From Actinomycetes bacterium (GTDB lineage: Bacteria > Actinomycetota > CALGFH01): a stretch of DNA of 64,000 nucleotides. The notes under the pieces are model-generated. The model worked only from the letters and a program-made list of their open reading frames with translations, was not told the DNA's origin and did not search any database. The position numbers and the translations under genes are program-made. The stretch spans positions 1 through 64,000 of the forward strand of contig DASYUT010000048.1 in the NCBI GenBank assembly GCA_036000965.1. Reading direction: 5' to 3'. Below, in pieces: positions 1 to 64,000 of this stretch. Numbering within the stretch: position 1 is the stretch's first letter; the number at the start of each line of letters is the position of its first letter.

Positions 1-309
1 GGTCGCCCGGTCGAAGCTTTCGCACTCGACGATCGTGTAGCCGGCGAGGACCTCCTGGGTTTCGGGATACGGCCCGTCGGTCACGACAGGAACCCCATTC
101 TGCAGCTGGATTCTCCTGGCGTGTACGGGGGCGGCCAGGCCCTGGGCGTCGACGAGCTCCCCGGACTCGACCAGGTCCTTGTTGAACGACTCCATGAACG
201 CGCCCATCGCCGCGACATCCTCCGCGGACCAGGCCGGCTTGTCGGTGGCCTTCCCGGCCAGGATGTCGTAGTCCTGCTGCGAGCCGTACAGCAAGATCAT
301 GTACTTCAC
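1..309 (-). CDS. YCII (DGPF) domain protein, partial
   Basis: The reverse strand from a GTG at 309 reads V-K-Y-M-I-L-L-Y-G-S and stays open to the window edge (103 codons, C-terminus missing). The GTG is preceded by AGGAGAG seven bases upstream, which decides the start. The N-terminal KYMILL strand and the later VTDGPYPETQEVLAGY segment match the YCII/DGPF small-protein family. Members are often encoded next to ECF42-type sigma factors; a complete pair of that kind sits at 30997-32573. The partner gene of this copy would lie outside the window to the left. The biochemical function of the family is not established; some members are proposed to be small enzymes. Confidence 0.8.
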   Translation of the reverse strand, partial: MKYMILLYGSQQDYDILAGKATDKPAWSAEDVAAMGAFMESFNKDLVESGELVDAQGLAAPVHARRIQLQNGVPVVTDGPYPETQEVLAGYTIVECESFDRAT

Positions 310-594
310 GGGTCTCTCCTGTCTGCTGGCACCACTCCGGTGCCTCTCACCAGAGACGTCGGGGCCACCGGCCCATCCCGGACATCCACCCGCCACCTTC
401 GACCACTCGTACCGCAACAGCAGGACATGGACGTGCTTGCCCTCCCGCCTGACCAGCGACGCCGGCCGGTCAGGGCCCGCCAGCGCGGCGGCCAGCCCGG
501 TCAGCCACTAAGGCGACTCTTGGTCCTCCGACCAGGAGGTTCACGGCCACGAATATGGAGCGAATCAGTAACTCGGGACACTAGGGACTCGTGG

Positions 595-1317
595 CTACCG
601 GTACCAGCGGATGATCTCGCGGGCCTTGTCCTGCGCGTGCTGCCTGATCTCGGTCGCGATCGCCTCCCGCGCCTGCGGGGTGGGCGCGCTCACCAGCCGC
701 TGCGCGTTGTCCCACGCCAGCTGCCTCCACGCGAAGATGTCCCGGTCGGCGGTCGGTGGGACCGTCTCCGAGAACAGGCCGGGGCACAGGTCCCGCTGGA
801 TCTCGGGGTACACCACCGGCCGGGTGCGGAACACGAGCACGTCGTCCACGTGCTTGTGGTCGGGGTACAGGTAGCGCGGACCCACCTGCTCGATCATGAA
901 CGCCAGGTCGTTGTTCACGTGGGCGTTGATTCCGAGGTAGAGCATCTGGGTGCAGTTGAGCCGCTCGGGCTCGGTGCGGAACGCGATGCGCCACGCGATG
1001 TCGACGTCGTTGTCGTCGCCGTGCTTCCAGGTCTTGTAGGCGTCGAGGTAGTAGGTCGCGAAGGTGGGGATGACCACCTGGTCCCAGAACTCCGGGTCGG
1101 AGAACTCGCCCTGGTTGTTGGCGTCGCGCATCCCCTCGGTGGTGCGGAGGTAGAGCAGGGCGAAGGGCTTGTTCTGCGTCTCCAGCCCGGGGTCCTGGTA
1201 GTGCGCCGTCATCTGCGCGATGGTGTGCGCCGTGTCGTGGTCGGCTCGTGCCGGCGACACCATCGAGAGCGCCGCCAGGACCGCGAGCGCGACGACGGTG
1301 GTGATCCTGCGCAACAT
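595..1317 (-). CDS. secreted DUF5995-like protein
   Basis: 240 residues. The start chosen is the ATG at 1317, preceded by AGAGAGGA; a longer frame upstream is ignored because it lacks a ribosome site. Residues 1-25 form a signal peptide (basic MLRR, a hydrophobic run, then SPARA before ADHDT), so the product is exported. The mature part contains GINAHVNNDLAF, a motif I associate with DUF5995, a family of unknown function, plus several conserved Trp/Tyr/His positions. No enzyme motif can be assigned safely. It stands alone between the YCII gene and the pyrimidine operon, on the opposite strand to the latter. Confidence 0.65.
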   Translation of the reverse strand: MLRRITTVVALAVLAALSMVSPARADHDTAHTIAQMTAHYQDPGLETQNKPFALLYLRTTEGMRDANNQGEFSDPEFWDQVVIPTFATYYLDAYKTWKHGDDNDVDIAWRIAFRTEPERLNCTQMLYLGINAHVNNDLAFMIEQVGPRYLYPDHKHVDDVLVFRTRPVVYPEIQRDLCPGLFSETVPPTADRDIFAWRQLAWDNAQRLVSAPTPQAREAIATEIRQHAQDKAREIIRWYR

Positions 1318-1563
1318 CGGGGTCCTCTCTACGGACGGATGGGGCCGGTGATTGTGCCAGAGGTGTCTCACCGAATGTGGTCCATGACCATCGGCCTGGA
1401 GGTCGCCGCGGCCGCCCGCCCTGCTCACGGGCTCACCCGGCTGGGTAGCCGGCCATCCACCCGTCACCCCTTCACGACCCTCATCCCCCGGAACTAGCAT
1501 GTTGGTGCGACCGCAGCCCGCGGTCCGCGCCGCCGACGGGTCCGCCGGATAGGAGGCCAACGC

Positions 1564-2586
1564 ATGCTGTCGTTCGGCGTCTGCTTCGCCACCGATCCCC
1601 CGCCGTCCCGGGTCGTCGAGCTGACCCGGGCGGCCGAGGAGGCCGGCTTCGAGTACGCCTGGCTGTGGGACTCCCACGTGCTCTGGCAGGACGTGTACCC
1701 GGTGTTCGCGCTGATGGCGGCGGCCACCTCGCGGATCCGCATGGGCCCGTGCGTGACCAACCCGGCCACCCGCGACCCGACCGTGACCGCGAGCGCGCTC
1801 GCCACCCTGAACGAGATCTCAAGCGGGCGCATGGACATGGGCATCGGCCGGGGCGACAGCGCCCGGCGGGTGATCGGCCGCAGACCCGTGACCGTCGCCG
1901 AGCTGGAGGAGGCCACCCGGGTCATCAAGGACCTGGCCGAGGGGCGCCCGGCCACCCACGGCGGCACCGAGTTCCGGCTCAAGTGGGCCAAGGGCAGCCT
2001 GCCGGTGTGGATCGCGGGGTACGGGCCGAAGGCCCTGCGCGCCGCCGGCCGCGTCGGCGACGGCGTCATCCTGCAGCTCGCCGACCCCTACCTGGTCGAG
2101 TGGCTGCTCAGGTTCGTGCGCGAGGGTGCCGAGGAGGCCGGCCGGCGCTTCGAGGACATCAAGGTGATGAGCGCGGCGCCCGCCTACGTGACCGCCGACC
2201 TGGCCCACGCCCGCGAGCAGGTCCGCTGGTTCCCCGCGCTGGTCTCCAACCACGTCGTCGACCTGGTCAAGCGGTACGAGCCCAAGGACCTGCCCAAGGA
2301 GCTGACCGACTACATCGCCGCGCGGGACCACTACGACTACTCCGACCACGGCCGGGTCGGGGCCGAGCACGCCGGCTTCGTCACCGACGAGGTGGTCGAC
2401 CGCTTCTGCGTCATCGGCACGGCCGACGCGTGCGAGCGGCGCCTGCGCGACCTCGAGGCGGCCGGGGTCCACCAGTTCAACATCTACTCGATGGTCGACG
2501 ACCCCGAGGGCGTCATCCGGGCCTTCGGCAAGGAGCTGATCCCGTCCCTGGGCAACTCGGCAGGGGCTCGGGGGCCCCGAGCCTAG
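1564..2586 (+). CDS. LLM-class F420-dependent oxidoreductase (TIGR03842-like)
   Basis: 340 residues with an AGGAGG site eight bases before the ATG. The N-terminus (FGVCFATDPPPSRVVELTRAAEE, with later WLWDSH) and the central VWIAGYGPKALRAAGRVGDG segment are characteristic of luciferase-like TIM-barrel enzymes using F420 or flavin; the closest group I recall is the TIGR03842 clade related to methylene-H4MPT reductase. No membrane segment; cytosolic. It is the first gene of a five-gene block whose other members carry out dihydropyrimidine breakdown. Because no dihydropyrimidine dehydrogenase is encoded here, it may supply the ring-reduction step, or act on another substrate of the pathway. Family assignment is strong; role is inference. 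Confidence 0.85.
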   Translation: MLSFGVCFATDPPPSRVVELTRAAEEAGFEYAWLWDSHVLWQDVYPVFALMAAATSRIRMGPCVTNPATRDPTVTASALATLNEISSGRMDMGIGRGDSARRVIGRRPVTVAELEEATRVIKDLAEGRPATHGGTEFRLKWAKGSLPVWIAGYGPKALRAAGRVGDGVILQLADPYLVEWLLRFVREGAEEAGRRFEDIKVMSAAPAYVTADLAHAREQVRWFPALVSNHVVDLVKRYEPKDLPKELTDYIAARDHYDYSDHGRVGAEHAGFVTDEVVDRFCVIGTADACERRLRDLEAAGVHQFNIYSMVDDPEGVIRAFGKELIPSLGNSAGARGPRA

Positions 2587-2592
2587 GCCCCC

Positions 2593-2725
2593 GACCAGCG
2601 CAGGACCCACCGACGAGCACAGGACCCACTGACGAGCACAGGACCCACCGACGAGCGCAGGACCCACCGACGAGCGCAGGACCCACTGACCAGCACAGGA
2701 CCCACCGACGAGCGCAGGACCCACC
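2593..2725 (+). repeat. seven tandem 19-bp repeats in the operon spacer
   Basis: Seven consecutive 19-bp units with consensus GACGAGCRCAGGACCCACY fill almost the whole spacer between the LLM oxidoreductase and the beta-ureidopropionase. Unit starts are 2593, 2612, 2631, 2650, 2669, 2688 and 2707. Units differ at only three or four positions, so the array is recent. The following GAGGAGCATCGAGGAGCAAGCTC contains the ribosome site of the next gene. Copy number is likely to vary between strains. Confidence 0.9.
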
Positions 2726-2755
2726 ACCGACCGAGGAGCATCGAGGAGCAAGCTC

Positions 2756-3601
2756 ATGACCATCGTGCGCGCGGCCATCATCCAGGCCCATGCCAACATG
2801 CCCAAGGACGAGGCGGTCGACAAGCACGTCGGGCTGATCGCCAAGGCGGCCGCCGAGGGCGCCCAGATCACCTGCCTGCAGGAGATCTTCCACGGCCCGT
2901 ACTTCTGCGCCGAGCAGGACCCCAAGTGGTACGCGACCGCCGAGCCGGAGGACGGGCCGACTGTCACCCGCATGCGCGAGCTCGCCCGCCAGCACCAGAT
3001 GGCGCTGGTCGTCCCTTGGTTCGAGGAGGCCCAGACCGGCGTCTACTACAACTCGGCTGCGGTCATCGAGAAGGACGGAACCCTGCTCGGCAAGTACCGC
3101 AAGACCCACATCCCGCAGGTCGGCCCGTGCTTCTTCGAGAAGTACTACTTCAAGCCGGGCAACCTCGGCTACCCGGTGTTCGACACCTCGGTGGGCCGGG
3201 TCGGCCTCATCATCTGCTACGACCGGCACTTCCCGGAGGTCGCCCGCCAGGTCGGCCTCAAAGGCGCCGAGCTGGTGTTCAACCCGTCGGCCACGGTCGA
3301 GTCGCTGTCGAAGTACCTTTGGGAGCTCGAGCAGCCGGCCCACGCGGTGGCCAACGGCTATTGGATCGCCGCGATCAACCGGGTCGGGGTCGAGGCGCCG
3401 GTCAACCCGAACAAGTTCTACGGCTCGTCGTACTTCTGCGACCCGCGCGGGCAGATCGTGGCCAAGGCGAGCGACTCCGAGGACGAGGTGCTGGTCGCCG
3501 ACCTCGACCTCGACAAGATCCGCGAGGTCCGCAACACCTGGCAGTTCATGCGCGACCGGCGTCCGGAGACCTACCACGAGCTGACGGAGCTGCTGCCGTG
3601 A
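2756..3601 (+). CDS. beta-ureidopropionase / N-carbamoyl amino acid hydrolase
   Basis: 281 residues of the nitrilase (C-N hydrolase) superfamily. The catalytic triad is visible: Glu43 in LQEIF, Lys116 in YRKTHIP and Cys154 in IICYDRHFPE. The length and the FHGPYFCAEQDPKWY segment fit beta-ureidopropionase (EC 3.5.1.6), which hydrolyses N-carbamoyl-beta-alanine to beta-alanine, CO2 and ammonia. A related N-carbamoyl-D-amino-acid hydrolase is the alternative, but the neighbouring dihydropyrimidinase and omega-aminotransferase favour the pyrimidine pathway. Its TGA overlaps the GTG start of the aminotransferase, so the two are translationally coupled. Cytosolic. Confidence 0.9.
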   Translation: MTIVRAAIIQAHANMPKDEAVDKHVGLIAKAAAEGAQITCLQEIFHGPYFCAEQDPKWYATAEPEDGPTVTRMRELARQHQMALVVPWFEEAQTGVYYNSAAVIEKDGTLLGKYRKTHIPQVGPCFFEKYYFKPGNLGYPVFDTSVGRVGLIICYDRHFPEVARQVGLKGAELVFNPSATVESLSKYLWELEQPAHAVANGYWIAAINRVGVEAPVNPNKFYGSSYFCDPRGQIVAKASDSEDEVLVADLDLDKIREVRNTWQFMRDRRPETYHELTELLP

Positions 3602-4959
3602 CGGCCGACGGCACCGGGACCGCGGGCGGCACCGGGAGCGGGACCGGCACCGGGGGCGGCGCCGGCGACGCGGCCGCGCTGCTGGCCAGGCACGCCAAGG
3701 TCCTGCCCGCCTGGCTCACCCTCTACTACGCCGAGCCGGTCGAGCTGGTGCGCGGCGAGGGCGTGCATGTCTGGGACTCGGCCGGCAACCGCTACCTCGA
3801 CTTCTTCGGCGGCATCCTCACCACCATCTCCGGCCACAACGTGCCCGAGCTGACCCGGGTGCTCGAAGACCAGGCCGGCAAGCTCAACCACACCTCGACG
3901 CTGTACCTGATCCGCTCGATGGTGGAGCTGGCCGAGCGGCTCACCGAGCTGGCCCCGGTCGACCCCCCCACCAAGGCGTTCTTCACCACCTCGGGGTCGG
4001 AGGCTAACGAGGCGGCCCTGCTGTTTGCGACCGGGTACCGCAGGTCGAACGAGGTCATCGCGCTGCGCAACTCCTACCACGGCCGCTCGTTCGCCGCGAT
4101 CGGGATCACCGGGCAGAAGTCGTGGTCGGCCTCCTCCTACAGCCCGTTCCAGGTGTCCTACGCGCTCACGCCCTACTGCTACCGCTGCCCGTTCGGCCTC
4201 AAGTACCCCGACTGCGGCGTGGCGTGCGCCGAGGACCTGCGCAACGTGATCGAGACGACCACCACCGGAGCGCCAGCGGCGATGATCGTCGAGCCCATCC
4301 AGGGCGTGGGCGGGTTCGTCACCCCGCCGCCGGAGTACTTCGGGATCGTCAAGTCGATCCTGGACGACTTCGGCATCCCGCTGATCGCCGACGAGGTGCA
4401 GACCGGGTTCGGCCGCACCGGCGAGGCGTTCTGGGGCATCGAGAGCTACGGGGTCCGCCCGGACGCGATCGTCATGGCCAAGGGCCTCGGCAACGGCCTG
4501 GCCATCGGCGGGGTGGTGGCCAAGGCGGAGTGGGTCGACTCGCTGCGGGCCAACCACATCTCGACCTTCGGCGGCGGCCCGGTCAGCTCCCGCTACGCGG
4601 TCGCCAACCTCGACTACATCCGCCGCGAGAACCTGCAGGCCAACGCGGCCCGGACGGGCAGGATCCTGATGGACGGGCTCAAGCCCCTCGAGGCCGAGTC
4701 CCCGATCGTCGGCGAGGTGCGGGGCAAGGGCCTCATGGTCGGGGTCGAGATGGTCGCCGACCACGACTCGAAGGAGCCCAACGTCAAGGCGGCCGCCGAG
4801 GTGATGGAGCGCTGCCGGGAGCGCGGCCTCCTGGTCGGCAAGGGCGGCCTGTACGCCAACACGCTGCGGATCGCGCCGCCCCTGACCGTGACCGAGCAGG
4901 ACGTGGGGCAGGCGGTCGAGACCATCCGGGCCGCGGTCGCGGCCGCCCAGGGCGTCTAG
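3598..4959 (+). CDS. class III omega-aminotransferase (beta-alanine:2-oxo acid type)
   Basis: 453 residues from a GTG that overlaps the preceding stop. A Gly/Thr-rich stretch of about 22 residues at the N-terminus (TADGTGTAGGTGSG) is likely disordered. Class III features follow: TTSGSEANEAA, NSYHGRS, Asp265 in IADEVQTGFGRTG (pyridine-nitrogen contact), and the PLP lysine Lys295 in VMAKGLGNG. A Cys-rich insertion (YCYRCPFGLKYPDCG) is typical of the AGXT2-like branch. In context it should convert beta-alanine or 3-aminoisobutyrate to malonate or methylmalonate semialdehyde, feeding MmsA downstream. Specific amino acceptor is unknown. Confidence 0.88.
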   Translation: MTADGTGTAGGTGSGTGTGGGAGDAAALLARHAKVLPAWLTLYYAEPVELVRGEGVHVWDSAGNRYLDFFGGILTTISGHNVPELTRVLEDQAGKLNHTSTLYLIRSMVELAERLTELAPVDPPTKAFFTTSGSEANEAALLFATGYRRSNEVIALRNSYHGRSFAAIGITGQKSWSASSYSPFQVSYALTPYCYRCPFGLKYPDCGVACAEDLRNVIETTTTGAPAAMIVEPIQGVGGFVTPPPEYFGIVKSILDDFGIPLIADEVQTGFGRTGEAFWGIESYGVRPDAIVMAKGLGNGLAIGGVVAKAEWVDSLRANHISTFGGGPVSSRYAVANLDYIRRENLQANAARTGRILMDGLKPLEAESPIVGEVRGKGLMVGVEMVADHDSKEPNVKAAAEVMERCRERGLLVGKGGLYANTLRIAPPLTVTEQDVGQAVETIRAAVAAAQGV

Positions 4960-4997
4960 GCGCCCGAGGCCGACTCCAACACGAGGAGGTGCACGGA

Positions 4998-6383
4998 GTG
5001 CGAACCCTCATCCAGGGCGGCACGGTGGTGACCGCGGCCGAGACGATGCGGGCCGACGTGCTGGTCGACGGCGAGAAGGTGGTCGCGGTCGGCACCGGGC
5101 TCGGCGGCGGTACCGGCGCCGAGCGGACCGTCGACGCGACCGGACGGTACGTGATGCCTGGCGCGATCGACGTCCACACCCACATGGAGATGCCGTTCGG
5201 CGGCACCTTCTCGGCCGACGACTTCGCCACCGGCACCGCCGCGGCCGCCTGGGGCGGCACCACCACGATCGTGGACTTCGCCATCCACGAGTACGGTGAG
5301 TCCCTGCAGGCCGGACTGGACCGCTGGCACGAGAAGGCCGGCCCCAAGGCGCACATCGACTACGGCTTCCACATGATCGTGCGGGAGGTCAACGACCAGA
5401 CCCTGGCCGACATGGACGCGCTGGTCGACCGCGGGGTGCCGTCGTTCAAGCTGTTCATGGCCTACCCGGGTGTGTTCATGGTCGACGACGCGTCGCTGTT
5501 CCGGGCGATGAGCCGCACCTCCGAGAACGGCGGCCTGATCATGCTCCACGCCGAGAACGGCGGCCCGATCGACGTGCTGATCCAGCGCTACCTGGCCGAG
5601 GGCCGGACCGACCCGATCAACCACGGTCTGACCCGTCCCTCGTCGATGGAGGGCGAGGCGGTGCACCGGGCCGTGGCCCTGGCCGACCTGGCCGGCGTGG
5701 CGGTCTACATCGTCCACCTGTCCTCGGCCGACGCGCTCAACGCGGTCCGCGAGGCGCGCGACCGGGGCCTGGCCACCCTGGCCGAGACCTGCCCGCAGTA
5801 CCTGTACCTCAGCCTCGACGACCTCGGCCGGGAGGGGTTCGAGGGCGCCAAGTACGTCTGCTCGCCGCCGCTGCGGCCCGTGGCCCACCAGGCCGAGCTG
5901 TGGAAGGGGCTCCGCCAGGACGACCTCCAGGTCGTCTCCACCGACCACTGCCCCTTCGACTACAAAGAGCAGAAGGAGATGGGGCGGGGCAACTTCGCCA
6001 AGATCCCCAACGGCCTGCCCGGGGTCGAGGACCGCTTCACCCTCATCTACGACGGCGGGGTGCGGCCAGGCCACATCGGCCTGAACCGCTTCGTCGAGCT
6101 GGTCGCGACCGCCCCGGCCAAGCTGTTCGGCCTGTGGCCCCGCAAGGGCACGATCGCGCCGGGGTCCGACGCCGACGTCGTGGTGTTCGACCCCGAGGCC
6201 GAGCGGACCCTGTCGGCCTCCACTCACCACATGAACGTCGACTACTCCTGCTACGAGGGCCGGCGCGTGCACGGGATCCCCGAGGTGGTCATGCAGCGCG
6301 GCGAGATCCTGGTCGACCACGGCACCTTCCTGGGCCGGCCCGGCCAGGGCAGGTTCCTCGAGCGGAGCCGCTCCGGCCTGTAG
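4998..6383 (+). CDS. hydA: dihydropyrimidinase / hydantoinase
   Basis: 461 residues from a GTG with GAGGAGGT nine bases upstream; the open frame extends far 5' but only as a shadow of the aminotransferase. Amidohydrolase metal ligands are all present: His60 and His62 (DVHTHMEM), the carboxylated Lys151 (PSFKLFMAYPG), His184 (LHAEN), His240 (IVHLSS) and Asp316 (STDHCPF). The length and the YPGVF loop fit dihydropyrimidinase (EC 3.5.2.2), which opens dihydrouracil or dihydrothymine to N-carbamoyl-beta-amino acids. It sits 38 bp after the aminotransferase in the same operon. Hydantoins are possible alternative substrates. Confidence 0.92.
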   Translation: MRTLIQGGTVVTAAETMRADVLVDGEKVVAVGTGLGGGTGAERTVDATGRYVMPGAIDVHTHMEMPFGGTFSADDFATGTAAAAWGGTTTIVDFAIHEYGESLQAGLDRWHEKAGPKAHIDYGFHMIVREVNDQTLADMDALVDRGVPSFKLFMAYPGVFMVDDASLFRAMSRTSENGGLIMLHAENGGPIDVLIQRYLAEGRTDPINHGLTRPSSMEGEAVHRAVALADLAGVAVYIVHLSSADALNAVREARDRGLATLAETCPQYLYLSLDDLGREGFEGAKYVCSPPLRPVAHQAELWKGLRQDDLQVVSTDHCPFDYKEQKEMGRGNFAKIPNGLPGVEDRFTLIYDGGVRPGHIGLNRFVELVATAPAKLFGLWPRKGTIAPGSDADVVVFDPEAERTLSASTHHMNVDYSCYEGRRVHGIPEVVMQRGEILVDHGTFLGRPGQGRFLERSRSGL

Positions 6384-6394
6384 AGGAGGCACCA

Positions 6395-6544
6395 ATGACC
6401 ACGGCGGGCGCCACCCGGAAGCCATGCGGGCAGGAGGAGCGCCGATGACCACGGCGGGCGCCACCCCGAGAGCACGCGGACAGGAGGAGCGTCGATGACC
6501 ACGGCGGGCGCCACCCCGAAGCCACGCGGACAGGAGGAGCGCCA
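6395..6544 (+). repeat. three tandem 50-bp copies of an RBS-ATG unit forming coupled 17-codon mini-ORFs
   Basis: Units at 6395-6444, 6445-6494 and 6495-6544 are nearly identical. Each starts with ATGACCACGGCGGGCGCCAC and ends with CAGGAGGAGCG plus 3 nt, i.e. a start codon followed by a strong Shine-Dalgarno for the next unit. Each ATG opens a 17-codon ORF (first copy MTTAGATRKPCGQEERR) whose TGA overlaps the next ATG as ATGA; the third overlaps the ATG of mmsA at 6545. Because the unit is 50 bp, successive ORFs are in different frames. The arrangement forces termination-reinitiation through three peptides before mmsA. Whether the peptides are made is not known. Confidence 0.85.
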
Positions 6545-7987
6545 ATGACCGACCGGGTGCCGAGCTACATCGCCGGCCGCGTGCGCGAGTCCGGCGCGGC
6601 CGAGACCCATCCCATCCCCGACCCGGCCACGGGCCAGCCCATCGCCGAGCTGCCCTACTCGAGCACCGACGAGATCGACGAGGCGGCCGCCGCCGCCCGG
6701 GCCGCCTTCCCGGGCTGGGCCGACACTCCGGTCCCCGACCGGGCGCAGGTCCTGTTCCGCTTCAAGGCCCTGCTCGAGGACGCCTTCGAGGAGCTGGCCG
6801 CGCTGGTCACCCGGGAGAACGGCAAGACCCTGGACGAGGCGCGCGGGGAGGTGCGCCGCGGCATCGAGGTGGTCGACTTCGCCTGCGGCGCCCCCACCCT
6901 GCTGATGGGCTCGGCCATCGACCAGATCGCCAGCGGCATCGACGAGCGGCTGATCCGCTTCCCCGTGGGGGTGGTGGCCGGCATCACACCATTCAACTTC
7001 CCCAACATGGTGCCCCTGTGGATGATCCCGACCGCGCTGGCGTGCGGGAACACCTTCGTGCACAAGCCCTCCCAGCAGACCCCGCTGTCGGCGATGAAGC
7101 TGGCCGAGCTGCTCGAGCGGGCCGGCCTGCCCGAGGGTGTGTTCAACGTCGTCCACGGCGCCGAGCAGGCCGTCACCCGCCTGCTCGAGCACCCGGAGGT
7201 CGACGCGGTGTCGTTCGTGGGCTCGGCCCGGGTGGCCCGGATCGTCTACACCCAGGGCGCGGCCAACGGCAAGCGGGTCCAGGCCCTCGGCGGGGCCAAG
7301 AACCACCTGCTGGTGATGGACGACGCCGACCTCGAGGCGACCGTGCCCGCGCTGGTCGCGTCCGCGTTCGGCAACGCCGGGCAGCGCTGCCTGGCCGGCA
7401 GCGTTGCGGTGGGCGTGGGCTCGGTCGGCGACGCGCTGGTCGAGGAGCTGGCCGCGCAGGCGTCGGCGCTCAAGGTCGGGCCGGGCGCCGAGCCGGGCAC
7501 CGACATGGGCCCGGTGATCCGGGCCGAGCGCAAGCAGGCCATCGCCAGGCAGGTCGGCGAGGGCCGCGACGCCGGCGCGACCCTGGTCGCCGACGGCCGC
7601 GACGCGGTCGACTCCGAGGGCTTCTTCCTGGGTCCCAGCATCCTCGACCACGTCACCCCGGACATGGACGTGTGGCGCACCGAGCTGTTCGGCCCGGTCC
7701 TGTCGGTCGTGCGGGCCCGCGACGTCGACGAGGCGCTCGCCACCGCCAACCGCTCCAGCTACGGGAACATGGCCTCGATCTTCACCACCTCCGGCAGGAA
7801 CGCGCGCGAGTTCCGCCGCCGCATCCAGGCCGGCATGCTCGGGGTCAACATCGGGGTGGCCGCGCCCATGGCGTTCCTGCCCTTCACTGGCTGGAAGGAC
7901 TCGTTCTTCGGCGACCTGCACGCCACCGGCACCGACTCGATCCGCTTCTACACCCGGCAGAAGGTGATCACCCAGCGCTGGTTCTAG
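6545..7987 (+). CDS. mmsA: CoA-acylating (methyl)malonate-semialdehyde dehydrogenase
   Basis: 480 residues of the aldehyde dehydrogenase superfamily. ITPFNFPNMVPLWM, VHKPSQQTPLSAMKLAEL, SFVGSARVAR and the catalytic Cys282 in GNAGQRCLAGS match MmsA-type enzymes (EC 1.2.1.27/1.2.1.18), which oxidise and decarboxylate malonate or methylmalonate semialdehyde to acetyl-CoA or propionyl-CoA with NAD+. This completes the route from dihydropyrimidines to central metabolism encoded by the four genes upstream. The start at 6545 has AGGAGGAG nine bases upstream; the same start region is triplicated immediately before it. The 3' end overlaps a convergent MFS remnant by 20 bp. Confidence 0.92.
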   Translation: MTDRVPSYIAGRVRESGAAETHPIPDPATGQPIAELPYSSTDEIDEAAAAARAAFPGWADTPVPDRAQVLFRFKALLEDAFEELAALVTRENGKTLDEARGEVRRGIEVVDFACGAPTLLMGSAIDQIASGIDERLIRFPVGVVAGITPFNFPNMVPLWMIPTALACGNTFVHKPSQQTPLSAMKLAELLERAGLPEGVFNVVHGAEQAVTRLLEHPEVDAVSFVGSARVARIVYTQGAANGKRVQALGGAKNHLLVMDDADLEATVPALVASAFGNAGQRCLAGSVAVGVGSVGDALVEELAAQASALKVGPGAEPGTDMGPVIRAERKQAIARQVGEGRDAGATLVADGRDAVDSEGFFLGPSILDHVTPDMDVWRTELFGPVLSVVRARDVDEALATANRSSYGNMASIFTTSGRNAREFRRRIQAGMLGVNIGVAAPMAFLPFTGWKDSFFGDLHATGTDSIRFYTRQKVITQRWF

Positions 7988-8276
7988 CCGCCGCCACGAC
8001 GAGGACTGGGACACGATCCACGCTCGTCCAGGCGCGGGTCCGCAGGCGCTGTCCGAACAGCGCCCAGCCTGCGATGCCGGCGACCGCCCCGGCGAAGTGC
8101 GTGCTGAGCACCAGGGCCGACGCTCCGGCGCCGACCCGGAACGTCTCGCGCAGCACGGGGATGGCCGGCCCGTACAGGGCGAGGAACGCGCCCAAGGCGA
8201 CGAAGAGCAGCAGGCTCCCCAGCGTGGCCGCCCTGTTCAGCGACCACGCTACGGGCCGCTCGGCCAGATCCCCCAT
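7968..8276 (-). pseudogene. MFS transporter N-terminal fragment
   Basis: An ATG at 8276 with AGGAGGGA upstream opens about 102 codons. Residues 15-75 hold two hydrophobic helices resembling the first two helices of a major facilitator protein, with the inter-helix PAIPVLRETFRVGAGASALV segment and GWALFGQRL at the start of loop 2-3. After that the similarity ends abruptly and the frame runs into the 3' end of mmsA. A complete MFS protein needs 12-14 helices, so this is a truncated remnant. It may still be translated. Confidence 0.55.
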
Positions 8277-8315
8277 GCCATCCCTCCTCGACATCGGTCA
8301 AGGACACAGGCTGGC

Positions 8316-11204
8316 TCAGTGGTCGCCAGCCGCGCTCGGGTCGAACGCGACCCCGGCCCGCCGGGCGAACTCCTCGGCCCGGGCCGCAGCCGCCCGGTGG
8401 GCCACGCGCTCGGCCTCGTAGAGCCGGGCCCGCTCGATCGCCTGCCCGCAGTGGCCGGCGAGCGCGACCATGAACAGGCGGTCCTCCTCGGCGAAGGCGT
8501 GCGGCTCGTCGAAGGTGAGCCCGAGCACGCCCAGGCAGCGATCCTGCACGGCGAGCGGGACGGCCGCCCAGGCCTGCACGTCGGTCATGATCGGGCGCCA
8601 GCCGGGCATGCAGCGCTCGCGCGCGGCCGGGGAGCCGAGGAACACGGGAGTCGAGCACCGCGCCGCCTGGCTGAGCGGCGCGGCCCCGGTGAGCGGCATG
8701 CGGCGCCACTGCTCGACGACCTCTGGCGGGTACCCGAGGGTGGCGACGACCTCGAGGTCGTCCCCATCCACCAGGGCAAGCGCACCGCCCTGCGCGTCCA
8801 GCGCAGCCACTCCCTGGCGGACACCCACCTCGGCGACCTCGCCCGAGGTCAGGGCCTGGGAGAACGCCGCGGTGATGGCCTGGAGCCGGGAGAGCCGGTC
8901 CACCGTCCGCTCGGCCGCGGCGCGTGCCCGCGCCTCGGCCTCGAGCAGCCGCGTCCGCTCGATCGCCAGAGCGGCCCGGTCCGCCACGAGCTGCAGCAGC
9001 TCCAGGTCGGCCTGGCCGAAGTAGCTGGGCATCTCGCTGCCAACGCCGAGGGTGCCGATGATGCGGCCCTCGACCCGCAGGGGCACACAGGCGACGGCGC
9101 GCAGCCGGGCCCCGGCCGCTGCGGCGGTCTGCATCCTGGTCATGGGAAGGTCGGCGACCAGCATGGGCGTCCCGGTGGCGGCCACCCGGCCGGTGACGCC
9201 CTCGCCCATGGGGATGACCGTCCCGGCCAGCTCGTCGCCCAGGCCGAGGAAGGCGCGCAGGCGCAGCGAGCGACCGTCCTCGGTGGGGAGGAACAGGGTG
9301 AGCACGTCGACCGCGAGCACCGCCTTGAGCCGCTCGAGGAGGGCCGCGAGCAGGTCGTCGACGGCGAGGTGGGCCAGGGCGGCGTCGGTGACGGCCTGGA
9401 CCTGGGCCAGACGCCTGGCGTAGTCGCCGGCGTGCGCGGGGATGGTCTCGTCGGCTTGCATGCGCTCGGCCACCAGATTGGCGAACGCATGCAGGGCGGA
9501 GGCCCCCGGGCCGGGCGTCCCGGCAGGCGGTGGCGCTGCGCGGGCCGAGACCTGCCCGAGGATGGCCCCGACGTCCGGCCAGCGTGGATCGGCGAGCGGC
9601 CCGGCGATGCCCACGCCCGGACGGGGGCGGGCCCCGTGGCCTGGCGGCCCGGTGCCGACGACGGCCTGACAGGCGGCGTCGTGCTCCTCGTCGGCGTGGG
9701 TGGCCGGGTCGAACCAGCTGTAGCGTCCCTTCCCACCGCCCTTGGCCGCGTACATGGCGACGTCGGCCCGGCGCAGCAGGGTCCCAGCCTGGTCGAACCC
9801 GCTCGTGGTGGTCGCGATGCCGATGCTCGCATCGACCGTCACCCGCATGCCGTGCAGGTCGACCGGCTCGCGCAAGGCCGCGAGCACCCGGCGGGCGACC
9901 ACGGCGCCAAGCCCGGGATCGGGGACGCCGTCGAGCAGGATCGCGAACTCGTCGCCGCCCAGGCGTGCCGCGGTGTCGCCGGCACGCAGGCAGGTCCGCA
10001 GCCGCCCGGCCACCTCGCCGAGCAGCCGGTCGCCGGCGGCATGCCCGAGGGTGTCGTTGACCCGCTTGAAGTCGTCCAGGTCGATGAAGAGCAGCGCGAC
10101 CTGGCCGGGCACCCGACGGTGGCGCAGCAGCGCCTGCTCGACCCGGTCGACGAACAGCTCGCGCTGGGCGAGCCCGGTGAGCACGTCGTGCAGCGCCCGG
10201 TGCTGCAGCTCGGTGAGCGCGCCGGCGAGGACGCCGAGCAGCCCGGCCATGCGCACCGCCACGAGCACCGAGAGCAGGGCGGAGCCGGCCGCAATGACCA
10301 GCACGTCGGCTGGCGTGCCGACGGACGCCTCGACCGCGAGCAGCGCCGGGGCCAGGAGCGAGACCCCGGCGAGGACGGCCAGCCGGCGGCGGCGCAGCAT
10401 GGGCGCTGGCACGTCGGCCGGCGTGGCCACCCGGGCCATGGACGGGTGCAGCGCGGCAGCGCCCGCGCAGGCGTACGCCGCCATCCAGCCGGCGCTGATC
10501 GGGCTGCCGGCCTGGTACCGGTCGTTGAGACCGAGCACCACGTGGCAGACGTCGGTGGCGAGCATCGCGACCACGCCGGCGCCGAGCAGGCGGTAGGCGG
10601 GAGGCCGGGCACCACCGCCCACCATGAGGCGGGCGGCCACCGCGAGCATGAGCACGTCGAACAGCGGGTAGGCGGTCGAGACAGCCCGGGCGGCCAGGTC
10701 GAGGCCCGGGTCACGCAGGTGGGGGGAGATGAGGAACACCCAGGCGACCAGGGCGGTGCCGGTGGCCACGATCAACCCGTCGACGAGCCCGGCACGGTCG
10801 CGGCCGGGGACGCGGGCGCGGACCAGCAGCAGCAGGCCGACGCCGAACAGGGGATGGCAGGCTAAATAGAAGGCGTCAGCAGCGGTCGGCACGAGCTGGA
10901 CGCCGGGGATGTGGCCTCCGCTGAGGATGTGCCCGCCGCTGGGGAGGATGTGCCCGCCGCTGGGGAGGAGGACGCCGCCCGCGACGTTCGAGAGCAGGCT
11001 GGCGGCCAGCAGCCACCAGGGCAGCGCGCGCCTGGGCCGGTGGGTCCTGACTCCGGTGACCGTGGCCAGCGCCGCGGAGAGCCCGAGCCCGACGTACAGC
11101 ACCTCCCGGGCCAGGTCCGAGCCGACCGTGAGGTAGGCCACGGCGGCCACTCCGCCGGCCAGCAGGTACAGAAGCCAGGCGGGATACCCGCGTCGGTCGC
11201 TCAC
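8316..11204 (-). CDS. membrane diguanylate cyclase with two C-terminal GAF domains
   Basis: 962 residues from a GTG at 11204 (AGGTGG upstream). Residues 10-330 hold about eight to nine hydrophobic helices, a membrane sensor region. The GGDEF domain spans roughly 335-500, with DDFKRVND, an intact active site GGDEF at 416-420 and the product-inhibition RxxD site (RAGD 407-410) exactly five residues before it, so an active, feedback-controlled c-di-GMP synthase is expected. Two GAF domains follow (about 590-740 and 775-925), joined by an Ala/Arg-rich helix. GAF domains after rather than before GGDEF is less common. Residues 78-101 contain a small repeat (GGHILPSGGHILSGGHI). No EAL domain is present. 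Confidence 0.9.
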   Translation of the reverse strand: MSDRRGYPAWLLYLLAGGVAAVAYLTVGSDLAREVLYVGLGLSAALATVTGVRTHRPRRALPWWLLAASLLSNVAGGVLLPSGGHILPSGGHILSGGHIPGVQLVPTAADAFYLACHPLFGVGLLLLVRARVPGRDRAGLVDGLIVATGTALVAWVFLISPHLRDPGLDLAARAVSTAYPLFDVLMLAVAARLMVGGGARPPAYRLLGAGVVAMLATDVCHVVLGLNDRYQAGSPISAGWMAAYACAGAAALHPSMARVATPADVPAPMLRRRRLAVLAGVSLLAPALLAVEASVGTPADVLVIAAGSALLSVLVAVRMAGLLGVLAGALTELQHRALHDVLTGLAQRELFVDRVEQALLRHRRVPGQVALLFIDLDDFKRVNDTLGHAAGDRLLGEVAGRLRTCLRAGDTAARLGGDEFAILLDGVPDPGLGAVVARRVLAALREPVDLHGMRVTVDASIGIATTTSGFDQAGTLLRRADVAMYAAKGGGKGRYSWFDPATHADEEHDAACQAVVGTGPPGHGARPRPGVGIAGPLADPRWPDVGAILGQVSARAAPPPAGTPGPGASALHAFANLVAERMQADETIPAHAGDYARRLAQVQAVTDAALAHLAVDDLLAALLERLKAVLAVDVLTLFLPTEDGRSLRLRAFLGLGDELAGTVIPMGEGVTGRVAATGTPMLVADLPMTRMQTAAAAGARLRAVACVPLRVEGRIIGTLGVGSEMPSYFGQADLELLQLVADRAALAIERTRLLEAEARARAAAERTVDRLSRLQAITAAFSQALTSGEVAEVGVRQGVAALDAQGGALALVDGDDLEVVATLGYPPEVVEQWRRMPLTGAAPLSQAARCSTPVFLGSPAARERCMPGWRPIMTDVQAWAAVPLAVQDRCLGVLGLTFDEPHAFAEEDRLFMVALAGHCGQAIERARLYEAERVAHRAAAARAEEFARRAGVAFDPSAAGDH

Positions 11205-11597
11205 GGACCACCTGGTCTGGGGTCTCGGTGGGGGTGGGTCATGAGGCTCTCATCGGCGGACCGGATCCGGGGTGCGGCGTCGCCAGCCGTCAAGGGACGC
11301 GGCCGCCGGCCGCCGCCCACGCTCTCCGGCCCACGTCAGCGCCCATCTTCGGGTCCCCCTCCGTCACGGCTGGCTGCGAGGCGCTCGTGCCCGGCGAGGC
11401 ACGAACCGCCGCGAAGGGGGGAATTCTTGCATACGGGCGGTCTGTCTGGGGTGGACAAACGCGCAGGTTTCTGCCCAATTTGGCGGCGTCTTCGAGAACC
11501 CGCCTCCCGGTGCCCGTCAACCTTCCAACAGCTTCCCCCGTCAACCTTCCGAGCGGTCCATCCGAGACGCGTCGGGGCACCGTGATAGGTTCGGTCC
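11205..11597 (+). promoter_or_regulatory. divergent intergenic region upstream of the EndoQ-helicase gene
   Basis: 393 bp separate the divergent diguanylate cyclase and EndoQ-helicase genes. I see no convincing gene here. It contains ATTCTTGCATACGGGCGGTC at 11423-11442, which recurs with three mismatches at 16834. Short AT-richer stretches around 11448-11490 (GGACAAACG, CCCAATTTGG) could hold promoter elements, but no confident -35/-10 pair is visible. Confidence 0.4.
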
Positions 11598-14500
11598 ATG
11601 CCCTTCTACGCAGACCTCCACATCCACTCGAAGTACTCAAGGGCTTGCAGTCGGGACTGCGACCTTGAGCACCTCGCCTGGTGGGCGAGACGGAAAGGTC
11701 TTTCGGTAGTCGGCACCGGTGACTTCACCCACCCGGTCTGGTTCGAAACGCTCCGCTCCACGCTGGTGCCGGCCGAGCCCGGCCTTTACCGGCTCCCCGA
11801 CGACGTCGAGCGCGCCGTGTCCCAGCGGCTCCCACCCTCCTGCCACGGGCCGGTCCGCTTCCTGCTCTCGGTCGAGATCGCCACCATCTACAAGCGGGCC
11901 GAGCGCACTCGCAAGCTCCACCACCTGGTCTACATGCCCGACCTGGACGCGGCGGCCGCGTTCAACCGCAGCCTTGGGCGGATCGGGAACCTGGCCTCGG
12001 ACGGCCGGCCCATCCTCGGCCTGGACTCGCGCGACCTGCTCGACATCACCCTGCAGAGCGGCGACGGCGCCTACCTGGTGCCCGCGCACGCCTGGACGCC
12101 CTGGTTCGGCATCCTCGGCTCCAAATCGGGGTTCGACTCGGTCGAGGAGTGCTTCGGGGACCTGACCGGGCACGTCTTCGCGCTGGAGACCGGGCTCTCA
12201 TCGGACCCGGCCATGAACTGGCGGGTGTCCTCGCTGGACCGGTACCGGCTGGTCAGCAACTCCGACGCCCACTCCCCGCCCGCGCTGGCCCGGGAGGCGT
12301 CGGTGTTCGGCACCGAGCTCGACTACTTCGCCTTGCGGCGGGCGCTCGAGACCGGCGAGGGCTTCGGGGGGACGGTGGAGTTCTTCCCCGAGGAGGGCAA
12401 GTACCACCTCGACGGCCATCGCAACTGCGGCGTCTGCCAGGAGCCGGCCGAGACCCGTCGGCGTGGCGAGCGCTGCCCGGTCTGCGGCAAGCCGCTCACG
12501 ATCGGGGTGCTGCACCGGGTGGAGGTGCTCGCGGACCGTTCGGACGGCGCCCGCCCTCCTGGCGCGGCAGGCTTCCGCTGCCTGGTGCCCCTGCCCGAGA
12601 TCCTCGGCGAGCTGCTCGGGGTGGGCCCGAGGAGCAAGGCCGTCGGCCAGGAGGTCGCCGCCCTGGTCGAGCGGCTCGGCCCCGAGCTGGGCATCCTGCA
12701 GGACGTGCCGCTCGAGGAGATCGGGCGGTCAGGGCCGCCGCTGCTCGCCGAGGCCATCGGCCGGCTCCGCCGCGGCGCCGTCGTGCGCGAGGCTGGCTAC
12801 GACGGCGAGTACGGCGTCATCCGCCTGTTCGACCCGGCCGAGCTGCGTGGCCACGGCTCGCTCACGGCCACCCTGTTCGACCCCCCCGACCCCGTGCAGT
12901 CCCCTCCGGCCCGGGCGGCCGCCGGCCTGGAGCCCACCGAGGAGACCGCCGGCCTCGAGCCCACCGAGGAGGCTGCCGGGCCGCCACCCAGCGGGCGCTC
13001 CGCCGGCCCCGAGCCCACCGAGCGCTCCGCCGGGCCGCCACCCAGCGGGCGCTCCGCCGGGCCGCCACCCACCGAGGAGGTAGTCGAGACGCCAGACGGC
13101 TCCGGGGTGGAGCCGCCGCAGCTGGCCGGCGTGGACGCCGCCGGCGTGGTCACGACGGTCCTGGGTGGGCTCGACCCGGACCAGCGGGCGGCCGCCGCGA
13201 CCGTCGAGGGGCCCCTGCTGATCGTGGCCGGGCCGGGCACGGGCAAGACCCGCACGCTCACCCACCGGATCGCCCACCTGGTGGGCGACCATGGCGTCCC
13301 GCCCGAGCGCTGCCTGGCCATCACCTTCACCCGGCGGGCCTGCGAGGAGCTCCACGAGCGGCTCCGCGCCCTGCTCCCCGACGCGGCCGAGCGGGTCCTG
13401 GTGACCACCTTCCACGGGCTCGGGCTGCAGATCGTGCGCGAGCAACGCGAACTGCTCGGCCTCGAAGAAGGCGTCGGCATCGCCGACGAGAGCGAGCGGC
13501 TGGAGCTTGTCCGAGAGGTGTCGGGCGGCTCGGAGCGCGACGCCCGCCGCCTGCTCGATGCGCTCTCGCGCGCCAAAAGGGCCCGGGCCGCCGGCCCGGG
13601 GCAGGGGCCGGGGCCGGGGTCGAGGCCGGGGTCGGAGGCCGGCGAGCTGGCCGACCGGCTCGCCGGCTACGACCGGGCCCTGCGCGAGCGTGGCCTGCTC
13701 GACTTCGACGACCTCCTCACGCTGCCGGTGGCGCTGCTCGGCGCCGACCCCGACCTGGCCAGGTCGTACCGGGACCGCTGGCCGTCGATCTCGGTGGACG
13801 AGTACCAGGACGTCGACGAGCTCCAGTACAGGCTGCTCTGTCTGCTGACCGGCCCGGACGGCCACCTTTGCGCGATCGGCGACCCGGACCAGGCGATCTA
13901 CGGCTTCCGCGGTGCCGACGTGGGGTTCTTCCTCCGCTTCGGGCAGGACTTCCCGGCGGCCAGGACCGTCCGCCTCACGCGCAACTACCGCTCGAGCCGC
14001 GCCATCGTCGACGGCGCGCTCCAGGCCATCGCCCCCTCGACGCTGGTGCGCGGCCGGGTCTTGGCCGCCCATGGCGAGGCGGCTGCGTCGGCGCCCCGGA
14101 TCGTCGTGCAGCAGGCCGCTACCGAGCAGGGGGAAGCCGACCTGGTGGTGCGCACCATCGACGAGCTGCTCGGCGGGTCCTCGTTCTACTCGATCGACAG
14201 CGGCCGGGCCGGCGCGGGCGGCCACGGCCACGGCGGCCTGTCCTTCGCCGACGTCGCCGTCCTGTACCGCACCGACGCCCAGGCCGGGCCGCTGGCCGAG
14301 GCTCTGGCCCGCGCCGGCATGCCGTTCCAGAAGCGCTCGCACGACCGCCTGACCGACCGGCCAGGCGTCCGCGCTGTGATCGCGCTGCTTCGCGTCCAGG
14401 CCGCCGCGGCCGGGCCCGGCGACCCGGACCGACCCTCGGTGCCGGTGCCGGTCCTGACCCGGGTCCACCGGGCCGTGAAGGCGGCCGTCGACGCCCTCGG

Positions 14501-14993
14501 CCCCACCCCGGAGCCCGACGCAGAGGCGGACGTCCGGACCGCCATGGACCTGCTCACACCGCTGGCCGAGCGGTGCGGCGAGGACCTGGGGCGCTTCCTG
14601 GCCGACCTCGCGCTTGGCGCCGAGGTGGATGCGCTGGATCCGCGGGCCGACCGCGTGTCGCTGCTCACCCTGCACGCGGCCAAGGGGCTCGAGTTCCCAG
14701 TGGTATTCCTCACCGGCTGCGAGGACGGCCTGCTCCCCCTCCGCTGGGGCAGGACCGGCGACCTCGACCTCGGCGAGGAGCGCCGGCTGTTCTTCGTCGG
14801 CATGACCCGGGCCAGGTCCCACCTGTACCTGACCCGTGCCAGCCGCCGCACCCGGCACGGCACGATCCGCGAGGCCACGCCCTCCCCGTTCCTGTCCGAC
14901 ATCACCGAGACGCTCCTCGAACGCGTCCACGCCGCGGCCAGATCGCCGCGCCGGCCCGCCACGCCAGCCGGCGACCAGCTCCAGCTCCTCTGA
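11598..14993 (+). CDS. fusion of Endonuclease Q-like PHP nuclease and UvrD/PcrA-type helicase
   Basis: 1131 residues. The N-terminal part (about 1-430) is a PHP-type metal nuclease: ADLHIHSKYSRACS (His8, His10), TGDFTHP, PAHAWTPWFG, NSDAHS, then a four-Cys zinc site (Cys277, Cys280, Cys293, Cys296). This order matches Endonuclease Q, which nicks 5' of deaminated bases or abasic sites. A low-complexity linker (about 434-500) repeats AGPPPSGRS/AGLEPTEE. The C-terminal part is SF1A helicase: Walker A GPGTGKT 545-551, DEYQD from 734, GDPDQAIYGFRGA, HAAKGLEFPVVFLTG and EERRLFFVGMTRA. One protein could therefore incise damaged DNA and unwind from the nick. The start ATG lacks a strong ribosome site. 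Confidence 0.88.
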   Translation: MPFYADLHIHSKYSRACSRDCDLEHLAWWARRKGLSVVGTGDFTHPVWFETLRSTLVPAEPGLYRLPDDVERAVSQRLPPSCHGPVRFLLSVEIATIYKRAERTRKLHHLVYMPDLDAAAAFNRSLGRIGNLASDGRPILGLDSRDLLDITLQSGDGAYLVPAHAWTPWFGILGSKSGFDSVEECFGDLTGHVFALETGLSSDPAMNWRVSSLDRYRLVSNSDAHSPPALAREASVFGTELDYFALRRALETGEGFGGTVEFFPEEGKYHLDGHRNCGVCQEPAETRRRGERCPVCGKPLTIGVLHRVEVLADRSDGARPPGAAGFRCLVPLPEILGELLGVGPRSKAVGQEVAALVERLGPELGILQDVPLEEIGRSGPPLLAEAIGRLRRGAVVREAGYDGEYGVIRLFDPAELRGHGSLTATLFDPPDPVQSPPARAAAGLEPTEETAGLEPTEEAAGPPPSGRSAGPEPTERSAGPPPSGRSAGPPPTEEVVETPDGSGVEPPQLAGVDAAGVVTTVLGGLDPDQRAAAATVEGPLLIVAGPGTGKTRTLTHRIAHLVGDHGVPPERCLAITFTRRACEELHERLRALLPDAAERVLVTTFHGLGLQIVREQRELLGLEEGVGIADESERLELVREVSGGSERDARRLLDALSRAKRARAAGPGQGPGPGSRPGSEAGELADRLAGYDRALRERGLLDFDDLLTLPVALLGADPDLARSYRDRWPSISVDEYQDVDELQYRLLCLLTGPDGHLCAIGDPDQAIYGFRGADVGFFLRFGQDFPAARTVRLTRNYRSSRAIVDGALQAIAPSTLVRGRVLAAHGEAAASAPRIVVQQAATEQGEADLVVRTIDELLGGSSFYSIDSGRAGAGGHGHGGLSFADVAVLYRTDAQAGPLAEALARAGMPFQKRSHDRLTDRPGVRAVIALLRVQAAAAGPGDPDRPSVPVPVLTRVHRAVKAAVDALGPTPEPDAEADVRTAMDLLTPLAERCGEDLGRFLADLALGAEVDALDPRADRVSLLTLHAAKGLEFPVVFLTGCEDGLLPLRWGRTGDLDLGEERRLFFVGMTRARSHLYLTRASRRTRHGTIREATPSPFLSDITETLLERVHAAARSPRRPATPAGDQLQLL

Positions 14994-15039
14994 GCCGGCC
15001 AGACCGTGGCGACATGAGCCGGCCAGACCGTGGCGACAC

Positions 15040-16701
15040 TCAGGGCTCGAGCCGGCGGACCGAGGTGCAGGCGTCCGGCGCCTGGGCGGCGGCGTGCGAT
15101 CCCCGGGCGGTTACGACCCACCCCTCGGCGGCGGCATGCGACCCCTGGGTGGCAGTGCCCGACCCCCCGGCACCGGCCCCCGACCCTTGGGCCACGGGCC
15201 CCGACCCCCCGGCGGCGGTCGCAGACCCCCCGGCGGCGGGTCTGCTCGGCCGGCTCGTCCCCACCGTCCCCCCGTGGTCGGTTTCGGCGACGGTCGTGGC
15301 GGCGCGGCCGGCGAGCATGGCCCGGACCGTGGCGCGGATGCGGGTCACGTCGGGGACCGGATAGCCTCCGGACGCCCAGCCGGCGACGAAGCCGGGGGGC
15401 CCGAAGCCGACCGTGGCCAGGTTCACGCGTTGCCGGCCGGCCAGCTCGACCAGGTCTGGGAGGCGGTCGAGCGGGATGTCGGTGGAGACGTTGCGCTTGA
15501 CGACCGGGACGAGCCGTGGGAAGGCCCGCAGCAGCCGGCGTGCGTCGGTCTGCCTGGCCAGCGAGCCGAGCAGGCAGCGCTGGCGGCGCATGCGGTCGTA
15601 GTCGGTGGTCTCCTTGCGGGCACGGGCGAAGGCGAGCGCGGTCAGCCCGTCGAGATGGTGCCGCCCGGGCTTGATGTGGAACCTCGGCCCGCCGTCACCC
15701 TCCCCGAGCCGGTCGATCTCGACCCGCACAGGCTCCGACACGGTCACCGTCACGCCGCCCAGCGCGTCCACGACCTCGACGAACCCCTTGAGGTCGACCA
15801 GCGCGTAGTGGTCGATGCGGATGCCGAGCAACCGCTCGGCCGCGCCCATGACGGCGGTGACACCAGGGCGCCGGCTACCCGGGAACAGGTCGGGATGCTC
15901 CTCGGCGTAGCCGTACAGCTCGTTCAGGGGGTGGGGGAAGCAGCGGCAGGCGAACGCCCGGGCCGGGCCGTCGGGCAGTGGTACCTGGATCAGGTTGCGC
16001 GGCAGGCCGAACAGCACGGCCCTGCCGGTGGCCGGCTCCATGCTGGCCACGATCATGGTGTCGGTGCGCAGGCCGGTCCGCCCCCACCCGGCGTCGCCGC
16101 CCAGGAGCAGGACGGTGAGGCGGTCGCCGGGGACCGCCGGGGTCGCCCCCCGCACCGGCCGGTCCGCTGCCGTCCAGCTGGGGTCGCGTCTGCCGAAGAC
16201 CGACGCCAGCAGGTCGTACGCCTCGAGGTCGTAGTAGGCGGCCACCGCGTGGGGCGCGGCTGTCAGCCCGAGAACGAGGACGACGACCAGGCGAGCCATG
16301 CCGCGGTGCCGGACCGGCCCGCGCTCGAGGTGGGCGGCGCCCAGACGGTAGGCGTCAGCGACCGAGGAGGCCCGGAATCCGAGCAGTGCGGCGTCGACCG
16401 CGAGCAGGCCGAGCAGCCACTCCGGCCGGACCAGCATGCGGGCCAGCCCGCTCCGGTCCTGCCAGAGCGCCACGCCAGCAAGGACACAGGCGACCGTGAC
16501 CGCGACCATCGCGGCACCCCGGCGCGTCCGGCCGAGGTAGAGCTGGCCGGCTCCTGGCAGCAGGCACGACAGCACCGCAGCGACCAGGGGCCGCGCCCCC
16601 CGCGGGCGGTCGCTCCACCACCGCCGGCGTCCCTGCGAGCCGCCTACCGGCGGCAACTCCAGCTTCTGCTGCACCGTCGTCCCGTCGGTCGCACGCGCCA
16701 T
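15040..16701 (-). CDS. LytR-CpsA-Psr (LCP) family cell-wall protein
   Basis: 553 residues. Four hydrophobic helices lie at about 37-58, 63-81, 92-109 and 135-154, followed by an extracellular LCP domain (about 194-400) with LTVLLLGGD, RTDT at 212-215, GLPRN (Arg235) and the LNELYGYA and FARARKETTDYDRMRRQRC segments. LCP proteins transfer undecaprenyl-linked glycopolymers to peptidoglycan. A helical bundle before the domain, instead of a single anchor, is unusual but known in actinobacteria. The C-terminal 80 residues are a Gly/Ser/Ala repeat tail (GGSATAAGGSGPVAQGS), absent from most members and probably disordered. It is monocistronic. Confidence 0.88.
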   Translation of the reverse strand: MARATDGTTVQQKLELPPVGGSQGRRRWWSDRPRGARPLVAAVLSCLLPGAGQLYLGRTRRGAAMVAVTVACVLAGVALWQDRSGLARMLVRPEWLLGLLAVDAALLGFRASSVADAYRLGAAHLERGPVRHRGMARLVVVLVLGLTAAPHAVAAYYDLEAYDLLASVFGRRDPSWTAADRPVRGATPAVPGDRLTVLLLGGDAGWGRTGLRTDTMIVASMEPATGRAVLFGLPRNLIQVPLPDGPARAFACRCFPHPLNELYGYAEEHPDLFPGSRRPGVTAVMGAAERLLGIRIDHYALVDLKGFVEVVDALGGVTVTVSEPVRVEIDRLGEGDGGPRFHIKPGRHHLDGLTALAFARARKETTDYDRMRRQRCLLGSLARQTDARRLLRAFPRLVPVVKRNVSTDIPLDRLPDLVELAGRQRVNLATVGFGPPGFVAGWASGGYPVPDVTRIRATVRAMLAGRAATTVAETDHGGTVGTSRPSRPAAGGSATAAGGSGPVAQGSGAGAGGSGTATQGSHAAAEGWVVTARGSHAAAQAPDACTSVRRLEP

Positions 16702-17139
16702 CCGAGCACGAACGCAAGGCAGCTGCGACCATGCGCGTCACGAGCGCAGCTCCTGCATTTTTGTAGCCGATCAAGCGGACGCGCAAACGCTGGCGATCCA
16801 CGCTGCGCCGGGCGCCCGAGCCTGCCGGTTGCGATTCCTGCATACGGGAGGTTTGGCCCGGGACCGAACCGGGGAGAGGTCCCTGCGGTACGGCGGGACG
16901 GGGAACGGGTGTAGCCCCCCGCCGGCGGTTGGGGGACCGCCGGGGCAGGGCCGGGCGAGGCCCCCGTTAGCCCTCCCGCCGTACCTGTTCTGGGCTCCAC
17001 CTGCCCCGGCGGTCCTGGCTCCACCTGCCCCGGCGGTCCTGGCTCCACCCGCCCCCGGCGGTCCTGGCTCCACCCGGTCCGGCGGTCCTTGCTCCAGCCC
17101 CGGCGGTCCTGGCTCCACCTGGACCGGCCGGGCCGGGCG
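16702..17139. repeat. non-coding spacer with about six tandem 21-25 bp repeats (16991-17138)
   Basis: The 438-bp spacer between the LCP gene and the holin-like gene (both minus strand) has no credible gene. From 16991 to 17138 it holds about six copies of a unit of 24 bp, consensus CTGGCTCCACCTGCCCCGG followed by CGGTC; unit lengths vary from 21 to 25 bp. It also carries the second copy of ATTCCTGCATACGGGAGGTT (16834-16853). The repeats lie immediately 3' of the holin-like gene and could form strong RNA structure when transcribed on the minus strand. Confidence 0.7.
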
Positions 17140-17520
17140 TCAGCGCTCGTACCTGTCGGGCAGCAGGACGTTGAGCAGGAAGCTCACCACGCTCACCACG
17201 AGCGCGCCGAGCAGGGCGGCGCCGAAGCCGTCGACCTTGAAGGGCAGGTCGACCTGGTCGCTCAGCCACGATGTGAGCAGCAGCATGAGCGCGTTCACCA
17301 CGAAGGTGAACAACCCCAGGGTGAGGATGAACAGCGGAAAGGTGAACAGCCGGACGATCGGCCGGATGATCGCGTTGACCAGGCCGAAGACGACCGCGAC
17401 GCCGAGCAGCGCGAGCGCCCGCTCCCCGGTGGTGCCCTGGCCGATGGTGATGCCGTCCACCAGGGCGGCGGCCGCGGCGAGGGCCGCGGCGTTGACGAGG
17501 ATGCGGACGATGATCCTCAC
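17140..17520 (-). CDS. phage-holin-family-like four-helix membrane protein
   Basis: 126 residues if started at the GTG at 17520, which has AGGGGAGA upstream; an ATG at 17565 (141 residues) has no ribosome site. Four hydrophobic helices fill the protein, with the hallmark segment VFGLVNAIIRPIVRLFTFP followed by LFILTLGLFTFVVNALMLLLTSWL. This matches the small actinobacterial membrane proteins annotated as phage holin family (PF04020). The name is historical; no lytic role is implied and no phage genes are nearby. Function unknown. Confidence 0.8.
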   Translation of the reverse strand: MRIIVRILVNAAALAAAAALVDGITIGQGTTGERALALLGVAVVFGLVNAIIRPIVRLFTFPLFILTLGLFTFVVNALMLLLTSWLSDQVDLPFKVDGFGAALLGALVVSVVSFLLNVLLPDRYER

Positions 17521-17645
17521 GACGACGCCATCTCCCCTGATCGGCTTGGTATGCCGGCGAAGCATGCCACAAATCGGGCGGGCGACGCGCCCGCCTGGTG
17601 GGTGTCCGCCGGGCCGTGTGTTGGTCCACCGCCCCGGCGCGGGGG

Positions 17646-17676
17646 GGCGCCGTCCCCCCGCGGGGGGGACGGCGCC
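17646..17676 (-). terminator. strong GC hairpin, probable terminator of the subtilase remnant
   Basis: Perfect 14-bp arms GGCGCCGTCCCCCC (17646-17659) and its complement (17663-17676) with a 3-nt loop. It lies just 3' of the minus-strand subtilase fragment ending at 17691. No U-run follows, as is common for actinobacterial terminators. Confidence 0.7.
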
Positions 17677-17690
17677 CGGTGGCCGGTCGG

Positions 17691-18554
17691 CTAGCCGCCC
17701 AGCGGGCGGACGGCGCGCAGGGCGTTCACGATCCCGTTGCCGTAGAACCCGTTGTTGTGGGTGGGGCCTTCGCAGACGTGGGTGTCGGTCTCGGTGGTGA
17801 AGGTCCCGTCAGGGTTGGCCACGAGCCGGGTGTAGGTGAACGCCCGGGGGTCGGGGCAGGCGTGCCTGGTGGCGGTCGCCCGCAGGATCGCCTCGGTGAC
17901 GGCCGGCCGCAGCCCGAAGCCGCTGGGCAGGGTGGAGCCGTAGCGGCTCACGATGAGCGCGGCGACGCCCACGGCGTGCGGCGACGCCATCGAGGTCCCC
18001 TGCAGGTAGCGGTAGTAGCCGCAGACCCCACCCTGGCAGTCGCGCACGACCGCGGTGGACCGCGGGTTGCCGGCCGGGTCGAGCAGGCCTTGCCCGCGCA
18101 GCACGCTCTCCGGGTAGGCGGCGAGCACCGCCCGGGTGATGTCGCGCTTGTTGTCGGGCGTGTCGTACACGTCGCCGCCCGGGGCTGAGATGTCGACGTA
18201 CCGGTAGCCGTAGCTCGAGCAGTAGGCCTTGCGGGTGCTGATGCCGGTCGCACTGGTGGACAGCACGTGGTTGCCCTGGCCGGGCATGCTCAGGCAGTCG
18301 CCCGGGTCGATGTCGCGGTCGTAGGGTGCCTCGCCGGGCACGTCGGCGAAGTCGGGGCTCGAGCCGTCGACGCTCGGCTTGGTGTAGTCGATCGCCGCGT
18401 TCCCGGCCGAGCTGACCAGGGTGACGCCATGCCCCCAGGCGTACCCCAGGGCGCGGTTGGTGGCCTCGACGATGGTCCGCTGCTCCTCCCGGTCGGCAGG
18501 CGAGTCGGCCGGGTTGTTGCCGCATTCCGCGCGGCCGTCCAGACCCCGTCTCAT
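17691..18554 (-). pseudogene. S8 subtilisin-like protease, 5'-truncated
   Basis: The 288-codon frame encodes only the C-terminal half of a subtilase. VTLVSSAGN (oxyanion-hole Asn) and GTSMASPHAVGVAALIV (catalytic Ser) are present, but the catalytic Asp and His blocks, signal peptide and prodomain are missing. The similarity begins around AECGNNPADSP, right next to a perfect 10-bp inverted repeat at 18553-18578, where the upstream part has been lost. Sequence after the break is intact, including CDPs such as DCLSMPGQGN that are typical of large secreted actinobacterial subtilases. It cannot be an active protease as it stands. Confidence 0.75.
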
Positions 18555-18578
18555 CCGTTACGCCCCGACGTAACGGAT
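18553..18578. promoter_or_regulatory. perfect 10-bp inverted repeat, candidate operator or hairpin
   Basis: ATCCGTTACG (18553-18562), six bases CCCCGA, then CGTAACGGAT (18569-18578). It abuts the broken 5' end of the subtilase fragment and lies about 190 bp upstream of the plus-strand dehydrogenase pair. The symmetry suits a TetR- or GntR-type operator, but no regulator gene is adjacent; a deletion scar is the alternative. Confidence 0.5.
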
Positions 18579-18763
18579 CTCGCCCCCGGCCGCTGCGCTG
18601 GCGTCGCCCCACCCCGCCTGGGACGCGCGGAGCACCGTGGGAAGGTCGAAGAGGATGAGCCGACCAAGCGCGCCGGGGCGACCGGGCCGGCGGGCTGCGA
18701 CGGCACGGGCCGCTCCTCGGCCGGCTGTTGTGGTTCCCGCGGGGGTGTGGTTCAACTCGGAGC

Positions 18764-19786
18764 GTGAAAGCCAGCGTCTATCACGGGCCGGGTGATCTGC
18801 GGATCGAGGAGCTCACCCTGCCCCCGCCCGGCCCTGGGGAGGTGCTGGTGCGGATGCTCGCGTGCGGGATCTGCGGCAGCGACCTGCTGGACTGGTATGT
18901 GTCGCAGCGGGCGCCGGTCGTGCTGGGGCACGAGCCGGTCGGCGAGGTGGTCGCGGTCGGCGAGCCCGCCCCCGCAGGCTGCGACGTCGCGTTGGGGACC
19001 CGCGTGGTCGTCCACCACCATGTCCCGTGCTTGGTGTGCGACCGCTGCCGGCGCGGCCACCACACGCTCTGCGCGACCTTCAAGCAGACGCGGATCCGCC
19101 CGGGAGGCTTGGCCGAGCAGATCCTCGTCCCGGCCGAGAACGCACGCCTGGACCTGCTGCCCGTCCCAGCGCAGCTGCCGGCGGAGACGGCGACGCTGGT
19201 CGAACCGCTGGCGTGCTGCGTCCGGGCGCAGCGCCGCGCCGGCGTGGGCCCACAGACGCGCCTGCTCGTGGTGGGCGCCGGGCAGATGGGGCTGCTGCAC
19301 GTGCAGGCCGCCAGGGCGCGAGGCTGCAGCGCGGTCGTGGTGGCCGAGCCGCTCGAGGGGCGCCGCAGGGCGGTGGCCCGCTATGGGGGGCTCCCGGCCG
19401 AGGCGACGGCCGGGGCGGTCGTTCGGGCCATGGGGGCGCGACCGGACGTGGCGATCGTGTGCACCGGCAAGCCGGACGCGTTCGGGCTCGCGATGCAGGC
19501 ACTGGACGAGGGGGGGCTGGTCCAGCTGTTCGCGCCGTCCACGCCCGGCACGGCGCTCACCGTCGACCCCAACGAGGTGTTCTTCAGGGAGATCACGATC
19601 CAGGCGAGCTACTCGGCCGGGCCGCTGGACACCCGCGAGGCCCTCCGGCTGCTCACCGAAGGCGCGGTCACCGCCGAGGGCGTGATCACCCACCGCTTCC
19701 CGCTCGCCGACACCGCACGGGCCCTCGAGACCGCCCGCTCCGGTCAGGCCATCAAGGTGGTCGTGCTGGGGGACACGCGGCCATGA
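18764..19786 (+). CDS. zinc-dependent alcohol dehydrogenase (MDR), first of a coupled pair
   Basis: 340 residues from a GTG (VKASVYHGPGDLRIEE), the position matching the N-terminus of the second copy. Medium-chain dehydrogenase features: CGICGSDLLDW (catalytic zinc Cys), GHEPVGEV, the structural-zinc loop with CLVCDRCRRGHHTLC, and the nucleotide-binding VVGAGQMGLLHVQAARA. Substrate is not evident; polyol or sugar dehydrogenases are the closest general class. Its stop overlaps the start of the next dehydrogenase (ATGA), and the two are 30-40% alike by eye, so they probably act on related substrates or as a heteromer. Confidence 0.85.
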   Translation: MKASVYHGPGDLRIEELTLPPPGPGEVLVRMLACGICGSDLLDWYVSQRAPVVLGHEPVGEVVAVGEPAPAGCDVALGTRVVVHHHVPCLVCDRCRRGHHTLCATFKQTRIRPGGLAEQILVPAENARLDLLPVPAQLPAETATLVEPLACCVRAQRRAGVGPQTRLLVVGAGQMGLLHVQAARARGCSAVVVAEPLEGRRRAVARYGGLPAEATAGAVVRAMGARPDVAIVCTGKPDAFGLAMQALDEGGLVQLFAPSTPGTALTVDPNEVFFREITIQASYSAGPLDTREALRLLTEGAVTAEGVITHRFPLADTARALETARSGQAIKVVVLGDTRP

Positions 19787-20853
19787 AGGCGGCGCTGCTC
19801 TACGGGCCGGCCGACCTGCGCATCGTCGAGGTGGCGGCACCCGAGCCCGGCCCTGGCGAGGTGGTGCTCCAGATCCGGGCCGCCGGTACCTGCGGCACCG
19901 ACCGCAAGATGTACCTGCGCGGCCACCCCGCCCTGGGCCCGTACCCTTCCCGGTTCGGCCACGAGTTCGCGGGCGTGGTCGGTTCGGTCGGCGAGGGCGT
20001 CGCCGGCTTCTCGCCGGGCGAGCCGGTCTTCTGCGCCGACTCGGCCCCTTGCGGCGCGTGCTTCCAGTGCCGTGGCGGGCGCCCCAACCTCTGCGAGGAC
20101 CTCCGCTACCTGCTCGGCGGGTTCGCCGAGCAGGTACTGGTCCCGGCACGGCTGGTCACCGGGAACCTCCACGCCCTGCCCGCCGGCGTCGGCCTCGAGG
20201 TCGCGCCCCTCGCCGAGCCGCTGGCCTGCGCGCTCCACGCCGTGGAGCGCGCCGGCATCGCACCCGGCGACCGCGTGGCGATCGTGGGCGGCGGCGCCCT
20301 GGGCCTCATGCTCTGCGCGCTGGCACGGCGGGCCGGGGGCAGGCCGATCGTCCTCGACCCCCACCAGGAGCGGCTCGGCCTGGCCGAACGGTTCGGCGCG
20401 GAGGCCACCGTCGGCGCCGAGCGGGGCCCCGCCGACGTCGAGCGCCTCAAGCGGGCGACCCCGGGGGGCAGGGGCGCCGACCAGGTCTTCGAGGCGGTGG
20501 GCCGGACCGAGGCCTGGGAGCTCGCCGTCGACATGGCGCGGCCGGGCGGCGTGGTGAACCTGTTCGGGGGCTGCCCACGCGACAGCCGCGTCCCGGTCCC
20601 CACCGACCGGGTCCACTACGAGGAGCTTCGCCTCCAGGGGGCCTACCACCACACGCCGCGCTGCATCGCCGAGGCGCTCGGGCTGCTTGCCGGAGGTCCC
20701 GAGCCCTGGGCCGAGCTGTGCGGGCCCCGGATCGGGCTCGAGGCCCTGGAGGCGGCGCTCACCGGCGCCCTCACCGGCGCGCCGCTCGGCAAGTACCTGG
20801 TCGTGCCCGGGGTTCAGCCATCGGCGTTCCCGGGGGGAGGCCCCGATGAGTAA
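19783..20853 (+). CDS. zinc-dependent alcohol dehydrogenase (MDR), second of the pair
   Basis: 356 residues. Start ATG overlaps the stop of the first dehydrogenase. CGTDRKMYLRGHP (catalytic zinc), GHEFAGVV, CGACFQCRGGRPNLCEDL (structural zinc with four Cys) and VAIVGGGALGLMLCALARR (NAD(P) binding) are intact. The phrase ADQVFEAVGRTEAWELAVDMARPGG and the GAYHHTPRCI segment recall threonine/sorbitol dehydrogenase-like proteins; I would not assign a substrate. It ends at TAA 20853, overlapped by a small ORF beginning ATGAGTAACG. Confidence 0.85.
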   Translation: MKAALLYGPADLRIVEVAAPEPGPGEVVLQIRAAGTCGTDRKMYLRGHPALGPYPSRFGHEFAGVVGSVGEGVAGFSPGEPVFCADSAPCGACFQCRGGRPNLCEDLRYLLGGFAEQVLVPARLVTGNLHALPAGVGLEVAPLAEPLACALHAVERAGIAPGDRVAIVGGGALGLMLCALARRAGGRPIVLDPHQERLGLAERFGAEATVGAERGPADVERLKRATPGGRGADQVFEAVGRTEAWELAVDMARPGGVVNLFGGCPRDSRVPVPTDRVHYEELRLQGAYHHTPRCIAEALGLLAGGPEPWAELCGPRIGLEALEAALTGALTGAPLGKYLVVPGVQPSAFPGGGPDE

Positions 20854-20941
20854 CGAGGGTCGAGCCATCAGCGGCGAGGACTGGGTGGAGCGTGCCGGCC
20901 GTGCCGCGGCCGGGGTAAGGAGGTTCCTCCCCTTGACGTGA
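20846..20941 (+). CDS. small overlapping ORF, 31 codons
   Basis: ATG at 20846 lies within the last codons of the second dehydrogenase and the ORF (begins MSNEGRAISGEDWVERAG) ends in a TGA overlapping a GTG at 20938, which has AAGGAGG 17-23 bases upstream. The GTG frame (VTERWQYGFVEQL) continues as a shadow of the exporter gene. I recognise no family. It may be a real small protein or another leader created by start-region rearrangement, as seen elsewhere in this window. Confidence 0.3.
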   Translation: MSNEGRAISGEDWVERAGRAAAGVRRFLPLT

Positions 20942-21091
20942 CCGAGCGCTGGCAGTACGGCTTCGTCGAGCAACTCATGGGCCGACCTGCTCCCTCTTCG
21001 CGACCGCCCGAGCCCGGCCGCCGCGTTGGTCGGGCGCTGCTGGCGGGGCTCACCGACACAACTACCCACCCAGTGACACGGAGACACGCGC

Positions 21092-22807
21092 ATGAGCACT
21101 ACCGCGACCACCCCGGCCGGGCGGCCCGGCCACCAGGACGCCGACCCGCGCCGCTGGGTCGCCCTGGCCGTCGTGCTGATCGCCGGCTTCATGCAGCTGG
21201 TCGACATCAGCATCGTCAACGTCGCCATCCCGTCGATCCAGCGCGACCTGGACGCGACCTACAGCCAGATCCAGTGGGTGCTGGCCGGCTACCAGCTCGC
21301 CTTCGCGGTCACCCTCATCACGGGCGGCCGGCTCGGCGACATCTTCGGGCGCAAGCGCATGTTCATGCTCGGCATGACCGGCTTCACCCTCGCCTCCGCC
21401 CTGTGCGGCCTGGCCCAGAACCCCGGCATGCTGATCGGCTCCCGGCTCCTTCAGGGCCTCATGGGCGCGGTCATGTTCCCGCAGATCCTGGCCGTCATCC
21501 AGGTGACCTTCCCGCCCCGGGAGCGTGCCGCCGCCCTCGGCAGCTTCGGCGCCACCATCGGGCTGGCCACGATCACCGGCCCGCTGGTCGGGGGGCTGCT
21601 CATCGAGGCCGACCTGCTGGGCCTCGGCTGGCGGCCGATCTTCCTGGTCAACGTCCCCATCGGCATCGCCGCCCTGGTCGCGGCCACGCGCTTCCTGCAC
21701 GAGTCCAGGTCGCCCCAGGCGCTGCGGCTGGACCTGGTCGGCGTCGGCATCGTCAGCGCCGGCCTGCTGCTGCTGGTCTACCCGCTGGTCCAGGGCCGCG
21801 ACCTCGACTGGCCGGCCTGGACGTTCCTGTCGATGGCCGCGGCCGTGCCCGTGCTGGCCGCCTTCGCCGTCTGGGAGCGGCGCAAGAAGGCGGCCGACGG
21901 CTCCCCGCTGGTCGAACCGGCCCTGTTCCGGCAGCGGGCGTTCGTCGCCGGTCTGCTGGTGGCCGGCATCTTCTTCATGGGCATCCCGGCCTTCTTCCTG
22001 ACCTTCACGCTCTGGCTGCAGATCGGGCTCGGCTTCACCGCCCTGCACGCCGGGCTCACCGGCATCCCGTTCGCGGTCGGCTCGGCGCTCGCCTCGGCCG
22101 CCTCGGCGCGGCTGGCGCCCCGGCTGGGCCGGCGCATCCTCAGCCTCGGCACGCTGCTGCTGGCCGCCGGCATGGCCGGGCTCAGCTGGACCGTCGACCG
22201 CTACGGCGGCGGGGTCGACTCCTGGCAGCTCATCCCCGCCCTGGCCGTATGCGGCCTCGGCCTGGGCTGCGTGATCGCGCCGCTGGTCAACATCGTGCTC
22301 GACGGCATCCGCGGGCAGGACGCCGGCTCGGCCTCGGGGGTGCTCACCACCATCCAGCAGGTCGGCGGCGCGGTCGGGGTGGCCGTGATCGGGGTGATCT
22401 TCTTCGGGCTGCTCGGCAGCCACGCCGCTGCGGTCACCGCCGACCTGGCCCCGCGGCTCCGTGCCGACCTTGAGACGGCGGGGGCGCCCGCACCGGTGAG
22501 CCGGCAGGTCGTCGCCGGCTTCGAGGCCTGCTTCCAGGACCGGGCCAACGCCAAGGACCCGTCGGCCACCCCGGCCAGCTGCCAGCGCGCGCAGACCCGG
22601 GCGCAGGCCCCTGGCCAGGACCGGATCGGCCAGGTGGTGACGGCGGCCGCCGAGGACGCCCGCAGGCAGAACTTCTCCGACGCCTTCGAGCGCACCCTGC
22701 TGTTCGAGGTCGCCGTGTACCTCGTCTGCTTCCTGCTGATCTTCCTGCTGCCGGGTGCCCGTGGCAGAGCCTTGGAGCAGTCGCCAGAGGCCGCAGCGCT
22801 CGCCTGA
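21092..22807 (+). CDS. DHA2-family MFS drug exporter (14-TM, EmrB/QacA type)
   Basis: 571 residues with about 14 hydrophobic helices. MQLVDISIVNVAIPSIQRDL (helix 1, motif D1), GGRLGDIFGRKRMF (motif A between helices 2 and 3), LLQGLMGAVMFP and the LGSFGATIGLATITGPLVGG motif C of drug/proton antiporters are all visible. A soluble loop of about 90 residues (CFQDRANAKDPSATPASC and neighbours) lies before the last helix, as in other actinobacterial members. Predicted to export hydrophobic or cationic drugs using the proton gradient. No regulator adjoins it. Confidence 0.9.
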   Translation: MSTTATTPAGRPGHQDADPRRWVALAVVLIAGFMQLVDISIVNVAIPSIQRDLDATYSQIQWVLAGYQLAFAVTLITGGRLGDIFGRKRMFMLGMTGFTLASALCGLAQNPGMLIGSRLLQGLMGAVMFPQILAVIQVTFPPRERAAALGSFGATIGLATITGPLVGGLLIEADLLGLGWRPIFLVNVPIGIAALVAATRFLHESRSPQALRLDLVGVGIVSAGLLLLVYPLVQGRDLDWPAWTFLSMAAAVPVLAAFAVWERRKKAADGSPLVEPALFRQRAFVAGLLVAGIFFMGIPAFFLTFTLWLQIGLGFTALHAGLTGIPFAVGSALASAASARLAPRLGRRILSLGTLLLAAGMAGLSWTVDRYGGGVDSWQLIPALAVCGLGLGCVIAPLVNIVLDGIRGQDAGSASGVLTTIQQVGGAVGVAVIGVIFFGLLGSHAAAVTADLAPRLRADLETAGAPAPVSRQVVAGFEACFQDRANAKDPSATPASCQRAQTRAQAPGQDRIGQVVTAAAEDARRQNFSDAFERTLLFEVAVYLVCFLLIFLLPGARGRALEQSPEAAALA

Positions 22808-23023
22808 GCGAGGCCAGGTGCAGGCGCTGCGGTCACCGCATGGCGAGACAGGAAGAAGTCACTTACGTCTTGAGCGGACAGAACTACCGTAGTGGCGTCC
22901 GGTCCCTTCAAGCGGGGCTCGAGTGCCCCAGTCCGTCGCCATCTCGAGCGTGCCCTCGCGCCGCAGCCAGGCGTACACGCTGAGTCTTCGACTGGCCCAC
23001 CAGCTGGGAATACTGTGAGAGGC

Positions 23024-24484
23024 ATGGTTCTCAGGCTTGCGTCGCGCTCACAGATCACCCTCGACTTCTTCGAGCGCGTTGCATGGCAGGGCGAGCCGGT
23101 TCGGATCGCGCCCACCGCGCTGGCGGGGGCGGACGCGGCGCGCGCCGCCTTCCTCCGGCTGCTGGAGAACCCAGAGGTCACCGTCTATGGCGTGACGAGC
23201 GGTTATGGCGAACGTGCCGCCGTCCGGCTCGGTCGGCAGGAGCGTCGTCAGCAGACGTGGGCCGCAGCCTACCGCGCTGCCTCGTTTGGTGAGCCGCTGC
23301 CCGAGCGCGTGGTCCGCGGCATCGTGCTCGCTCGGCTGGCGAACCTCCTCGAAGGTCATGCCGCGGTCAGTGGGAGGCTCCTGGCCGCGGTGGCTGAGCT
23401 GCTGGATCGCCGGACGTTGCCCTCTGTACCGTTGCAGGGCAACGGCGGATCAGGTGAGATCCTCGCGCTGAGCCATCTGTTCGGGCCGCTGATCGAGTCG
23501 CGTGACATCGGCGAGAAGGAGGGGCTCGCGCTGATCAACGGCTCGCCCTGTGCAGCCGCGTTGATCGCTGACGCCGTGCTCGCCACGCGTAGCCGTCTGA
23601 GGCTCGCTTATGCAGTCTTCGCGCTGTCGGTGGAGGCCTTGCGTGCGCCCCTCGATGCCTACGACGCGGCGTTGGAGGAGCTCTGGGGCGACGAGTATGA
23701 GGCACGGGCGCTGCAACGACTGCGGGTGCTGCTGGCTGACGCGCCGCCCGGACGCCGACCCTACCAGGCGCCCGTCAGCTACCGCATTTTACCCCGCGTG
23801 CTCGGCCAGGCGGAGCGTGTGCTGGAGGCTGCCTCGCGCACAGCCACGGAGTCACTGCGCTCGGTGTCGGACAACCCGGTTTACCTGCCACCCTCGGCGG
23901 GCTATCCGGACGGCCGCGTCCTCAGCACGGGCGGCTACCACAACGCGGCTGCCTCTGCCGCATTGCACGATCTCGCTGTCTGCTGGGCGGACCTGTGTCA
24001 GCTTGCCGAGCGCCATGTCGAGCACCTTGTCTTCAACGCCACCGCCGTGTCTTCAGGTACGCCGTCCGACAGGCGCGAGCTGCTACGCTTGCTGATGATG
24101 GTCGCGGTCGGCTACGCGGAAGAGGCGCGTGGGGCAGCGCAGCCGCTGGTTCTTCCACGCGGAGGGCCTGGCCAAAACGATGTCGCCTCGCCGGCATTTC
24201 TCGCGTGGTCACGAGAACGGGCCGCCGCTGAGTGCTGTGTTGCCGTGCTCGCGCTGCTCGCAGCCGGCGCCTGCCATTGGCTCCCAGCTACCGAGCGAGG
24301 GCTTCCACCGCAGCTGGTCCAGTTCGTCGCCGAGACGCGCGAGCACTTCCCTCCGCTCACCGAGCCGCGGGCCTTTGGCGGCGACCTCGCCAACCTGGCA
24401 GAGCATTTCCGCATGCTCGTGTTCGCGCGGCCAGTGGACCGGGACATCGCCGACGGCGCGGCCGAGGCAGATGAAGCTGAGTAG
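23024..24484 (+). CDS. histidine/aromatic amino acid ammonia-lyase family, G-S-G MIO triad
   Basis: 486 residues; start ATG at 23024 with GAGAGG upstream. The lyase fold is recognisable by YGVTSGYGERA (catalytic Tyr55), SDNPVYLPP, YQAPVSYRILPRVLG and the AxRD-like C-terminus. The prosthetic MIO group normally forms from Ala-Ser-Gly in a GxxGASGDLAPLxH context; here the site reads GNGGSGEILALSHLF, giving Gly142-Ser143-Gly144. The NGT loop is also changed (INGSPCAAAL). It is therefore divergent: it may be an active lyase or aminomutase with altered specificity, or a related enzyme. Codon use is less GC-rich than that of neighbouring genes, suggesting transfer. No hut genes adjoin it. Confidence 0.78.
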   Translation: MVLRLASRSQITLDFFERVAWQGEPVRIAPTALAGADAARAAFLRLLENPEVTVYGVTSGYGERAAVRLGRQERRQQTWAAAYRAASFGEPLPERVVRGIVLARLANLLEGHAAVSGRLLAAVAELLDRRTLPSVPLQGNGGSGEILALSHLFGPLIESRDIGEKEGLALINGSPCAAALIADAVLATRSRLRLAYAVFALSVEALRAPLDAYDAALEELWGDEYEARALQRLRVLLADAPPGRRPYQAPVSYRILPRVLGQAERVLEAASRTATESLRSVSDNPVYLPPSAGYPDGRVLSTGGYHNAAASAALHDLAVCWADLCQLAERHVEHLVFNATAVSSGTPSDRRELLRLLMMVAVGYAEEARGAAQPLVLPRGGPGQNDVASPAFLAWSRERAAAECCVAVLALLAAGACHWLPATERGLPPQLVQFVAETREHFPPLTEPRAFGGDLANLAEHFRMLVFARPVDRDIADGAAEADEAE

Positions 24485-24592
24485 CTCGCTCAGTTCTCAT
24501 CTCATCCGAGCACGAAGAGGTCGCCATGGCCGCGGATCATCCCGCATCACCACCGACGTTGTGAAACCACCTCTTGCCCAGCAACCGATGGC

Positions 24593-24623
24593 TGACAGGG
24601 GCCCGGTCAGCAGGCCCCTGTCA
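24593..24623 (+). terminator. hairpin downstream of the lyase gene
   Basis: Perfect 10-bp arms TGACAGGGGC (24593-24602) and GCCCCTGTCA (24614-24623) around an 11-nt loop. It lies about 110 bp after the lyase stop and just before the convergent VOC fragment, so it may terminate transcription from both sides. Confidence 0.6.
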
Positions 24624-24640
24624 CGCACACCGCAAGACCG

Positions 24641-24769
24641 CTATGAAGTTGCCTTGAGGAGCCCGATCAGGTGTCCCTCGGGGTCTGCGAGCTGGCCGAT
24701 CTCGACGCCCTCCATCACCTTGTCCGGGCCCATCATCCGCTTCCCGCCAAGGCGCTCCGCCTTCGAGAC
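24641..24769 (-). pseudogene. VOC/glyoxalase-family C-terminal fragment
   Basis: The reverse strand encodes about 42 codons ending in the characteristic tail KVMEGVEIGQLADPEGHLIG, then LLKATS and TAG at 24641. This is the last beta-strand segment of a vicinal-oxygen-chelate (glyoxalase/bleomycin-resistance) protein, including the metal-ligand Glu region. An in-frame TGA precedes it and the rest of the domain is missing. It lies 3' of the ABC operon on the same strand. Confidence 0.6.
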
Positions 24770-24901
24770 TCATCGGTGCACGTCGGGTCGGGCGCCACGC
24801 CGAGCCGCTGGGCGCCTGGGAGCGCCTGCCTGGTCAGCCAGCCGTCCTGCAGCCGCAGGTTGACGAAGCCGACGCCAGGGCGATGGAGCGCTTGGCAGCC
24901 G

Positions 24902-25663
24902 TCAGGTGACGTCGTGGCGGACGGTGAGGAACGTGCCGGCCGCGGCGAGCACGATGCCGTAGCCGGCGAGCACGATGCCGCCCTGCCACGGCTGGAGGAA
25001 CTGCTGGTTGGCCTGGGCGACCTGGGTGAGCGCGTTGGCCGCCGCGCCGGGCAGGTAGACCGTCCAGCCGCGCAGCGCTGGGATCCGGGTCACGATGGGC
25101 TCGACCACGAACAGGTAGACCAGCAGCCCCACCACGGTGGCGACCTGGTCGCGGAGCAGAGCCCCCAGCCCCACCCCGATCAGGCCGAAGATCGCGACCG
25201 CGGCGACGACGCCGGCCAGCGTGGCCGGGATGCCGTTGCTGGACAGCGGCACGTCGATGCCCTTGGCGCCAAGCCATGGCAGCGCGACCGCAACCGTGAC
25301 CGCGACGCAGACCAGCGCGTAGCCGACACCGACCAGCCCGTAGGTGACCAGCTTGGCGAGCACGACCCGGCCACGCCGCGGGGTCGCCAGGAAGGTCGGG
25401 GTTGCCGTCTTGTGCCGGAACTCCCCGGTGAGGCCGATGGCGGCCAGCACGGCCAGCAGCGTGCCGGCGCCCTGGCCGACGGAGAACACGGTACGCTGCC
25501 CGCCCGGGCTTGACAGTGGCGGGGTCGGGTTGTCTGGGGAATCGCCAAACGCGATGGCAAGACTGGCGTACAGCGCGGTCAGCGCGATCGAGCCGAGCAG
25601 TAGCCACAGCCACAGCCGGGTGGTGAACAGCTTGTGGAACTCGGCGGCGACCAGGCGGCGCAT
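24902..25663 (-). CDS. ABC-2 type transporter permease
   Basis: 253 residues with six hydrophobic helices (about 18-36, 60-80, 100-128, 145-168, 173-193, 230-248). MRRLVAAEFHKLFTTRLW is a typical ABC-2 permease N-terminus, and LTGEFRHKTATPTFLATPRRGRV is the conserved coupling segment. It follows the ATPase gene by one base and will pair with it in an exporter at the membrane. Substrate unknown; small-molecule, antibiotic or lipid export is usual for this class. Confidence 0.87.
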   Translation of the reverse strand: MRRLVAAEFHKLFTTRLWLWLLLGSIALTALYASLAIAFGDSPDNPTPPLSSPGGQRTVFSVGQGAGTLLAVLAAIGLTGEFRHKTATPTFLATPRRGRVVLAKLVTYGLVGVGYALVCVAVTVAVALPWLGAKGIDVPLSSNGIPATLAGVVAAVAIFGLIGVGLGALLRDQVATVVGLLVYLFVVEPIVTRIPALRGWTVYLPGAAANALTQVAQANQQFLQPWQGGIVLAGYGIVLAAAGTFLTVRHDVT

Positions 25664-25664
25664 G

Positions 25665-26609
25665 TCAGCTCACCTCCTTGAGCACGAGGGCTGGTTGCTG
25701 GCCGGTCTGGCCGGTCAGTGCGAAGAAGGCCTGCTCGAGGTCGCTGCGTCCGACGGCCAGCTCGTGCAACTCGACCCGCTCGAGGAATGCGAGATGGCCG
25801 ACCTCGGCGGCCTGCAAGCCGATGACCTGCAGGCTGTCCGGCCCGGTCCGCTGGATCCGCGCCCTGTCGACTCCCGTCCCGGCGAGCGCGGCGAGAAGTC
25901 GGTCGGGCTGCGGGGTGCGAACCGACACCACCCGCCCATGCCGATCGGAGAGTTCGGCCAGGGTGCCCTGGCGGACGAGGCGGCCCTTGTGGAGGATGAC
26001 CACGTGGTCGACGAGCTGCTGGACTTCGGACAGCACGTGGCTGGAGACCAGCACGGTGCGACCCTGATCGGCGAGCTCGCGCAGCAGCCGGCGTAGCCAG
26101 GCGATGCCTTCGGGGTCAAGGCCGTTGGCGGGTTCATCCAGGACCAGCACGCGGGGGTCGCCGAGCAGCGCGGTGGCCAGCGCGAGCCGTTGGCGCATCC
26201 CGAGCGAGTAGCCACCCACCGGTCGGCGGCTCGCGCCGGTCAACCCGACGAGCGCCAGGACCTGGTCGGCGCGAGCGGGCGGGTAGCCGTTGACGGTGCA
26301 GTAGACGCGCAGGTGGTTGCTGCCACTGCGGGCAGGGTGGAAGCCTGCTGCGTCCAGTACCGCGCCGACCTCGTCGTTGGGGACCGGCAGGGCGGTGTAG
26401 CTGCGGCCGCTGATGGTGGCGGTGCCGGCGTCCGGGGTGACCAGGCCGAGCAGCATGCGCAGGGTGGTGGTCTTGCCAGCGCCGTTGGGGCCGAGGAACC
26501 CGGTGATCGTGCCTGGTTCCACGGTGAGGCTCAGGTCGTCGACCGCCGTGGTGCCGCCGTAGGTCTTCCTCAGGCCGGAGACCACGATCCGACCGGCAAC
26601 GTCCGTCAT
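25665..26609 (-). CDS. ABC transporter ATP-binding protein
   Basis: 314 residues from the ATG at 26609 (GAGGTGG upstream); a longer frame upstream overlaps the divergent promoter and is unlikely. Walker A GPNGAGKTT, signature YSLGMRQRLALATALLG, Walker B VLVLDEPANGLDPEG and the switch His in VLVSSHVLSEVQQL are intact. The C-terminal 70 residues form the regulatory extension common in ABC-2 exporters. It forms an operon with the permease and is transcribed divergently from a MarR regulator 69 bp away, which probably controls it. Confidence 0.9.
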   Translation of the reverse strand: MTDVAGRIVVSGLRKTYGGTTAVDDLSLTVEPGTITGFLGPNGAGKTTTLRMLLGLVTPDAGTATISGRSYTALPVPNDEVGAVLDAAGFHPARSGSNHLRVYCTVNGYPPARADQVLALVGLTGASRRPVGGYSLGMRQRLALATALLGDPRVLVLDEPANGLDPEGIAWLRRLLRELADQGRTVLVSSHVLSEVQQLVDHVVILHKGRLVRQGTLAELSDRHGRVVSVRTPQPDRLLAALAGTGVDRARIQRTGPDSLQVIGLQAAEVGHLAFLERVELHELAVGRSDLEQAFFALTGQTGQQPALVLKEVS

Positions 26610-26647
26610 GCGTCCACCTCGCCTGTGAGTCCTGCCTTGCGTGGGAT

Positions 26648-26663
26648 GGGTTACGATGAACCC
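26648..26663. promoter_or_regulatory. divergent ABC/MarR promoter region with small inverted repeat
   Basis: The 69-bp gap between the divergent ATPase and MarR genes contains GGGTT-ACGATG-AACCC (26648-26663), a 5-bp inverted repeat placed 15-31 bases before the MarR start. Its location suits a MarR autoregulatory operator; the short arms keep confidence low. The stretch around 26664-26710 is markedly AT-rich for this genome. Confidence 0.35.
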
Positions 26664-26678
26664 GGAGGATACAACATA

Positions 26679-27200
26679 GTGAAGAAAATACACAATGAAT
26701 CTTCTCTCGCATCAGCGATGGCGCACGACGCGCTGATGCGGCTGTTCGAGCTGGCGGTGCTGCTGGGCGAGCAGATGGAGCTGGGGCTGCTCGACCGCGG
26801 CCTGACCCGGGCCCGCGCCGCGGTGATCTGGCAGCTGCATCAGCAGGGCCCGGTGACCCAGCGGGCGCTCAGCCAGGCGCTGCGGGTCACCCCACGCAAC
26901 GTGACCGGGCTGCTGGACGCGCTGGAAGCCGGCGGGTATGTGACTCGGGGCCGGCACCCAACCGACCGGCGGGCGACGCTGGTCGCCCTCACCGAGCAAG
27001 GTGCGGCGGCCGCGGCCAAGCTGCATGCCGACTATCAGGAGGGTGCCCGGTTGCTGCTCGGTGACGTCCCTGCCGCCGATCTGGCCAGCTTCGTCAGCAC
27101 CCTCGACCACGTGCTGGGACGGCTCCGCCAGGCCGCAGCCGCCTCCGACGCATCCTCCTCCACCGCGCAGGGCGTCAGGGGCCGGCAGCGGTCTGGGTGA
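26679..27200 (+). CDS. MarR family transcriptional regulator
   Basis: 173 residues from a GTG at 26679 with GGAGGA ten bases upstream; an ATG at 26718 is an alternative. The winged helix-turn-helix is clear: TQRALSQALRVTPRNVTGLL (recognition helix), then GGYVTRGRHPTDRRATLVAL (wing with the conserved DRR). Dimerisation helices flank it. It is divergent from the ABC exporter genes, the usual layout for a MarR repressor of an efflux system that responds to the exported compound. Confidence 0.88.
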   Translation: MKKIHNESSLASAMAHDALMRLFELAVLLGEQMELGLLDRGLTRARAAVIWQLHQQGPVTQRALSQALRVTPRNVTGLLDALEAGGYVTRGRHPTDRRATLVALTEQGAAAAAKLHADYQEGARLLLGDVPAADLASFVSTLDHVLGRLRQAAAASDASSSTAQGVRGRQRSG

Positions 27201-27347
27201 GGCTGGTCCAGCCGGCGGCCTGGCTGGTAGGTGGGCAGCATGCTGGGGGCCAGGAAGGTGGCGAACCTCGCGGCCGGATGACGGCGGCCCAAGGGTCGAG
27301 TAAGCACGGTCGCGCTGACCTCAAGTCCCCCATCCAGGCAGGGCTCC

Positions 27348-27387
27348 GTCGGTGCCGAAGCCCAACAGTCGGTGCCGAAGCCCAACA
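27348..27387 (+). repeat. tandem 20-bp direct repeat
   Basis: GTCGGTGCCGAAGCCCAACA occurs twice in perfect tandem (27348-27367 and 27368-27387) in the spacer between the MarR and PPOX-type genes. No gene overlaps it. Confidence 0.8.
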
Positions 27388-27488
27388 GTCGGCGGCTGGA
27401 TCAGCGCCGTTTGCTGGCATACCGGATGCCGGTCGCCTGGATCTGGTCGGCGTCGATCGCGGCCTGCTCATCTGCCTCGGTCGATGGT

Positions 27489-28019
27489 TCATGCCTCAAC
27501 GGGCTTGTACCTTCCGGCAGGGACGTCGAGGCGGCGTCGCTCTGGCCTCCGCAGCCCACGCTCGTGGTCCCAACGCAGCAGCAGCATCTCCCCCTTCTCC
27601 CAGCCCAAGTAGGCCGCGTCCTCCACCACCACTGACAGGAAGAGCCACGACGACTCCGGACGCCATCCGCTGCTTGCCTGGATCGCATCCGCGGTCGCCT
27701 CCCTCTGCTCGGTGTCGACCTCGACGGCGCGGCCGCGCAGCTTCAGCTCGTCGCCTGGGTCGCCCGCATGGGTCACGGGCGTTTGCAGGACGATGCGGGG
27801 ATCGCGCTGCACGTCTCGCGCCTTGTGGGTGTGCGGGATCATGGCGAGCATCAGGTGGCCGTTGACCAGGTGGACCTCAACGGGGCTGATCCGAGGTGTC
27901 CCATCACCGCGAATCGTTCCAAGCAAGACGAAGCCGAACCGCTCGATGAGCCCACGCCCGTGGGTGGCAAGCTGCGGCGCCGACTGCTCGAAGGCGGACC
28001 AAGGCGACTGTTGGTTCAA
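27489..28019 (-). CDS. pyridoxamine 5'-phosphate oxidase-like flavoprotein
   Basis: 176 residues. The split-barrel fold of PPOX-type proteins is shown by FGFVLLGTIRGDGTPRISPVE, HLVNGHLMLAMIPHTHKARDV and RDPRIVLQTPV. In actinobacteria such short proteins bind FMN or F420. Two conserved Trp (ESSWLFL and LRWDHERG) lie in the C-terminal part. Substrate unknown. It is flanked downstream by spacer and upstream by a decayed region, with no operon partner. Confidence 0.82.
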   Translation of the reverse strand: MNQQSPWSAFEQSAPQLATHGRGLIERFGFVLLGTIRGDGTPRISPVEVHLVNGHLMLAMIPHTHKARDVQRDPRIVLQTPVTHAGDPGDELKLRGRAVEVDTEQREATADAIQASSGWRPESSWLFLSVVVEDAAYLGWEKGEMLLLRWDHERGLRRPERRRLDVPAGRYKPVEA

Positions 28020-28092
28020 TGTCGGCTCACCCTCCTGCGGCGACCAGACGTTCGGTGCTGCCTCTAGCTGCGGCGGATGTACGTGTCAAGGA

Positions 28093-28480
28093 TCAGCCGA
28101 TGCCCATGATGAACCCGTCCAGCGACATCGTGGTGTCCGCGAAGACCCCCTCCGCCGCTCATCGTCTCCCGTCCTCGGTGAGCTGCCAGGGTGCCTGGCT
28201 CGCCGGCGGAATGTTGTGGTTGAGCCGGAAGAGGAATCCCGTGAAGCCAGCGGGGAAGTTCGAGTCGTCGGTGACCGAAGCGCGGTCCTGCCCGGTGTCG
28301 AACAGGATGAGCCCCCTGGCATGCTCGACGACGTAGGCGTTGACCGGCCGCGGGACGTCAGCAGCCACCAGTACAGCGGCTTTGTGCTGCCGAAGGCATG
28401 CTCCGGGTGGATCTCGACCGTCCCGGTGCTGACGACCGACACCCTGCTCGATTGGTCAGGTCTGCCGAAGCCAGCGTGCC
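28093..28480 (-). pseudogene. decayed segment: MBL-fold hydrolase fragment and a DHFR-like N-terminal scrap
   Basis: Reading the minus strand, one frame encodes VVSTGTVEIHPEHAFGSTKP (about 28460-28400), after which the similarity shifts to another frame, VNAYVVEHARGLILFDTGQD, continuing to a stop at 28159. Together these form the N-terminal third of a metallo-beta-lactamase-fold lactonase-like protein with a frameshift near 28370; the HxHxDH metal motif is lost. Immediately after, 28150-28093 encodes VFADTTMSLDGFIMGIG then stop, resembling the N-terminus of a dihydrofolate-reductase-family protein like the one at 33161. The region is a patchwork of remnants. Confidence 0.6.
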
Positions 28481-28562
28481 ACGCTCCCCAGCAGGCGTCA
28501 GTGACTTCAGTAGCGAATTCGCGTGACCAAGCCCCGGCGATGAGCGCGGCCAACCTGCCCTG

Positions 28563-29300
28563 TCAGGCTTCGGCGATGCCGAGGTCGTCGCGGTCGGCGT
28601 CGGTGAGGTCGGTGAGCAGGTCGATGACGGCGGTCGCGAGAGACTGCTGCGCGCGGCGAGGGATCGTGCGCCCGCTCTCGAACGCCCGCTGGACGGTCCG
28701 TGCGAGCAGGTCCGCCCGCTGGTCCAGGCCGGCCGCGGCGTGGCCGGCGGTCGTCGGTGCTGCGGCGGCCGCCTCCGCCTGCAGGAACCCTTCGAACGTG
28801 GCCTGGAACGCGTAGGCGATCGCGTCGACGTCCAGATCGTCGCGCAGCAGGCCGTGCTCGGCGAGCAGCTCGAAGTAGGTGCGGGACAGCAGGCGGTGCC
28901 GGTCGTCGCGGGCACTGCCGCGGGGTTGGGCCAGCTTGCCCAGCAGGTCGGCGTCGCCCAGGACGAACCCTTGCAGGAGCGGCCGGTTCATGATCGCCAG
29001 GAAGTACGCGCGGGCGAAGCGGTGCAGCAGGCACAGCTGCGGATCCTGGCGCAGCGCCTGCAGCAGCTCGCCGATCGCGTGGAGCACCTCCCGCTCGAAG
29101 ACGGCGGTGAACAGCTCCTCGCGGCTCTTCCAGTGCAGGTAGACGGTGCCCTTGCCGATGTCGGCGCCGGCGGCCACGTCGTCGACGGTCACCCGCCGGT
29201 AGCCGTGTCGCAGCAGCAACGCTGCCGCCACGTCGAGGATCCGCGTGGCACGTTCCTGCCGCTGCCGCGGGTCTCGGAGCCGGTCGACGGTCGCGCTCAT
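28563..29300 (-). CDS. TetR family transcriptional regulator
   Basis: 245 residues from the ATG at 29300. The N-terminal helix-turn-helix is canonical: RILDVAAALLLRHGYRRVTV, DDVAAGADIGKGTVYLHWKS. The ligand domain (about 75-245) is of the long type, with an Ala-rich insertion. An imperfect palindrome at 29313-29335 overlaps its putative promoter, and a matching, more symmetric copy precedes the FAD monooxygenase gene at 30463-30483. This regulator therefore probably represses itself and the monooxygenase. The predicted -10 lies so close to the ATG that the mRNA may be leaderless. Confidence 0.88.
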   Translation of the reverse strand: MSATVDRLRDPRQRQERATRILDVAAALLLRHGYRRVTVDDVAAGADIGKGTVYLHWKSREELFTAVFEREVLHAIGELLQALRQDPQLCLLHRFARAYFLAIMNRPLLQGFVLGDADLLGKLAQPRGSARDDRHRLLSRTYFELLAEHGLLRDDLDVDAIAYAFQATFEGFLQAEAAAAAPTTAGHAAAGLDQRADLLARTVQRAFESGRTIPRRAQQSLATAVIDLLTDLTDADRDDLGIAEA

Positions 29301-29312
29301 GCACCCACCATA

Positions 29313-29335
29313 TGACCAAGTTCGAGTTTTCGTCA
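29313..29335 (-). promoter_or_regulatory. putative TetR operator/promoter for the regulator itself
   Basis: On the plus strand: GACCAA (29314-29319), nine bases, TTCGTC (29329-29334), a 6-bp inverted repeat with one mismatch. Read on the minus strand the site overlaps TTGACG (-35), an 18-base spacer and TATGGT (-10), seven bases or so before the ATG at 29300. Confidence 0.6.
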
Positions 29336-30423
29336 ACTCACAGGGGCAGGGCGGCGCCGCAGCCATCCGGCGGCGGCTCCCAGCGGCCACAGCCGGGTGA
29401 CCAGGTTCCGGGCCAGGATGCCGCGCCGCGTCGCCGGGATGAGCAGCGAGGCGCCCCGCGCGAGGTTCCGCTGCTTGGGGTCCACCAGGGTCCGGTGCCT
29501 GGCCTCGTAGCGGCGGAAGGCCAACCGGTGGTCGCCGGGATTGGCCGCCAGCTCGTCGGCGAGGGTGAACGCCCCCGCCATGGCCAGGGTGGAGCCGTCC
29601 CCGAACAGCGATACGCAGGACGCGGCGTCACCGAGTAGCGCGACCCGGCCGTGCCCCCAGGGGCGCAGACGCACTCGGCTCACGGAGTCGAAGTAGAGGT
29701 CATCGGCGGCGTGGATGCGGCGCAGCAGCTCGGGCACCCGCCAGGAGCCGTCCGCGAACGCGGCGGCCAGCAGCCGCTTGTGCTGGGCGGTGTCGTGGGG
29801 GTCGAAGTCCGGCACCGCCGGGCTTCGGAACGCGAAGAACGCCAGGGCGTCGCCGCGCGACGGGTGGATGGCGACCGCCCTGCCGGGGGTGTTGTGCATG
29901 ATGACCTCCCGCCCCCGTTCGATCAGACCATCCAGACCATCCAGCCGCATGGTCGCGACGTAGAGGCCCATGTGGTGGACGAAGTCGGATTCCGGCCCGA
30001 ATGCCAACCGACGCACCGCCGAGTGCAGCCCGTCGGCGCCGATCACCAGGTCGAAACGGCGTCGGCCTGGTCCCGACTCGCCTGGTACAGGATCGACGCG
30101 AGGTCGCCGCGTGGCAGCTCAACCTCGCGGCTGCCGGCCGCTCGTTGCAGGGCCCGCATGTTGACCCTGCCGACGCGCCGGCCCGTGGCGTTGACGAAAC
30201 TCATGTCCGTTACGTGCGTGCCGGCGTCGCGGATGCGTGGCATGACGCCCATCCGCTCGGCCACGTCCACGGCCCGCCCTCTGACGTCCACTGGACTTCC
30301 GCTGGACCGCAGCGCCCCCGCGTGTTCGACGACGGTGGGATGGAATCCGTGCCGCGCCAGCCAGTACGCCAGCGTCGGCCCGGCGATGCCGGCTCCGGAG
30401 ATCAACACGGTCTGGTTGCTCAT
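29333..30423 (-). pseudogene. FAD-dependent monooxygenase, disrupted by deletion and frameshift
   Basis: The N-terminal frame (30423 to 30043) starts MSNQTVLISGAGIAGPTLAY with the FAD-binding GxGxxG and runs to ELPRGDLASILYQASRD. The C-terminal frame (30050 to 29333) resumes at RRFDLVIGADGLHSAVRRL and contains GRVALLGDAASCVSLFGDGS, the second FAD motif, ending in an amphipathic tail. About 45 residues that normally join these parts are missing and the frames differ, so one intact protein cannot be made. The family hydroxylates aromatic substrates or antibiotics. It remains under what looks like the TetR operator at 30463. Both halves are otherwise well preserved, so the lesion is recent. Confidence 0.8.
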
Positions 30424-30453
30424 GACGCGCTCCTGTCATCGACGCCGTTGCAC

Positions 30454-30486
30454 CTACTGTACGACCAACTTCAACATTTGGTCAAC
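30454..30486 (-). promoter_or_regulatory. putative TetR operator/promoter of the FAD monooxygenase
   Basis: GACCAA (30463-30468), nine bases, TTGGTC (30478-30483): a perfect 6-bp inverted repeat with the same spacing as the site in front of the tetR gene. On the minus strand it overlaps TTGACC (-35), an 18-base spacer and TACAGT (-10), about 33 bases upstream of the monooxygenase ATG. Confidence 0.65.
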
Positions 30487-30996
30487 CGTCATCTGTCACC
30501 AGCATCAGCCGGGTGTGGGGCGCGCGGCGGCGCTACTGCGTTGCGCCAAGCCAGGGCGAGCATCACGGACACCCTGACTGATCCGACCGCGAGGGTGGGC
30601 TGCGTCCGTTGACCGCAGCGTTACCGTGGCGCGCAGATGGCCAGTTTCAGGGTGGCGGGAGGCTGTGTTACCGGCGTTGACCGTCTGGGAGGACCGACGG
30701 GGTGGAGATGCTCGTCGGGCAGTGGATTGCCGAGAGGATCGGGCCTGTGCCGGTTGATGGATGTGACGGTTGGGTCTCAGGCGGCCTTGCCCGCTGCGTT
30801 CCGGGCAACTGATGCTGGGCCTGCCTGTGCGCGTCGTCTTCCTCCCACACGAGTGGCTTGGCGTGGACAGGCCGAGCGTCCGGCTCTTGGACTACCGGGT
30901 AGCGATAAGGGCCCGCCACGGGTGGGTTGGATGGACCAGAGCACGCTGCGGCAGCTCCGGCCTCTTGGCAGAGGCACACCTCAAGAGGGAGATGAC
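30487..30996. other. spacer with no recognised gene
   Basis: About 510 bp between the divergent FAD monooxygenase promoter and the YCII gene. Short open frames exist on both strands but show no family signature or ribosome site. The promoter for the YCII-ECF operon should lie in its right part; I could not identify it with confidence. Confidence 0.4.
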
Positions 30997-31359
30997 ATGA
31001 AGTACATTCTGCTGATCCGGAACAACGCCGATTTCCTGGAGTCGCTGTCTGCGCAGGAACGCGACGGCATCATGGCCGACGTCGATAAGATCGTAGCTGA
31101 GCTGAGGGAGACCGGGGAGTTTCTCGGCGGCCAGGCGCTGGGACACCCGTCGAACACCAAGACCGTGCGGGTCCGTGATGGGCTGCCGGTGACGATCGAT
31201 GGGCCGTTCGCTGAGGCTAAGGAACAGCTGGCCGGGTACCTCATCGTGGATGTGGAGACCGAGCAACGTGCCCTGGACATTGCCGCCCGCTGGCCGGATG
31301 CGCGGTTTGGCGCCATGGAGGTCCGCGCGATCATGGATGAGACGGGGACGGAGATGTGA
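30997..31359 (+). CDS. YCII (DGPF) family protein, partner of the ECF sigma factor
   Basis: 120 residues; ATG preceded by AAGAGGGAG. MKYILLIRNN at the N-terminus and the conserved VTIDGPFAEAKEQLAGYLIVDVE segment (the DGPF motif) identify the YCII/DGPF family. Such genes are repeatedly found beside ECF42-type sigma factors, and that is the case here: the stop overlaps the GTG start of the sigma gene. A second, partial YCII gene lies at the left edge of the window. Function in the sigma-factor system is not established. Confidence 0.88.
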   Translation: MKYILLIRNNADFLESLSAQERDGIMADVDKIVAELRETGEFLGGQALGHPSNTKTVRVRDGLPVTIDGPFAEAKEQLAGYLIVDVETEQRALDIAARWPDARFGAMEVRAIMDETGTEM

Positions 31360-32573
31360 CGGCTTCCGGTCCGCCCGAGGATCTGCTGCGCGATCTCGTG
31401 CCGCAGGTCCTCGGCACCCTTATCGACCGCTACGGCCAGTTCAGCGAGGCTGAGGACGCGGTGCAGGAAGCACTGCTCGCCGCGGCCCAGCAGTGGCCAC
31501 ACGACGGCGTGCCGGGCAACCCGCGCGGCTGGCTGGTCACCGTGGCATCGCGGCGGCTGGTGGACCAGTGGCGCAGCGACGACGCCCGCCGGCGCCGCGA
31601 GGAAACCGTGGCGGCAATTGCACCGGCGGGCCAGGCGGAGGTCCCCGGCACCGATGACACGCTGAAACTGCTGCTGCTGTGCTGCCACCCGGCGCTGTCA
31701 GCGCCGTCGCAGGTGGCGCTGACGCTGCGCGCGGCCGGTGGGCTGAGCACCGCGCAGATCGCCCGGGCGTTCCTGGTGCCGGAGGCCACGATGGCCCAGC
31801 GGATCAGCCGGGCCAAGCAGGCCATCAAGGCCGCGGGGGCCACGTTCACCCTTCCGCTGCCGGCCGAGCAGGCGCAGCGGCTGCGGGTGGTCCTGCAGGT
31901 CCTGTACCTGATCTTCAACGAGGGTTACACCACCACCTCCGGGCCGCAGCTGATCGATACCGGCCTGACCGGCGAGGCGATCCGGCTCACCCGGACGCTG
32001 CGCCAAATACTGCCGCACGACGGTGAGGTGACCGGGCTGCTGGCGCTGATGCTGCTGACCGACGCCCGCCGCGCCACCCGCACCGCCGGTGACGGCGGCC
32101 TCATCCCCCTGTCCGAACAGGACCGTTCCCGCTGGGACCAGCGGTCCATCGCCGAAGGCATCTCCCTGGTCAGCGGGACGCTCTCGCACGGGCCACTGGG
32201 GCCGTATCAGCTGCAGGCCGCCATTGCCGCGGTGCACGCCGAGGCCCCGACGGCCCAGGAGACGGACTGGCCGCAGATCCTGGCCCTCTACAGCCTGCTG
32301 GAACGGATGGCGCCCAATCCCATGGTGCGGCTCAATCACGCGGTCGCGCTGGCCATGGTCAAAGGCCCGCAAGCCGGACTGGATCTGTTGTCCACTTTGG
32401 AGGAAGCACTCTCCGGCCAGCACCGGCTCGACGCGGTGCGGGCGCACCTGCTGGAGCTGGCCGGAGACATGCCAGCGGCGAAGGCCAGCTACCAGCGCGC
32501 CGCCAGGCGCACCAGAAGCCTGCCCGAACAGCGCTACCTCACCGGGCGGGCGGCCCGGATAGCGGCAGGCTGA
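31356..32573 (+). CDS. ECF42-type RNA polymerase sigma factor with C-terminal extension
   Basis: 405 residues from a GTG overlapping the YCII stop. Region 2 (about 12-80) includes YGQFSEAEDAVQEALLAA and GWLVTVASRRLVDQWRSD; region 4 (about 115-165) has ALTLRAAGGLSTAQIARAFL and ATMAQRISRAKQAIK. The remaining 230 residues, with QVLYLIFNEGYTTTSG and tetratricopeptide-like helices (LALYSLLERMAPNPMVRLNHA), are the DUF6596-type extension typical of ECF42, which has no classical anti-sigma factor and is thought to be controlled through this extension. It likely transcribes its own operon. Confidence 0.9.
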   Translation: MTASGPPEDLLRDLVPQVLGTLIDRYGQFSEAEDAVQEALLAAAQQWPHDGVPGNPRGWLVTVASRRLVDQWRSDDARRRREETVAAIAPAGQAEVPGTDDTLKLLLLCCHPALSAPSQVALTLRAAGGLSTAQIARAFLVPEATMAQRISRAKQAIKAAGATFTLPLPAEQAQRLRVVLQVLYLIFNEGYTTTSGPQLIDTGLTGEAIRLTRTLRQILPHDGEVTGLLALMLLTDARRATRTAGDGGLIPLSEQDRSRWDQRSIAEGISLVSGTLSHGPLGPYQLQAAIAAVHAEAPTAQETDWPQILALYSLLERMAPNPMVRLNHAVALAMVKGPQAGLDLLSTLEEALSGQHRLDAVRAHLLELAGDMPAAKASYQRAARRTRSLPEQRYLTGRAARIAAG

Positions 32574-33070
32574 GGCGGGCGGCCTCGGCGACTGCGCCCG
32601 GGACGCCCGCCAGCGTGGTGTCGGCCATCCCACTGCGGTAGACAGCCGCTCCGACACTGCCCAGGATGGCCAGACCCAGGGTGGAGCCGAACACGTTGCT
32701 GGTCTCCGACAGCGACGCCGCAGACCCGGCCCTCTCCGGCGGGGCGGACCCGACGACCATGCCGGTGCCGAGCGCGAACAACGGTCCCACACCGAAGGCG
32801 GCCACGGCGACGCAAACCACCACGGTCAACAACCAGCCCGACCTGCCAGCCTGCGTCAGCACGAGCAGGGCGACCGCAGAGCACACCAACCCGGCCAGCA
32901 TGGGCCGGTCACCAGCAGCAGCACCATGACCGGCACACCCAGCAGGAACACCGAGCCCACCAGAAGTACTCCAACATGACCCCACTAACGATCGGGCCCA
33001 GCGCCGAGCCGCCGAACAGGCAGGCCGTCCACAACGAAATGGTCAGCCCCCGCTGCCGGTCGAAGTCCGC
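32539..33070 (-). pseudogene. DHA2-type MFS exporter remnant (frameshift and internal deletion)
   Basis: The minus strand from 33070 reads RQRGLTISLWTACLFGGSAL and LGPIVSGVMLEYFWW in one frame, then GSVFLLGVPVMVLLLVTG in another (frameshift near 32965), then jumps to the protein's C-terminal third (MLAGLVCSAVALLVLTQAG to PLSGPPAR, stop at 32539). Roughly 190 residues between helices 6 and 11 are gone. The tail overlaps the 3' end of the sigma factor gene by 35 bp. Confidence 0.7.
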
Positions 33071-33160
33071 CTAGCTTGGCTGTTGGACCTGGTGGGGATC
33101 ACCGCGAGGATGCCCGGGTGGCGCAGCGCGGTCCTCGCGCTGGGATACGAGTAGCCCTGG

Positions 33161-33805
33161 TCACCGGCCAGCGCGACCGGCCGCCGCCGCGACCGCTCGC
33201 CGTACGACGCGGAATGTCAGATGCGTGGCGAGCGGGGACTCGATCAGCCTGGTGCGCTCCAGCTCGATGTGGTTGCTACCGAGGTTGTCGAAGAGGCGGG
33301 TACCTGCACCGATCAGCACGGGCGCGAGGTGAATGTGCAGCTCGTCGAGCAGGCCGGCGCTGAGAACCTGCTGGGCGAGGTCCGCACCCATGAGGCTGAC
33401 GTGCTTGCCGCCCGCGGCGGCCTGGGCTCGCCGCAGTGCACCTTGGATGCCGTCGGTGACGAAGGTGAACGTTCCGCTCTCCTTGACGAGCGGGTCTCGA
33501 GCCTCATGGGTGAGCACAAAGCAGGGCACCGGGAAGGGGGTGTCCCCCCATGGCCCCACGCCCACGTCGAACGTCCGCCTGCCCATCACGACGGCTCCGG
33601 TCGTGACCAACAGCTCCTGCTTGACCTCGGCGTCGAGGTCGCTCGCTCCCGTTCGGTGCCAGTCGCCGGCTCGATCGGGATCGGCGCTGGACATCCAGTC
33701 GTGGAGCCGCTCACCGCCCTCACCCAGCGGCAGCCCGACGCCGACGTTCGGCCCGGCGATGAAGCCGTCCAGCGACATCGAGACGTCCAACAGAACGCTT
33801 CCCAT
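33161..33805 (-). CDS. dihydrofolate reductase family (RibD C-terminal-like) protein
   Basis: 214 residues from the ATG at 33805 (GAGAGGATTGTC upstream). LLDVSMSLDGFIAGPN at the N-terminus, TTGAVVMGRRTFDVGVGPWG, KHVSLMGADLAQQVLSAGLL and the ELHIHLAPVLIGAGTRLFD block are typical of the RibD C-terminal/DHFR-like superfamily, NADPH-dependent reductases. These are not true folate DHFRs and their substrate is generally unknown. It is divergent from an ArsR-type regulator 107 bp away whose operator lies between them, so coregulation is likely. Confidence 0.88.
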   Translation of the reverse strand: MGSVLLDVSMSLDGFIAGPNVGVGLPLGEGGERLHDWMSSADPDRAGDWHRTGASDLDAEVKQELLVTTGAVVMGRRTFDVGVGPWGDTPFPVPCFVLTHEARDPLVKESGTFTFVTDGIQGALRRAQAAAGGKHVSLMGADLAQQVLSAGLLDELHIHLAPVLIGAGTRLFDNLGSNHIELERTRLIESPLATHLTFRVVRRAVAAAAGRAGR

Positions 33806-33882
33806 GACAATCCTCTCGGTGTCCGGCATCTCCGCCGTCGTCATGCGGTCGACTCTGGACGCGGCTTGTCCATCGAGCGATA

Positions 33883-33902
33883 CTTTTAGCCAGAGCTAAA
33901 AG
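33883..33902. promoter_or_regulatory. palindromic operator, probably for the ArsR-type regulator
   Basis: CTTTTAGC-CAGA-GCTAAAAG: perfect 8-bp arms (33883-33890, 33895-33902) with a 4-nt spacer, 11 bases before the GTG of the regulator at 33913 and about 78 bases before the divergent reductase gene. The AT-rich arms stand out in this GC-rich DNA. Confidence 0.75.
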
Positions 33903-33912
33903 GTGAGGACGC

Positions 33913-34884
33913 GTGATCGAGTGGAGATTCACCCCGGACGACGTCGCCCGGATCCGGTTCGCCTTCTCTGCCCTGTGGGAACTGGTGCTCAGTCTGATCG
34001 TGCTGCGTGCACCGTCGCAGCACGCCCTGCATCTCCCATGGGTTCGGACAGTGCGACCGCTCCTGACCGATCTCGACCTGTCGGAGCTGTTCGCCCTGGT
34101 GCCGCTGCGCGGGGACACCGCCGACTTTCTCACCCCGCCGCCGTCGTCTCCCTTGCCGGACCTCGCCGACGAGCTGGAGCAGGTACGGCGCACACCCCCC
34201 GACCGTGTGGTCACCGAGACAGCGGAGGTTGCCGGTGTGCCGCCACCGATCGCGCAGCGTATCCGTGACGACCCCGCCGGCGCCGCCCACCGCATCGCCG
34301 ACACTCTTCAGGCGTACTGGGATCTCGCGCTCGCCGACTACTGGCCGCGGATCCAGGCATTGCTGGAGGCCGACGTCCTCTGGCGTTCCCGGCGCCTGGC
34401 GACAGGCGGCGCCCGCGCAGTGTTCGACGACTTGCACGAAACCGTCACCTGGCACGGTGATCGGCTGTCGGTCTGGGACCCGCACGACCACTCGGGCCGA
34501 CTGTCGGGGGAAGGGCTCCTGCTGGCGCCGGGCGCGATGTGCTGGCCCACCGTGCGCAAGATGATCCAACCGTATCAGCCCACCATCACCTATCCAGCCC
34601 GCGGGATCGCCACCCTGTGGGAGACCGGAGGATCACCAGCCCCGGACGCCCTGGCCGCCCTCGTGGGACGGACCCGCGCTGAGCTGCTCGTCGCCCTGGC
34701 CGAGCCGATCTCCACCACGGCGCTCGCCCGCCGCCTGTCGGTCACGCCGGGCGCGGTCAGCCAGCACCTGTCGGTCCTGCTCGGCTGCGGCTTGGCCGCC
34801 CGGTCCCGCGTCGGCCGTTCGGTGCTCTATCGGCGGACCCGCTCGGGCGACACGCTGGCCGCTCCCCCGAACGTCACCAACTGA
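33913..34884 (+). CDS. ArsR-like winged-helix regulator with DUF5937 N-terminal domain
   Basis: 323 residues from a GTG with AGGTGAGGA upstream. The first 240 residues are the DUF5937-type domain (begins MIEWRFTPDDVARIRFAFSA, later FDDLHETVTWHGDRLSVWDP). Residues 250-310 are a winged helix: LVGRTRAELLVALAEPISTT, ALARRLSVTPGAVSQHLSVL, RSRVGRSVLYRRT. Proteins of this architecture are DNA-binding repressors of unknown ligand. The palindrome at 33883-33902 lies directly upstream, so it should repress itself and the divergent DHFR-like gene. Confidence 0.88.
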   Translation: MIEWRFTPDDVARIRFAFSALWELVLSLIVLRAPSQHALHLPWVRTVRPLLTDLDLSELFALVPLRGDTADFLTPPPSSPLPDLADELEQVRRTPPDRVVTETAEVAGVPPPIAQRIRDDPAGAAHRIADTLQAYWDLALADYWPRIQALLEADVLWRSRRLATGGARAVFDDLHETVTWHGDRLSVWDPHDHSGRLSGEGLLLAPGAMCWPTVRKMIQPYQPTITYPARGIATLWETGGSPAPDALAALVGRTRAELLVALAEPISTTALARRLSVTPGAVSQHLSVLLGCGLAARSRVGRSVLYRRTRSGDTLAAPPNVTN

Positions 34885-34934
34885 CACACACACGCCCGCG
34901 GGCCAACGCCAACGCCTGCGGTGTGTCCGCAAAG

Positions 34935-35190
34935 GGTCATGGCCAGATCAGAATGACGTGGAGGATGACCCACGCCAGGCAGTTGACCGCGAGCCTGTCG
35001 TAGCGGGTGCGATCCGGCGGAACTGCTTGAGCCGGCCCACGCTGCGCTCCACCCGGTTACGGTCCCGGTAGGCGACCTTGTCGAAGCCGGAGAGGCGAGG
35101 CTGGTCGGCCCGGGTCGGGATCACCACGCCGACGCCACGCCGTCGCAGCTCGGCGCGCACGCTGCTGTAGCTGTAGCCCTTGTCAGCCAC
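34935..35190 (-). pseudogene. IS5-like transposase C-terminal fragment
   Basis: From 35190 the minus strand reads ADKGYSYSSVRAELRRRGVG, IPTRADQPRL, then YRDRNRVERSVGRLKQFRRI, the C-terminal DDE region with the catalytic Glu in RNRVERSVGRLK. A frameshift follows (near 35018), after which the other frame gives RYDRLAVNCLAWVILHVILI and stop at 34935, the usual IS5-family ending. Everything upstream of ADKGY is degenerate. The element is inactive. Confidence 0.75.
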
Positions 35191-35330
35191 CAGCCGGTCA
35201 GGACGCTTCCGCCAAGGGCACGCCCAGGGCTGCCCTCATCGTCGCCCTCACGCCGCCTGTCGTCTCAGGCGCTGTTCCTGGTCACCCCGCCGGTCGCCCT
35301 ACAAGCGGCAACAGCGCTGTTCAGAGGTAG

Positions 35331-35372
35331 TGGGCCCGGCAGGCCTCGAACCTGCGACCGGCGGATTATGAG
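35331..35372 (-). pseudogene. tRNA 3'-half relic (CAT anticodon loop)
   Basis: The reverse strand gives CTCATAA (anticodon loop, CAT), the descending anticodon stem, variable loop, a T arm with five paired bases around TTCGAGG and an acceptor strand CGGGCCC plus A. No 5' half (D arm, ascending strands) is present; the sequence is cut exactly where the ISKra4-like inverted repeat begins. It resembles the 3' half of an elongator tRNA-Met or tRNA-Ile2. Confidence 0.6.
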
Positions 35373-37046
35373 TTGGGTGCGGCTCAGTTGAAGGGACCTG
35401 ACGGCGTCGGAGTCCCGGTGGTGGGCTGGGTGGTTGGTGGGGGCGCTTGAGGGGCTCCTTCTCGCTACGTTCTTGGGTGTCGAACCAGAACGTGGACAAC
35501 GAGAAGGAGCCTGGTGGAAGCCTACGCGTTGGAGACCTCAGGTGGGCCGTTCAGCGGGTCGTGTGACCGCTTCGAGACGGTGGTGTCTTGGCTGGACGGT
35601 GAGGAATCGGCGGGCCTGACGCACGCGGAGCTGGGGGAACGGCTCCAGGTCGAGGGCCGGGAGCTGTTCCGGCAGCTGCTGGGAGGACCATCTGGACCTG
35701 CGGGCGCAGCGGGAGCGCAGGCTGGACGGGGTGGTGGGCGCCGATGGCGTGGTGCGGGGCAGCGCCGAGGCGGGACACCAGCGCAGGCTGGCGACGGTGT
35801 TTGGTGCGGTGAGCGTCGAGCGGATCGCCTACCGTCGCCGCGGGTACGGCAACCTGCACCCGGCCGATGGGGTGCTGAACCTGCCCACCGAGAAGCACTC
35901 CCATGGGCTTCGGCGGCTGGCGGCCGTCGAGAGCGCACGCGGCTCGTTCGACACCGCGGTCGAGGCGGTCCAGCGGGCCACGGGGCAGCGGCTGGGCAAG
36001 CGTGTGGTGCAGCAGCTCGCCGAACGGGCCGCCTGTGACTTCGACGACTTCTACGCCCAGCGGCCAAGGCACCTGAGCGCGGTCGGGAATGTGCTGGTGG
36101 GAAGCTGTGACGGCAAGGGCATCGTGATGCGGCCGGAGGGGCTGCGGGCCACGACGCGGAAGACAGCGGCCAAGACCACCCAGAAGCTGACCACGCGGTT
36201 GTCCAAAGGGGAGCAGCGCAACCGGAAGCGGATGGCCGAGGTCGGTGCCGTCTATGACTGCGCGCCGGCGCCTCGCGCCTCGGGTGACATCCTCGCCAGC
36301 GGCGACGATCAGCGCGCCGCAGGGCCGAAGGCGCGTTCGAAGTGGCTTGTGGCCAGTGTCGTCGCCGACGCCGCCTGGGTCATCGCGGCGGTGTTCGACG
36401 AGGCGGACCGGCGCGACCCCAACCACCACCGGACCTGGGTCGCCCTGGTCGACGGCAACACCCACCAGCTCGACCGCATCCGCGCCGAAGCCCAAGCGCG
36501 CGGGGTGCGCGTGACCGTCGTGGTCGACTTCGTCCACGTGCTGGAGTACCTGTGGCGGGCGGCCTGGTGCTGCTTTGACGAGGGCGACCCCCACGCCAAG
36601 CCGTGGGTGCGCACCCACGCGCTGCGGATCCTCCAAGGGCGCAGCAGCGACGTGGCCGGTGCGATCCGCCGCAAGGCCACCTGGGCCGGCCTTACCGCCG
36701 GCCAGCGCCGCAACGCCGACACCTGCGCCAACTACCTGACCAGCAAGCGGCCCTACCTGGACTACGCGACCGCGCTGGAATGCGGCTGGCCGATCGCCAC
36801 CGGCGTTGTCATCGAGGGCGCCTGCCGGCACCTGGTCAACGACCGCATGGACCTCACCGGCGCACGCTGGGGGCTGCCCGGCGCGGAGGCGATCCTCAAG
36901 CTCCGGGCCCTACATGGCAACGGCGACTTGACCGAGTACTGGCGCTACCACCTCGCCCAAGAGAAACGACGAACACACCAAGCGCGCTACGCCAACGGCG
37001 TCATCCCCGCCGCGTGACGACTCCCTTCAACTGAGCCGCACCCAAC
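35372..37046 (+). mobile_element. ISKra4-like insertion sequence with 25-bp perfect terminal inverted repeats
   Basis: The left end starts GTTGGGTGCGGCTCAGTTGA (repeat 35372-35396) and the right end is its exact complement over 25 bp (37022-37046). The element is about 1.67 kb and contains one transposase gene of the ISKra4 type. No target-site duplication is evident in the flanks, and the left end cuts a tRNA-like sequence whose other half is not found at the right end, so the insertion site has been rearranged. Confidence 0.85.
35514..37017 (+). pseudogene. ISKra4-family transposase, one frameshift
   Basis: The N-terminal frame starts at GTG 35514 (VEAYALETSGGPFSGSCDRF) and runs to ELFRQLLGG; the rest continues from DHLDLRAQRERR in a different frame to TGA at 37017. 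One extra G in GGG at 35681-35683 accounts for the shift. The long C-terminal part is typical: RIAYRRRGYGNLHPADGVLN, VGSCDGKGIVMR (first catalytic Asp), WVALVDGNTHQL (Asp), VVVDFVHVLEYLWRAAWCCF and GVVIEGACRHLVNDRMD (Glu). The catalytic residues remain. Either the gene is inactivated, or the frameshift is programmed or an assembly error. Confidence 0.8.
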
Positions 37047-37080
37047 GCACCCAATTGAATGCGGTGATGCGGGACCCTGG

Positions 37081-38202
37081 TCAGCCAGACGGCTGCTGCG
37101 TGGCGGCTTCGGCGCCAGCGGTGGCGTGCTGATAGCTGGCGATGCGGTCGGCGAGGTAGGCGGCGTCGTCGTCGACGAAGCCGAGCAGGGCCGACCCGCG
37201 GGTGTGCTGCCAGGACAGGCCGAGGAAGTACAGGCCGGGCACGTTGGTGACACCACGCCGATGTTGGACGTGGCCGTCGTCCACCACGCCGGGGATGTGG
37301 ATCCAGGCGTAGTCGGACCGGTAGCCGGTCGCCCAGACCACCACGCCGACATCCAGCGTGCTGCCATCGGCGAACCGGACGGTGCGCCCCTCGGCGTCGA
37401 CCAGCCGCGGCCCAAACCTGACCCCTGCTCGCTTGAGCTTGCGCCGGTTGGTGCCGATCACGAACTCCCCGCGGGCCTGCACCCGCCGGCCGAGCCGGGA
37501 GGCGGCCGTTACTCGCATGAGGCCGAGCCGGGTGAGCCACCAGAACAGGTCCTCGCCACCCAGCCGCTGCGGCAGCATCGGATACTTGGCACCGACCGAC
37601 AGGTCCACCTGGCGGGTGGCGGCCAGCTCCTCGGCGATCTGCATGCCGGAGTTGCCGCCGCCGACGACCAGCACCGGACCGTCGGGTAGAGCCTGCGGGC
37701 TGCGGTAGTCGGCGCTGTGGACCTGGGTCACCGAGGCGTCCAGCCGTCGGGCCGCTGGTGGGACGAAGGGGACCTGGAACGGCCCGGTCGCCACCACCAC
37801 CTGGCGGGCGTGGTAGGTCTCGTCGGCGGTGCGGACTTCGAAGCCCTCCCCGAGCTGCCGGAGTCCGCTCACCTTGGCGTTGAGCCGGACCGGCAGGTCG
37901 GCGGCGTTCGCGTAGGCCTGCAGGTAGTCGGCGACCGGGTCTTTGGTCGGGTAGGTGTCGGCCGGGGCGGGGAATGCCATGCCCGGCAGGGCGTCGTACT
38001 GGGCTGGGGTGAACAGCTTCAGTGAATCCCAGCGCGAGCGCCAGGTGTGCCCCAGCTCGGGGCCGGCCTCCAGCACCACAAACCGCAGTCCCTGCCGTGC
38101 CAGGTGCCAGGCCATGGCCAGGCCGGTCTGGCTGCCGCCGACCACAACCACGTCCAGCAACCGATCGCCTGGTGTGTCAGGGGAGTGCTGCGTGTTGCTC
38201 AT
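37081..38202 (-). CDS. flavin-containing monooxygenase / NAD(P)-binding oxidoreductase (CzcO-like)
   Basis: 373 residues. Start ATG at 38202 overlaps the TGA of the multicopper oxidase gene (ATGA). FAD-binding VVVGGSQTGLAMAWHLARQG at 19-38, then HTWRSRWDSLKLFTP, QVVVATGPFQVPFVP and the NADPH-binding VLVVGGGNSGMQIAEELA, plus VVVWATGYRSDYAWI. This is the two-dinucleotide-fold family of flavin monooxygenases often linked to metal-resistance loci. Coupling to the copper oxidase suggests a role in metal or redox stress, but its substrate is unknown. Confidence 0.88.
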   Translation of the reverse strand: MSNTQHSPDTPGDRLLDVVVVGGSQTGLAMAWHLARQGLRFVVLEAGPELGHTWRSRWDSLKLFTPAQYDALPGMAFPAPADTYPTKDPVADYLQAYANAADLPVRLNAKVSGLRQLGEGFEVRTADETYHARQVVVATGPFQVPFVPPAARRLDASVTQVHSADYRSPQALPDGPVLVVGGGNSGMQIAEELAATRQVDLSVGAKYPMLPQRLGGEDLFWWLTRLGLMRVTAASRLGRRVQARGEFVIGTNRRKLKRAGVRFGPRLVDAEGRTVRFADGSTLDVGVVVWATGYRSDYAWIHIPGVVDDGHVQHRRGVTNVPGLYFLGLSWQHTRGSALLGFVDDDAAYLADRIASYQHATAGAEAATQQPSG

Positions 38203-39917
38203 GGTCGACCCGCCTCCGGGTCGCGGGCCACGGTGAAGCTGAACATCATGCCGCTTTGCATGTGCTCGGCGATGTGGCAGTGCGCCATCCACAGGCCCGG
38301 GTTGCTGACATCGAACAGGATGTCGACGGTCTGCCCGGTCCGGACCAGCACCGTGTCCTTCCACACCAGCTTGGGCTCCACCACCCCATCCCGAGAAAGC
38401 ACCAGAAAGCGGCCGGCTCCGTGGAGATGGAAGGGATGGTGCATGGGATGATCGGAGTCCATCTCGTTGACCAACCGGATCTTCACCCGATCCCCGACCG
38501 TAAACCGCCAGTCGATCGCGGCGCTGTCGGCACCGGCGGTCCGATCGACGAACTTCCAGCGCATGTTGGCGGCGGTAGTCCGCCGGTTGACCTCCACCAT
38601 GTCGTCTTCCCACTCGATGCCATCAGCCGCGCCATGGCCGTGGCCCTCGCCGTGCCCGCGGCCCTCAGCGTGGTGGTCGTGGGGGCCGTGTCCGGTGTCA
38701 TGCTCCACCGCAGCGGGGTGGCCGGCCGCCGGCTGGGTGACGACCTGGGCCGCGAGCAGCTTCATGCCGCACTTGGGACATCGGCCTTGCTCCTCGCTGG
38801 TGACCTCCGGGTGCATCGGACAGGCGTACACCACCGAGCCTCCGCCGTCCTGCGGGGCGCCGAGATCATCCATCTCGGCGACCAGCGCCAGGGTCTTGTC
38901 CGGCGGGGCTGCCAAGTACGCATCGAGACGTTCCCGCTCGGCCTCCAGCTCCGGCGCGCTGCGCAGCACCTCAAACTGGTCGGCCAGCGACGGCGCCGCC
39001 CGCTCCTCGCCCACCGTGATCGACGCCATCGGGTAGACCCGGTCGGGAGTGTGGTGCTCCAGGGTCAGCTGCCCCGGCTGCTCGATCAGCACGTCGACCA
39101 CGGCCCGCTCCGAGGGTGCCAGCAGCACCTCGGTGACGAACTCCTGGTGCTCGTAGCGGCCGCTGTCGCCGCCGACCAGCTTCATGCGAGCACCCGGCAG
39201 CGCCACGTTGAACACCCGGGTGTTGGCGGTGTTGGTCAGCCACAGCCGCACCACCTCACCGGCCATGGCGGTGAGCTGGAGGTCGGGCTGGCCGCTGGTC
39301 AGCAGCAGGTTGCCGAACCGGCCCATCGCCGTGTGGGTGGTCTCCGAGGGGCTGAACGGCGCGACCTTGCCGTCCTCGAGCAGCAGGTCGTCCAGGGTGA
39401 GGACGACCTCGCGGTTGGCCGGCGGCCAGTAGTCGGGCTCGGCGGGGACCACGAGGATGTTGCCGTACAGGCCCAGCTCCTGGGTGTAGTCCTCGCGGAT
39501 GTGGGGGTGGTACCAGTACAGGCCCGGGTCGGGGAACCGGATGCGGTAGGTGAACTCCCCGCCGACCGGGATCGGCGTCTGGGTCTCGTGCGGCACGCCG
39601 TCGTAGCGGTTTTCCAGGCGCAGCCCGTGCCAGTGGACGGTCGCCTCCAGGTCGCCCTGGTTGGTGACGTTGACAATCACCTCGGAGCCCTGTTGGACCT
39701 TGATGGTGGGGCCGGGGATGGAGCTGTTGTAGCCCAGCATCCGCACGGTCGTGTCGCCAAGGCGCTTGGCGACCGGACCGATCCGCAGGTCGAACGTGTC
39801 GCCGTCGGCCAGCTCCAGCAGCGCCGGCCGGGTGGCCTCCGGTAGCCCGGAGGGGTCGGTCGGGAACGACTCGCTCGGCATCGGCCTGTCAGGTCGAGGG
39901 TGCTGTTGCATGATCAC
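38199..39917 (-). CDS. multicopper oxidase with an inserted heavy-metal-binding domain and His-rich loop
   Basis: 572 residues. All four copper-ligand blocks are present: HWHGLR (95-100), YWYHPHIRED (135-143, His137/139), HPMHHPFHLHG (490-500) and MAHCHIAEHMQSGMM (544-558; His546, Cys547, His548, His552, Met557). Between cupredoxin domains 2 and 3 lies YACPMHPEVTSEEQGRCPKCGM (from 364), a small Cys/His metal-binding module normally found in copper ATPases and efflux proteins, followed by a His-rich stretch (400-429). No signal peptide is visible at the N-terminus, so a cytosolic location or unusual export must be considered. Likely a copper-detoxifying oxidase. Confidence 0.9.
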   Translation of the reverse strand: MIMQQHPRPDRPMPSESFPTDPSGLPEATRPALLELADGDTFDLRIGPVAKRLGDTTVRMLGYNSSIPGPTIKVQQGSEVIVNVTNQGDLEATVHWHGLRLENRYDGVPHETQTPIPVGGEFTYRIRFPDPGLYWYHPHIREDYTQELGLYGNILVVPAEPDYWPPANREVVLTLDDLLLEDGKVAPFSPSETTHTAMGRFGNLLLTSGQPDLQLTAMAGEVVRLWLTNTANTRVFNVALPGARMKLVGGDSGRYEHQEFVTEVLLAPSERAVVDVLIEQPGQLTLEHHTPDRVYPMASITVGEERAAPSLADQFEVLRSAPELEAERERLDAYLAAPPDKTLALVAEMDDLGAPQDGGGSVVYACPMHPEVTSEEQGRCPKCGMKLLAAQVVTQPAAGHPAAVEHDTGHGPHDHHAEGRGHGEGHGHGAADGIEWEDDMVEVNRRTTAANMRWKFVDRTAGADSAAIDWRFTVGDRVKIRLVNEMDSDHPMHHPFHLHGAGRFLVLSRDGVVEPKLVWKDTVLVRTGQTVDILFDVSNPGLWMAHCHIAEHMQSGMMFSFTVARDPEAGRP

Positions 39918-40050
39918 TCCCTCTCGGTCGCGCTGGGACCCGACGCCTCGCCCAGAATCTCAGCGCCCGAATGGTCCGTGCCGTCTACGACTGAACTACC
40001 ACCGGTCTACCGGCCAGGCAAGAAAAGCAAGCGTTCTGGAGCGCTGACCT

Positions 40051-40113
40051 TGGGCGTTGGTGCGCGCCGCGAGGATTCGAACCCCCAACCGCCAGAGGCG
40101 GAGACGGATGGTT
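40051..40113 (-). pseudogene. tRNA-like 3' relic
   Basis: The reverse strand ends GGTTCGAATCCTCGCGGCGC then GCACCA, i.e. a T loop, acceptor-like strand and CCA, preceded by a CCGCC-TCT-GGCGG hairpin in the anticodon-arm position. T-stem pairing is imperfect and no 5' half is present. It may be an attachment-site remnant rather than a functional tRNA. Confidence 0.35.
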
Positions 40114-40206
40114 GAGCACCGAGCGCTGTGGACCCACAGGTCGCGCAGGTGCCGGGCGAGCGTCGGCCCGCAATACCCTGCGGTGAGCGCCAGCCTGCCC
40201 GTAACC

Positions 40207-41205
40207 CTACTGGCGGCCCTCGACGCGGATTTCGTCACCGACCTGGACCTCCCGGAAGCCCGCACCGAACGCCGCCGCGAACCGGCTCATGGTGTGGGGC
40301 GTGCTGTCGTGCCCGCTCACCGCCACCAGCGACACCCCAGCCGCACGCAGCCGCGTCACCGCAACATCAATGTCGGGCTCCGACAACGGTCGCCATGGTG
40401 GTCGCGGCGACCCGGTCAGTGCCTGCGGCAGATGCCTCGGCCAAGGACGCACCGGCAGGTGTAGTCCACCGATGACGCCGTGCAGCGAGACGTCAAGCAC
40501 CTCCTGCGCCACGTTGAGCATCGCTGCCGCACCGGGATGCCCGCAGCCCGACACCAGGACCAGCCCCACGCCGCGGACGTTGACGACCAGCGCCTGCTCC
40601 AGCACGGGCGCGCCGTCCCAAAACAGCGCGGCCGGAAGCGGCGGGAGCAACGCGATGCCAGGCGCGAGCACCGTCGCTCGGGTCGTCACCCGCACCTCAG
40701 CGGAGGGGTGCTGCAGGTGCACGGGGGCGTAGGCAAGCAGGCCTGGTGGCTCGATCGGGTCGCCGGAGAACGCAAAGGAGCCTGCCCGCCGGGCCCGGAC
40801 CCCACCGACGTGATCGTCATGCTGGTGCGACAACACGACCGCCGGCACCTGGGCGAGGTCCACGCCCAGCGCCTCAGCGTTGTCGACCAGGGCGGAGCGG
40901 GAGCGGCCAAACAGGTTCAGGCCGGTGTCGAAGAGCAGCACCTCCCTGCCGGCGCGCACCAGGTAGGAGACGCCAGGCTCGCCCCGCAGTCCGGGCCGCT
41001 GCACACGCCGGTCGACCAGTGGCAACACGCTCAGCGCGTCAACGGTGCCGATGTCGCCCAGCCGTTGGTAGGTGGTGTCCGCAAGCCGGCGCTGTACTTC
41101 CGCGACCACCCGCGAATGCTGCACCGCCGCCTGGGCGGTAGCGGCCGCGCCCGCCGCGACCAGGCCCGCGGCGACCGCACCCGATACGACCCTAAGACCT
41201 GGCAT
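40207..41205 (-). CDS. MBL-fold metallo-hydrolase with N-terminal membrane anchor or signal
   Basis: 332 residues from ATG 41205 (a GTG three bases earlier is also possible). Residues 5-28 are a hydrophobic Ala/Val/Gly-rich segment, a signal peptide or anchor. The metallo-beta-lactamase fold follows: LLFDTGLNLF, the metal motif LSHQHDDHVGG (His, His, Asp, His), LVLVSGCGHPGA and a late VAVSGHDSTPH. This pattern is nearest to the dihydropterin-ribofuranosyl-aminobenzene-phosphate synthase-like group of MBL proteins; substrate unknown. No operon partner. Confidence 0.8.
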   Translation of the reverse strand: MPGLRVVSGAVAAGLVAAGAAATAQAAVQHSRVVAEVQRRLADTTYQRLGDIGTVDALSVLPLVDRRVQRPGLRGEPGVSYLVRAGREVLLFDTGLNLFGRSRSALVDNAEALGVDLAQVPAVVLSHQHDDHVGGVRARRAGSFAFSGDPIEPPGLLAYAPVHLQHPSAEVRVTTRATVLAPGIALLPPLPAALFWDGAPVLEQALVVNVRGVGLVLVSGCGHPGAAAMLNVAQEVLDVSLHGVIGGLHLPVRPWPRHLPQALTGSPRPPWRPLSEPDIDVAVTRLRAAGVSLVAVSGHDSTPHTMSRFAAAFGAGFREVQVGDEIRVEGRQ

Positions 41206-41238
41206 CACCCGACGGTAACACCGCGATCCATCCCCCGC

Positions 41239-41882
41239 TCATTCAGCGTCAAGATGACCCCGCTCGACCTGAGGCTGCGGTGCGAGGTAGGTGGCTCGCT
41301 GGTGCTCATAGAGCAGGTGCAGCCCGAACAGGACCACGGCGGCGGTGATGCCGACCGGCAGCGCGGCGCTGGCCGCCAGGTGACCGACCTTGGCGGCCAG
41401 CAGCGCCAAGCCGACACCGCCCACGATGCTGTTGATCGTGGCGATGACGCTGGCCCCGGTGAACAGCATCGTCGCTGGCCAGGCCCGCAGCCCGACCGTC
41501 GCCATTGCAGCCGAGAACCGCTCATCCTCCTCAGCTGGGCCGAAGAACTGGTCGGCCTCGGGCACCAGGGTGCGGTAGAAGCCGCGGATCCGCTGCATCT
41601 GCCGCAACAACACCAGGTTCTCCAGGGTGTTGCGCAGCAGGGCAAAGAAGGTGAACTCACCAAGGAGAAACACCGCCGGCAGCACGGCGGCGACAAACGG
41701 GTCCAGGCGGGTGGCGACCTGGGCCAGAAACCCAAGGCGATCAGCGTGCTCGACACGGTCCCCATGTAGACGGTGGCGCGCCCGCTCATCTCGCCGATGT
41801 TGGCGCTGCGGGCGGCCTGGAGCACGAACTGTTCGGTGGTCAGGGCACTGATGAACGCCTGCTCGCGTGCTTGCTGCTCCAT
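41239..41882 (-). pseudogene. four-helix membrane protein split by a 1-nt frameshift
   Basis: Starting at 41882 (MEQQAREQAFISALTTEQFV), the frame is good through MGTVSSTLIALGF, then continues in another frame as LAQVATRLDPFVAAVLPAVF to stop at 41239. Loss of one G in the GGG run near 41733 explains it. The reconstructed protein of about 214 residues has four hydrophobic helices in two pairs. I do not recognise the family. The remainder is undisturbed, so either a recent mutation or a sequencing/assembly error. Confidence 0.6.
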
Positions 41883-42156
41883 CCTGCTGCTCCCGTGGCT
41901 TGGAGGGACCCGCTGGGTGATCGCGGGTGGGTTCAGTATCTAGCCGACCTGGCGGTGGCGAAGCGAGCTGCTCCGTCGGGCATCCAGGATCGGGATGACA
42001 AGGCTGCCCGCGGTGAGAACCACTCGGTACCACCCGTCGACGACGCTTGCGCAAATTCCGTCGCCATCGGGACCCTGCGTCTCCGCGGCGCTCGCAACAT
42101 CGCCGCCGTACGCCGCAACGCCCGCGACGTCACCCGGCCCCTGGCCCTCCTCGGCG

Positions 42157-42596
42157 TCACAAGCCCATGAACCAGACATTCCGGCACGTTGCCGAGACCC
42201 TGTCGGTGATCCAGAGCTGATGCGCGATGCCGGCGCTTGAGCGCGGGTGGGCCATGAGCGAGAGCGCCTCGCGCTCGCGAGGCGAAAGGACGTCGAGCGG
42301 GTCTTCGACGCAGCTGGCGGCGGCGAGCGTCTGGACGAGCACGGGATCGACGACCGAGCGGATCACGCGGGGGCATCGAGACCTTCGCTCGTATGCGTGG
42401 GCGGCATCCTTATGTCGATGATCGCGAGCTTGGGTCGATGCTCGCGAACGAGCGAGATGAGCTCAGAGGAGTTGTCGGACTGGCCCACGACCTCCAAGCC
42501 GGAGCGCTCGAGCAGGCCCGCCAGGCCCTCGCGCAGGAGGACGTCGTCGTCCGCCAGCACCACCCGCGTTCGGCTCGTCGGCACACCGGCGATTAT
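42157..42596 (-). pseudogene. NarL/LuxR-type response regulator, internally deleted
   Basis: The minus strand encodes a receiver-domain start (RTRVVLADDDVLLREGLAGL, then KLAIIDIRMPPTHTSEGL with phosphoacceptor Asp) that breaks near 42368, followed in a different frame by a LuxR-type helix-turn-helix, LDVLSPREREALSLMAHPRS then AGIAHQLWITD, which decays by 42160. About 60 residues joining the two domains are missing. A sensor kinase remnant lies divergently at 42613. Confidence 0.7.
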
Positions 42597-42612
42597 GGGG
42601 TACCTTGACGCG

Positions 42613-42765
42613 ATGGGCATGTCCGGCCAGCTCGAGCAGCCGCGCGCGAAGGATCGCGGTGAGCTGGCGCGGCTTGCGGAGGAGCAGGCGGCGCTCCGGC
42701 GGGTGGCGACCCTGGTGGCGGAGGGGGCGCCACCGGCCGAGGTGTTCGAAGCCACGGGTCGGGCG
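42613..42765 (+). pseudogene. sensor histidine kinase N-terminal fragment
   Basis: An ATG at 42613 starts MGMSGQLEQPRAKDRGELAR, then LAEEQAALRRVATLVAEG and PPAEVFEA, which is the coiled-coil and GAF-domain beginning of the GAF-containing histidine kinases common in actinobacteria. Similarity ends at about 42765; the GAF and kinase domains are missing. It is divergent from the response regulator remnant and was probably its partner. Confidence 0.55.
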
Positions 42766-43160
42766 TTCCGCCCGACGCGCAGCGTCCCCGGCGGGCGAGG
42801 GCGCTACCGCGCCGCCCCGAGGCAGCGGCTGCCGTCCAGGATGCCAATGACCCCGGCGGCGGGCCGGGGCCATGGTGGGACCAGGCGGCGGCTAACTACA
42901 CCGCTACAGAAGTATGGCAACGTAAGGTCTGGGCTCGCCAAAGGATGGTTTCTGCGGTGAGGAAGCCGGTGCGCCTGAACAGCGTCCCAACCAGGACAGC
43001 TCGACATGGTCCCACGAGGCGTCCGCCCATGCGATTTCCGCGGTGACCGTTCATGACCGCCGTCCCGCTCCGGTGTCGTAGACGCGCCATCCCAGATGCT
43101 GTGCTCACTGACGGAGTCGCCCGACACCGTGGTCCTGGGGCGGTGCCAGCGACTGCGTAC
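42766..43160. other. spacer with no recognised gene
   Basis: About 395 bp between the kinase fragment and the SDR gene. Open frames here lack family signatures. The palindrome CGGGCG-TTC-CGCCCG-like sequence near 42762-42776 is the only structure seen. Confidence 0.35.
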
Positions 43161-43976
43161 TCAGATCGAGGGGATGGCACCGCCATCAACCGGGATCATC
43201 GCGCCCGTAATGAAGGACGCGGCAGGGGAGAGCAGGAACGCAGCAACTCGTCCGAACTCCTCGGGCTCGCCGTACCTGCGCAGCGGGATGTGCTCAGACT
43301 GGCGGGCACGCACCTCATCAGGGTCGCCGCTGAGGGCATCAAGTTCACGGACCCTGTCGGTGGCGATCCTGACGGGCAGCAGCCCGTTGATCCGGATCCC
43401 GGCCGGGCCGAGTTCGCCGGCGAGCGTCTTCACCACGCCGGCGAGGCCTGGGAATAGCCCATTGGATATGGCGAGTTCCGCGAGCGGCACGCGCACCGAC
43501 GAGGCCAGCACGAAGACGAGGGAGCCGCCCGTCCCGGTGACGGAGCCGGTCACGGTACCGCCCTCGCTTACGCCGCCCAGATCTGCCGCGAGAACCCGCG
43601 CCAGCCGGACGCCACCGAGGAAGACGCTTTCGAACGCGAGCCGCCACGCTTCGTCCGTCGTGGTCGCGACGGTCCCTGTTGGCGTTCCACCCACGCTGAT
43701 CAGCGCACCATCCAGGCGGCCAAAACGGTCCTTGGCGGCCGCGATCAGCCGGCCTGGGGTGGCGGGATCGGCGTTATCGGCGGCGACCCAGGTGGCGGTG
43801 TCAGCCGCGGCGGCGTTTTGCGCGAGGCGGGCCGCGGCCGCAGAGGCCGAAGCCTCGTGGGGCGCGCTGAGCACGACGCGGGCACCGTCTGCGATGAGTG
43901 CCTGGGCCGCGGCGAACCCAAGACCGCGGCTGCCGCCGGTCACGAGGTAGACCCTGTCGCGCAATCCGAGATCCAT
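43161..43976 (-). CDS. short-chain dehydrogenase/reductase lacking the usual catalytic Tyr
   Basis: 271 residues from the ATG at 43976. Rossmann motif [20 protein letters not shown] and the C-terminal [16 protein letters not shown] identify a classical SDR. The active-site block reads [20 protein letters not shown]: the Ser is there but the expected Tyr-x-x-x-Lys is replaced by Ser-Asn in the ISNG position. A known SDR subgroup annotated as FabG-like has the same SSVR...LSN pattern, so this is probably a genuine subfamily with altered chemistry, not decay. Substrate unknown. Confidence 0.85.
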
Positions 43977-44562
43977 GCGGCCATTCTGCCCTGGCGGGCG
44001 GGGCGAGCGCAGCCGGAGATCCGCCGTTGCCAGTTCCGTCACCGATTGTTACGAGGACAGGCCACGAACCGTAACGGGGTGGGGCCATCTCGAGCCGTCT
44101 TGGTGGGGCCAAACGAACGAACCTGACAGAACCAAGACTCTACGCGGATACGTGATCGAACTTATGCACCAGAGCACTGATGTGGAGCGGCTTGTCAAGG
44201 GAACTGTTTTGCCTGGTAGATGGCATGGTTTTGGTGCAGGTGAGAACAGCGCTCGTCGCGCGTGGTTCCGGGTGGCATGTTCATCAGCGAGGTGGAAGCG
44301 CCCGTCCTGGATCGGGGGTGGGCGGGCTCTCTGGTCGGCACGCCGCGCCGGGGCATGGTGGATCGGCGGACCGCCACCCTGCTGGACGCGGGTCGAAACC
44401 GCAGGTCGGCTCCTCGCAGGAAGGTGCCCCTTGACGAAACGCGCTCCGGCATGGCCGTCGCATAGTGCTCACGGGGATCGGTCCTGCAGCGGCGGCGTCC
44501 CGGCGCGGCGTGCAGCTACCGGGCACCTGGCGCCGAGCAAGGTGCCCGCTGGTCTGGTCATG
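43977..44562. other. spacer with no recognised gene
   Basis: About 585 bp between the SDR start and the IS110-like remnant. No ORF with recognisable similarity, ribosome site or repeat was found. Base composition is slightly less GC-rich near 44100-44230 (CAAACGAACGAACC, GGAACTGTTTTGCC), as expected for a promoter or island junction. Confidence 0.4.
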
Positions 44563-45666
44563 TCAGGCCGCCAGCAGCTCCGCCCACAGGAACCCAGCGA
44601 GCTCGGTGGGCGACCGCGGTGACGACCGCGTTCTTGGAATCCTTGCGGGCGGCCAGGCGCCGGAAGCGGCCGCACAGCCGCAGCTGGGCCGCCCAGGCCC
44701 GGGCCACCACCTGAGGGTCCAAGCCCTGCTGGCGTTCGCGCAGCCCGAGCCCGACGGCGGGGCGGTACTGGTAGGCGGGAGGCCGACTCCACCAGCTGCG
44801 CGCGCAGGTGGGCGCTGCCGGTCTTAGTGATGTGGCCCCGCCGGGTCGACGCCCCGCTGGAATACTCGCTTGGCACCAGGCCGCAGAAGCCGGCGAACGC
44901 AGCCGCCCGACCGAACCGGCGCCAGTCACCGACCTCGCTGGCCAGCGTGAGCGCTCCCGGCCGGGTGCTGCCCCGGTAGGCGGCCAGGCGGTGCACGGCA
45001 GCAGCGAACGGCGGGATGGCATGCCAGGCGGCCAGGTCAGCCTCGATCGCGAGCAGCTGGGCGTCGCGGGCGTCCAGCACCGCCCGGTAGTGCGCATAGG
45101 TCGCAGCCAGGGCTAGGTTGTCGAAACGCTGGGCCAGCAGCCAACGCTCGTGGGTCAGCGTCCAGGCGTTCCCGCCCCGCCAGGGCCGGCCGTGGCGCAG
45201 CAGGAACTTCGACAGGCGGTGCCGGGCCCGGGTGCGATCCTGGACGATGTCCCCGCGGGCGCGGCACAGGTCCCGGACCGCCTCCTCCTCGATGCTGGGG
45301 ATACGGATCGCGACCAGCTCCCCGGCCCGGTGCAGCCGCGCCAGCCGGCGGCAGTCGCGCTTATCGGTCTTGACCCGGTCGCCCAGGGCCTTGGGGATCA
45401 GCGAGGGCGCGATCACCTCGCAGCCAACCCTCATGCTGTGCAGCAGCCGGGCCAGCTCGTAGCCGGTCGGGCCGGTGCTGGGAGCAGGCTCGCAGCAGCC
45501 GGGGATCGCCGAGGCGGCCAACGAGCCTGCGCACCGACGCCTCGTCGTGGGTGATCCGCTCGACGTCAGGACCGTCGCGGTCCGGCGCGAGGATCGCCAC
45601 CGAGATGGTGTCCTTGTGGACGTCCAAGCCGAGGTGGGTCGGGGCGAGATGCGAGACACTGGGCAC
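44563..45666 (-). pseudogene. IS110-family transposase with several frameshifts
   Basis: A GTG at 45666 opens the N-terminal frame (HLGLDVHKDTISVAILAPDR, the first DEDD Asp). After about 60 residues (near 45480) the reading shifts to GPTGYELARLLHSMRVGCEV, with KTDKRDCRRLARLHRAGELV, and continues to FAGFCGLVPSEYSSG and RRGHITKTGSAHLRAQLVES, the C-terminal catalytic-Ser region. Two more shifts occur before RELAGFLWAELLAA and stop at 44563. It is an IS110-type element, which lacks inverted repeats, and is inactive. It separates the serine-recombinase tail from whatever preceded it. Confidence 0.85.
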
Positions 45667-45766
45667 GGCCGGCTCCTTCCGTATGTGGCTCCGTCCGCAC
45701 CATCGTGGATGACCCACGCACTTGGTACCTGCGGAACGGGGCCGGCCGCTCCATGCTGACTGCCAG

Positions 45767-46150
45767 GGCGAGCTGGTCGTGATTACCACCGAGATCGGCA
45801 AGGCCGAGGCCGCCATCGAACGCTACCTGGACGCCTTCGAGGCGGGCACCCTCCCGGAAACGCAGTGTGGCAAGCGGCTGGAGACCCTCGCCGCCAAGAT
45901 CGCCGACCTGCGCGGCCGCCAGGACGAGCTCCGCGAGCTGCTCGCAAACGCCCAAGTCCCCCCGCCCACTCCCGCCGACCTGGCAGCGCTCACCCAGCAG
46001 CTCCGCGCCACGATCCAGGCTGGCCCTGCCCCGGCCCGCAAGGCGCTCATCGGCGTGCTGGTCCACGAGGTTCGGGTGACCAGCCGCGCAGCCATCATCC
46101 CGGTGTTCCGGGTCCCGGCGGGCAACCACCGCACGGCAAGGTTCGCACAA
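45767..46150 (+). pseudogene. large serine recombinase C-terminal fragment
   Basis: The plus-strand frame from about 45767 (ELVVITTEIGKAEAAIERYL, then LDAFEAGTLPETQCGKRLE and a coiled-coil RQDELRELLANAQ, ending in ALIGVLVHEVRVTSR) corresponds to the coiled-coil/C-terminal region of large serine integrases. The catalytic and zinc-ribbon domains are missing, cut by the IS110-like element. The open frame then runs directly into the tRNA-Arg sequence, which places the integrase tail against the tRNA 3' end, a usual attachment-site geometry. Confidence 0.7.
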
Positions 46151-46162
46151 TGTCCAGTTGGG

Positions 46163-46236
46163 TGCCCGCGACAGGAATCGAACCTGCGGCCTTCTGCTCC
46201 GGAGGCAGACGCTCTGTTCCGCTGAGCTACGCGGGC
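46163..46236 (-). tRNA. tRNA-Arg (CCG anticodon)
   Basis: Complete 74-nt cloverleaf on the minus strand. It starts GCCCGCGTAGCTCAGCGGAA, has an anticodon stem TCTGC/GCAGA around loop CTCCGGA (anticodon CCG, window 46200-46202), T arm GCAGG-TTCGATT-CCTGT and acceptor CGCGGGC plus A. CCA is not encoded. It reads CGG arginine codons, frequent in this genome. Its 3' end faces the recombinase fragment and the decayed accessory region; core genes follow on the other side, starting with a response regulator and argS. Confidence 0.95.
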
Positions 46237-46615
46237 CTCTTTGACGCTTCTCTGGAGCCCGATCCTAAGGAAGGAGGCGAGGACCCGCAACCTTGTCGCG
46301 GTGATGCACCTCCTCCCCTGGGGCCATCCTCCCCTGGGGCCATCCTCCCCTGGGTCATCGGGCGTCCGAGCAGCTCGGGCATGACGAGGATGTGCTCGGC
46401 GGTCCATCCGTTCCGCTCCGGGCAGGTCGAGAGGATCACGCTACATTGTGGGCAGGGTTGCGGGTGGTGCCGGGCGGGGGGCGGCGCGTATCGTTACCAA
46501 TCCGGACGTGATCGCGTCCGTGTCATGGAAGCTGCTGCTTAGAGGCCCTGTGCTATGCTCCCGCCCGCCCCGCTCGCCGCCCGAAGTTTCCGCCTGCGCT
46601 CTCTGGGTCCCCTTT
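46237..46615. other. spacer with three 16-bp tandem repeats and a candidate promoter
   Basis: About 380 bp between tRNA-Arg and the response regulator gene. Units of CCTCCCCTGGGGCCAT recur at 46312, 46328 and 46344 (the last imperfect). CTATGCT at about 46552 may be the -10 of the response regulator operon. No gene seen. Confidence 0.45.
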
Positions 46616-47020
46616 ATGACCAATGCTCGTATCCTGGTCGTTGATGACGATCGGGTCATCCAGCAGTTGCTCAAGGTCAACCTCGAACTCGAGGGCTACG
46701 AGGTCGAGATCGCCTCGGACGGTGAGGAGGCGCTCGCGTCGTTCGGGATGTTCCAGCCGCACCTCGTGCTGCTCGATATCATGATGCCGAAACTGGACGG
46801 CTGGGAGGTCTCCCGCCGGCTCAAGGACCAGCCCGGCGGCCCGACCGTCCCGATCGTCCTGCTGTCCGCCCGGGCCCAGGACACCGACGTCAAACGGGGC
46901 AGCGAGCTGGGGGTGGCCGCGTACGTGACCAAGCCGTTCGATCCGATCCAGCTCCTCGACCTGGTCGCGGACCTGCTGACCCGCCGGGACTACCACGGCG
47001 CGAGCCCGGGGCTGCAATGA
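46616..47020 (+). CDS. single-domain response regulator (CheY-like)
   Basis: 134 residues. Receiver-domain signature complete: acidic pair in ILVVDDDRVI (Asp10/11), phosphoacceptor Asp54 in LVLLDIMMPK, Ser in VLLSARAQ, Lys in AYVTKPFDP. No output domain, so it probably acts through protein-protein interaction. The TGA overlaps the ATG of argS, meaning the two are cotranscribed and translationally coupled. No kinase gene adjoins it. It is an unusual companion for argS but an arrangement seen in some actinobacteria. Confidence 0.9.
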   Translation: MTNARILVVDDDRVIQQLLKVNLELEGYEVEIASDGEEALASFGMFQPHLVLLDIMMPKLDGWEVSRRLKDQPGGPTVPIVLLSARAQDTDVKRGSELGVAAYVTKPFDPIQLLDLVADLLTRRDYHGASPGLQ

Positions 47021-48708
47021 GCGCGGCCGCCGTGCTGCCTGTCCAGCGGGAGCTGTCCGACCTGTTCGCTGGGGCCCTTCGCCGCGCCGTCGAGGCCGGC
47101 GCGCTCGACCTCGACCCTGACGCGGTCGGCACGCCGGTGCTCGAGCGCCCCCGCCAGGCCGAGCACGGCGACTGGGCGACCAACGTCGCCCTGGTGCTCG
47201 CCAAGGCGGCCAAGGCCCCGCCCCGCAAGGTGGCCGAGACGATGGTGGCCCATCTGGAGATCCCCGACTGGGTGGCCGGGGTCGAGGTGGCCGGGCCGGG
47301 CTTCGTGAACGTGCGGCTCGCGCAGGGCTGGTTCGCCGACCTGGTGCGCCGGGTCGTCGCAGCGGGCGACGCCTTCGGCCGGGTCGCGATCGGTGAGGGC
47401 CGCAAGGTGCAGGTCGAGTTCATCTCGGCCAACCCGACCGGCCCGCTGCACGTCGGCAACGCCCGCGGTGCCGCCCTGGGCGACTCGCTCGCCCGCCTGC
47501 TCGACGCCGGCGGCTACGAGGTGGAACGCGAGTATTACTTCAACGACGCCGGCCGCCAGATCGACCTGCTCGGCCAGAGCGTCGAGGCCGCCTACCTGTC
47601 CCTGCTAGGGCGCCCGGTCGACCCGCCCGAGGACGGCTACAAGGGCGACTACATCGGGGAGCTGGCCAAGGCGCTCGAGGCCGAACGCGGCGCCTCCCTC
47701 GCCGGCCTTGACCCCGACACCCGCCGGGAGCTGATCACCGAGTGGTCCTACCGGCAGATGCTGGTCTCCATCCGCGACACCCTCGAGCGCTTCGGCGTCC
47801 ACTTCGACGTGTGGTTCTCCGAGCGCACCCTCCACGAGTCGGGCGCCATCCTCACCACGGTCGAGGAGCTCCGCCGGCTCGAGGTGGTGGACGACCGGGA
47901 CGGGGCCGTGTTCCTGCGCACGACCGCGTTCGGCGACGACAAGGACCGGCCCCTGGTCCGCTCGAACGGGATCCCGACCTACTTCGGGGCCGACGCCGCC
48001 TACATGCGCGACAAGTTCCAGCGCGGCTTCGAGACGGTGGTCTACGTCTGGGGCGCCGACCACCACGGGTACGGGCCCCGGATGCGCGCGATCGCCCGGG
48101 CCCTCGGTCACGGGGACGAGTCCGTCGAGTTCCTCGTGTTCCAGTTCGTGAACCTGCTCCGGGGCGGCGAGCCGGTGCGGATGAGCAAGCGCTCGGGCGA
48201 CTACATCCTGTTCGACGAGCTGGTCGAGGAGGTCGGCAAGGACGCCGCGCGCTACACGATGCTGCGCTACTCGCCCGACGCCGCGATCGACCTCGACATC
48301 GACGTGGTCACCCGCCAGTCGATGGACAACCCGGTCTACTACGTCCAGTACGCCCACGCCCGCATCTCGAGCGTGCTCCGCCAGGGCCAGGAGCAGGGGT
48401 TCACGCCTGTGCCGGTCGAGCAGGCCGACCTCGGGCTGCTCGTCCACCCGATGGAGGCGGCCCTGCTGCGCCAGCTCGCCGCCATGGAGGAGCTGGTCGC
48501 GCTGGCCGTGCGGCAGCGCGCCCCCCACCGCCTCACGCGCTACGCCGAGGACCTGGCGGCCGCGTTCCACCGCTTCTATGGCGAGTGCCGGGTCCTCACC
48601 GACGACCTGGCGCTGTCGAGCGCCCGCTGGTGGCTGTCCGTGGCAACCCGCCAGGTGCTGGCCAACACCCTCGGCCTGATCGGGGTGGACGCGCCCGAGC
48701 GCATGTGA
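47017..48708 (+). CDS. argS: arginyl-tRNA synthetase
   Basis: 563 residues, full length. The N-terminal Add1 domain contains QAEHGDWATNVALVLAK. Class I motifs: HVGN at 145-148 in NPTGPLHVGNARG (HIGH equivalent) and MSKRSG from 389 (KMSKS equivalent, Lys displaced as in most ArgRS). C-terminal DALR anticodon-binding domain with YVQYAHARISSVL and the terminal LANTLGLIGVDAPERM. Charges tRNA-Arg in the cytosol. It overlaps the response regulator upstream; tRNA-Arg(CCG) is encoded only 780 bp away on the opposite strand. Confidence 0.97.
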   Translation: MSAAAVLPVQRELSDLFAGALRRAVEAGALDLDPDAVGTPVLERPRQAEHGDWATNVALVLAKAAKAPPRKVAETMVAHLEIPDWVAGVEVAGPGFVNVRLAQGWFADLVRRVVAAGDAFGRVAIGEGRKVQVEFISANPTGPLHVGNARGAALGDSLARLLDAGGYEVEREYYFNDAGRQIDLLGQSVEAAYLSLLGRPVDPPEDGYKGDYIGELAKALEAERGASLAGLDPDTRRELITEWSYRQMLVSIRDTLERFGVHFDVWFSERTLHESGAILTTVEELRRLEVVDDRDGAVFLRTTAFGDDKDRPLVRSNGIPTYFGADAAYMRDKFQRGFETVVYVWGADHHGYGPRMRAIARALGHGDESVEFLVFQFVNLLRGGEPVRMSKRSGDYILFDELVEEVGKDAARYTMLRYSPDAAIDLDIDVVTRQSMDNPVYYVQYAHARISSVLRQGQEQGFTPVPVEQADLGLLVHPMEAALLRQLAAMEELVALAVRQRAPHRLTRYAEDLAAAFHRFYGECRVLTDDLALSSARWWLSVATRQVLANTLGLIGVDAPERM

Positions 48709-49081
48709 CCGCGGTGTGGCCGGATCGCCCACCCGGCCGGACGGCGTGCCACGCAGGAGCTCAGAAGTCCTGCACGGAACTCGACGCGGTGACCAGAAGG
48801 ACCTGCGAGGTTCCGGGCGGCAGGTGCCCAGGGGGTGGGCGCGCGGCCGGGGGTGCCGTTGACCCCTCGCGTCCGGCAAGATGGTCGCCTGCCGATGCCG
48901 TGGCCTGGGGGCTGCTGACCCTGGGCGGCGCGGTGGTCCGGGGCTGACCTCGCTCCGGGTGGACGCGCAGGGACCCCGGCCCAGCCCGGCCTCCGCAGGA
49001 CGGGGCTCCGGGTCTGGGTCGAGGGGGCTCCGGGTCTGGGTCGACCGGTGCCAGGCGCGCGGGACGAAAGGGCGGGAGCAC
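48709..49081 (+). promoter_or_regulatory. leader region upstream of hom containing an element shared with the glyA leader
   Basis: 373 bp without a credible gene. 48762-48810 contains CAGAAGTCCTGCACGGAACT followed by CGACGCGGTGACCAG and AAGGACCTGCGAGG. A closely matching copy (30 of 35 bases in the first part, 13 of 14 in the last) occurs upstream of glyA. GTCCT and AGGAC could pair. A 20-bp direct repeat (GGGCTCCGGGTCTGGGTCGA-type) lies around 49003-49042. Confidence 0.5.
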
Positions 49082-50389
49082 GTGGGCGAGCCGGTCAGGG
49101 TCGGCATGCTGGGGTGCGGCGTGGTCGGCACCGGGGTGGCCCGGCTTCTGGTCGACCACGCCGTGCGGGTCGCTGACCGGGCCGGTGCGCCCATCCTCCT
49201 GCACCGGGTCGCGGTGCGCGACGTGACCCGCAAGCGCGACCCGGCGGTCGACCCGACCCGGATCACCGGCAGGGCCGCCGACGTGGTCACCGACCCCGAG
49301 GTGGACGTCGTGGTCGAGGTCATGGGCGGCATCGAGCCCGCCCGCAGCCTCATCGTGGAGGCCCTGCGGCTCGGCAAGCCTGTCGTCACCGCCAACAAGG
49401 AGCTGCTCGCCACCCACGGTGAGCAGCTCTTCGAGGCCGCAGACGCGGCCGCGGTGGACCTCAAGTTCGAGGCGGCGGTGGCCGGCGCGATCCCCATCAT
49501 CCACCCCCTCAAGGAGTCGCTGGCCGGGGACCGCCTGCGCCGCGTCCTCGGGATCGTCAACGGGACCACCAACTACGTCCTGTGGCGCATGGCGTCGACC
49601 GGGGCGAGCTACGCCGAGGCGCTGGCCGAGGCGACCGAGCTCGGCTATGCCGAGCCAGACCCGTCAGCCGACGTCGAGGGGTTCGACGCCGCCGCCAAGT
49701 GCGCGATCCTGGCCAGCCTGGCCTTCAACACCCGGGTCGTGGCGAGCGACGTCTACCGGGAGGGCATCACCGACGTGACCGCCGCCGACATCGCCGCGGC
49801 GGCCCGGATGGGCTACACGGTGAAGCTGCTCGCCATCGCCGAGGAGGTGGGCGACGAGGTGAGCGTGCGCGTGCACCCGGCCATGGTCCCCGACACCCAT
49901 CCGCTCGCCGGCGTGACCGAGGCGTACAACGCGGTCTTCGTCGAGGGCGACGCGGTCGGCCAGCTCATGTTCTACGGTCGCGGGGCCGGGGGCCTGCCGA
50001 CCGGTTCGGCCGTGCTCGGCGACCTGGTCGGCGTGGCCCGCAACCGCGCCCAGGGCGCCCGCGGGGTGGGCTGCACCTGCGTGTACCAGCGGCGGGTGCG
50101 CGGCATGGAGGACGTCGACACGCAGTACTATCTGGCCTTGGACGTGGCCGACCGGCCGGGCGTGCTCGCGCAGGTGGCGGCCGTGTTCGGCGAGCACGGC
50201 GTGTCCATCCGGTCGGTCCTGCAGCGGGGCAAGGGTGACCAGGCCCAGCTCGTGCTGGTCACTCACCTGGCCAAGGAGGGGGCCATGCGGGCCACCCTGG
50301 CCCGGCTGGCCGACCTCCCCGTGGTCAGCAGCCTGGCGAGCGTCATGCGGGTCGAAGGTGAGGAGGCCGACGAGGTGATGCTCAGGTGA
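49082..50389 (+). CDS. hom: homoserine dehydrogenase
   Basis: 435 residues from GTG 49082 (GGGAG upstream). NAD(P)-binding [19 protein letters not shown] at the N-terminus, [34 protein letters not shown], and the catalytic segment [20 protein letters not shown] with [14 protein letters not shown] and [20 protein letters not shown]-terminal ACT domain (about 355-430, [20 protein letters not shown]) is expected to give threonine feedback control. It reduces aspartate semialdehyde to homoserine. First of the hom-thrC-thrB group. Confidence 0.96.
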
Positions 50390-50427
50390 ACCGCCGGAGG
50401 GTTCGGGCAGCCCCGGGGGGGTGCCCG

Positions 50428-50475
50428 ATGAGAACGGGTGGGGGTTCGGGGGAGCCCAGGGGGGTGCCTCGATGA
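50428..50475 (+). promoter_or_regulatory. 15-codon leader ORF formed by duplication of the thrC start region
   Basis: ATG at 50428 opens a 15-codon ORF ([15 protein letters not shown]) whose TGA overlaps the ATG of thrC at 50472. The segments GGGTTCGGGCAGCCC...GGTGCCCGATGA and GGGTTCGGGGGAGCCC...GGTGCCTCGATGA are an imperfect tandem duplication, each with a GGGGGGGTG ribosome site. In-frame GTG at 50386 overlaps the hom stop, so coupling from hom to thrC could pass through this ORF. Confidence 0.6.
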
Positions 50476-51545
50476 ACATGACCGCGCGGCGGGCGTGGCC
50501 CGGGGTCGTCGAACGCTACCGCGACCGCCTGCCGGTCGGTCCGAGCACGCCGGTGGTCACCCTGCTCGAGGGCGGCACCCCGCTGCTGCCCGCACCCGTG
50601 CTGTCGGCCCGCACCGGCTGCGAGGTGCATCTGAAGATCGAGGGCGCCAACCCGACCGGCTCGTTCAAGGACCGGGGCATGACCGTCGCGGTCTCCAAGG
50701 CGGTGGAGGAGGGCAGCCGGGCCGTGCTGTGCGCTTCGACCGGCAACACCTCGGCCTCCGCGGCCGCCTACGCGGCCCGGGCCGCCCTCACCTGCGCCGT
50801 GCTGGTCCCGGAGGGCAAGATCGCCGCCGGCAAGCTCGCGCAGGCGCTGGTCCACGGCGCCACCGTGCTCGCCGTGGACGGCTCCTTCGACGACTGCCTG
50901 ACGCTCGCCCGCGACCTCGCCGACGACTACCCGGTGACGCTGGTGAACTCGGTGAATCCATTCCGCATCCAGGGGCAGAAGACGGTCGCGTTCGAGATCG
51001 TCGAGGCGCTCGGCCGGGCGCCGGACGTCCACTGCATCCCGGTCGGGAACGCAGGCAACATCACCGCCACCTGGCTCGGCTACCGCGAGGCGGCCGAGTT
51101 CGGGCTGGCCGCTGCGCGCCCGGCCATGCGCGGGTTCCAGGCGGCGGGGGCAGCCCCGCTGGTGCTCGGCCGGCCGGTGGCCAGCCCGTCCACGATTGCC
51201 ACCGCGATCCGCATCGGCAAGCCGGCCTCGGCCGCCGGGGCCAGGCAGGCGGTGCAGGAGTCGGGCGGCGGGCTGGCCGCAGTGACCGACCGGCAGATCA
51301 TGGCCGCCTACCGCCTGCTCGCCCGCGAGGAGGGCGTGTTCGTGGAGATGGCGTCGGCCGCCTCCGTGGCGGGCCTGCTGGCCTTGGCCGCCGAGGGCTC
51401 GGTCGAGCGGGGCGGCCTGGTGGTCGCCACCCTCACCGGCAACGGGCTGAAGGACCCCGACTGGGCCGTGGCCGGAGCCCCTCCACCAGTCCGGGTGCCG
51501 GTGGACGTCCAGGCCGCCGCCCAAGCCCTGGGCCTGGAGGGCTAG
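50472..51545 (+). CDS. thrC: threonine synthase
   Basis: 357 residues from ATG 50472 (a second ATG at 50478 is possible). PLP lysine Lys66 in [11 protein letters not shown]; phosphate-binding loop [34 protein letters not shown]. This is the short actinobacterial/plant-independent type of threonine synthase that converts O-phosphohomoserine to threonine. It sits between hom and thrB in the usual order and is coupled to hom through a leader ORF. Confidence 0.95.
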
Positions 51546-51665
51546 GGCCCACCCGCCGGGAGCGACCCGGCGCGGGCACGATTTCGCTGGCCCCGACATC
51601 CTGCTGCGCCTACTTCTCAAACACCTGCAGCTCGGAGGCGCGGCCGGCCGGGTAGGCTCCCGGCC

Positions 51666-52580
51666 ATGACCGCCCGCGTCCACGTCCAGGCGCCCGCCAC
51701 CAGCGCCAACCTCGGCCCGGGGTTCGACACCGCCGGCCTCGCGCTGGACTGGTGGGACCGGCTCGAGCTGATCCCCGACCCCGCGCCCGGGAGCGCGCTC
51801 ACCTCCATGCAGGTGACCGGGGAGCAGGCCGAGCTGATCCCCACCGGCTCCGACAACCTGGTCAGGCGCGCGATGGCCCGGCTCGCCGAGCGCGTGGGCG
51901 CCGACCTGCCCGAGGTCCACCTCTCGCTGGTCAAGGGCTTCCCGCTCGGCCGCGGGTTCGGCTCGAGCGCCGCCGCCGTGGTGCTCGGCCTGCTCGCGGC
52001 GCGGGCCCTGGTCGCCCCGGACCTGCCCGCCGCCGAGGTCCTCGACCTGGCCACCGAGCTGGAGGGCCATCCCGACAACGTCGCCCCCTGCCTGGCCGGC
52101 GGCGCGACCCTGAGCTGGCGGGAGGGCGGGCTGGTCCGCTCCCGGCCGGTGGAGGTGCACCCCGACCTGGTCGCGCTCGGCCTGGTCGCACCGGAGGCGA
52201 TGCCGACCCGGGAGGCCCGCCGCCTGCTGCCCGAGCGGGTGCCCTTCGCCGACGCGGCGCGCACCGCGAGCCGGGCCGCCCTGCTGCCGCTCGCCCTCGC
52301 CGGTGACTTCGACCTGCTCCTGCCGGCAACCGACGACGTGCTGCACCAGCCGCCGCGGCTCGCCCGCGTCCCTGGCACCGCGGCCCTGCTGGAGCTGCTC
52401 CGCAGCCGGGGCCACGCCGCGTTCCTGTCCGGGGCCGGGCCGTCCCTGCTCGTCCTGGCCCCGCGCTCGGGCCTCGACGACGTGCGCGCGGTCGCCGACG
52501 AGGCCGTCCAGGGGTCCGCCTGGCGCGTCAAGGCCCTCGAGGTCTCCCGCTCGGGCGCGGAGGCCACGGCAACGACGTGA
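51666..52580 (+). CDS. thrB: homoserine kinase
   Basis: 304 residues, GHMP kinase family. ATSANLGPGFDTAGLALDWW at the N-terminus, the ATP-binding loop PLGRGFGSSAAAVVLGLLAA and the C-terminal SGAGPSLLVLA motif are all present. Phosphorylates homoserine to O-phosphohomoserine, the substrate of the preceding threonine synthase. It is 120 bp downstream of thrC, so it may also have its own promoter. Confidence 0.95.
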   Translation: MTARVHVQAPATSANLGPGFDTAGLALDWWDRLELIPDPAPGSALTSMQVTGEQAELIPTGSDNLVRRAMARLAERVGADLPEVHLSLVKGFPLGRGFGSSAAAVVLGLLAARALVAPDLPAAEVLDLATELEGHPDNVAPCLAGGATLSWREGGLVRSRPVEVHPDLVALGLVAPEAMPTREARRLLPERVPFADAARTASRAALLPLALAGDFDLLLPATDDVLHQPPRLARVPGTAALLELLRSRGHAAFLSGAGPSLLVLAPRSGLDDVRAVADEAVQGSAWRVKALEVSRSGAEATATT

Positions 52581-52718
52581 GCAAGGTCACGCAGGGCAAC
52601 GACTTGAGCAAGGTTACGCAGCACCATTGAGCTATCCCGTAGCCCATGCGTAGACTCGCTCAAGTCCTGGGAGCCTGCGCCGAAGAGGTTCGCGGACTCC
52701 CTCCCCTGCATCGCACCC

Positions 52719-54986
52719 GTGCGGAGCGTGCCCCCGGTGGCCAACGACCTGAGCAACGTGACCTTGCCCGAGAAGGTGACCTCGCCCGAGGGCGAGGAGT
52801 TCGTGCTGGCGGACGAGTCGGCCACCCGCGTCCTGGTCAAGGGCGTCACCGCCGTCCTGCGGGCCCGGACCGAGCAGCTCTGGTCCACCAAGGAAGGGGA
52901 CATGTTCCTGTTCGCCGACGCCGAGGGGAACCTCGACCCGGACAAGGCGATCGGCGCCGGCTTCTACTACAAGGACTGTCGCTTCCTCTCCGACTTCGTG
53001 ATGAAGGTCGACGGCCGCGACCCGCTGCTGCTGTCGACTTCGGCCGACCGCGCCTACATGAGCCACATCGACGTCGCCAACCAGGACCTCTACGAAGGCG
53101 ACGACGGCGAGGTCACCGCCTTGCAGGGCACGGTCAACATCCGGCGCACCCGGGTCATCAACGGGCGGCTGTACGAGCGCATCCGCATCCGCAACTACAA
53201 CGAGACGCCGGTCGACCTGACCGTCGAGCTCTCCTTCGGCACCGACTTCGCCGACATCTTCGAGGTCCGGGGCCTGAAGCGCACCGTGCGAGGCAAGCTG
53301 GCGATACCCAAGGCCGACAAGGGCTCGGCTGTGTTCGCCTACAAGGGCGAGGACGGCGTCTTCCGCGAGACCCGGATCGCGTTCGAGCTGCCCCCGACCC
53401 AGATCGACGTGGAAGGCGACCGGGTGGTCGCCTCCTGGCGGGTGCGTCTGGAGCACGGCGAGTTCGAGGTCATCCCGATCACCGTCGAGCCCCGGGTGGA
53501 CGGCGCCCACGCGCCACCCAGGCCGTTCGACAACGCCGTGCAGGACCTGCGCCGCTCCTACGAGGCGTGGGAGCGGTCCTGCACCCGCATCTGGACCGAC
53601 AACGAGCTGTACAACTCCCTGCTCACCCGGGGCATGCGCGACCTGCGGGCGCTGCGCACACCGACCCCGCCCGGCGACATCGTGGCGGCCGGCATCCCCT
53701 GGTTCGTGGCCCCCTTCGGACGCGACGCCCTGATGACCTGCCACCAGACCCTGATGCTGAACCCCGAGCTGACCCAGACCACCCTCAAGGTCCTGGCCGC
53801 CTACCAGGCCGACGAGGTGGACGAGTGGCGCGACGCCGAGCCCGGCAAGATCCTGCACGAGCTGCGCCAGGGGGAGCTGGCCGGCGCCCACATCATCCCG
53901 CACACCCCTTACTACGGCTCGATCGACTCCACGCCGCTGTGGCTGCTGCTGTTCGGGACCTACTACCGCTGGACGGGCGACCTCGACTTCTGCCGGGAGC
54001 TGCTGCCCAACGCCGAGCGGGCCCTGGCCTGGGTCGACCAGTACGGCGACAGGGACGGCGACGGCTTCCTCGAGTACCAGCGCTCGAGCCCCCGCGGGCT
54101 GGCCAACCAGGGCTGGAAGGACTCCCACAACTCGGTCGTGCACCCCGACGGCCGGCTCGCCGAGCCCCCGATCGCCCTGTCCGAGGTGCAGGCCTACGTC
54201 TACCTGGCCAAGTGGCGGGTGGCCGAGGTCTACGACGCGCTCGGCCAGCCCCACCGCGGGGCGGCCCTGCGCCGGGAGGCGGCCGAGCTGAAGGCCAGGT
54301 TCAACGAGCGGTTCTGGGTCGAGGAGGAGGAGTACTTCGCCATGGCCCTGGACGGAGCCAAGCGGCAGGTGACCACGGTGACCTCCAACCCGGCCCACGG
54401 CCTGTACTGCGACATCGTCGACCCCGACAAGGCCGGCGCGATGGCCAGGCGGCTGCTGGCACCGGACATGTTCTCCGGCTGGGGCATCCGGACCATGTCG
54501 AAGTCCGCGCTGGCCTACAACCCGATGAGCTACCACAACGGCTCCATCTGGCCGCACGACAACTCCTTCATCGGGGCCGGGCTCAAGCGTTACGGGCATT
54601 CCAAGGCGACCAACCGGGTCGCCACCGCCATGTTCGACATGGCGGTCAACGTCGACTACATGCGCCTGCCCGAGCTGTTCTGCGGCTTCACGCGGCGGGC
54701 GCCCAACCGGCCGGTGGCCTACCCGGTGGCCTGCGCCCCCCAGGCGTGGGCGGCGGGCGCCCCGTTCCTGCTCCTGCAGGCGATGCTCGGCATCTCGGCC
54801 CGGGCGCCCGAGAACCAGGTGACCATCAACAAGCCGCTGCTGCCCCCCTGGCTCAACATGGTCGAGCTGCACAACCTGCGGGTGGGCCAGTCGACGATCT
54901 CGGTCGTCTTCCGCCGCCAGGGCGAGACGACCGGCTTCTCCCTGCTGGAGAAGGAGGGCAACGTCCGGGTGCTCATGGAGGAGTGA
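52719..54986 (+). CDS. glycogen debranching-type protein (amylo-alpha-1,6-glucosidase family)
   Basis: 755 residues from GTG 52719. The N-terminal part (about 40-230) matches the glycogen-debranching N-terminal domain (GFYYKDCRFLSDFVMKVDG); the C-terminal part (about 300-700) is an (alpha/alpha)6 barrel with WFVAPFGRDALMTCHQTLML, YYGSIDSTPLWLLLFGTYYR, QGWKDSHNSV and MSYHNGSIWPHDNS, including acidic residues in catalytic positions of GH15/GH63-like enzymes. It likely acts on alpha-glucan or trehalose/mannosylglycerate-like substrates; the exact substrate is unclear. Stands alone between thrB and rho. No signal peptide, so cytosolic. Confidence 0.88.
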   Translation: MRSVPPVANDLSNVTLPEKVTSPEGEEFVLADESATRVLVKGVTAVLRARTEQLWSTKEGDMFLFADAEGNLDPDKAIGAGFYYKDCRFLSDFVMKVDGRDPLLLSTSADRAYMSHIDVANQDLYEGDDGEVTALQGTVNIRRTRVINGRLYERIRIRNYNETPVDLTVELSFGTDFADIFEVRGLKRTVRGKLAIPKADKGSAVFAYKGEDGVFRETRIAFELPPTQIDVEGDRVVASWRVRLEHGEFEVIPITVEPRVDGAHAPPRPFDNAVQDLRRSYEAWERSCTRIWTDNELYNSLLTRGMRDLRALRTPTPPGDIVAAGIPWFVAPFGRDALMTCHQTLMLNPELTQTTLKVLAAYQADEVDEWRDAEPGKILHELRQGELAGAHIIPHTPYYGSIDSTPLWLLLFGTYYRWTGDLDFCRELLPNAERALAWVDQYGDRDGDGFLEYQRSSPRGLANQGWKDSHNSVVHPDGRLAEPPIALSEVQAYVYLAKWRVAEVYDALGQPHRGAALRREAAELKARFNERFWVEEEEYFAMALDGAKRQVTTVTSNPAHGLYCDIVDPDKAGAMARRLLAPDMFSGWGIRTMSKSALAYNPMSYHNGSIWPHDNSFIGAGLKRYGHSKATNRVATAMFDMAVNVDYMRLPELFCGFTRRAPNRPVAYPVACAPQAWAAGAPFLLLQAMLGISARAPENQVTINKPLLPPWLNMVELHNLRVGQSTISVVFRRQGETTGFSLLEKEGNVRVLMEE

Positions 54987-55595
54987 CCAGGGCCCGGCCC
55001 TGCGTGCGGGGGGGCGATCAAGGGTCCGGCCGTGGTGAGGAGGAGTGACCAGGGGACCCGCCCCGCGTTGAGACTGTTGCGCGGGGCAGCCTTCGGCCCC
55101 TACAATGCGAGAGGTCTCCGTCGCTGGCCATTTCGGTCGACGCCCCCGCCACCCTGTCTCATCGCTACGAGCGAACCCTGTAGCCGCAAGCGCAGATCGT
55201 CTTTGCGATAGTCGGGAATGCCCGGCAGGGTAGTCACTGTTCCTGGGGGTGGACGTCCAGCCGGCCAGCGGCGACAGATTGCCAGTTCCTAATCGAATGA
55301 GCTGCCGAGCTCGCGTGATTCCACATCTCGGCGGAGGTTGCTCTTCGGCTGAGGGTGTCTCCGGCACGACGGTAGACGACACTTCGCAATGTTGCGCGGG
55401 GCTCCGTGCTGGCTGAGCTGGAGCCTGGGTGGCAGGAACAGGAGCAGACGCGGGATCTTCCTCCAGGGTGCCCCTCCGCGGCACCGAGTCCTCCAGCTGC
55501 CTCGACCAATCGACTCGACGACACGGGCGGCGTGCGCCCGAAGCATCACAGCGGGCGGCGCGCGGTCGCCCACGAATGACCACAGGAAGGTGAAG
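54987..55595 (+). promoter_or_regulatory. long leader of rho with a clear promoter
   Basis: TTGCGC (55077-55082), 18-base spacer, TACAAT (55101-55106) form the best promoter seen in this window, about 490 bases before the rho start. No credible gene lies between; the 5' UTR would be about 480 nt. Rho is autoregulated through its leader in other bacteria, so a rho-utilisation site or attenuator here is plausible. The immediate start has CACAGGAAGGTGAAG as ribosome site. Confidence 0.65.
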
Positions 55596-57623
55596 ATGGC
55601 AACCACCGAACGAGACGTCCTCCAGGGAAAGGTGCTGCCCGAGCTGCAGGCGATCGCCTCGTCGATGGGAGTCCAGGGCTACCAGCGACTCCGCAAGGCC
55701 GACCTCATCGGTGCAATCGTCGCCAAGGCCCAGGGCGTCGAGTTCGTGCCGTCCACCCGCCCGTCGACCCGGTCCCGGCGTGGCACGGAGGCCGAGCCGA
55801 CGCTGACCGAGGCGGCAGCTACCGCCCAGCCCACGCTGCCCGAAGCGGCAGGGCGCCCGGCCGAACCGGGCGCCGGCGACGGCGGCCAGCGGCGGAGAGC
55901 AGCCAGGCGCGGGCGGGGCGGGGACGCCGAGCAGGCGCTGGGCCCGGCCGCCAACGGCGAGGCCGGCCCGGCCGGCGACACGGCCCCTGAGGTGACCCCG
56001 GCCATGGCGGCCAGCCCGAACGGCAGCACGACGGCTGCCTCGCCGCCCGCCCAGGACGCCGGCGACCGGCAGTCGACCGTGAACGACCCGGCCTCGCGCG
56101 TGAACGACCCGGCCTCGCGCGAAGCGAGCGACCCGGCCGAGGCCCAGCCCGGTGGGCAGACCCAGGGCCAGGCGTCCGAGACGCGGTCCGGGTCCGCCGA
56201 CGGCCAGCAGGCCGGCGGCGGGGCCCAGGGCCAGCAGAGCCAGGGCCAGCAGAGCCAGGGCCAGAGCCAGCAGAGCCAGGGCCAGCCCGACGGCCAGGGC
56301 AGGGGCGAGGGCCCCCGCCGGGACTGGAACGCCAACCAGGGTCAGGGCGGCAACCGCTGGGACCAGAGCCAGCAGCAGGGCGGCGGCCGGCGGAGCCGCA
56401 ACCGCAACAGGAACCGCAACCGCAGCCGCCAGTTCCCCGACCAGGGCGGCGTGGCGGTCATGGAGCGGCCCGACTTCCGGGGCGCCCAGGGCGGCGACGA
56501 CCGCCCCGAGGTCGTCCGCACCGGCACCCTCGACATCCGCTCCCAGGACGGCTACGGCTTCCTGCGGGTCGGCAGCTACCTGCCCGGACCCGAGGACGTC
56601 TACGTGCCGCTGTCGATGATCCGCCGGCTCGGCCTGCGCCGGGGCGACGAGATCGAGGGCACGGTCAAGCTACCGCGCGACTCCGAGAAGTACGCGGCCC
56701 TGTCCCGGGTGGACAAGGTCAACGGCATGGACCCCGAGGAGGCCCGCAACCGCACGGACTTCAAGGACCTGACCCCGCTCTACCCGCAGGAGCGGCTGCG
56801 CCTGGAGCACAACCCGACCGAGATCTCGACCCGCGTCATGGACCTGATGTGCCCGATCGGCAAGGGCCAGCGCGGCCTGATCGTCTCGCCGCCCAAGGCG
56901 GGCAAGACGATGCTCATGAAGCAGATCGCCAACGCGATCACCGACAACAACCCCGAGTGCGTCCTGATCATCCTCCTGGTCGACGAGCGGCCGGAGGAGG
57001 TCACCGACATGCAGCGCTCGACCAAGGCGCGGGTCATCTACTCGACCTTCGACCGTCCGAGCGAGGACCACTGCCAGGTGTCGGAGCTGACCATCGAGCG
57101 GGCCAAGCGGCTCGTCGAGTACGGCCAGGACGTGGTGATCCTGCTCGACGGGATCACGCGCCTGTCCCGCGCCTACAACCTGGCCACCCCGGCCAGCGGC
57201 AAGATCCTCTCCGGTGGCGTGGACTCCTCCGCCCTCTACCCGCCCAAGCGGTTCTTCGGCGCGGCCCGCAACCTGGAGGACGGCGGCTCGCTGACGATCC
57301 TGGCCACCGCGCTGGTCGACACCGGCTCGCGCATGGACGAGGTCATCTTCGAGGAGTTCAAGGGCACCGGGAACATGGAGGTGCGGCTGGACCGCAAGCT
57401 CTCCGAGCGGCGCATCTTCCCTGCCCTGGATGTCGACGCCTCCTCCACCCGCAAGGAGGAGCTGCTGCTCACCGAGGAGGAGCTGGTGGTGGCGTGGAAG
57501 CTCCGCCGCGTGCTCGGCGCCCTCGACCCGGCCCAGGCCCTCGAGCTGGTGGTCGACAAGATGCGGGCGAGCAAGAGCAACGCGGAGTTTCTGCGGGTGA
57601 TCCAGCGGGCGAACATCAACTAA
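55596..57623 (+). CDS. rho: transcription termination factor Rho
   Basis: 675 residues from ATG 55596 (AGGAAGGTG upstream), much longer than the 419 of E. coli. Residues 1-45 are the Rho-N helical domain ([31 protein letters not shown]). An insertion of roughly 250 residues follows, first Ala/Pro/Glu-rich, then [18 protein letters not shown] and [16 protein letters not shown], evidently disordered. The cold-shock RNA-binding domain starts near 305 ([20 protein letters not shown]), and the ATPase core contains Walker A SPPKAGKT at 431-438, [13 protein letters not shown] and [11 protein letters not shown]. Hexameric RNA-dependent translocase ending transcription. Confidence 0.97.
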
Positions 57624-57842
57624 CCCCCCGCACCGGTCAGGGTGCCTGCGCTGTGGTCAGGCGGGTGCCGGAATGCGCGGGCCGGGGCCGGCGTTGTACC
57701 CGGCGTGCGTGCCAAGGCCGCTGCATCCGGGTGGTGTAGGATCGACCGGTTCGCCTCGGAGGCCGTCCGCCGTTCGGCAGGGGTTGCAGCCATGCAACGC
57801 GCACGAGGACCCGAGGTTTCTTTTGCAAGGAGCGCCAACACC

Positions 57843-58070
57843 ATGAAGCAGGGCATCCACCCTGAGTACAAGGTCACGACCGTGCACTGCTCGTGCGGCG
57901 AGACCTTCCAGACCCGCTCCACATCCACAGTCTCCGACCTGCGGGTCGACCTCTGCTCGAAGTGCCACCCCTTCTACACGGGCAAGCAGAAGCTGGTCGA
58001 CGCCGGTGGCCGGGTGGAGCGGTTCGAGCGCCGCTACGGCAAGCGCAAGACCCCCGAGACGCGGGCCTGA
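57843..58070 (+). CDS. rpmE: 50S ribosomal protein L31, zinc-binding (C+) type
   Basis: 75 residues. [20 protein letters not shown], then [19 protein letters not shown]: four Cys (Cys16, Cys18, Cys37, Cys40) make the zinc-containing form. The terminal basic tail [10 protein letters not shown] is typical. Conserved position after rho. GCAAGGAGCG precedes the ATG. Candidate promoter GTGTAGGAT lies around 57736. Confidence 0.95.
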
Positions 58071-58098
58071 GGCCCGCGCCGGGAAGCGGAGCGCGGCA

Positions 58099-59118
58099 AT
58101 GGCCGACGAGGCCGTGAGCGGCCAGCCGGTCTACTACGGCGGCCAGGCGGTCCTGGAGGGCGTGATGATGCGCGGCCAGGACGCCTGGTCGGTCGCGGTG
58201 CGCCGTCCCCAGGGCGAGATCTACCTCGAGCGGCGGCAGCTCTCGCCCCTGGCCAAGCGGGTGCGGCTGTTCCGGCTGCCGTTCTTCCGGGGAATCGGGG
58301 TGCTGGCCGACTCGCTGGCGATCGGCGTGCGCGCCCTGGCCATCTCCGGCAACCAGGCCCTGGGCGAGGACGAGCAGCTCACCGACAAGCAGATGAACTG
58401 GTCGCTCGCGGTCGGCGCGGTGTTCTTCTCGTTCGTGTTCATCCTGCTGCCCGCGTTCGGCACCAACTGGCTCTCCCACCGGGTGCCCGACAACCTGGTC
58501 TTCAACCTGATCGAGGGGCTGGCTCGGCTGGCCTTCTTCCTCGGCTACATCCTGTTGATCTCCCGGTTCCGGGACATCCGGCGGGTGTTCGAGTACCACG
58601 GGGCCGAGCACAAGGCGATCCACTGCTACGAGGCTGACCTGCCGCTCGACCCCGACAACGTGGACCGCTTCCCGACCCTGCACGTCCGCTGCGGCACGAA
58701 CTTCCTGCTCATCCTGTTCGTGGTCACGCTCGTGCTGTTCACCGTCGGGTTCTCCCTGGCCGGCCGGCCGCCGCTGCTGGTCCGCGTCCCCCTCCAGCTG
58801 CTGGCCGTCCCGGTGATCGTGGGCATCGCCTACGAGGGCATCCGGCTGGGGGCCGGGCGCGAGCGCTCGTCGCTGGTCCGGGCGATCATGAAGCCGGGCC
58901 TGTGGCTGCAGATGCTGACCACCAAACCGCCCTCGCGGGACCAGATCGAGGTCGCCATCCGCGCCCTCGAGCAGGTGCTGCCCCCGGCCGAGCGGGACAA
59001 GATCCCACTCCTGCCCTCGCCCGTGGTGCACGCGACGCCAGCACCGGAGACGACCCCCGAGCCGGTCCCGGGGGCGAGCCCGAGCCCTCCGGTGGATCGG
59101 CTGCCGGGCGGCCGGTAG
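58099..59118 (+). CDS. DUF1385 family membrane protein
   Basis: 339 residues. VYYGGQAVLEGVMMRGQDAW at the N-terminus, DIRRVFEYHGAEHKAIHCYE and HVRCGTNFLLILFVVTLVLF are the signatures of DUF1385 (YqhQ-like). Four to five hydrophobic segments lie at about 120-145, 155-170, 205-228 and 236-255. The HGAEHK and HxRCG motifs suggest a metal site but the function is unknown. Its location between rpmE and prfA is conserved in many Gram-positive bacteria and suggests a link to translation or cell envelope. Pro-rich C-terminal tail. Confidence 0.93.
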   Translation: MADEAVSGQPVYYGGQAVLEGVMMRGQDAWSVAVRRPQGEIYLERRQLSPLAKRVRLFRLPFFRGIGVLADSLAIGVRALAISGNQALGEDEQLTDKQMNWSLAVGAVFFSFVFILLPAFGTNWLSHRVPDNLVFNLIEGLARLAFFLGYILLISRFRDIRRVFEYHGAEHKAIHCYEADLPLDPDNVDRFPTLHVRCGTNFLLILFVVTLVLFTVGFSLAGRPPLLVRVPLQLLAVPVIVGIAYEGIRLGAGRERSSLVRAIMKPGLWLQMLTTKPPSRDQIEVAIRALEQVLPPAERDKIPLLPSPVVHATPAPETTPEPVPGASPSPPVDRLPGGR

Positions 59119-59190
59119 CGGCGCTGGCGCCCCGACCCGGACCACCCGGCGTGGCCCTGAGGCCACCTCGAGAGGGAGAGAAGGCAGCAC

Positions 59191-60260
<1,070 letters not shown>

Positions 60261-60264
<4 letters not shown>

Positions 60265-60329
60265 GCGGGCCGGGCGCAGGGATCGTCTCGCCAGGGATCG
60301 TCTCGCGCGGGCAGGAGGGGCGCCGATGA
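60261..60329 (+). promoter_or_regulatory. 22-codon ORF bridging prfA and prmC
   Basis: An ATG overlapping the prfA stop (ATGA at 60261) opens a 22-codon ORF (begins MSGPGAGIVSPG) whose TGA overlaps the prmC ATG (60326). It contains an internal direct repeat, GGGATCGTCTCG twice, and ends with GGGCAGGAGGGGCGCCG, the prmC ribosome site. The layout matches the mini-ORFs before mmsA and thrC. Confidence 0.6.
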
Positions 60330-61192
60330 CCGCCCGGGCCGAGCAGGCGCCGGCCGTCCGCGACCTGCTCGCGGCGGTCACCCGCGAGCTGGCCGGGGCC
60401 GGCTGCGTGTCGGCCCGGGCCGAGGCGCGCTGGCTGGTCGGGGAGGCGCTCGGCCTGGACCGGCCGGAGCTGGCCGGTCGGGGAACGGCGGTGCCCGGGC
60501 CGGCACGCGAGCGGCTGGCCGCGATGGTGGCGCGCCGGGTGTCCGGGGAGCCGCTGCAGTACGTCGTCGGCTGGGCTCCGTTCGGAGGCCTGCGGCTCGA
60601 GGTCGGCCCGGACGTGTTCGTGCCCCGTCCCGAGACCGAGGGGCTGGCCGAGCGGGCGGCCAGGCTGCTGCGGGCGGGGCCCGCTCCGCGCGTGGCAGTC
60701 GACCTGTGCACCGGGTCGGGCGCGGTCGCGTGCTTCCTCGCTCACGCGGTGCCCGGAGCCCGGGTCGTGGCCACCGAGCTGGACCCCGGCGCGCTCGCCT
60801 GGGCCCGGCGCAACACCGGCCGCCACGGCGTCGAGTTGCTCGAGGGGGACCTCGACGGGCCCCTCCCGCCCGAGCTGGCCGGCCAGGTGCGGGTCATGAC
60901 CGCCAACGTGCCCTACGTGCCGACCGCGGCCATCGACCTGCTCCCGCGCGACGTGCGCGAGCACGAGCCGCGACTGGCCCTGGACGGCGGCCCCGACGGC
61001 CTGGACGTGCTGCGGGCGGTGGCGGCGCGAGCGCCGCGCTGGCTCGCCGGTGGTGGGCGGCTGTTCTGCGAGATCGGCGACGACCAGGGCGGGACCGCCG
61101 TGCGTGTGCTCGAGGAGTCCGGCTTCCGGGAGGTCGGCGTCCACCCCGACCTGGTCGGTCGGGACCGCGTGATCGAAGGGAGGCGACCGTGA
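60326..61192 (+). CDS. prmC: release factor glutamine methyltransferase
   Basis: 288 residues. N-terminal helical domain (residues 1-75, RAEARWLVGEALGLDRPELA), then SAM-binding VAVDLCTGSGAVACFLAHAV and the substrate-binding motif, here NVPY at 194-197 instead of canonical NPPY. The C-terminal FCEIGDDQGG segment fits PrmC. Methylates the GGQ glutamine of release factors. The NVPY variant occurs in a related actinobacterial methylase group, but the position after prfA supports the PrmC role. It overlaps the Sua5 gene (GTGA). Confidence 0.9.
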   Translation: MTARAEQAPAVRDLLAAVTRELAGAGCVSARAEARWLVGEALGLDRPELAGRGTAVPGPARERLAAMVARRVSGEPLQYVVGWAPFGGLRLEVGPDVFVPRPETEGLAERAARLLRAGPAPRVAVDLCTGSGAVACFLAHAVPGARVVATELDPGALAWARRNTGRHGVELLEGDLDGPLPPELAGQVRVMTANVPYVPTAAIDLLPRDVREHEPRLALDGGPDGLDVLRAVAARAPRWLAGGGRLFCEIGDDQGGTAVRVLEESGFREVGVHPDLVGRDRVIEGRRP

Positions 61193-61995
61193 CCGGCGAG
61201 GACGGGCGCGCCGCCGCCGAGGACGGGCGCGCCACCGGCGAGGACGGGCGCGCCACCGGCGAGGACGGACGAGCCACTCGCGAGGGCCAGGGCGCCACCG
61301 GCGAGGTGGAGCGCGACGACCCCCTGGCCGACGAGCCACGGGTGGTCCGGGTGACCGACGACGAGAGCCTGTGGGACGGGCTGCTCGAGGTCGGCGGGCA
61401 GGTCATCGCCCGCGGCGGCCTCGTCGTGGTCCCGACCGACACCCTGTACGGGGTCGGCTGCGACCCGTTCAACCCCTCGGCCGTGGACGCGCTGTTCCGG
61501 GCCAAGGGCCGTGGCCGCGACCTGCCCCTGCCCGTGCTCGTGCACGGCTGGCGCCAGGCGGTCGGGCTCGTGGACGAGGTGACCGAGCAGGCCAAGGCGC
61601 TGATCGCGGCCTGGTGGCCCGGCCCCCTGTCGATCGTGCTGCGCGAGGCACCCGGGATCGGCTGGGACCTCGGCTACAGCCGGGGGACCTTGCTGGTGCG
61701 CATGCCCAAGCAGACGTTCACGCTCGCCCTGATCCAGCGGACCGGCCCGCTCGCGGTGTCGAGCGCCAACCGCTCGGGCATGCCCACGCCTGACAGCATG
61801 CCGGGCATCGTCGAGCAGCTTGGCGACGAGGTCGGCGTGTTCTTCGACGCCGGCCCGGCCGGCGGCGGCCCGGCATCGACGATCGTGGACCTGACCGGGC
61901 CCCTGCCGCGGCTGCTGCGTCGGGGCGCGATCCCCGACGAGGAGATCCAGCGCGTCCTCGACGAGCCGCTCGTCGACGCCACGAAGTCGAGCTGA
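61189..61995 (+). CDS. L-threonylcarbamoyladenylate synthase (Sua5/YrdC family)
   Basis: 268 residues from a GTG overlapping the prmC stop. The YrdC domain (about 55-255) has VVPTDTLYGVGCDPFN, ALFRAKGRGRDLPLPVLVHG, WWPGPLSIVLR, TLLVRMPKQ and SSANRSGMPTPDS. It makes threonylcarbamoyl-AMP for t6A37 in ANN-decoding tRNAs. Residues 2-45 are an extra repeated segment (EDGRATGEDGRATGEDGRAT), low complexity and probably disordered; the true start could lie downstream (for example near ADEPRVV). Conserved neighbour of prmC. Confidence 0.93.
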   Translation: MTGEDGRAAAEDGRATGEDGRATGEDGRATREGQGATGEVERDDPLADEPRVVRVTDDESLWDGLLEVGGQVIARGGLVVVPTDTLYGVGCDPFNPSAVDALFRAKGRGRDLPLPVLVHGWRQAVGLVDEVTEQAKALIAAWWPGPLSIVLREAPGIGWDLGYSRGTLLVRMPKQTFTLALIQRTGPLAVSSANRSGMPTPDSMPGIVEQLGDEVGVFFDAGPAGGGPASTIVDLTGPLPRLLRRGAIPDEEIQRVLDEPLVDATKSS

Positions 61996-62100
61996 GGGTG
62001 TCACCATTGGAGAACAGGCAGGCCGACTGGAGAACAGCCAGGCCGACGCACACGTGATCTGGGGGGTGTAGGTCTGGGCTATCCACGGCGACTTCCGGGC

Positions 62101-62652
62101 ATGCTGGACGAGCCCGAGCTCAGTATCCTCTTCGTCTGCACCGGGAACATCTGCCGGTCGCCGATCGCCGAGGCGGTCGCCTGGCGGGAGCTGGCCCGCT
62201 ACCCCGACGCGGCGGTGCAGTTCAGCTCGGCCGGCAGCCACGCGCTCGAGGGCAACCCGGCCACCAGCCGGACGGTGGCCGCGGCGGCCGCGCTCGGCGC
62301 CGACCTCGAATGGCACCGCGCCCGCGAGCTCACCCGGCGCCGGGTCCAGGACGCCGACCTCGTGCTGTGCATGGCGCAGGAGCACCTCGGGTATGTGGCC
62401 GCCTACGACCGCTCCGCGGCCGACCGGACGTTCCTGCTCGCCAGCTGGGCTCGTGCCCTGGCCCGGGTCGACCGCATGGCCGCCACCTCCGAGGAGCTGC
62501 TGGCCATGGTGGCCAAGGAGGTCGCCGAGGAGCCGGGCGACGAGATCGACGACCCGATCGGGCTCACCGACGAGGCGTACGCGCTGTGCGCCCAGCGCCT
62601 GGAGGAGCTTGTCCCAGGGGTGGTCCGCGGACTCGCCCGGGTTACCTCCTAG
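62101..62652 (+). CDS. low-molecular-weight protein-tyrosine phosphatase
   Basis: 183 residues. The P-loop FVCTGNICRSPIAEAVA holds Cys13, Arg19 and Ser20 (CX5RS). General acid Asp is in EIDDPIGL near residue 156. No membrane segment. Family members dephosphorylate tyrosine kinases of polysaccharide export, or phospho-arginine when next to McsB; here its place after Sua5 is a common actinobacterial and Firmicutes arrangement whose target is undefined. The ATG has weak ribosome site; an upstream start is not apparent. Confidence 0.9.
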   Translation: MLDEPELSILFVCTGNICRSPIAEAVAWRELARYPDAAVQFSSAGSHALEGNPATSRTVAAAAALGADLEWHRARELTRRRVQDADLVLCMAQEHLGYVAAYDRSAADRTFLLASWARALARVDRMAATSEELLAMVAKEVAEEPGDEIDDPIGLTDEAYALCAQRLEELVPGVVRGLARVTS

Positions 62653-62853
62653 GCGGTGGCGCAGCAGTCCTGCACGTAGCTCGACGCTGCGACCAGGGCT
62701 GCGACCAGGAAAGGACTTGCGAGGCCACAGGAGGCCACAGGCAAGACCTCGGGTGCCCTGCTTGGGCTTCGGGGTGACCCCCGAGGCTTTCCGGGTGCGT
62801 GATAGCCTCGATCGGTCTTGCACCGGGTGACGATGGGGGAAAGGGATCCAGCG
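62653..62853 (+). promoter_or_regulatory. glyA leader with element shared with the hom leader
   Basis: 62662-62724 contains CAGCAGTCCTGCACGTAGCT then CGACGCTGCGACCAG and AAGGACTTGCGAGG, matching the hom leader (48762-48810) except for a 12-bp tandem duplication (GCTGCGACCAGG, 62686-62709). AGTCCT and AGGACT can pair. The hairpin CCTCGGGTGCCC...GGGTGACCCCCGAGG follows at about 62748-62785. Possible -10 GATAGCCT near 62802. Confidence 0.5.
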
Positions 62854-64000
62854 ATGACGTTCTACGGTCCGGACTGGGAGCTGCTGGCGGCGACCGACCC
62901 CGAGGTGGCCGAGGCCATCCAGGGTGAGGTCGGCCGGCTCAACTCCAAGCTCCAGCTGATCGCATCGGAGAACTTCGCGAGCCCGGCGGTCATGGCCGCC
63001 ACCGGCTGCGTGATGGCCAACAAGTACGCCGAGGGCCTGCCCGGCAAGCGCTACTACGGTGGCTGCCAGCAGGTCGACATCGTCGAGGAACTGGCCATCG
63101 AGCGGGCCAAGGCGCTGTTCGGGGCCGAGCACGCCAACGTCCAGCCCCACTCCGGCGCCCAGGCCAACATGGCCGCCTACTTCGCCGTGGCCGGCCACGG
63201 CGACAAGGTCCTGGCCATGAGCCTGCCCCACGGCGGGCACCTGACCCACGGCTCCAAGGTCAGCTTCTCCGGCAAGTGGTTCGAGATCGTCGCCTACGGC
63301 GTGCGCAAGGACGACGAGCTGATCGACATGGATGAGGTTCGCGACCTCGCCCTCGAGCACCGGCCCCGCATCATCCTGGCCGGGGCGAGCGCCTACCCTC
63401 GGGTGATCGACTTCGCCGGCTTCCGGCAGATCGCCGACGAGGTGGGCGCGGTGTTCATCGCCGACGTCGCCCACTACATCGGCCTGATCGCCGGGGGTGC
63501 CTACCCGAGCCCGGTGCCCCACGCCGACATCGTCACCTTCACCACCCACAAGGTCCTGCGCGGCCCACGCAGCGGGATGATCCTGTCCAAGGCCGAGCAC
63601 GCCGCTGCCGTCGACAAGGCCGTGTTCCCGATGCTGCAGGGGGGCCCCCAGATGCACAGCATCGCGGCCAAGGCGGTCGCGCTCAAGGAGGCGGCCGCGC
63701 CGGCCTTCACCGCCTACGCGGGCCAGGTCGTGGCCAACGCCCGCGCCCTGGCCGAGGGCCTGGGCACGGGCGGCCTGCAGCTGGTCTCCGGTGGGACCGA
63801 CTCCCACCTGCTCCTGGCCGACGTGAGCCCCGAGGGGCTGACCGGCAAGGACGCCGAGGAGCGGCTCGACGCGGTCGGCGTGGTGCTGAACAAGAACGCC
63901 ATCCCGTTCGACCCCCAGCCGCCCTCCAAGGCGAGCGGGATCCGCCTGGGCACGGCGGCCGAGACCTCGGCCGGCATGCGCGAGGGCGAGATGGCGGCCG
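62854..64000 (+). CDS. glyA: serine hydroxymethyltransferase, 3' end outside the window
   Basis: 382 codons are present from ATG 62854 (AAAGGGA upstream); about 40 residues are missing at the C-terminus. [65 protein letters not shown] and the PLP lysine Lys233 in [15 protein letters not shown] identify SHMT, which interconverts serine and glycine with tetrahydrofolate. Last gene of the housekeeping block. Confidence 0.97.

Follow-up and report, generated by a model that had tools for sequence, protein, structure and literature searches.

Mycobacterial interspersed repetitive units (MIRUs) are in worldwide use for the typing of tuberculosis strains, and to our knowledge both the manner in which they move and the reason for their placement at stop/start overlaps are still open. 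The palindromic elements of Rickettsia are also short repeats, which are able to insert in frame into coding sequence. The MIRUs (Supply et al., 1997, summarized in PMC12548453) are described in a 2025 review as apparently mobile elements that insert at start codons and carry an inner ORF coupled at −4 nt, with the host gene being minimally affected (PMC12548453). The units at the senX3-regX3 locus are 77 and 53 bp in length (PMC4213456).

In the 64,000-nucleotide stretch of actinobacterial DNA analyzed here (the window), three 50-bp units lie in front of mmsA. We consider, with a probability of about 0.85, that this array consists of three tandem copies of a member of a lineage-specific interspersed repeat family, which is coupling-preserving, near-neutral, mobile and MIRU-like. 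As with the MIRUs, this is a short repeat scattered widely through a single genome (94 units, 68 loci); its small internal ORF overlaps the neighboring stop/start by 4 nt; its insertion, seen here via empty sites, is at start codons or TGA overlaps; and it is found, at almost all loci, in sense orientation in the operon, and also in tandem arrays (here of 1–3 units). It differs from them in its unit length (50 bp versus 77/53 bp; PMC4213456), in its host, which belongs to a non-mycobacterial actinobacterial family, and in that a sizeable class of units forms in-frame fusions with host proteins. The family matches the MIRU way of working, but as the host differs and the likeness is drawn from descriptions of the MIRUs, we refrain from calling it one. 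In the literature collection searched, no report of MIRU-like elements beyond the mycobacteria turned up. The fused class (carA, ruvB) recalls the in-frame insertion of the Rickettsia elements, although the present family targets stop/start junctions and has no supported palindromic fold. In leader ORFs and bicistronic coupling, a short translated ORF brings ribosomes to the downstream gene (PMC4833913, PMC12548453), as the present one would, but here the ORF comes as a dispersed repeat and without peptide conservation.

The array in front of mmsA

The operon in the window resembles one for reductive pyrimidine catabolism, with genes for a beta-ureidopropionase-like protein, an aminotransferase, a dihydropyrimidinase, and a methylmalonate-semialdehyde dehydrogenase, the first two of these labels coming only from reading of the translations. 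Seven tandem copies of a 19-bp sequence (CCGACGAGCGCAGGACCCA) at 2591–2725 lie directly 5' of the first of these genes, which starts at 2756 and encodes the beta-ureidopropionase-like protein, and may belong to its promoter region. The N-terminus of the aminotransferase contains a Gly/Thr-rich stretch that is encoded by 18-bp repeats (3609–3666). The features of the array and its neighbors are listed in Table 1.

Table 1. Positions in the window of the repeat units and of the features adjoining the mmsA array.
Feature	Position	Strand	Remarks
Dihydropyrimidinase (D-hydantoinase), 5' neighbor of array	4956..6383	+	TIGR02033, E 1.6e-179; TAG stop 6381-6383
Shine-Dalgarno GAGGAGG ahead of unit 1	6383..6389	+	Read from sequence
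Repeat unit 1	6395..6444	+	Mini-ORF 6395-6448, 17 codons; model R1, E 5e-16 (own-genome search)
Repeat unit 2	6445..6494	+	Mini-ORF 6445-6498, 17 codons
Repeat unit 3	6495..6544	+	Mini-ORF 6495-6548, 17 codons; 1/50 differences versus L204 unit on contig C323
mmsA, methylmalonate-semialdehyde dehydrogenase, 3' of array	6545..7987	+	TIGR01722, E 1.6e-180; ATG overlaps TGA of mini-ORF 3
Second family member in window, diverged, 22-codon mini-ORF	60261..60329	+	Model match 60250-60331, E 5.7e-6; TRF 60277-60306

A period of 50 was detected by TRF at 6383–6550 (3.3 copies, 89% matches), and the three units differ pairwise at 4–7 of 50 positions. Each of them opens with ATGACC and begins a mini-ORF of 54 nt including the stop; the mini-ORFs, which are predicted to be coding, translate as MTTAGATRKPCGQEERR, MTTAGATPRARGQEERR and MTTAGATPKPRGQEERQ in units 1, 2 and 3, respectively, each ending at its stop. 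An ATGA overlap joins the stop of each mini-ORF to the next start, the frames rotate, and the chain ends at the mmsA ATG, with AGGAGG situated 7 nt 5' of the ATGs at 6445, 6495 and 6545. The first-pass annotation had described three 50-bp units with these properties, and both the sequence and TRF bear this out. Its arithmetic was also right, as a copy with a period of 2 mod 3 that is bounded by an RTGA extends the chain by one coupled ORF and leaves it unbroken, and this holds genome-wide. However, its view that the start region of mmsA itself had been triplicated does not hold, because the sequences differ after ATGACC, and the unit is a dispersed repeat that was inserted there. The first junction is not an overlap, the TAG of the dihydropyrimidinase gene being 11 nt before the ATG of unit 1. 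In outgroup operons, the junction between the dihydropyrimidinase gene and mmsA is plain and without an array, and the GAGGAGG motif ahead of unit 1 is probably the original ribosome site of mmsA. In the sister genomes, an mmsA orthologue with a comparable start was sought but none was found; the best had 49% identity and was near a contig end.

Distribution of the family and its filled and empty sites

The genome carrying the array (G000) is a draft metagenome-assembled genome, and the only two other genomes of its family (G001 and G002) belong to a sister genus. G000 contains ten WhiB genes, a mark of the Actinomycetota, and from these genes, the family membership, and the nearest mmsA records, we infer that the host family is not the Mycobacteriaceae. 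When the array was used as a query against G000, matches were obtained on many other contigs, nearly all of them at gene starts. Two sequence-only models were constructed, R1 from an alignment of 20 units (A1) and R2 from an alignment of 80 units (A2). With R2, 94 units were found at E ≤ 1e-3 on 44 contigs; of the 68 loci, 48 carry one unit, 14 carry two and 6 carry three. This count is not independent, since R2 was trained on the same units, and with R1 the number is about 55 (E < 1e-3). The sister genomes contain 6 and 12 units, 18 in total (R2, E ≤ 0.01). Among other Actinomycetota, R1 had no match at E ≤ 1e-3 in the 147 genomes searched, and with R2 no multi-copy family was present in 394, of which 11 genomes yielded isolated single matches. 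This difference, together with the presence on another contig of a unit with a single mismatch to unit 3, indicates that the mmsA array is not due to chance. The second family member in the window, located between prfA-like and prmC-like genes, is ATGA-coupled to both (prmC starts at 60326), and its internal 15-bp duplication (CAGGGATCGTCTCGC) keeps the coupled frame at 22 codons.

An artefact of assembly, which the first-pass annotation had itself named as a refuting condition, or one of binning might be suspected in a draft of 358 contigs with 4.19% contamination. However, the three units of the array are not identical, and the family is found on 44 contigs as well as in two sister-genus assemblies, which makes such an origin extremely improbable.

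The comparison with the sister genomes provides evidence that the units were inserted. Most of the orthologous junctions there are empty, and at least 13 lack the element in G001/G002 (purB-purC, truB-ribF, moaC-moaB, argB-argD, carA, mnmA, gcvT, nadK, aroQ, yvcK, cdd, pknB, and ruvB), and are plain stop/start overlaps; the empty truB-ribF junction, for instance, reads AAGGTGGTGCTGGC followed directly by GTGACC. A reciprocal case is provided by an ABC permease (L325 versus L270), where the site is filled in G002 by an exact 50-bp insert (GAGGTGCGCGAGCA, then 50 bp up to GTGAGCGTCCTG) and empty in G000 (GAGGTGCGGGAGCG joined to GTGAACGTGCTG). The L261 site is also reciprocal, its counterpart in G000 being empty, whereas folB (filled in G001) was dropped from this category as G000 has an apparent degenerate unit there. 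At two sites, the dppF-like L213/L265 and L245/L271, both lineages carry the element, for which either common ancestry or two independent insertions could account.

The unit closest to all three mmsA units is not in this array but at another locus (L204), and outside ATGACC the flanks of that unit are unrelated to those of unit 3; this near-identity in unrelated surroundings indicates that units copy between loci. Tandem duplication within arrays also occurs, as for 17 of 28 array units the most similar unit is another one of the same array. This frequent likeness of tandem neighbors, and the presence of arrays of 1–3 units as counted by the model, would also be expected of a contingency array, in which frequent changes in unit number by slippage or recombination switch the expression of MmsA. 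We regard this as very unlikely, since the mmsA units are 8–14% diverged, and hence the array is not freshly slipping, and since whole-unit changes all preserve the coupling, so that no on/off phase exists.

Translation path and sequence constraint

Of the 66 loci that were scored, a set from which eight weak or end-of-operon matches and one contig-edge match were excluded, the upstream stop overlaps the RTGA at the unit in 62. The base rate of RTGA overlaps in the genome can be given only as a crude estimate, from strict gene calls, of 1 in 15 gene pairs in the window. A complete path of stop-to-start overlaps into the downstream gene was found by automatic scoring at 57 of the 66 loci. Six of the nine misses are due to faults in the frame guess or the distance limit (L205 first site, L206, L215, L229, L243 and L261), and the others are L236, L252, and mmsA, the last of which lacks the overlap on its 5' side. 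The units are in sense orientation with respect to the operon at almost all loci, the downstream gene reading in the same direction. At L237 and L238, relics of the family are found behind stop codons at operon ends, where apparently no gene is entered, and these are perhaps insertions at a TGA that lacks a start.

The lengths of the mini-ORFs peak at 17 codons and then at 33/34, with others of 48 and 51 codons, and these longer forms arise where tandem copies have lost the internal RTGA. Based upon strongly matching junctions, to which the analysis was restricted because counting with a fuzzy core yielded many phantom cores, the period of such copies is nearly always 45, 48 or 51 (0 mod 3) and the frame runs on; the exception is L250, where a GTGA has been regained by another route. 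In several places, an in-frame fusion joins the unit to the downstream protein at its N-terminus (carA at L230, ruvB at L206, L235 and L255, and L266 and L269 in the sister genomes). At L209, L225, and L242, it is the C-terminus of the upstream protein that the unit extends. The N-terminal fusions at L206, L230, L235, L269, and L266 appear as lineage-specific extensions of roughly 16–30 residues on conserved proteins. Indels do not break the chain in every case, as simulated +1 shifts keep 66% of the paths; such shifts are tolerated due to in-frame fusion, and thus only one of the three phases is harmful. When indels into this single harmful phase were simulated, 27% of the paths survived. A separate and purely local 23-bp tandem repeat adjoins a family member at L218 (contig C53 of G000, about 22710–22760), where it forms a chain of ATGA-coupled 8-codon ORFs with a period of 2 mod 3.

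The unit is built from TGA with a block, GGCGGGCGC, that is conserved, a middle part that varies, a Shine-Dalgarno sequence, and GCGCC; its end lies directly in front of the following RTGA. The conserved parts are GGCGGGCGC and SD-N-GCGCC-NN-RTGA, and within them all codon positions are conserved. Third codon positions are strongly conserved (G 76/80, C 75/80), and in codons 4–5 they are about as conserved as the first and second positions. A conserved leader peptide was therefore rejected, because the third positions are not variable and the conservation is at the DNA level. The conservation of all positions, combined with the variable middle, points to a constraint on the DNA (mobility) or on the ribosome site and argues against a function of the peptide, the sequence of which is probably irrelevant. 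The same observations bear upon the suggestion of purely local duplication with convergence, according to which the start region at each locus was doubled on its own and the similarity (MTTAGA...) results from GC-rich codon use. Some short local duplications elsewhere do produce chains of this type, as at L218 with its 23-bp repeats, but this explanation is highly improbable in view of the near-invariant 9-bp and GCGCC blocks at unrelated loci, third positions included, the pair of units differing at 1 of 50 positions, the lack of such a multi-copy family in the other high-GC Actinomycetota, and the dissimilarity of the mmsA codons to the unit.

RNA folding of the units was no better than that of shuffled sequences (z-scores of −0.1 to +1.8), and no covariation was seen. 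The Shine-Dalgarno strength was compared between filled starts and empty orthologous starts (means of 4.8 versus 4.6, P 0.32), and in the lack of a difference a boosting of this signal by the element was rejected. As no signal of peptide, RNA structure or Shine-Dalgarno strength is present, the element is taken to be near-neutral and tolerated for keeping the coupling. These results also weigh against the proposal, made in the first-pass annotation, that the number of units sets the output of MmsA through successive reinitiation. A good Shine-Dalgarno sequence and an ATGA overlap are present at every start, and for Actinobacteria it has been proposed that leader ORFs increase expression through reinitiation (PMC4833913); however, the element stands in front of some 68 genes that are unrelated to each other, ruvB, carA, purC, ribF, and mnmA among them, whose orthologues in the sister genomes do without it. 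Dosage tuning at mmsA is thus possible but unsupported, and we consider it unlikely.

Proposed mechanism and significance

In the explanation that we favor, i.e., that of a mobile repeat family, a unit would copy itself, or be copied in trans, into the TGA of an RTGA junction. The insert, being 2 mod 3 in length with one open frame and its own Shine-Dalgarno sequence, would then form a cistron of 17 codons with −4 nt coupling on either side, and because of this coupling the host operon would be barely disturbed. Local tandem duplication may subsequently build arrays such as that at mmsA, while purifying selection would clear those indels that break the translation path, a path read here from the DNA. 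Neither a mobilizing enzyme nor an autonomous copy of the element was found. We suggest, tentatively and with less assurance than for the nature of the array itself, that enzyme-less mobile micro-elements with RTGA overlaps as integration sites, which survive by means of length- and frame-preserved coupling, have evolved independently, and that the MIRU lifestyle arose more than once in the Actinomycetota.

A second family of this kind, which is present in another actinobacterial lineage in dozens of copies and for which clean empty sites are available, provides a comparative data set. For the annotation of such genomes it carries a warning, as repeat-derived extensions can shift start sites. 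One outcome of insertion is that a conserved protein, for example RuvB or CarA, acquires the repeat as an in-frame fusion. The family pins the insertion point to the overlap TGA, and the states that survive are those that let ribosomes pass through.

Follow-up and report, generated by a model that had tools for sequence, protein, structure and literature searches.

Introduction

A TetR-family protein whose gene lies near a divergent enzyme gene is usually the repressor of that gene (PMC3511530). The same paper describes the SCO7222/SCO7223 pair of Streptomyces coelicolor, in which a TetR-family repressor lies beside a monooxygenase and palindromic operators are found near both. This arrangement resembles the locus studied here; however, the S. 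coelicolor genes are divergent and their operator (TGGAACGNCGTTCCA) is present three times, and the two systems are likened here by layout. In the enteric TetR/TetA system, as recounted there, two palindromic operators likewise serve the regulator and its neighbor, but the operators are 15 bp long, the target is an efflux pump, and the genes are divergent. According to PMC6143652, MabTetRx/MabTetX of Mycobacterium abscessus comprises a TetR-family repressor of an operon with an FAD monooxygenase that belongs broadly to the class of the one considered here, whereas its operator is 35 bp, its operon has two genes, and its inducer is tetracycline. SbtR of Thermus thermophilus (PMC4948773) is a TetR-family protein that also reads TGAC...GTCA arms, but in a 14-bp site (TGACYRNNYRGTCA) with the arms closer together. 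Among the literature matches listed, no published TetR operator matching the palindrome of the present locus was found; in the mycobacterial survey PMC4482099, motifs are given as logos. Here, we describe a tetR gene and a FAD monooxygenase gene in a 64,000-nt stretch of actinobacterial DNA, hereafter the window.

Results and Discussion

The preliminary description had placed two matching sites, one perfect and one with a single mismatch, over the promoters of the two genes. The positions and sequences of both were reread and found to be correct (Table 1), and their identical placement over TTGACS-18 bp-TAYRGT elements was confirmed on the minus strand. Both palindromes lie between the -35 and -10 boxes of TTGAC-N18-TAYRGT promoters, with 3 bases overlapping the -35 box in the minus-strand reading. 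These were the only sigma-70-like promoters in positions 28400-30700, where 0.1 were expected. Despite its one palindrome mismatch, the tetR operator fits GACCAAN9TTSGTC exactly. The regulator belongs to the TetR family, as its N-terminal TetR_N helix-turn-helix domain scores well above the cut-off.

Table 1: Positions of the tetR and FAD monooxygenase features in the window
Feature	Position	Strand	Remarks
tetR operator, GACCAAGTTCGAGTTTTCGTC	29314-29334	.	Predicted site; palindrome, 1 base off perfect 6-9-6
Monooxygenase operator, GACCAACTTCAACATTTGGTC	30463-30483	.	Predicted site; perfect 6-9-6 palindrome
tetR promoter, TTGACG-N18-TATGGT	29307-29336	-	Predicted leaderless
Monooxygenase promoter, TTGACC-N18-TACAGT	30456-30485	-	Leader with AGGAG-like ribosome site, then ORF
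tetR (P0001), 245 aa	28563-29300	-	Pfam TetR_N, 56.8 bits (cut-off 24)
FAD monooxygenase, N-terminal part, first frame (P0003)	30043-30423	-	Early stop; FAD_binding_3 positions 3-111; NF005761 positions 2-119
FAD monooxygenase, C-terminal part, second frame (P0002)	29333-30046	-	FAD_binding_3 positions 153-320; NF005761 positions 150-377
Deletion junction	30046-30061	-	93 nt in most relatives vs 14 nt here; 79 bp missing, out of frame

At up to 2 mismatches, GACCAAN9TTSGTC matched the window 10 times against 4.8 expected, and 4 of 100 shuffles scored equally high; the short motif is thus non-discriminating at this threshold. The whole genome (draft assembly, 358 contigs, 4.19% contamination) gave 20 forward and 16 reverse matches at 1 mismatch versus 26 and 28 for the control, which is background level, and the regulon could therefore not be defined by the short motif at 1 mismatch. 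In the genome scan for GACCAAN9TTSGTC that had been proposed as a check, exact matches were confined to the two window sites. A 30-bp promoter-operator composite (TTGACNRANNNTYNNANNTNGTCRTAYRGT) was drawn up after the window sites and those of relatives had been seen, and at up to 3 mismatches it matched the 6.47-Mb genome in the two window places only, with no control matches. Because the composite was written with these sites in view, it matches the window by design, and the result lies in its absence elsewhere.

For the comparison with other genomes, the best 80 of 462 candidates encoding a relative of the TetR protein were used; 31 of these loci (L040-L070) are near relatives and the remaining 49 are more distant. 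The 150 bp preceding the tetR match contained a 6-9-6 palindrome with at most 2 mismatches in 57 of the 80 relatives compared with 10 of 4032 control windows, supporting the earlier view, based on shared spacing and promoter overlap, that a repressor site is very likely. The palindrome was found in 0.4% of shuffled upstream regions, and 23 of the 80 relatives had no site at this threshold. The loci with the palindrome include distant ones in which it is further away from the start codon. Among the near relatives, the full promoter-operator geometry was detected in 29 of 31 tetR promoters and 28 of 31 divergent-partner promoters (control, 1 match in 473,862 strand-bases). An operator in the promoters of both regulator and neighbor, as is characteristic of an autoregulated TetR, occurs in the window and in 26 of the 31 near relatives. 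Taken together, the comparison with relatives strongly supports a putative TetR operator embedded in both promoters of a small regulon.

Two single loci are worth describing. The closest relative, an Actinoallomurus MAG, apparently has one shared operator, not two, in a 79-bp divergent intergenic region (L043:540-640). In genome G095, the palindrome at a tetR relative of 42% identity shares the core but extends still further and is nearly perfect (L009:1421-1451), and no monooxygenase lies beside it within the 3.6-kb locus.

The tetR ATG lies 6 nt past its -10 box in the window, and this start position is conserved in relatives. In the 29 near relatives with the geometry, the first in-frame start follows the -10 box by 6 nt (22 loci), 7 nt (6 loci), or 4 nt (1 locus); the geometry was also present at tetR in 16 of the 49 more distant loci, 13 of which have 6-7 nt between the -10 box and the start. 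The tetR mRNA had been predicted to be leaderless or nearly so, and since 28 of the 29 near-relative starts fall 6-7 nt past the -10 box, the comparison lends good support to this prediction.

Two kinds of enzyme gene accompany the regulator in relatives. The divergent neighbor of tetR is a relative of the window's FAD monooxygenase gene in 22 loci and an NmrA-like gene in 10 loci, including L041 and L052. The composite was searched at up to 2 mismatches in 35 relative genomes (22 + 13), which cover the 36 loci L040-L075 except L043. Six matches lay away from tetR, and five of these were at monooxygenase or NmrA-like promoters: one at an unlinked monooxygenase (G406), two at a divergent monooxygenase/NmrA pair (G418), one at the NmrA-like gene of another such pair (G419), and one at an NmrA-like gene (G420). 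The sixth, in G412, is without the right arm, and G425, one of the set of 13, gave no composite match at all at this threshold. There were four unlinked monooxygenase homologs with more than 60% identity. The composite is found with 0-1 mismatch at two of them (both 74%), that of G419 (74%) has 4 mismatches with the GAC and GTC arms kept, and at that of G404 (64%) the composite is absent. Of 26 less similar monooxygenase loci (L157-L182; six further matches were left out), 25 had nothing under 6 mismatches, and the exception, L164, adjoins the tetR pair of G406. In a regulator tree built by a quick method, the NmrA-linked regulators were nested in the monooxygenase-linked group, and the partner genes of tetR therefore appear to have been exchanged. 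No NmrA-like gene was detected in the genome of the window at E values up to 1e-20, an empty answer that shows little.

The monooxygenase is intact in 24 of 25 related loci that contain both parts. In the window, no complete FAD_binding_3 domain (PF01494) is found in a single frame; the domain is spread over two frames with a 79-bp gap, and either part by itself exceeds the Pfam cut-off. About 26 residues directly before the GADG motif are lost. The first frame ends in a stop codon that overlaps a GTG of the second frame, which in turn has its stop codon within the tetR -35 box. No close second copy of the monooxygenase was detected in this genome at E values up to 1e-30, nor was a second close copy of tetR at E values up to 1e-20. 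As the target is truncated and frameshifted here, the working regulon in this genome may be tetR alone. The monooxygenase of Peterkaempfera griseoplana (L055:2728-3866) is out of frame as well, through a different lesion. Unlike MabTetX, the window enzyme falls far below the tetracycline-destructase cut-off; this identity was rejected, as NF033476 requires 550 bits and the intact relative L045 scored 240 bits and the two window parts 114 and 81 bits.

Could the lesion be an artifact, with the enzyme in fact intact? The draft state and contamination of the assembly would allow for such an error, and the P. griseoplana gene is frameshifted as well; however, the loss of 79 bp is atypical of base-calling error and the neighboring genes also look decayed, so that we consider an assembly error unlikely. 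It is scarcely credible that the split gene yields a functional enzyme as two translationally coupled polypeptides. The overlapping stop and GTG codons and the recognizable FAD_binding_3 sequence in both parts would suit such an arrangement, but stop/start overlaps of this type are common by chance, the residues before GADG are gone, and no relative is split in such a way.

The best explanation of the locus, and in our view a highly probable one, is that TetR represses its own leaderless promoter and the FAD monooxygenase promoter via the spacer palindrome and is released by a small molecule. A TetR dimer would occupy the 21-bp palindrome, whose family form is about GACCArATTTsrAATyTGGTC, between the -35 and -10 boxes, where it would directly block RNA polymerase at both promoters. 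The releasing molecule may be what the monooxygenase acts on or something chemically related, and the enzyme family suggests that it could be aromatic or polyketide-like. Binding, repression, ligand, and transcript start are inferred. In this genome, the targets of TetR are most likely reduced to its own gene and a dead monooxygenase gene, because 79 bp were lost out of frame, the monooxygenase lies upstream in tandem, and no terminator was seen between the two genes.

A shared or duplicated promoter with no repressor would also produce two similar sequences, since the -35 and -10 boxes belong to the shared sequence and the short motif by itself is near background. Nevertheless, the arms are conserved within the spacer, a region in which sigma factors have no sequence requirement, and the palindrome accompanies this TetR clade in the 57 loci mentioned above, distant ones included, which makes this explanation highly improbable. 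That another TetR-like protein binds the sites, or that this TetR activates, also seems quite unlikely. Binding by this TetR is a prediction, and some TetR-family proteins are activators (PMC3511530), but the palindrome goes with the orthologous tetR genes of many genera and its location between the -35 and -10 boxes fits a repressor. Repression by this TetR hence remains our preferred reading. TetR regulators that control their own gene together with an oxidoreductase are a well-known kind of system, and the reading of this locus as one of them is well supported. Its lineage-specific features are a seemingly dead target and an altered gene order.

The small regulon first proposed, consisting of the regulator and the FAD monooxygenase, held with respect to the operator in both promoters, but the monooxygenase is broken here and relatives add the NmrA-like gene. 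Most interesting is that three shuffled genes carry the promoter-operator cassette in conserved form. We think it rather probable that tetR, the FAD monooxygenase gene, and the NmrA-like gene, each with its own near-identical 30-bp cassette, can be re-paired, inverted, or scattered with joint control kept; that the repressor start is held 6-7 nt after the cassette as a conserved, leaderless, self-limiting mRNA; and that the cassette has outlived its target here. For this TetR clade, which occurs in many actinobacterial genera, the analysis yields an operator sequence that can be put to the test and two targets of enzyme type. The shuffled pairings offer a natural test of how small regulons survive rearrangement, and this genome represents one end point, with the sites retained and the target apparently dead.

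The monooxygenase and tetR genes stand in tandem in the window, with no divergent neighbor within 200 bp, whereas they are divergent in all 22 relatives in which they are adjacent. The tandem arrangement would be explained if one of the genes had been inverted together with its promoter. No flanks shared with the relatives compared that could tell which gene was inverted were found beyond the pair, as only general families (e.g., ABC ATPase) match. The taxonomic order comprises three genomes; the same rearrangement was not found in close kin, and no regulator homologue was detected in the other two genomes at E values up to 1e-60. Because these two genomes are without such a regulator, the pair was likely acquired from other actinobacteria.

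Downstream of tetR, positions 28086-28553 (minus strand) hold a two-frame remnant with no Pfam match and a decayed look, which we take to resemble part of a metallo-beta-lactamase-fold hydrolase. An MFS transporter fragment at 32539-32985 (minus strand; MFS_1, under the Pfam cut-off) is apparently truncated. At 31000-32573 (plus strand), a YCII-domain gene overlaps a gene for an ECF sigma factor that ends in a DUF6596 domain, an arrangement like that of ECF42 pairs.
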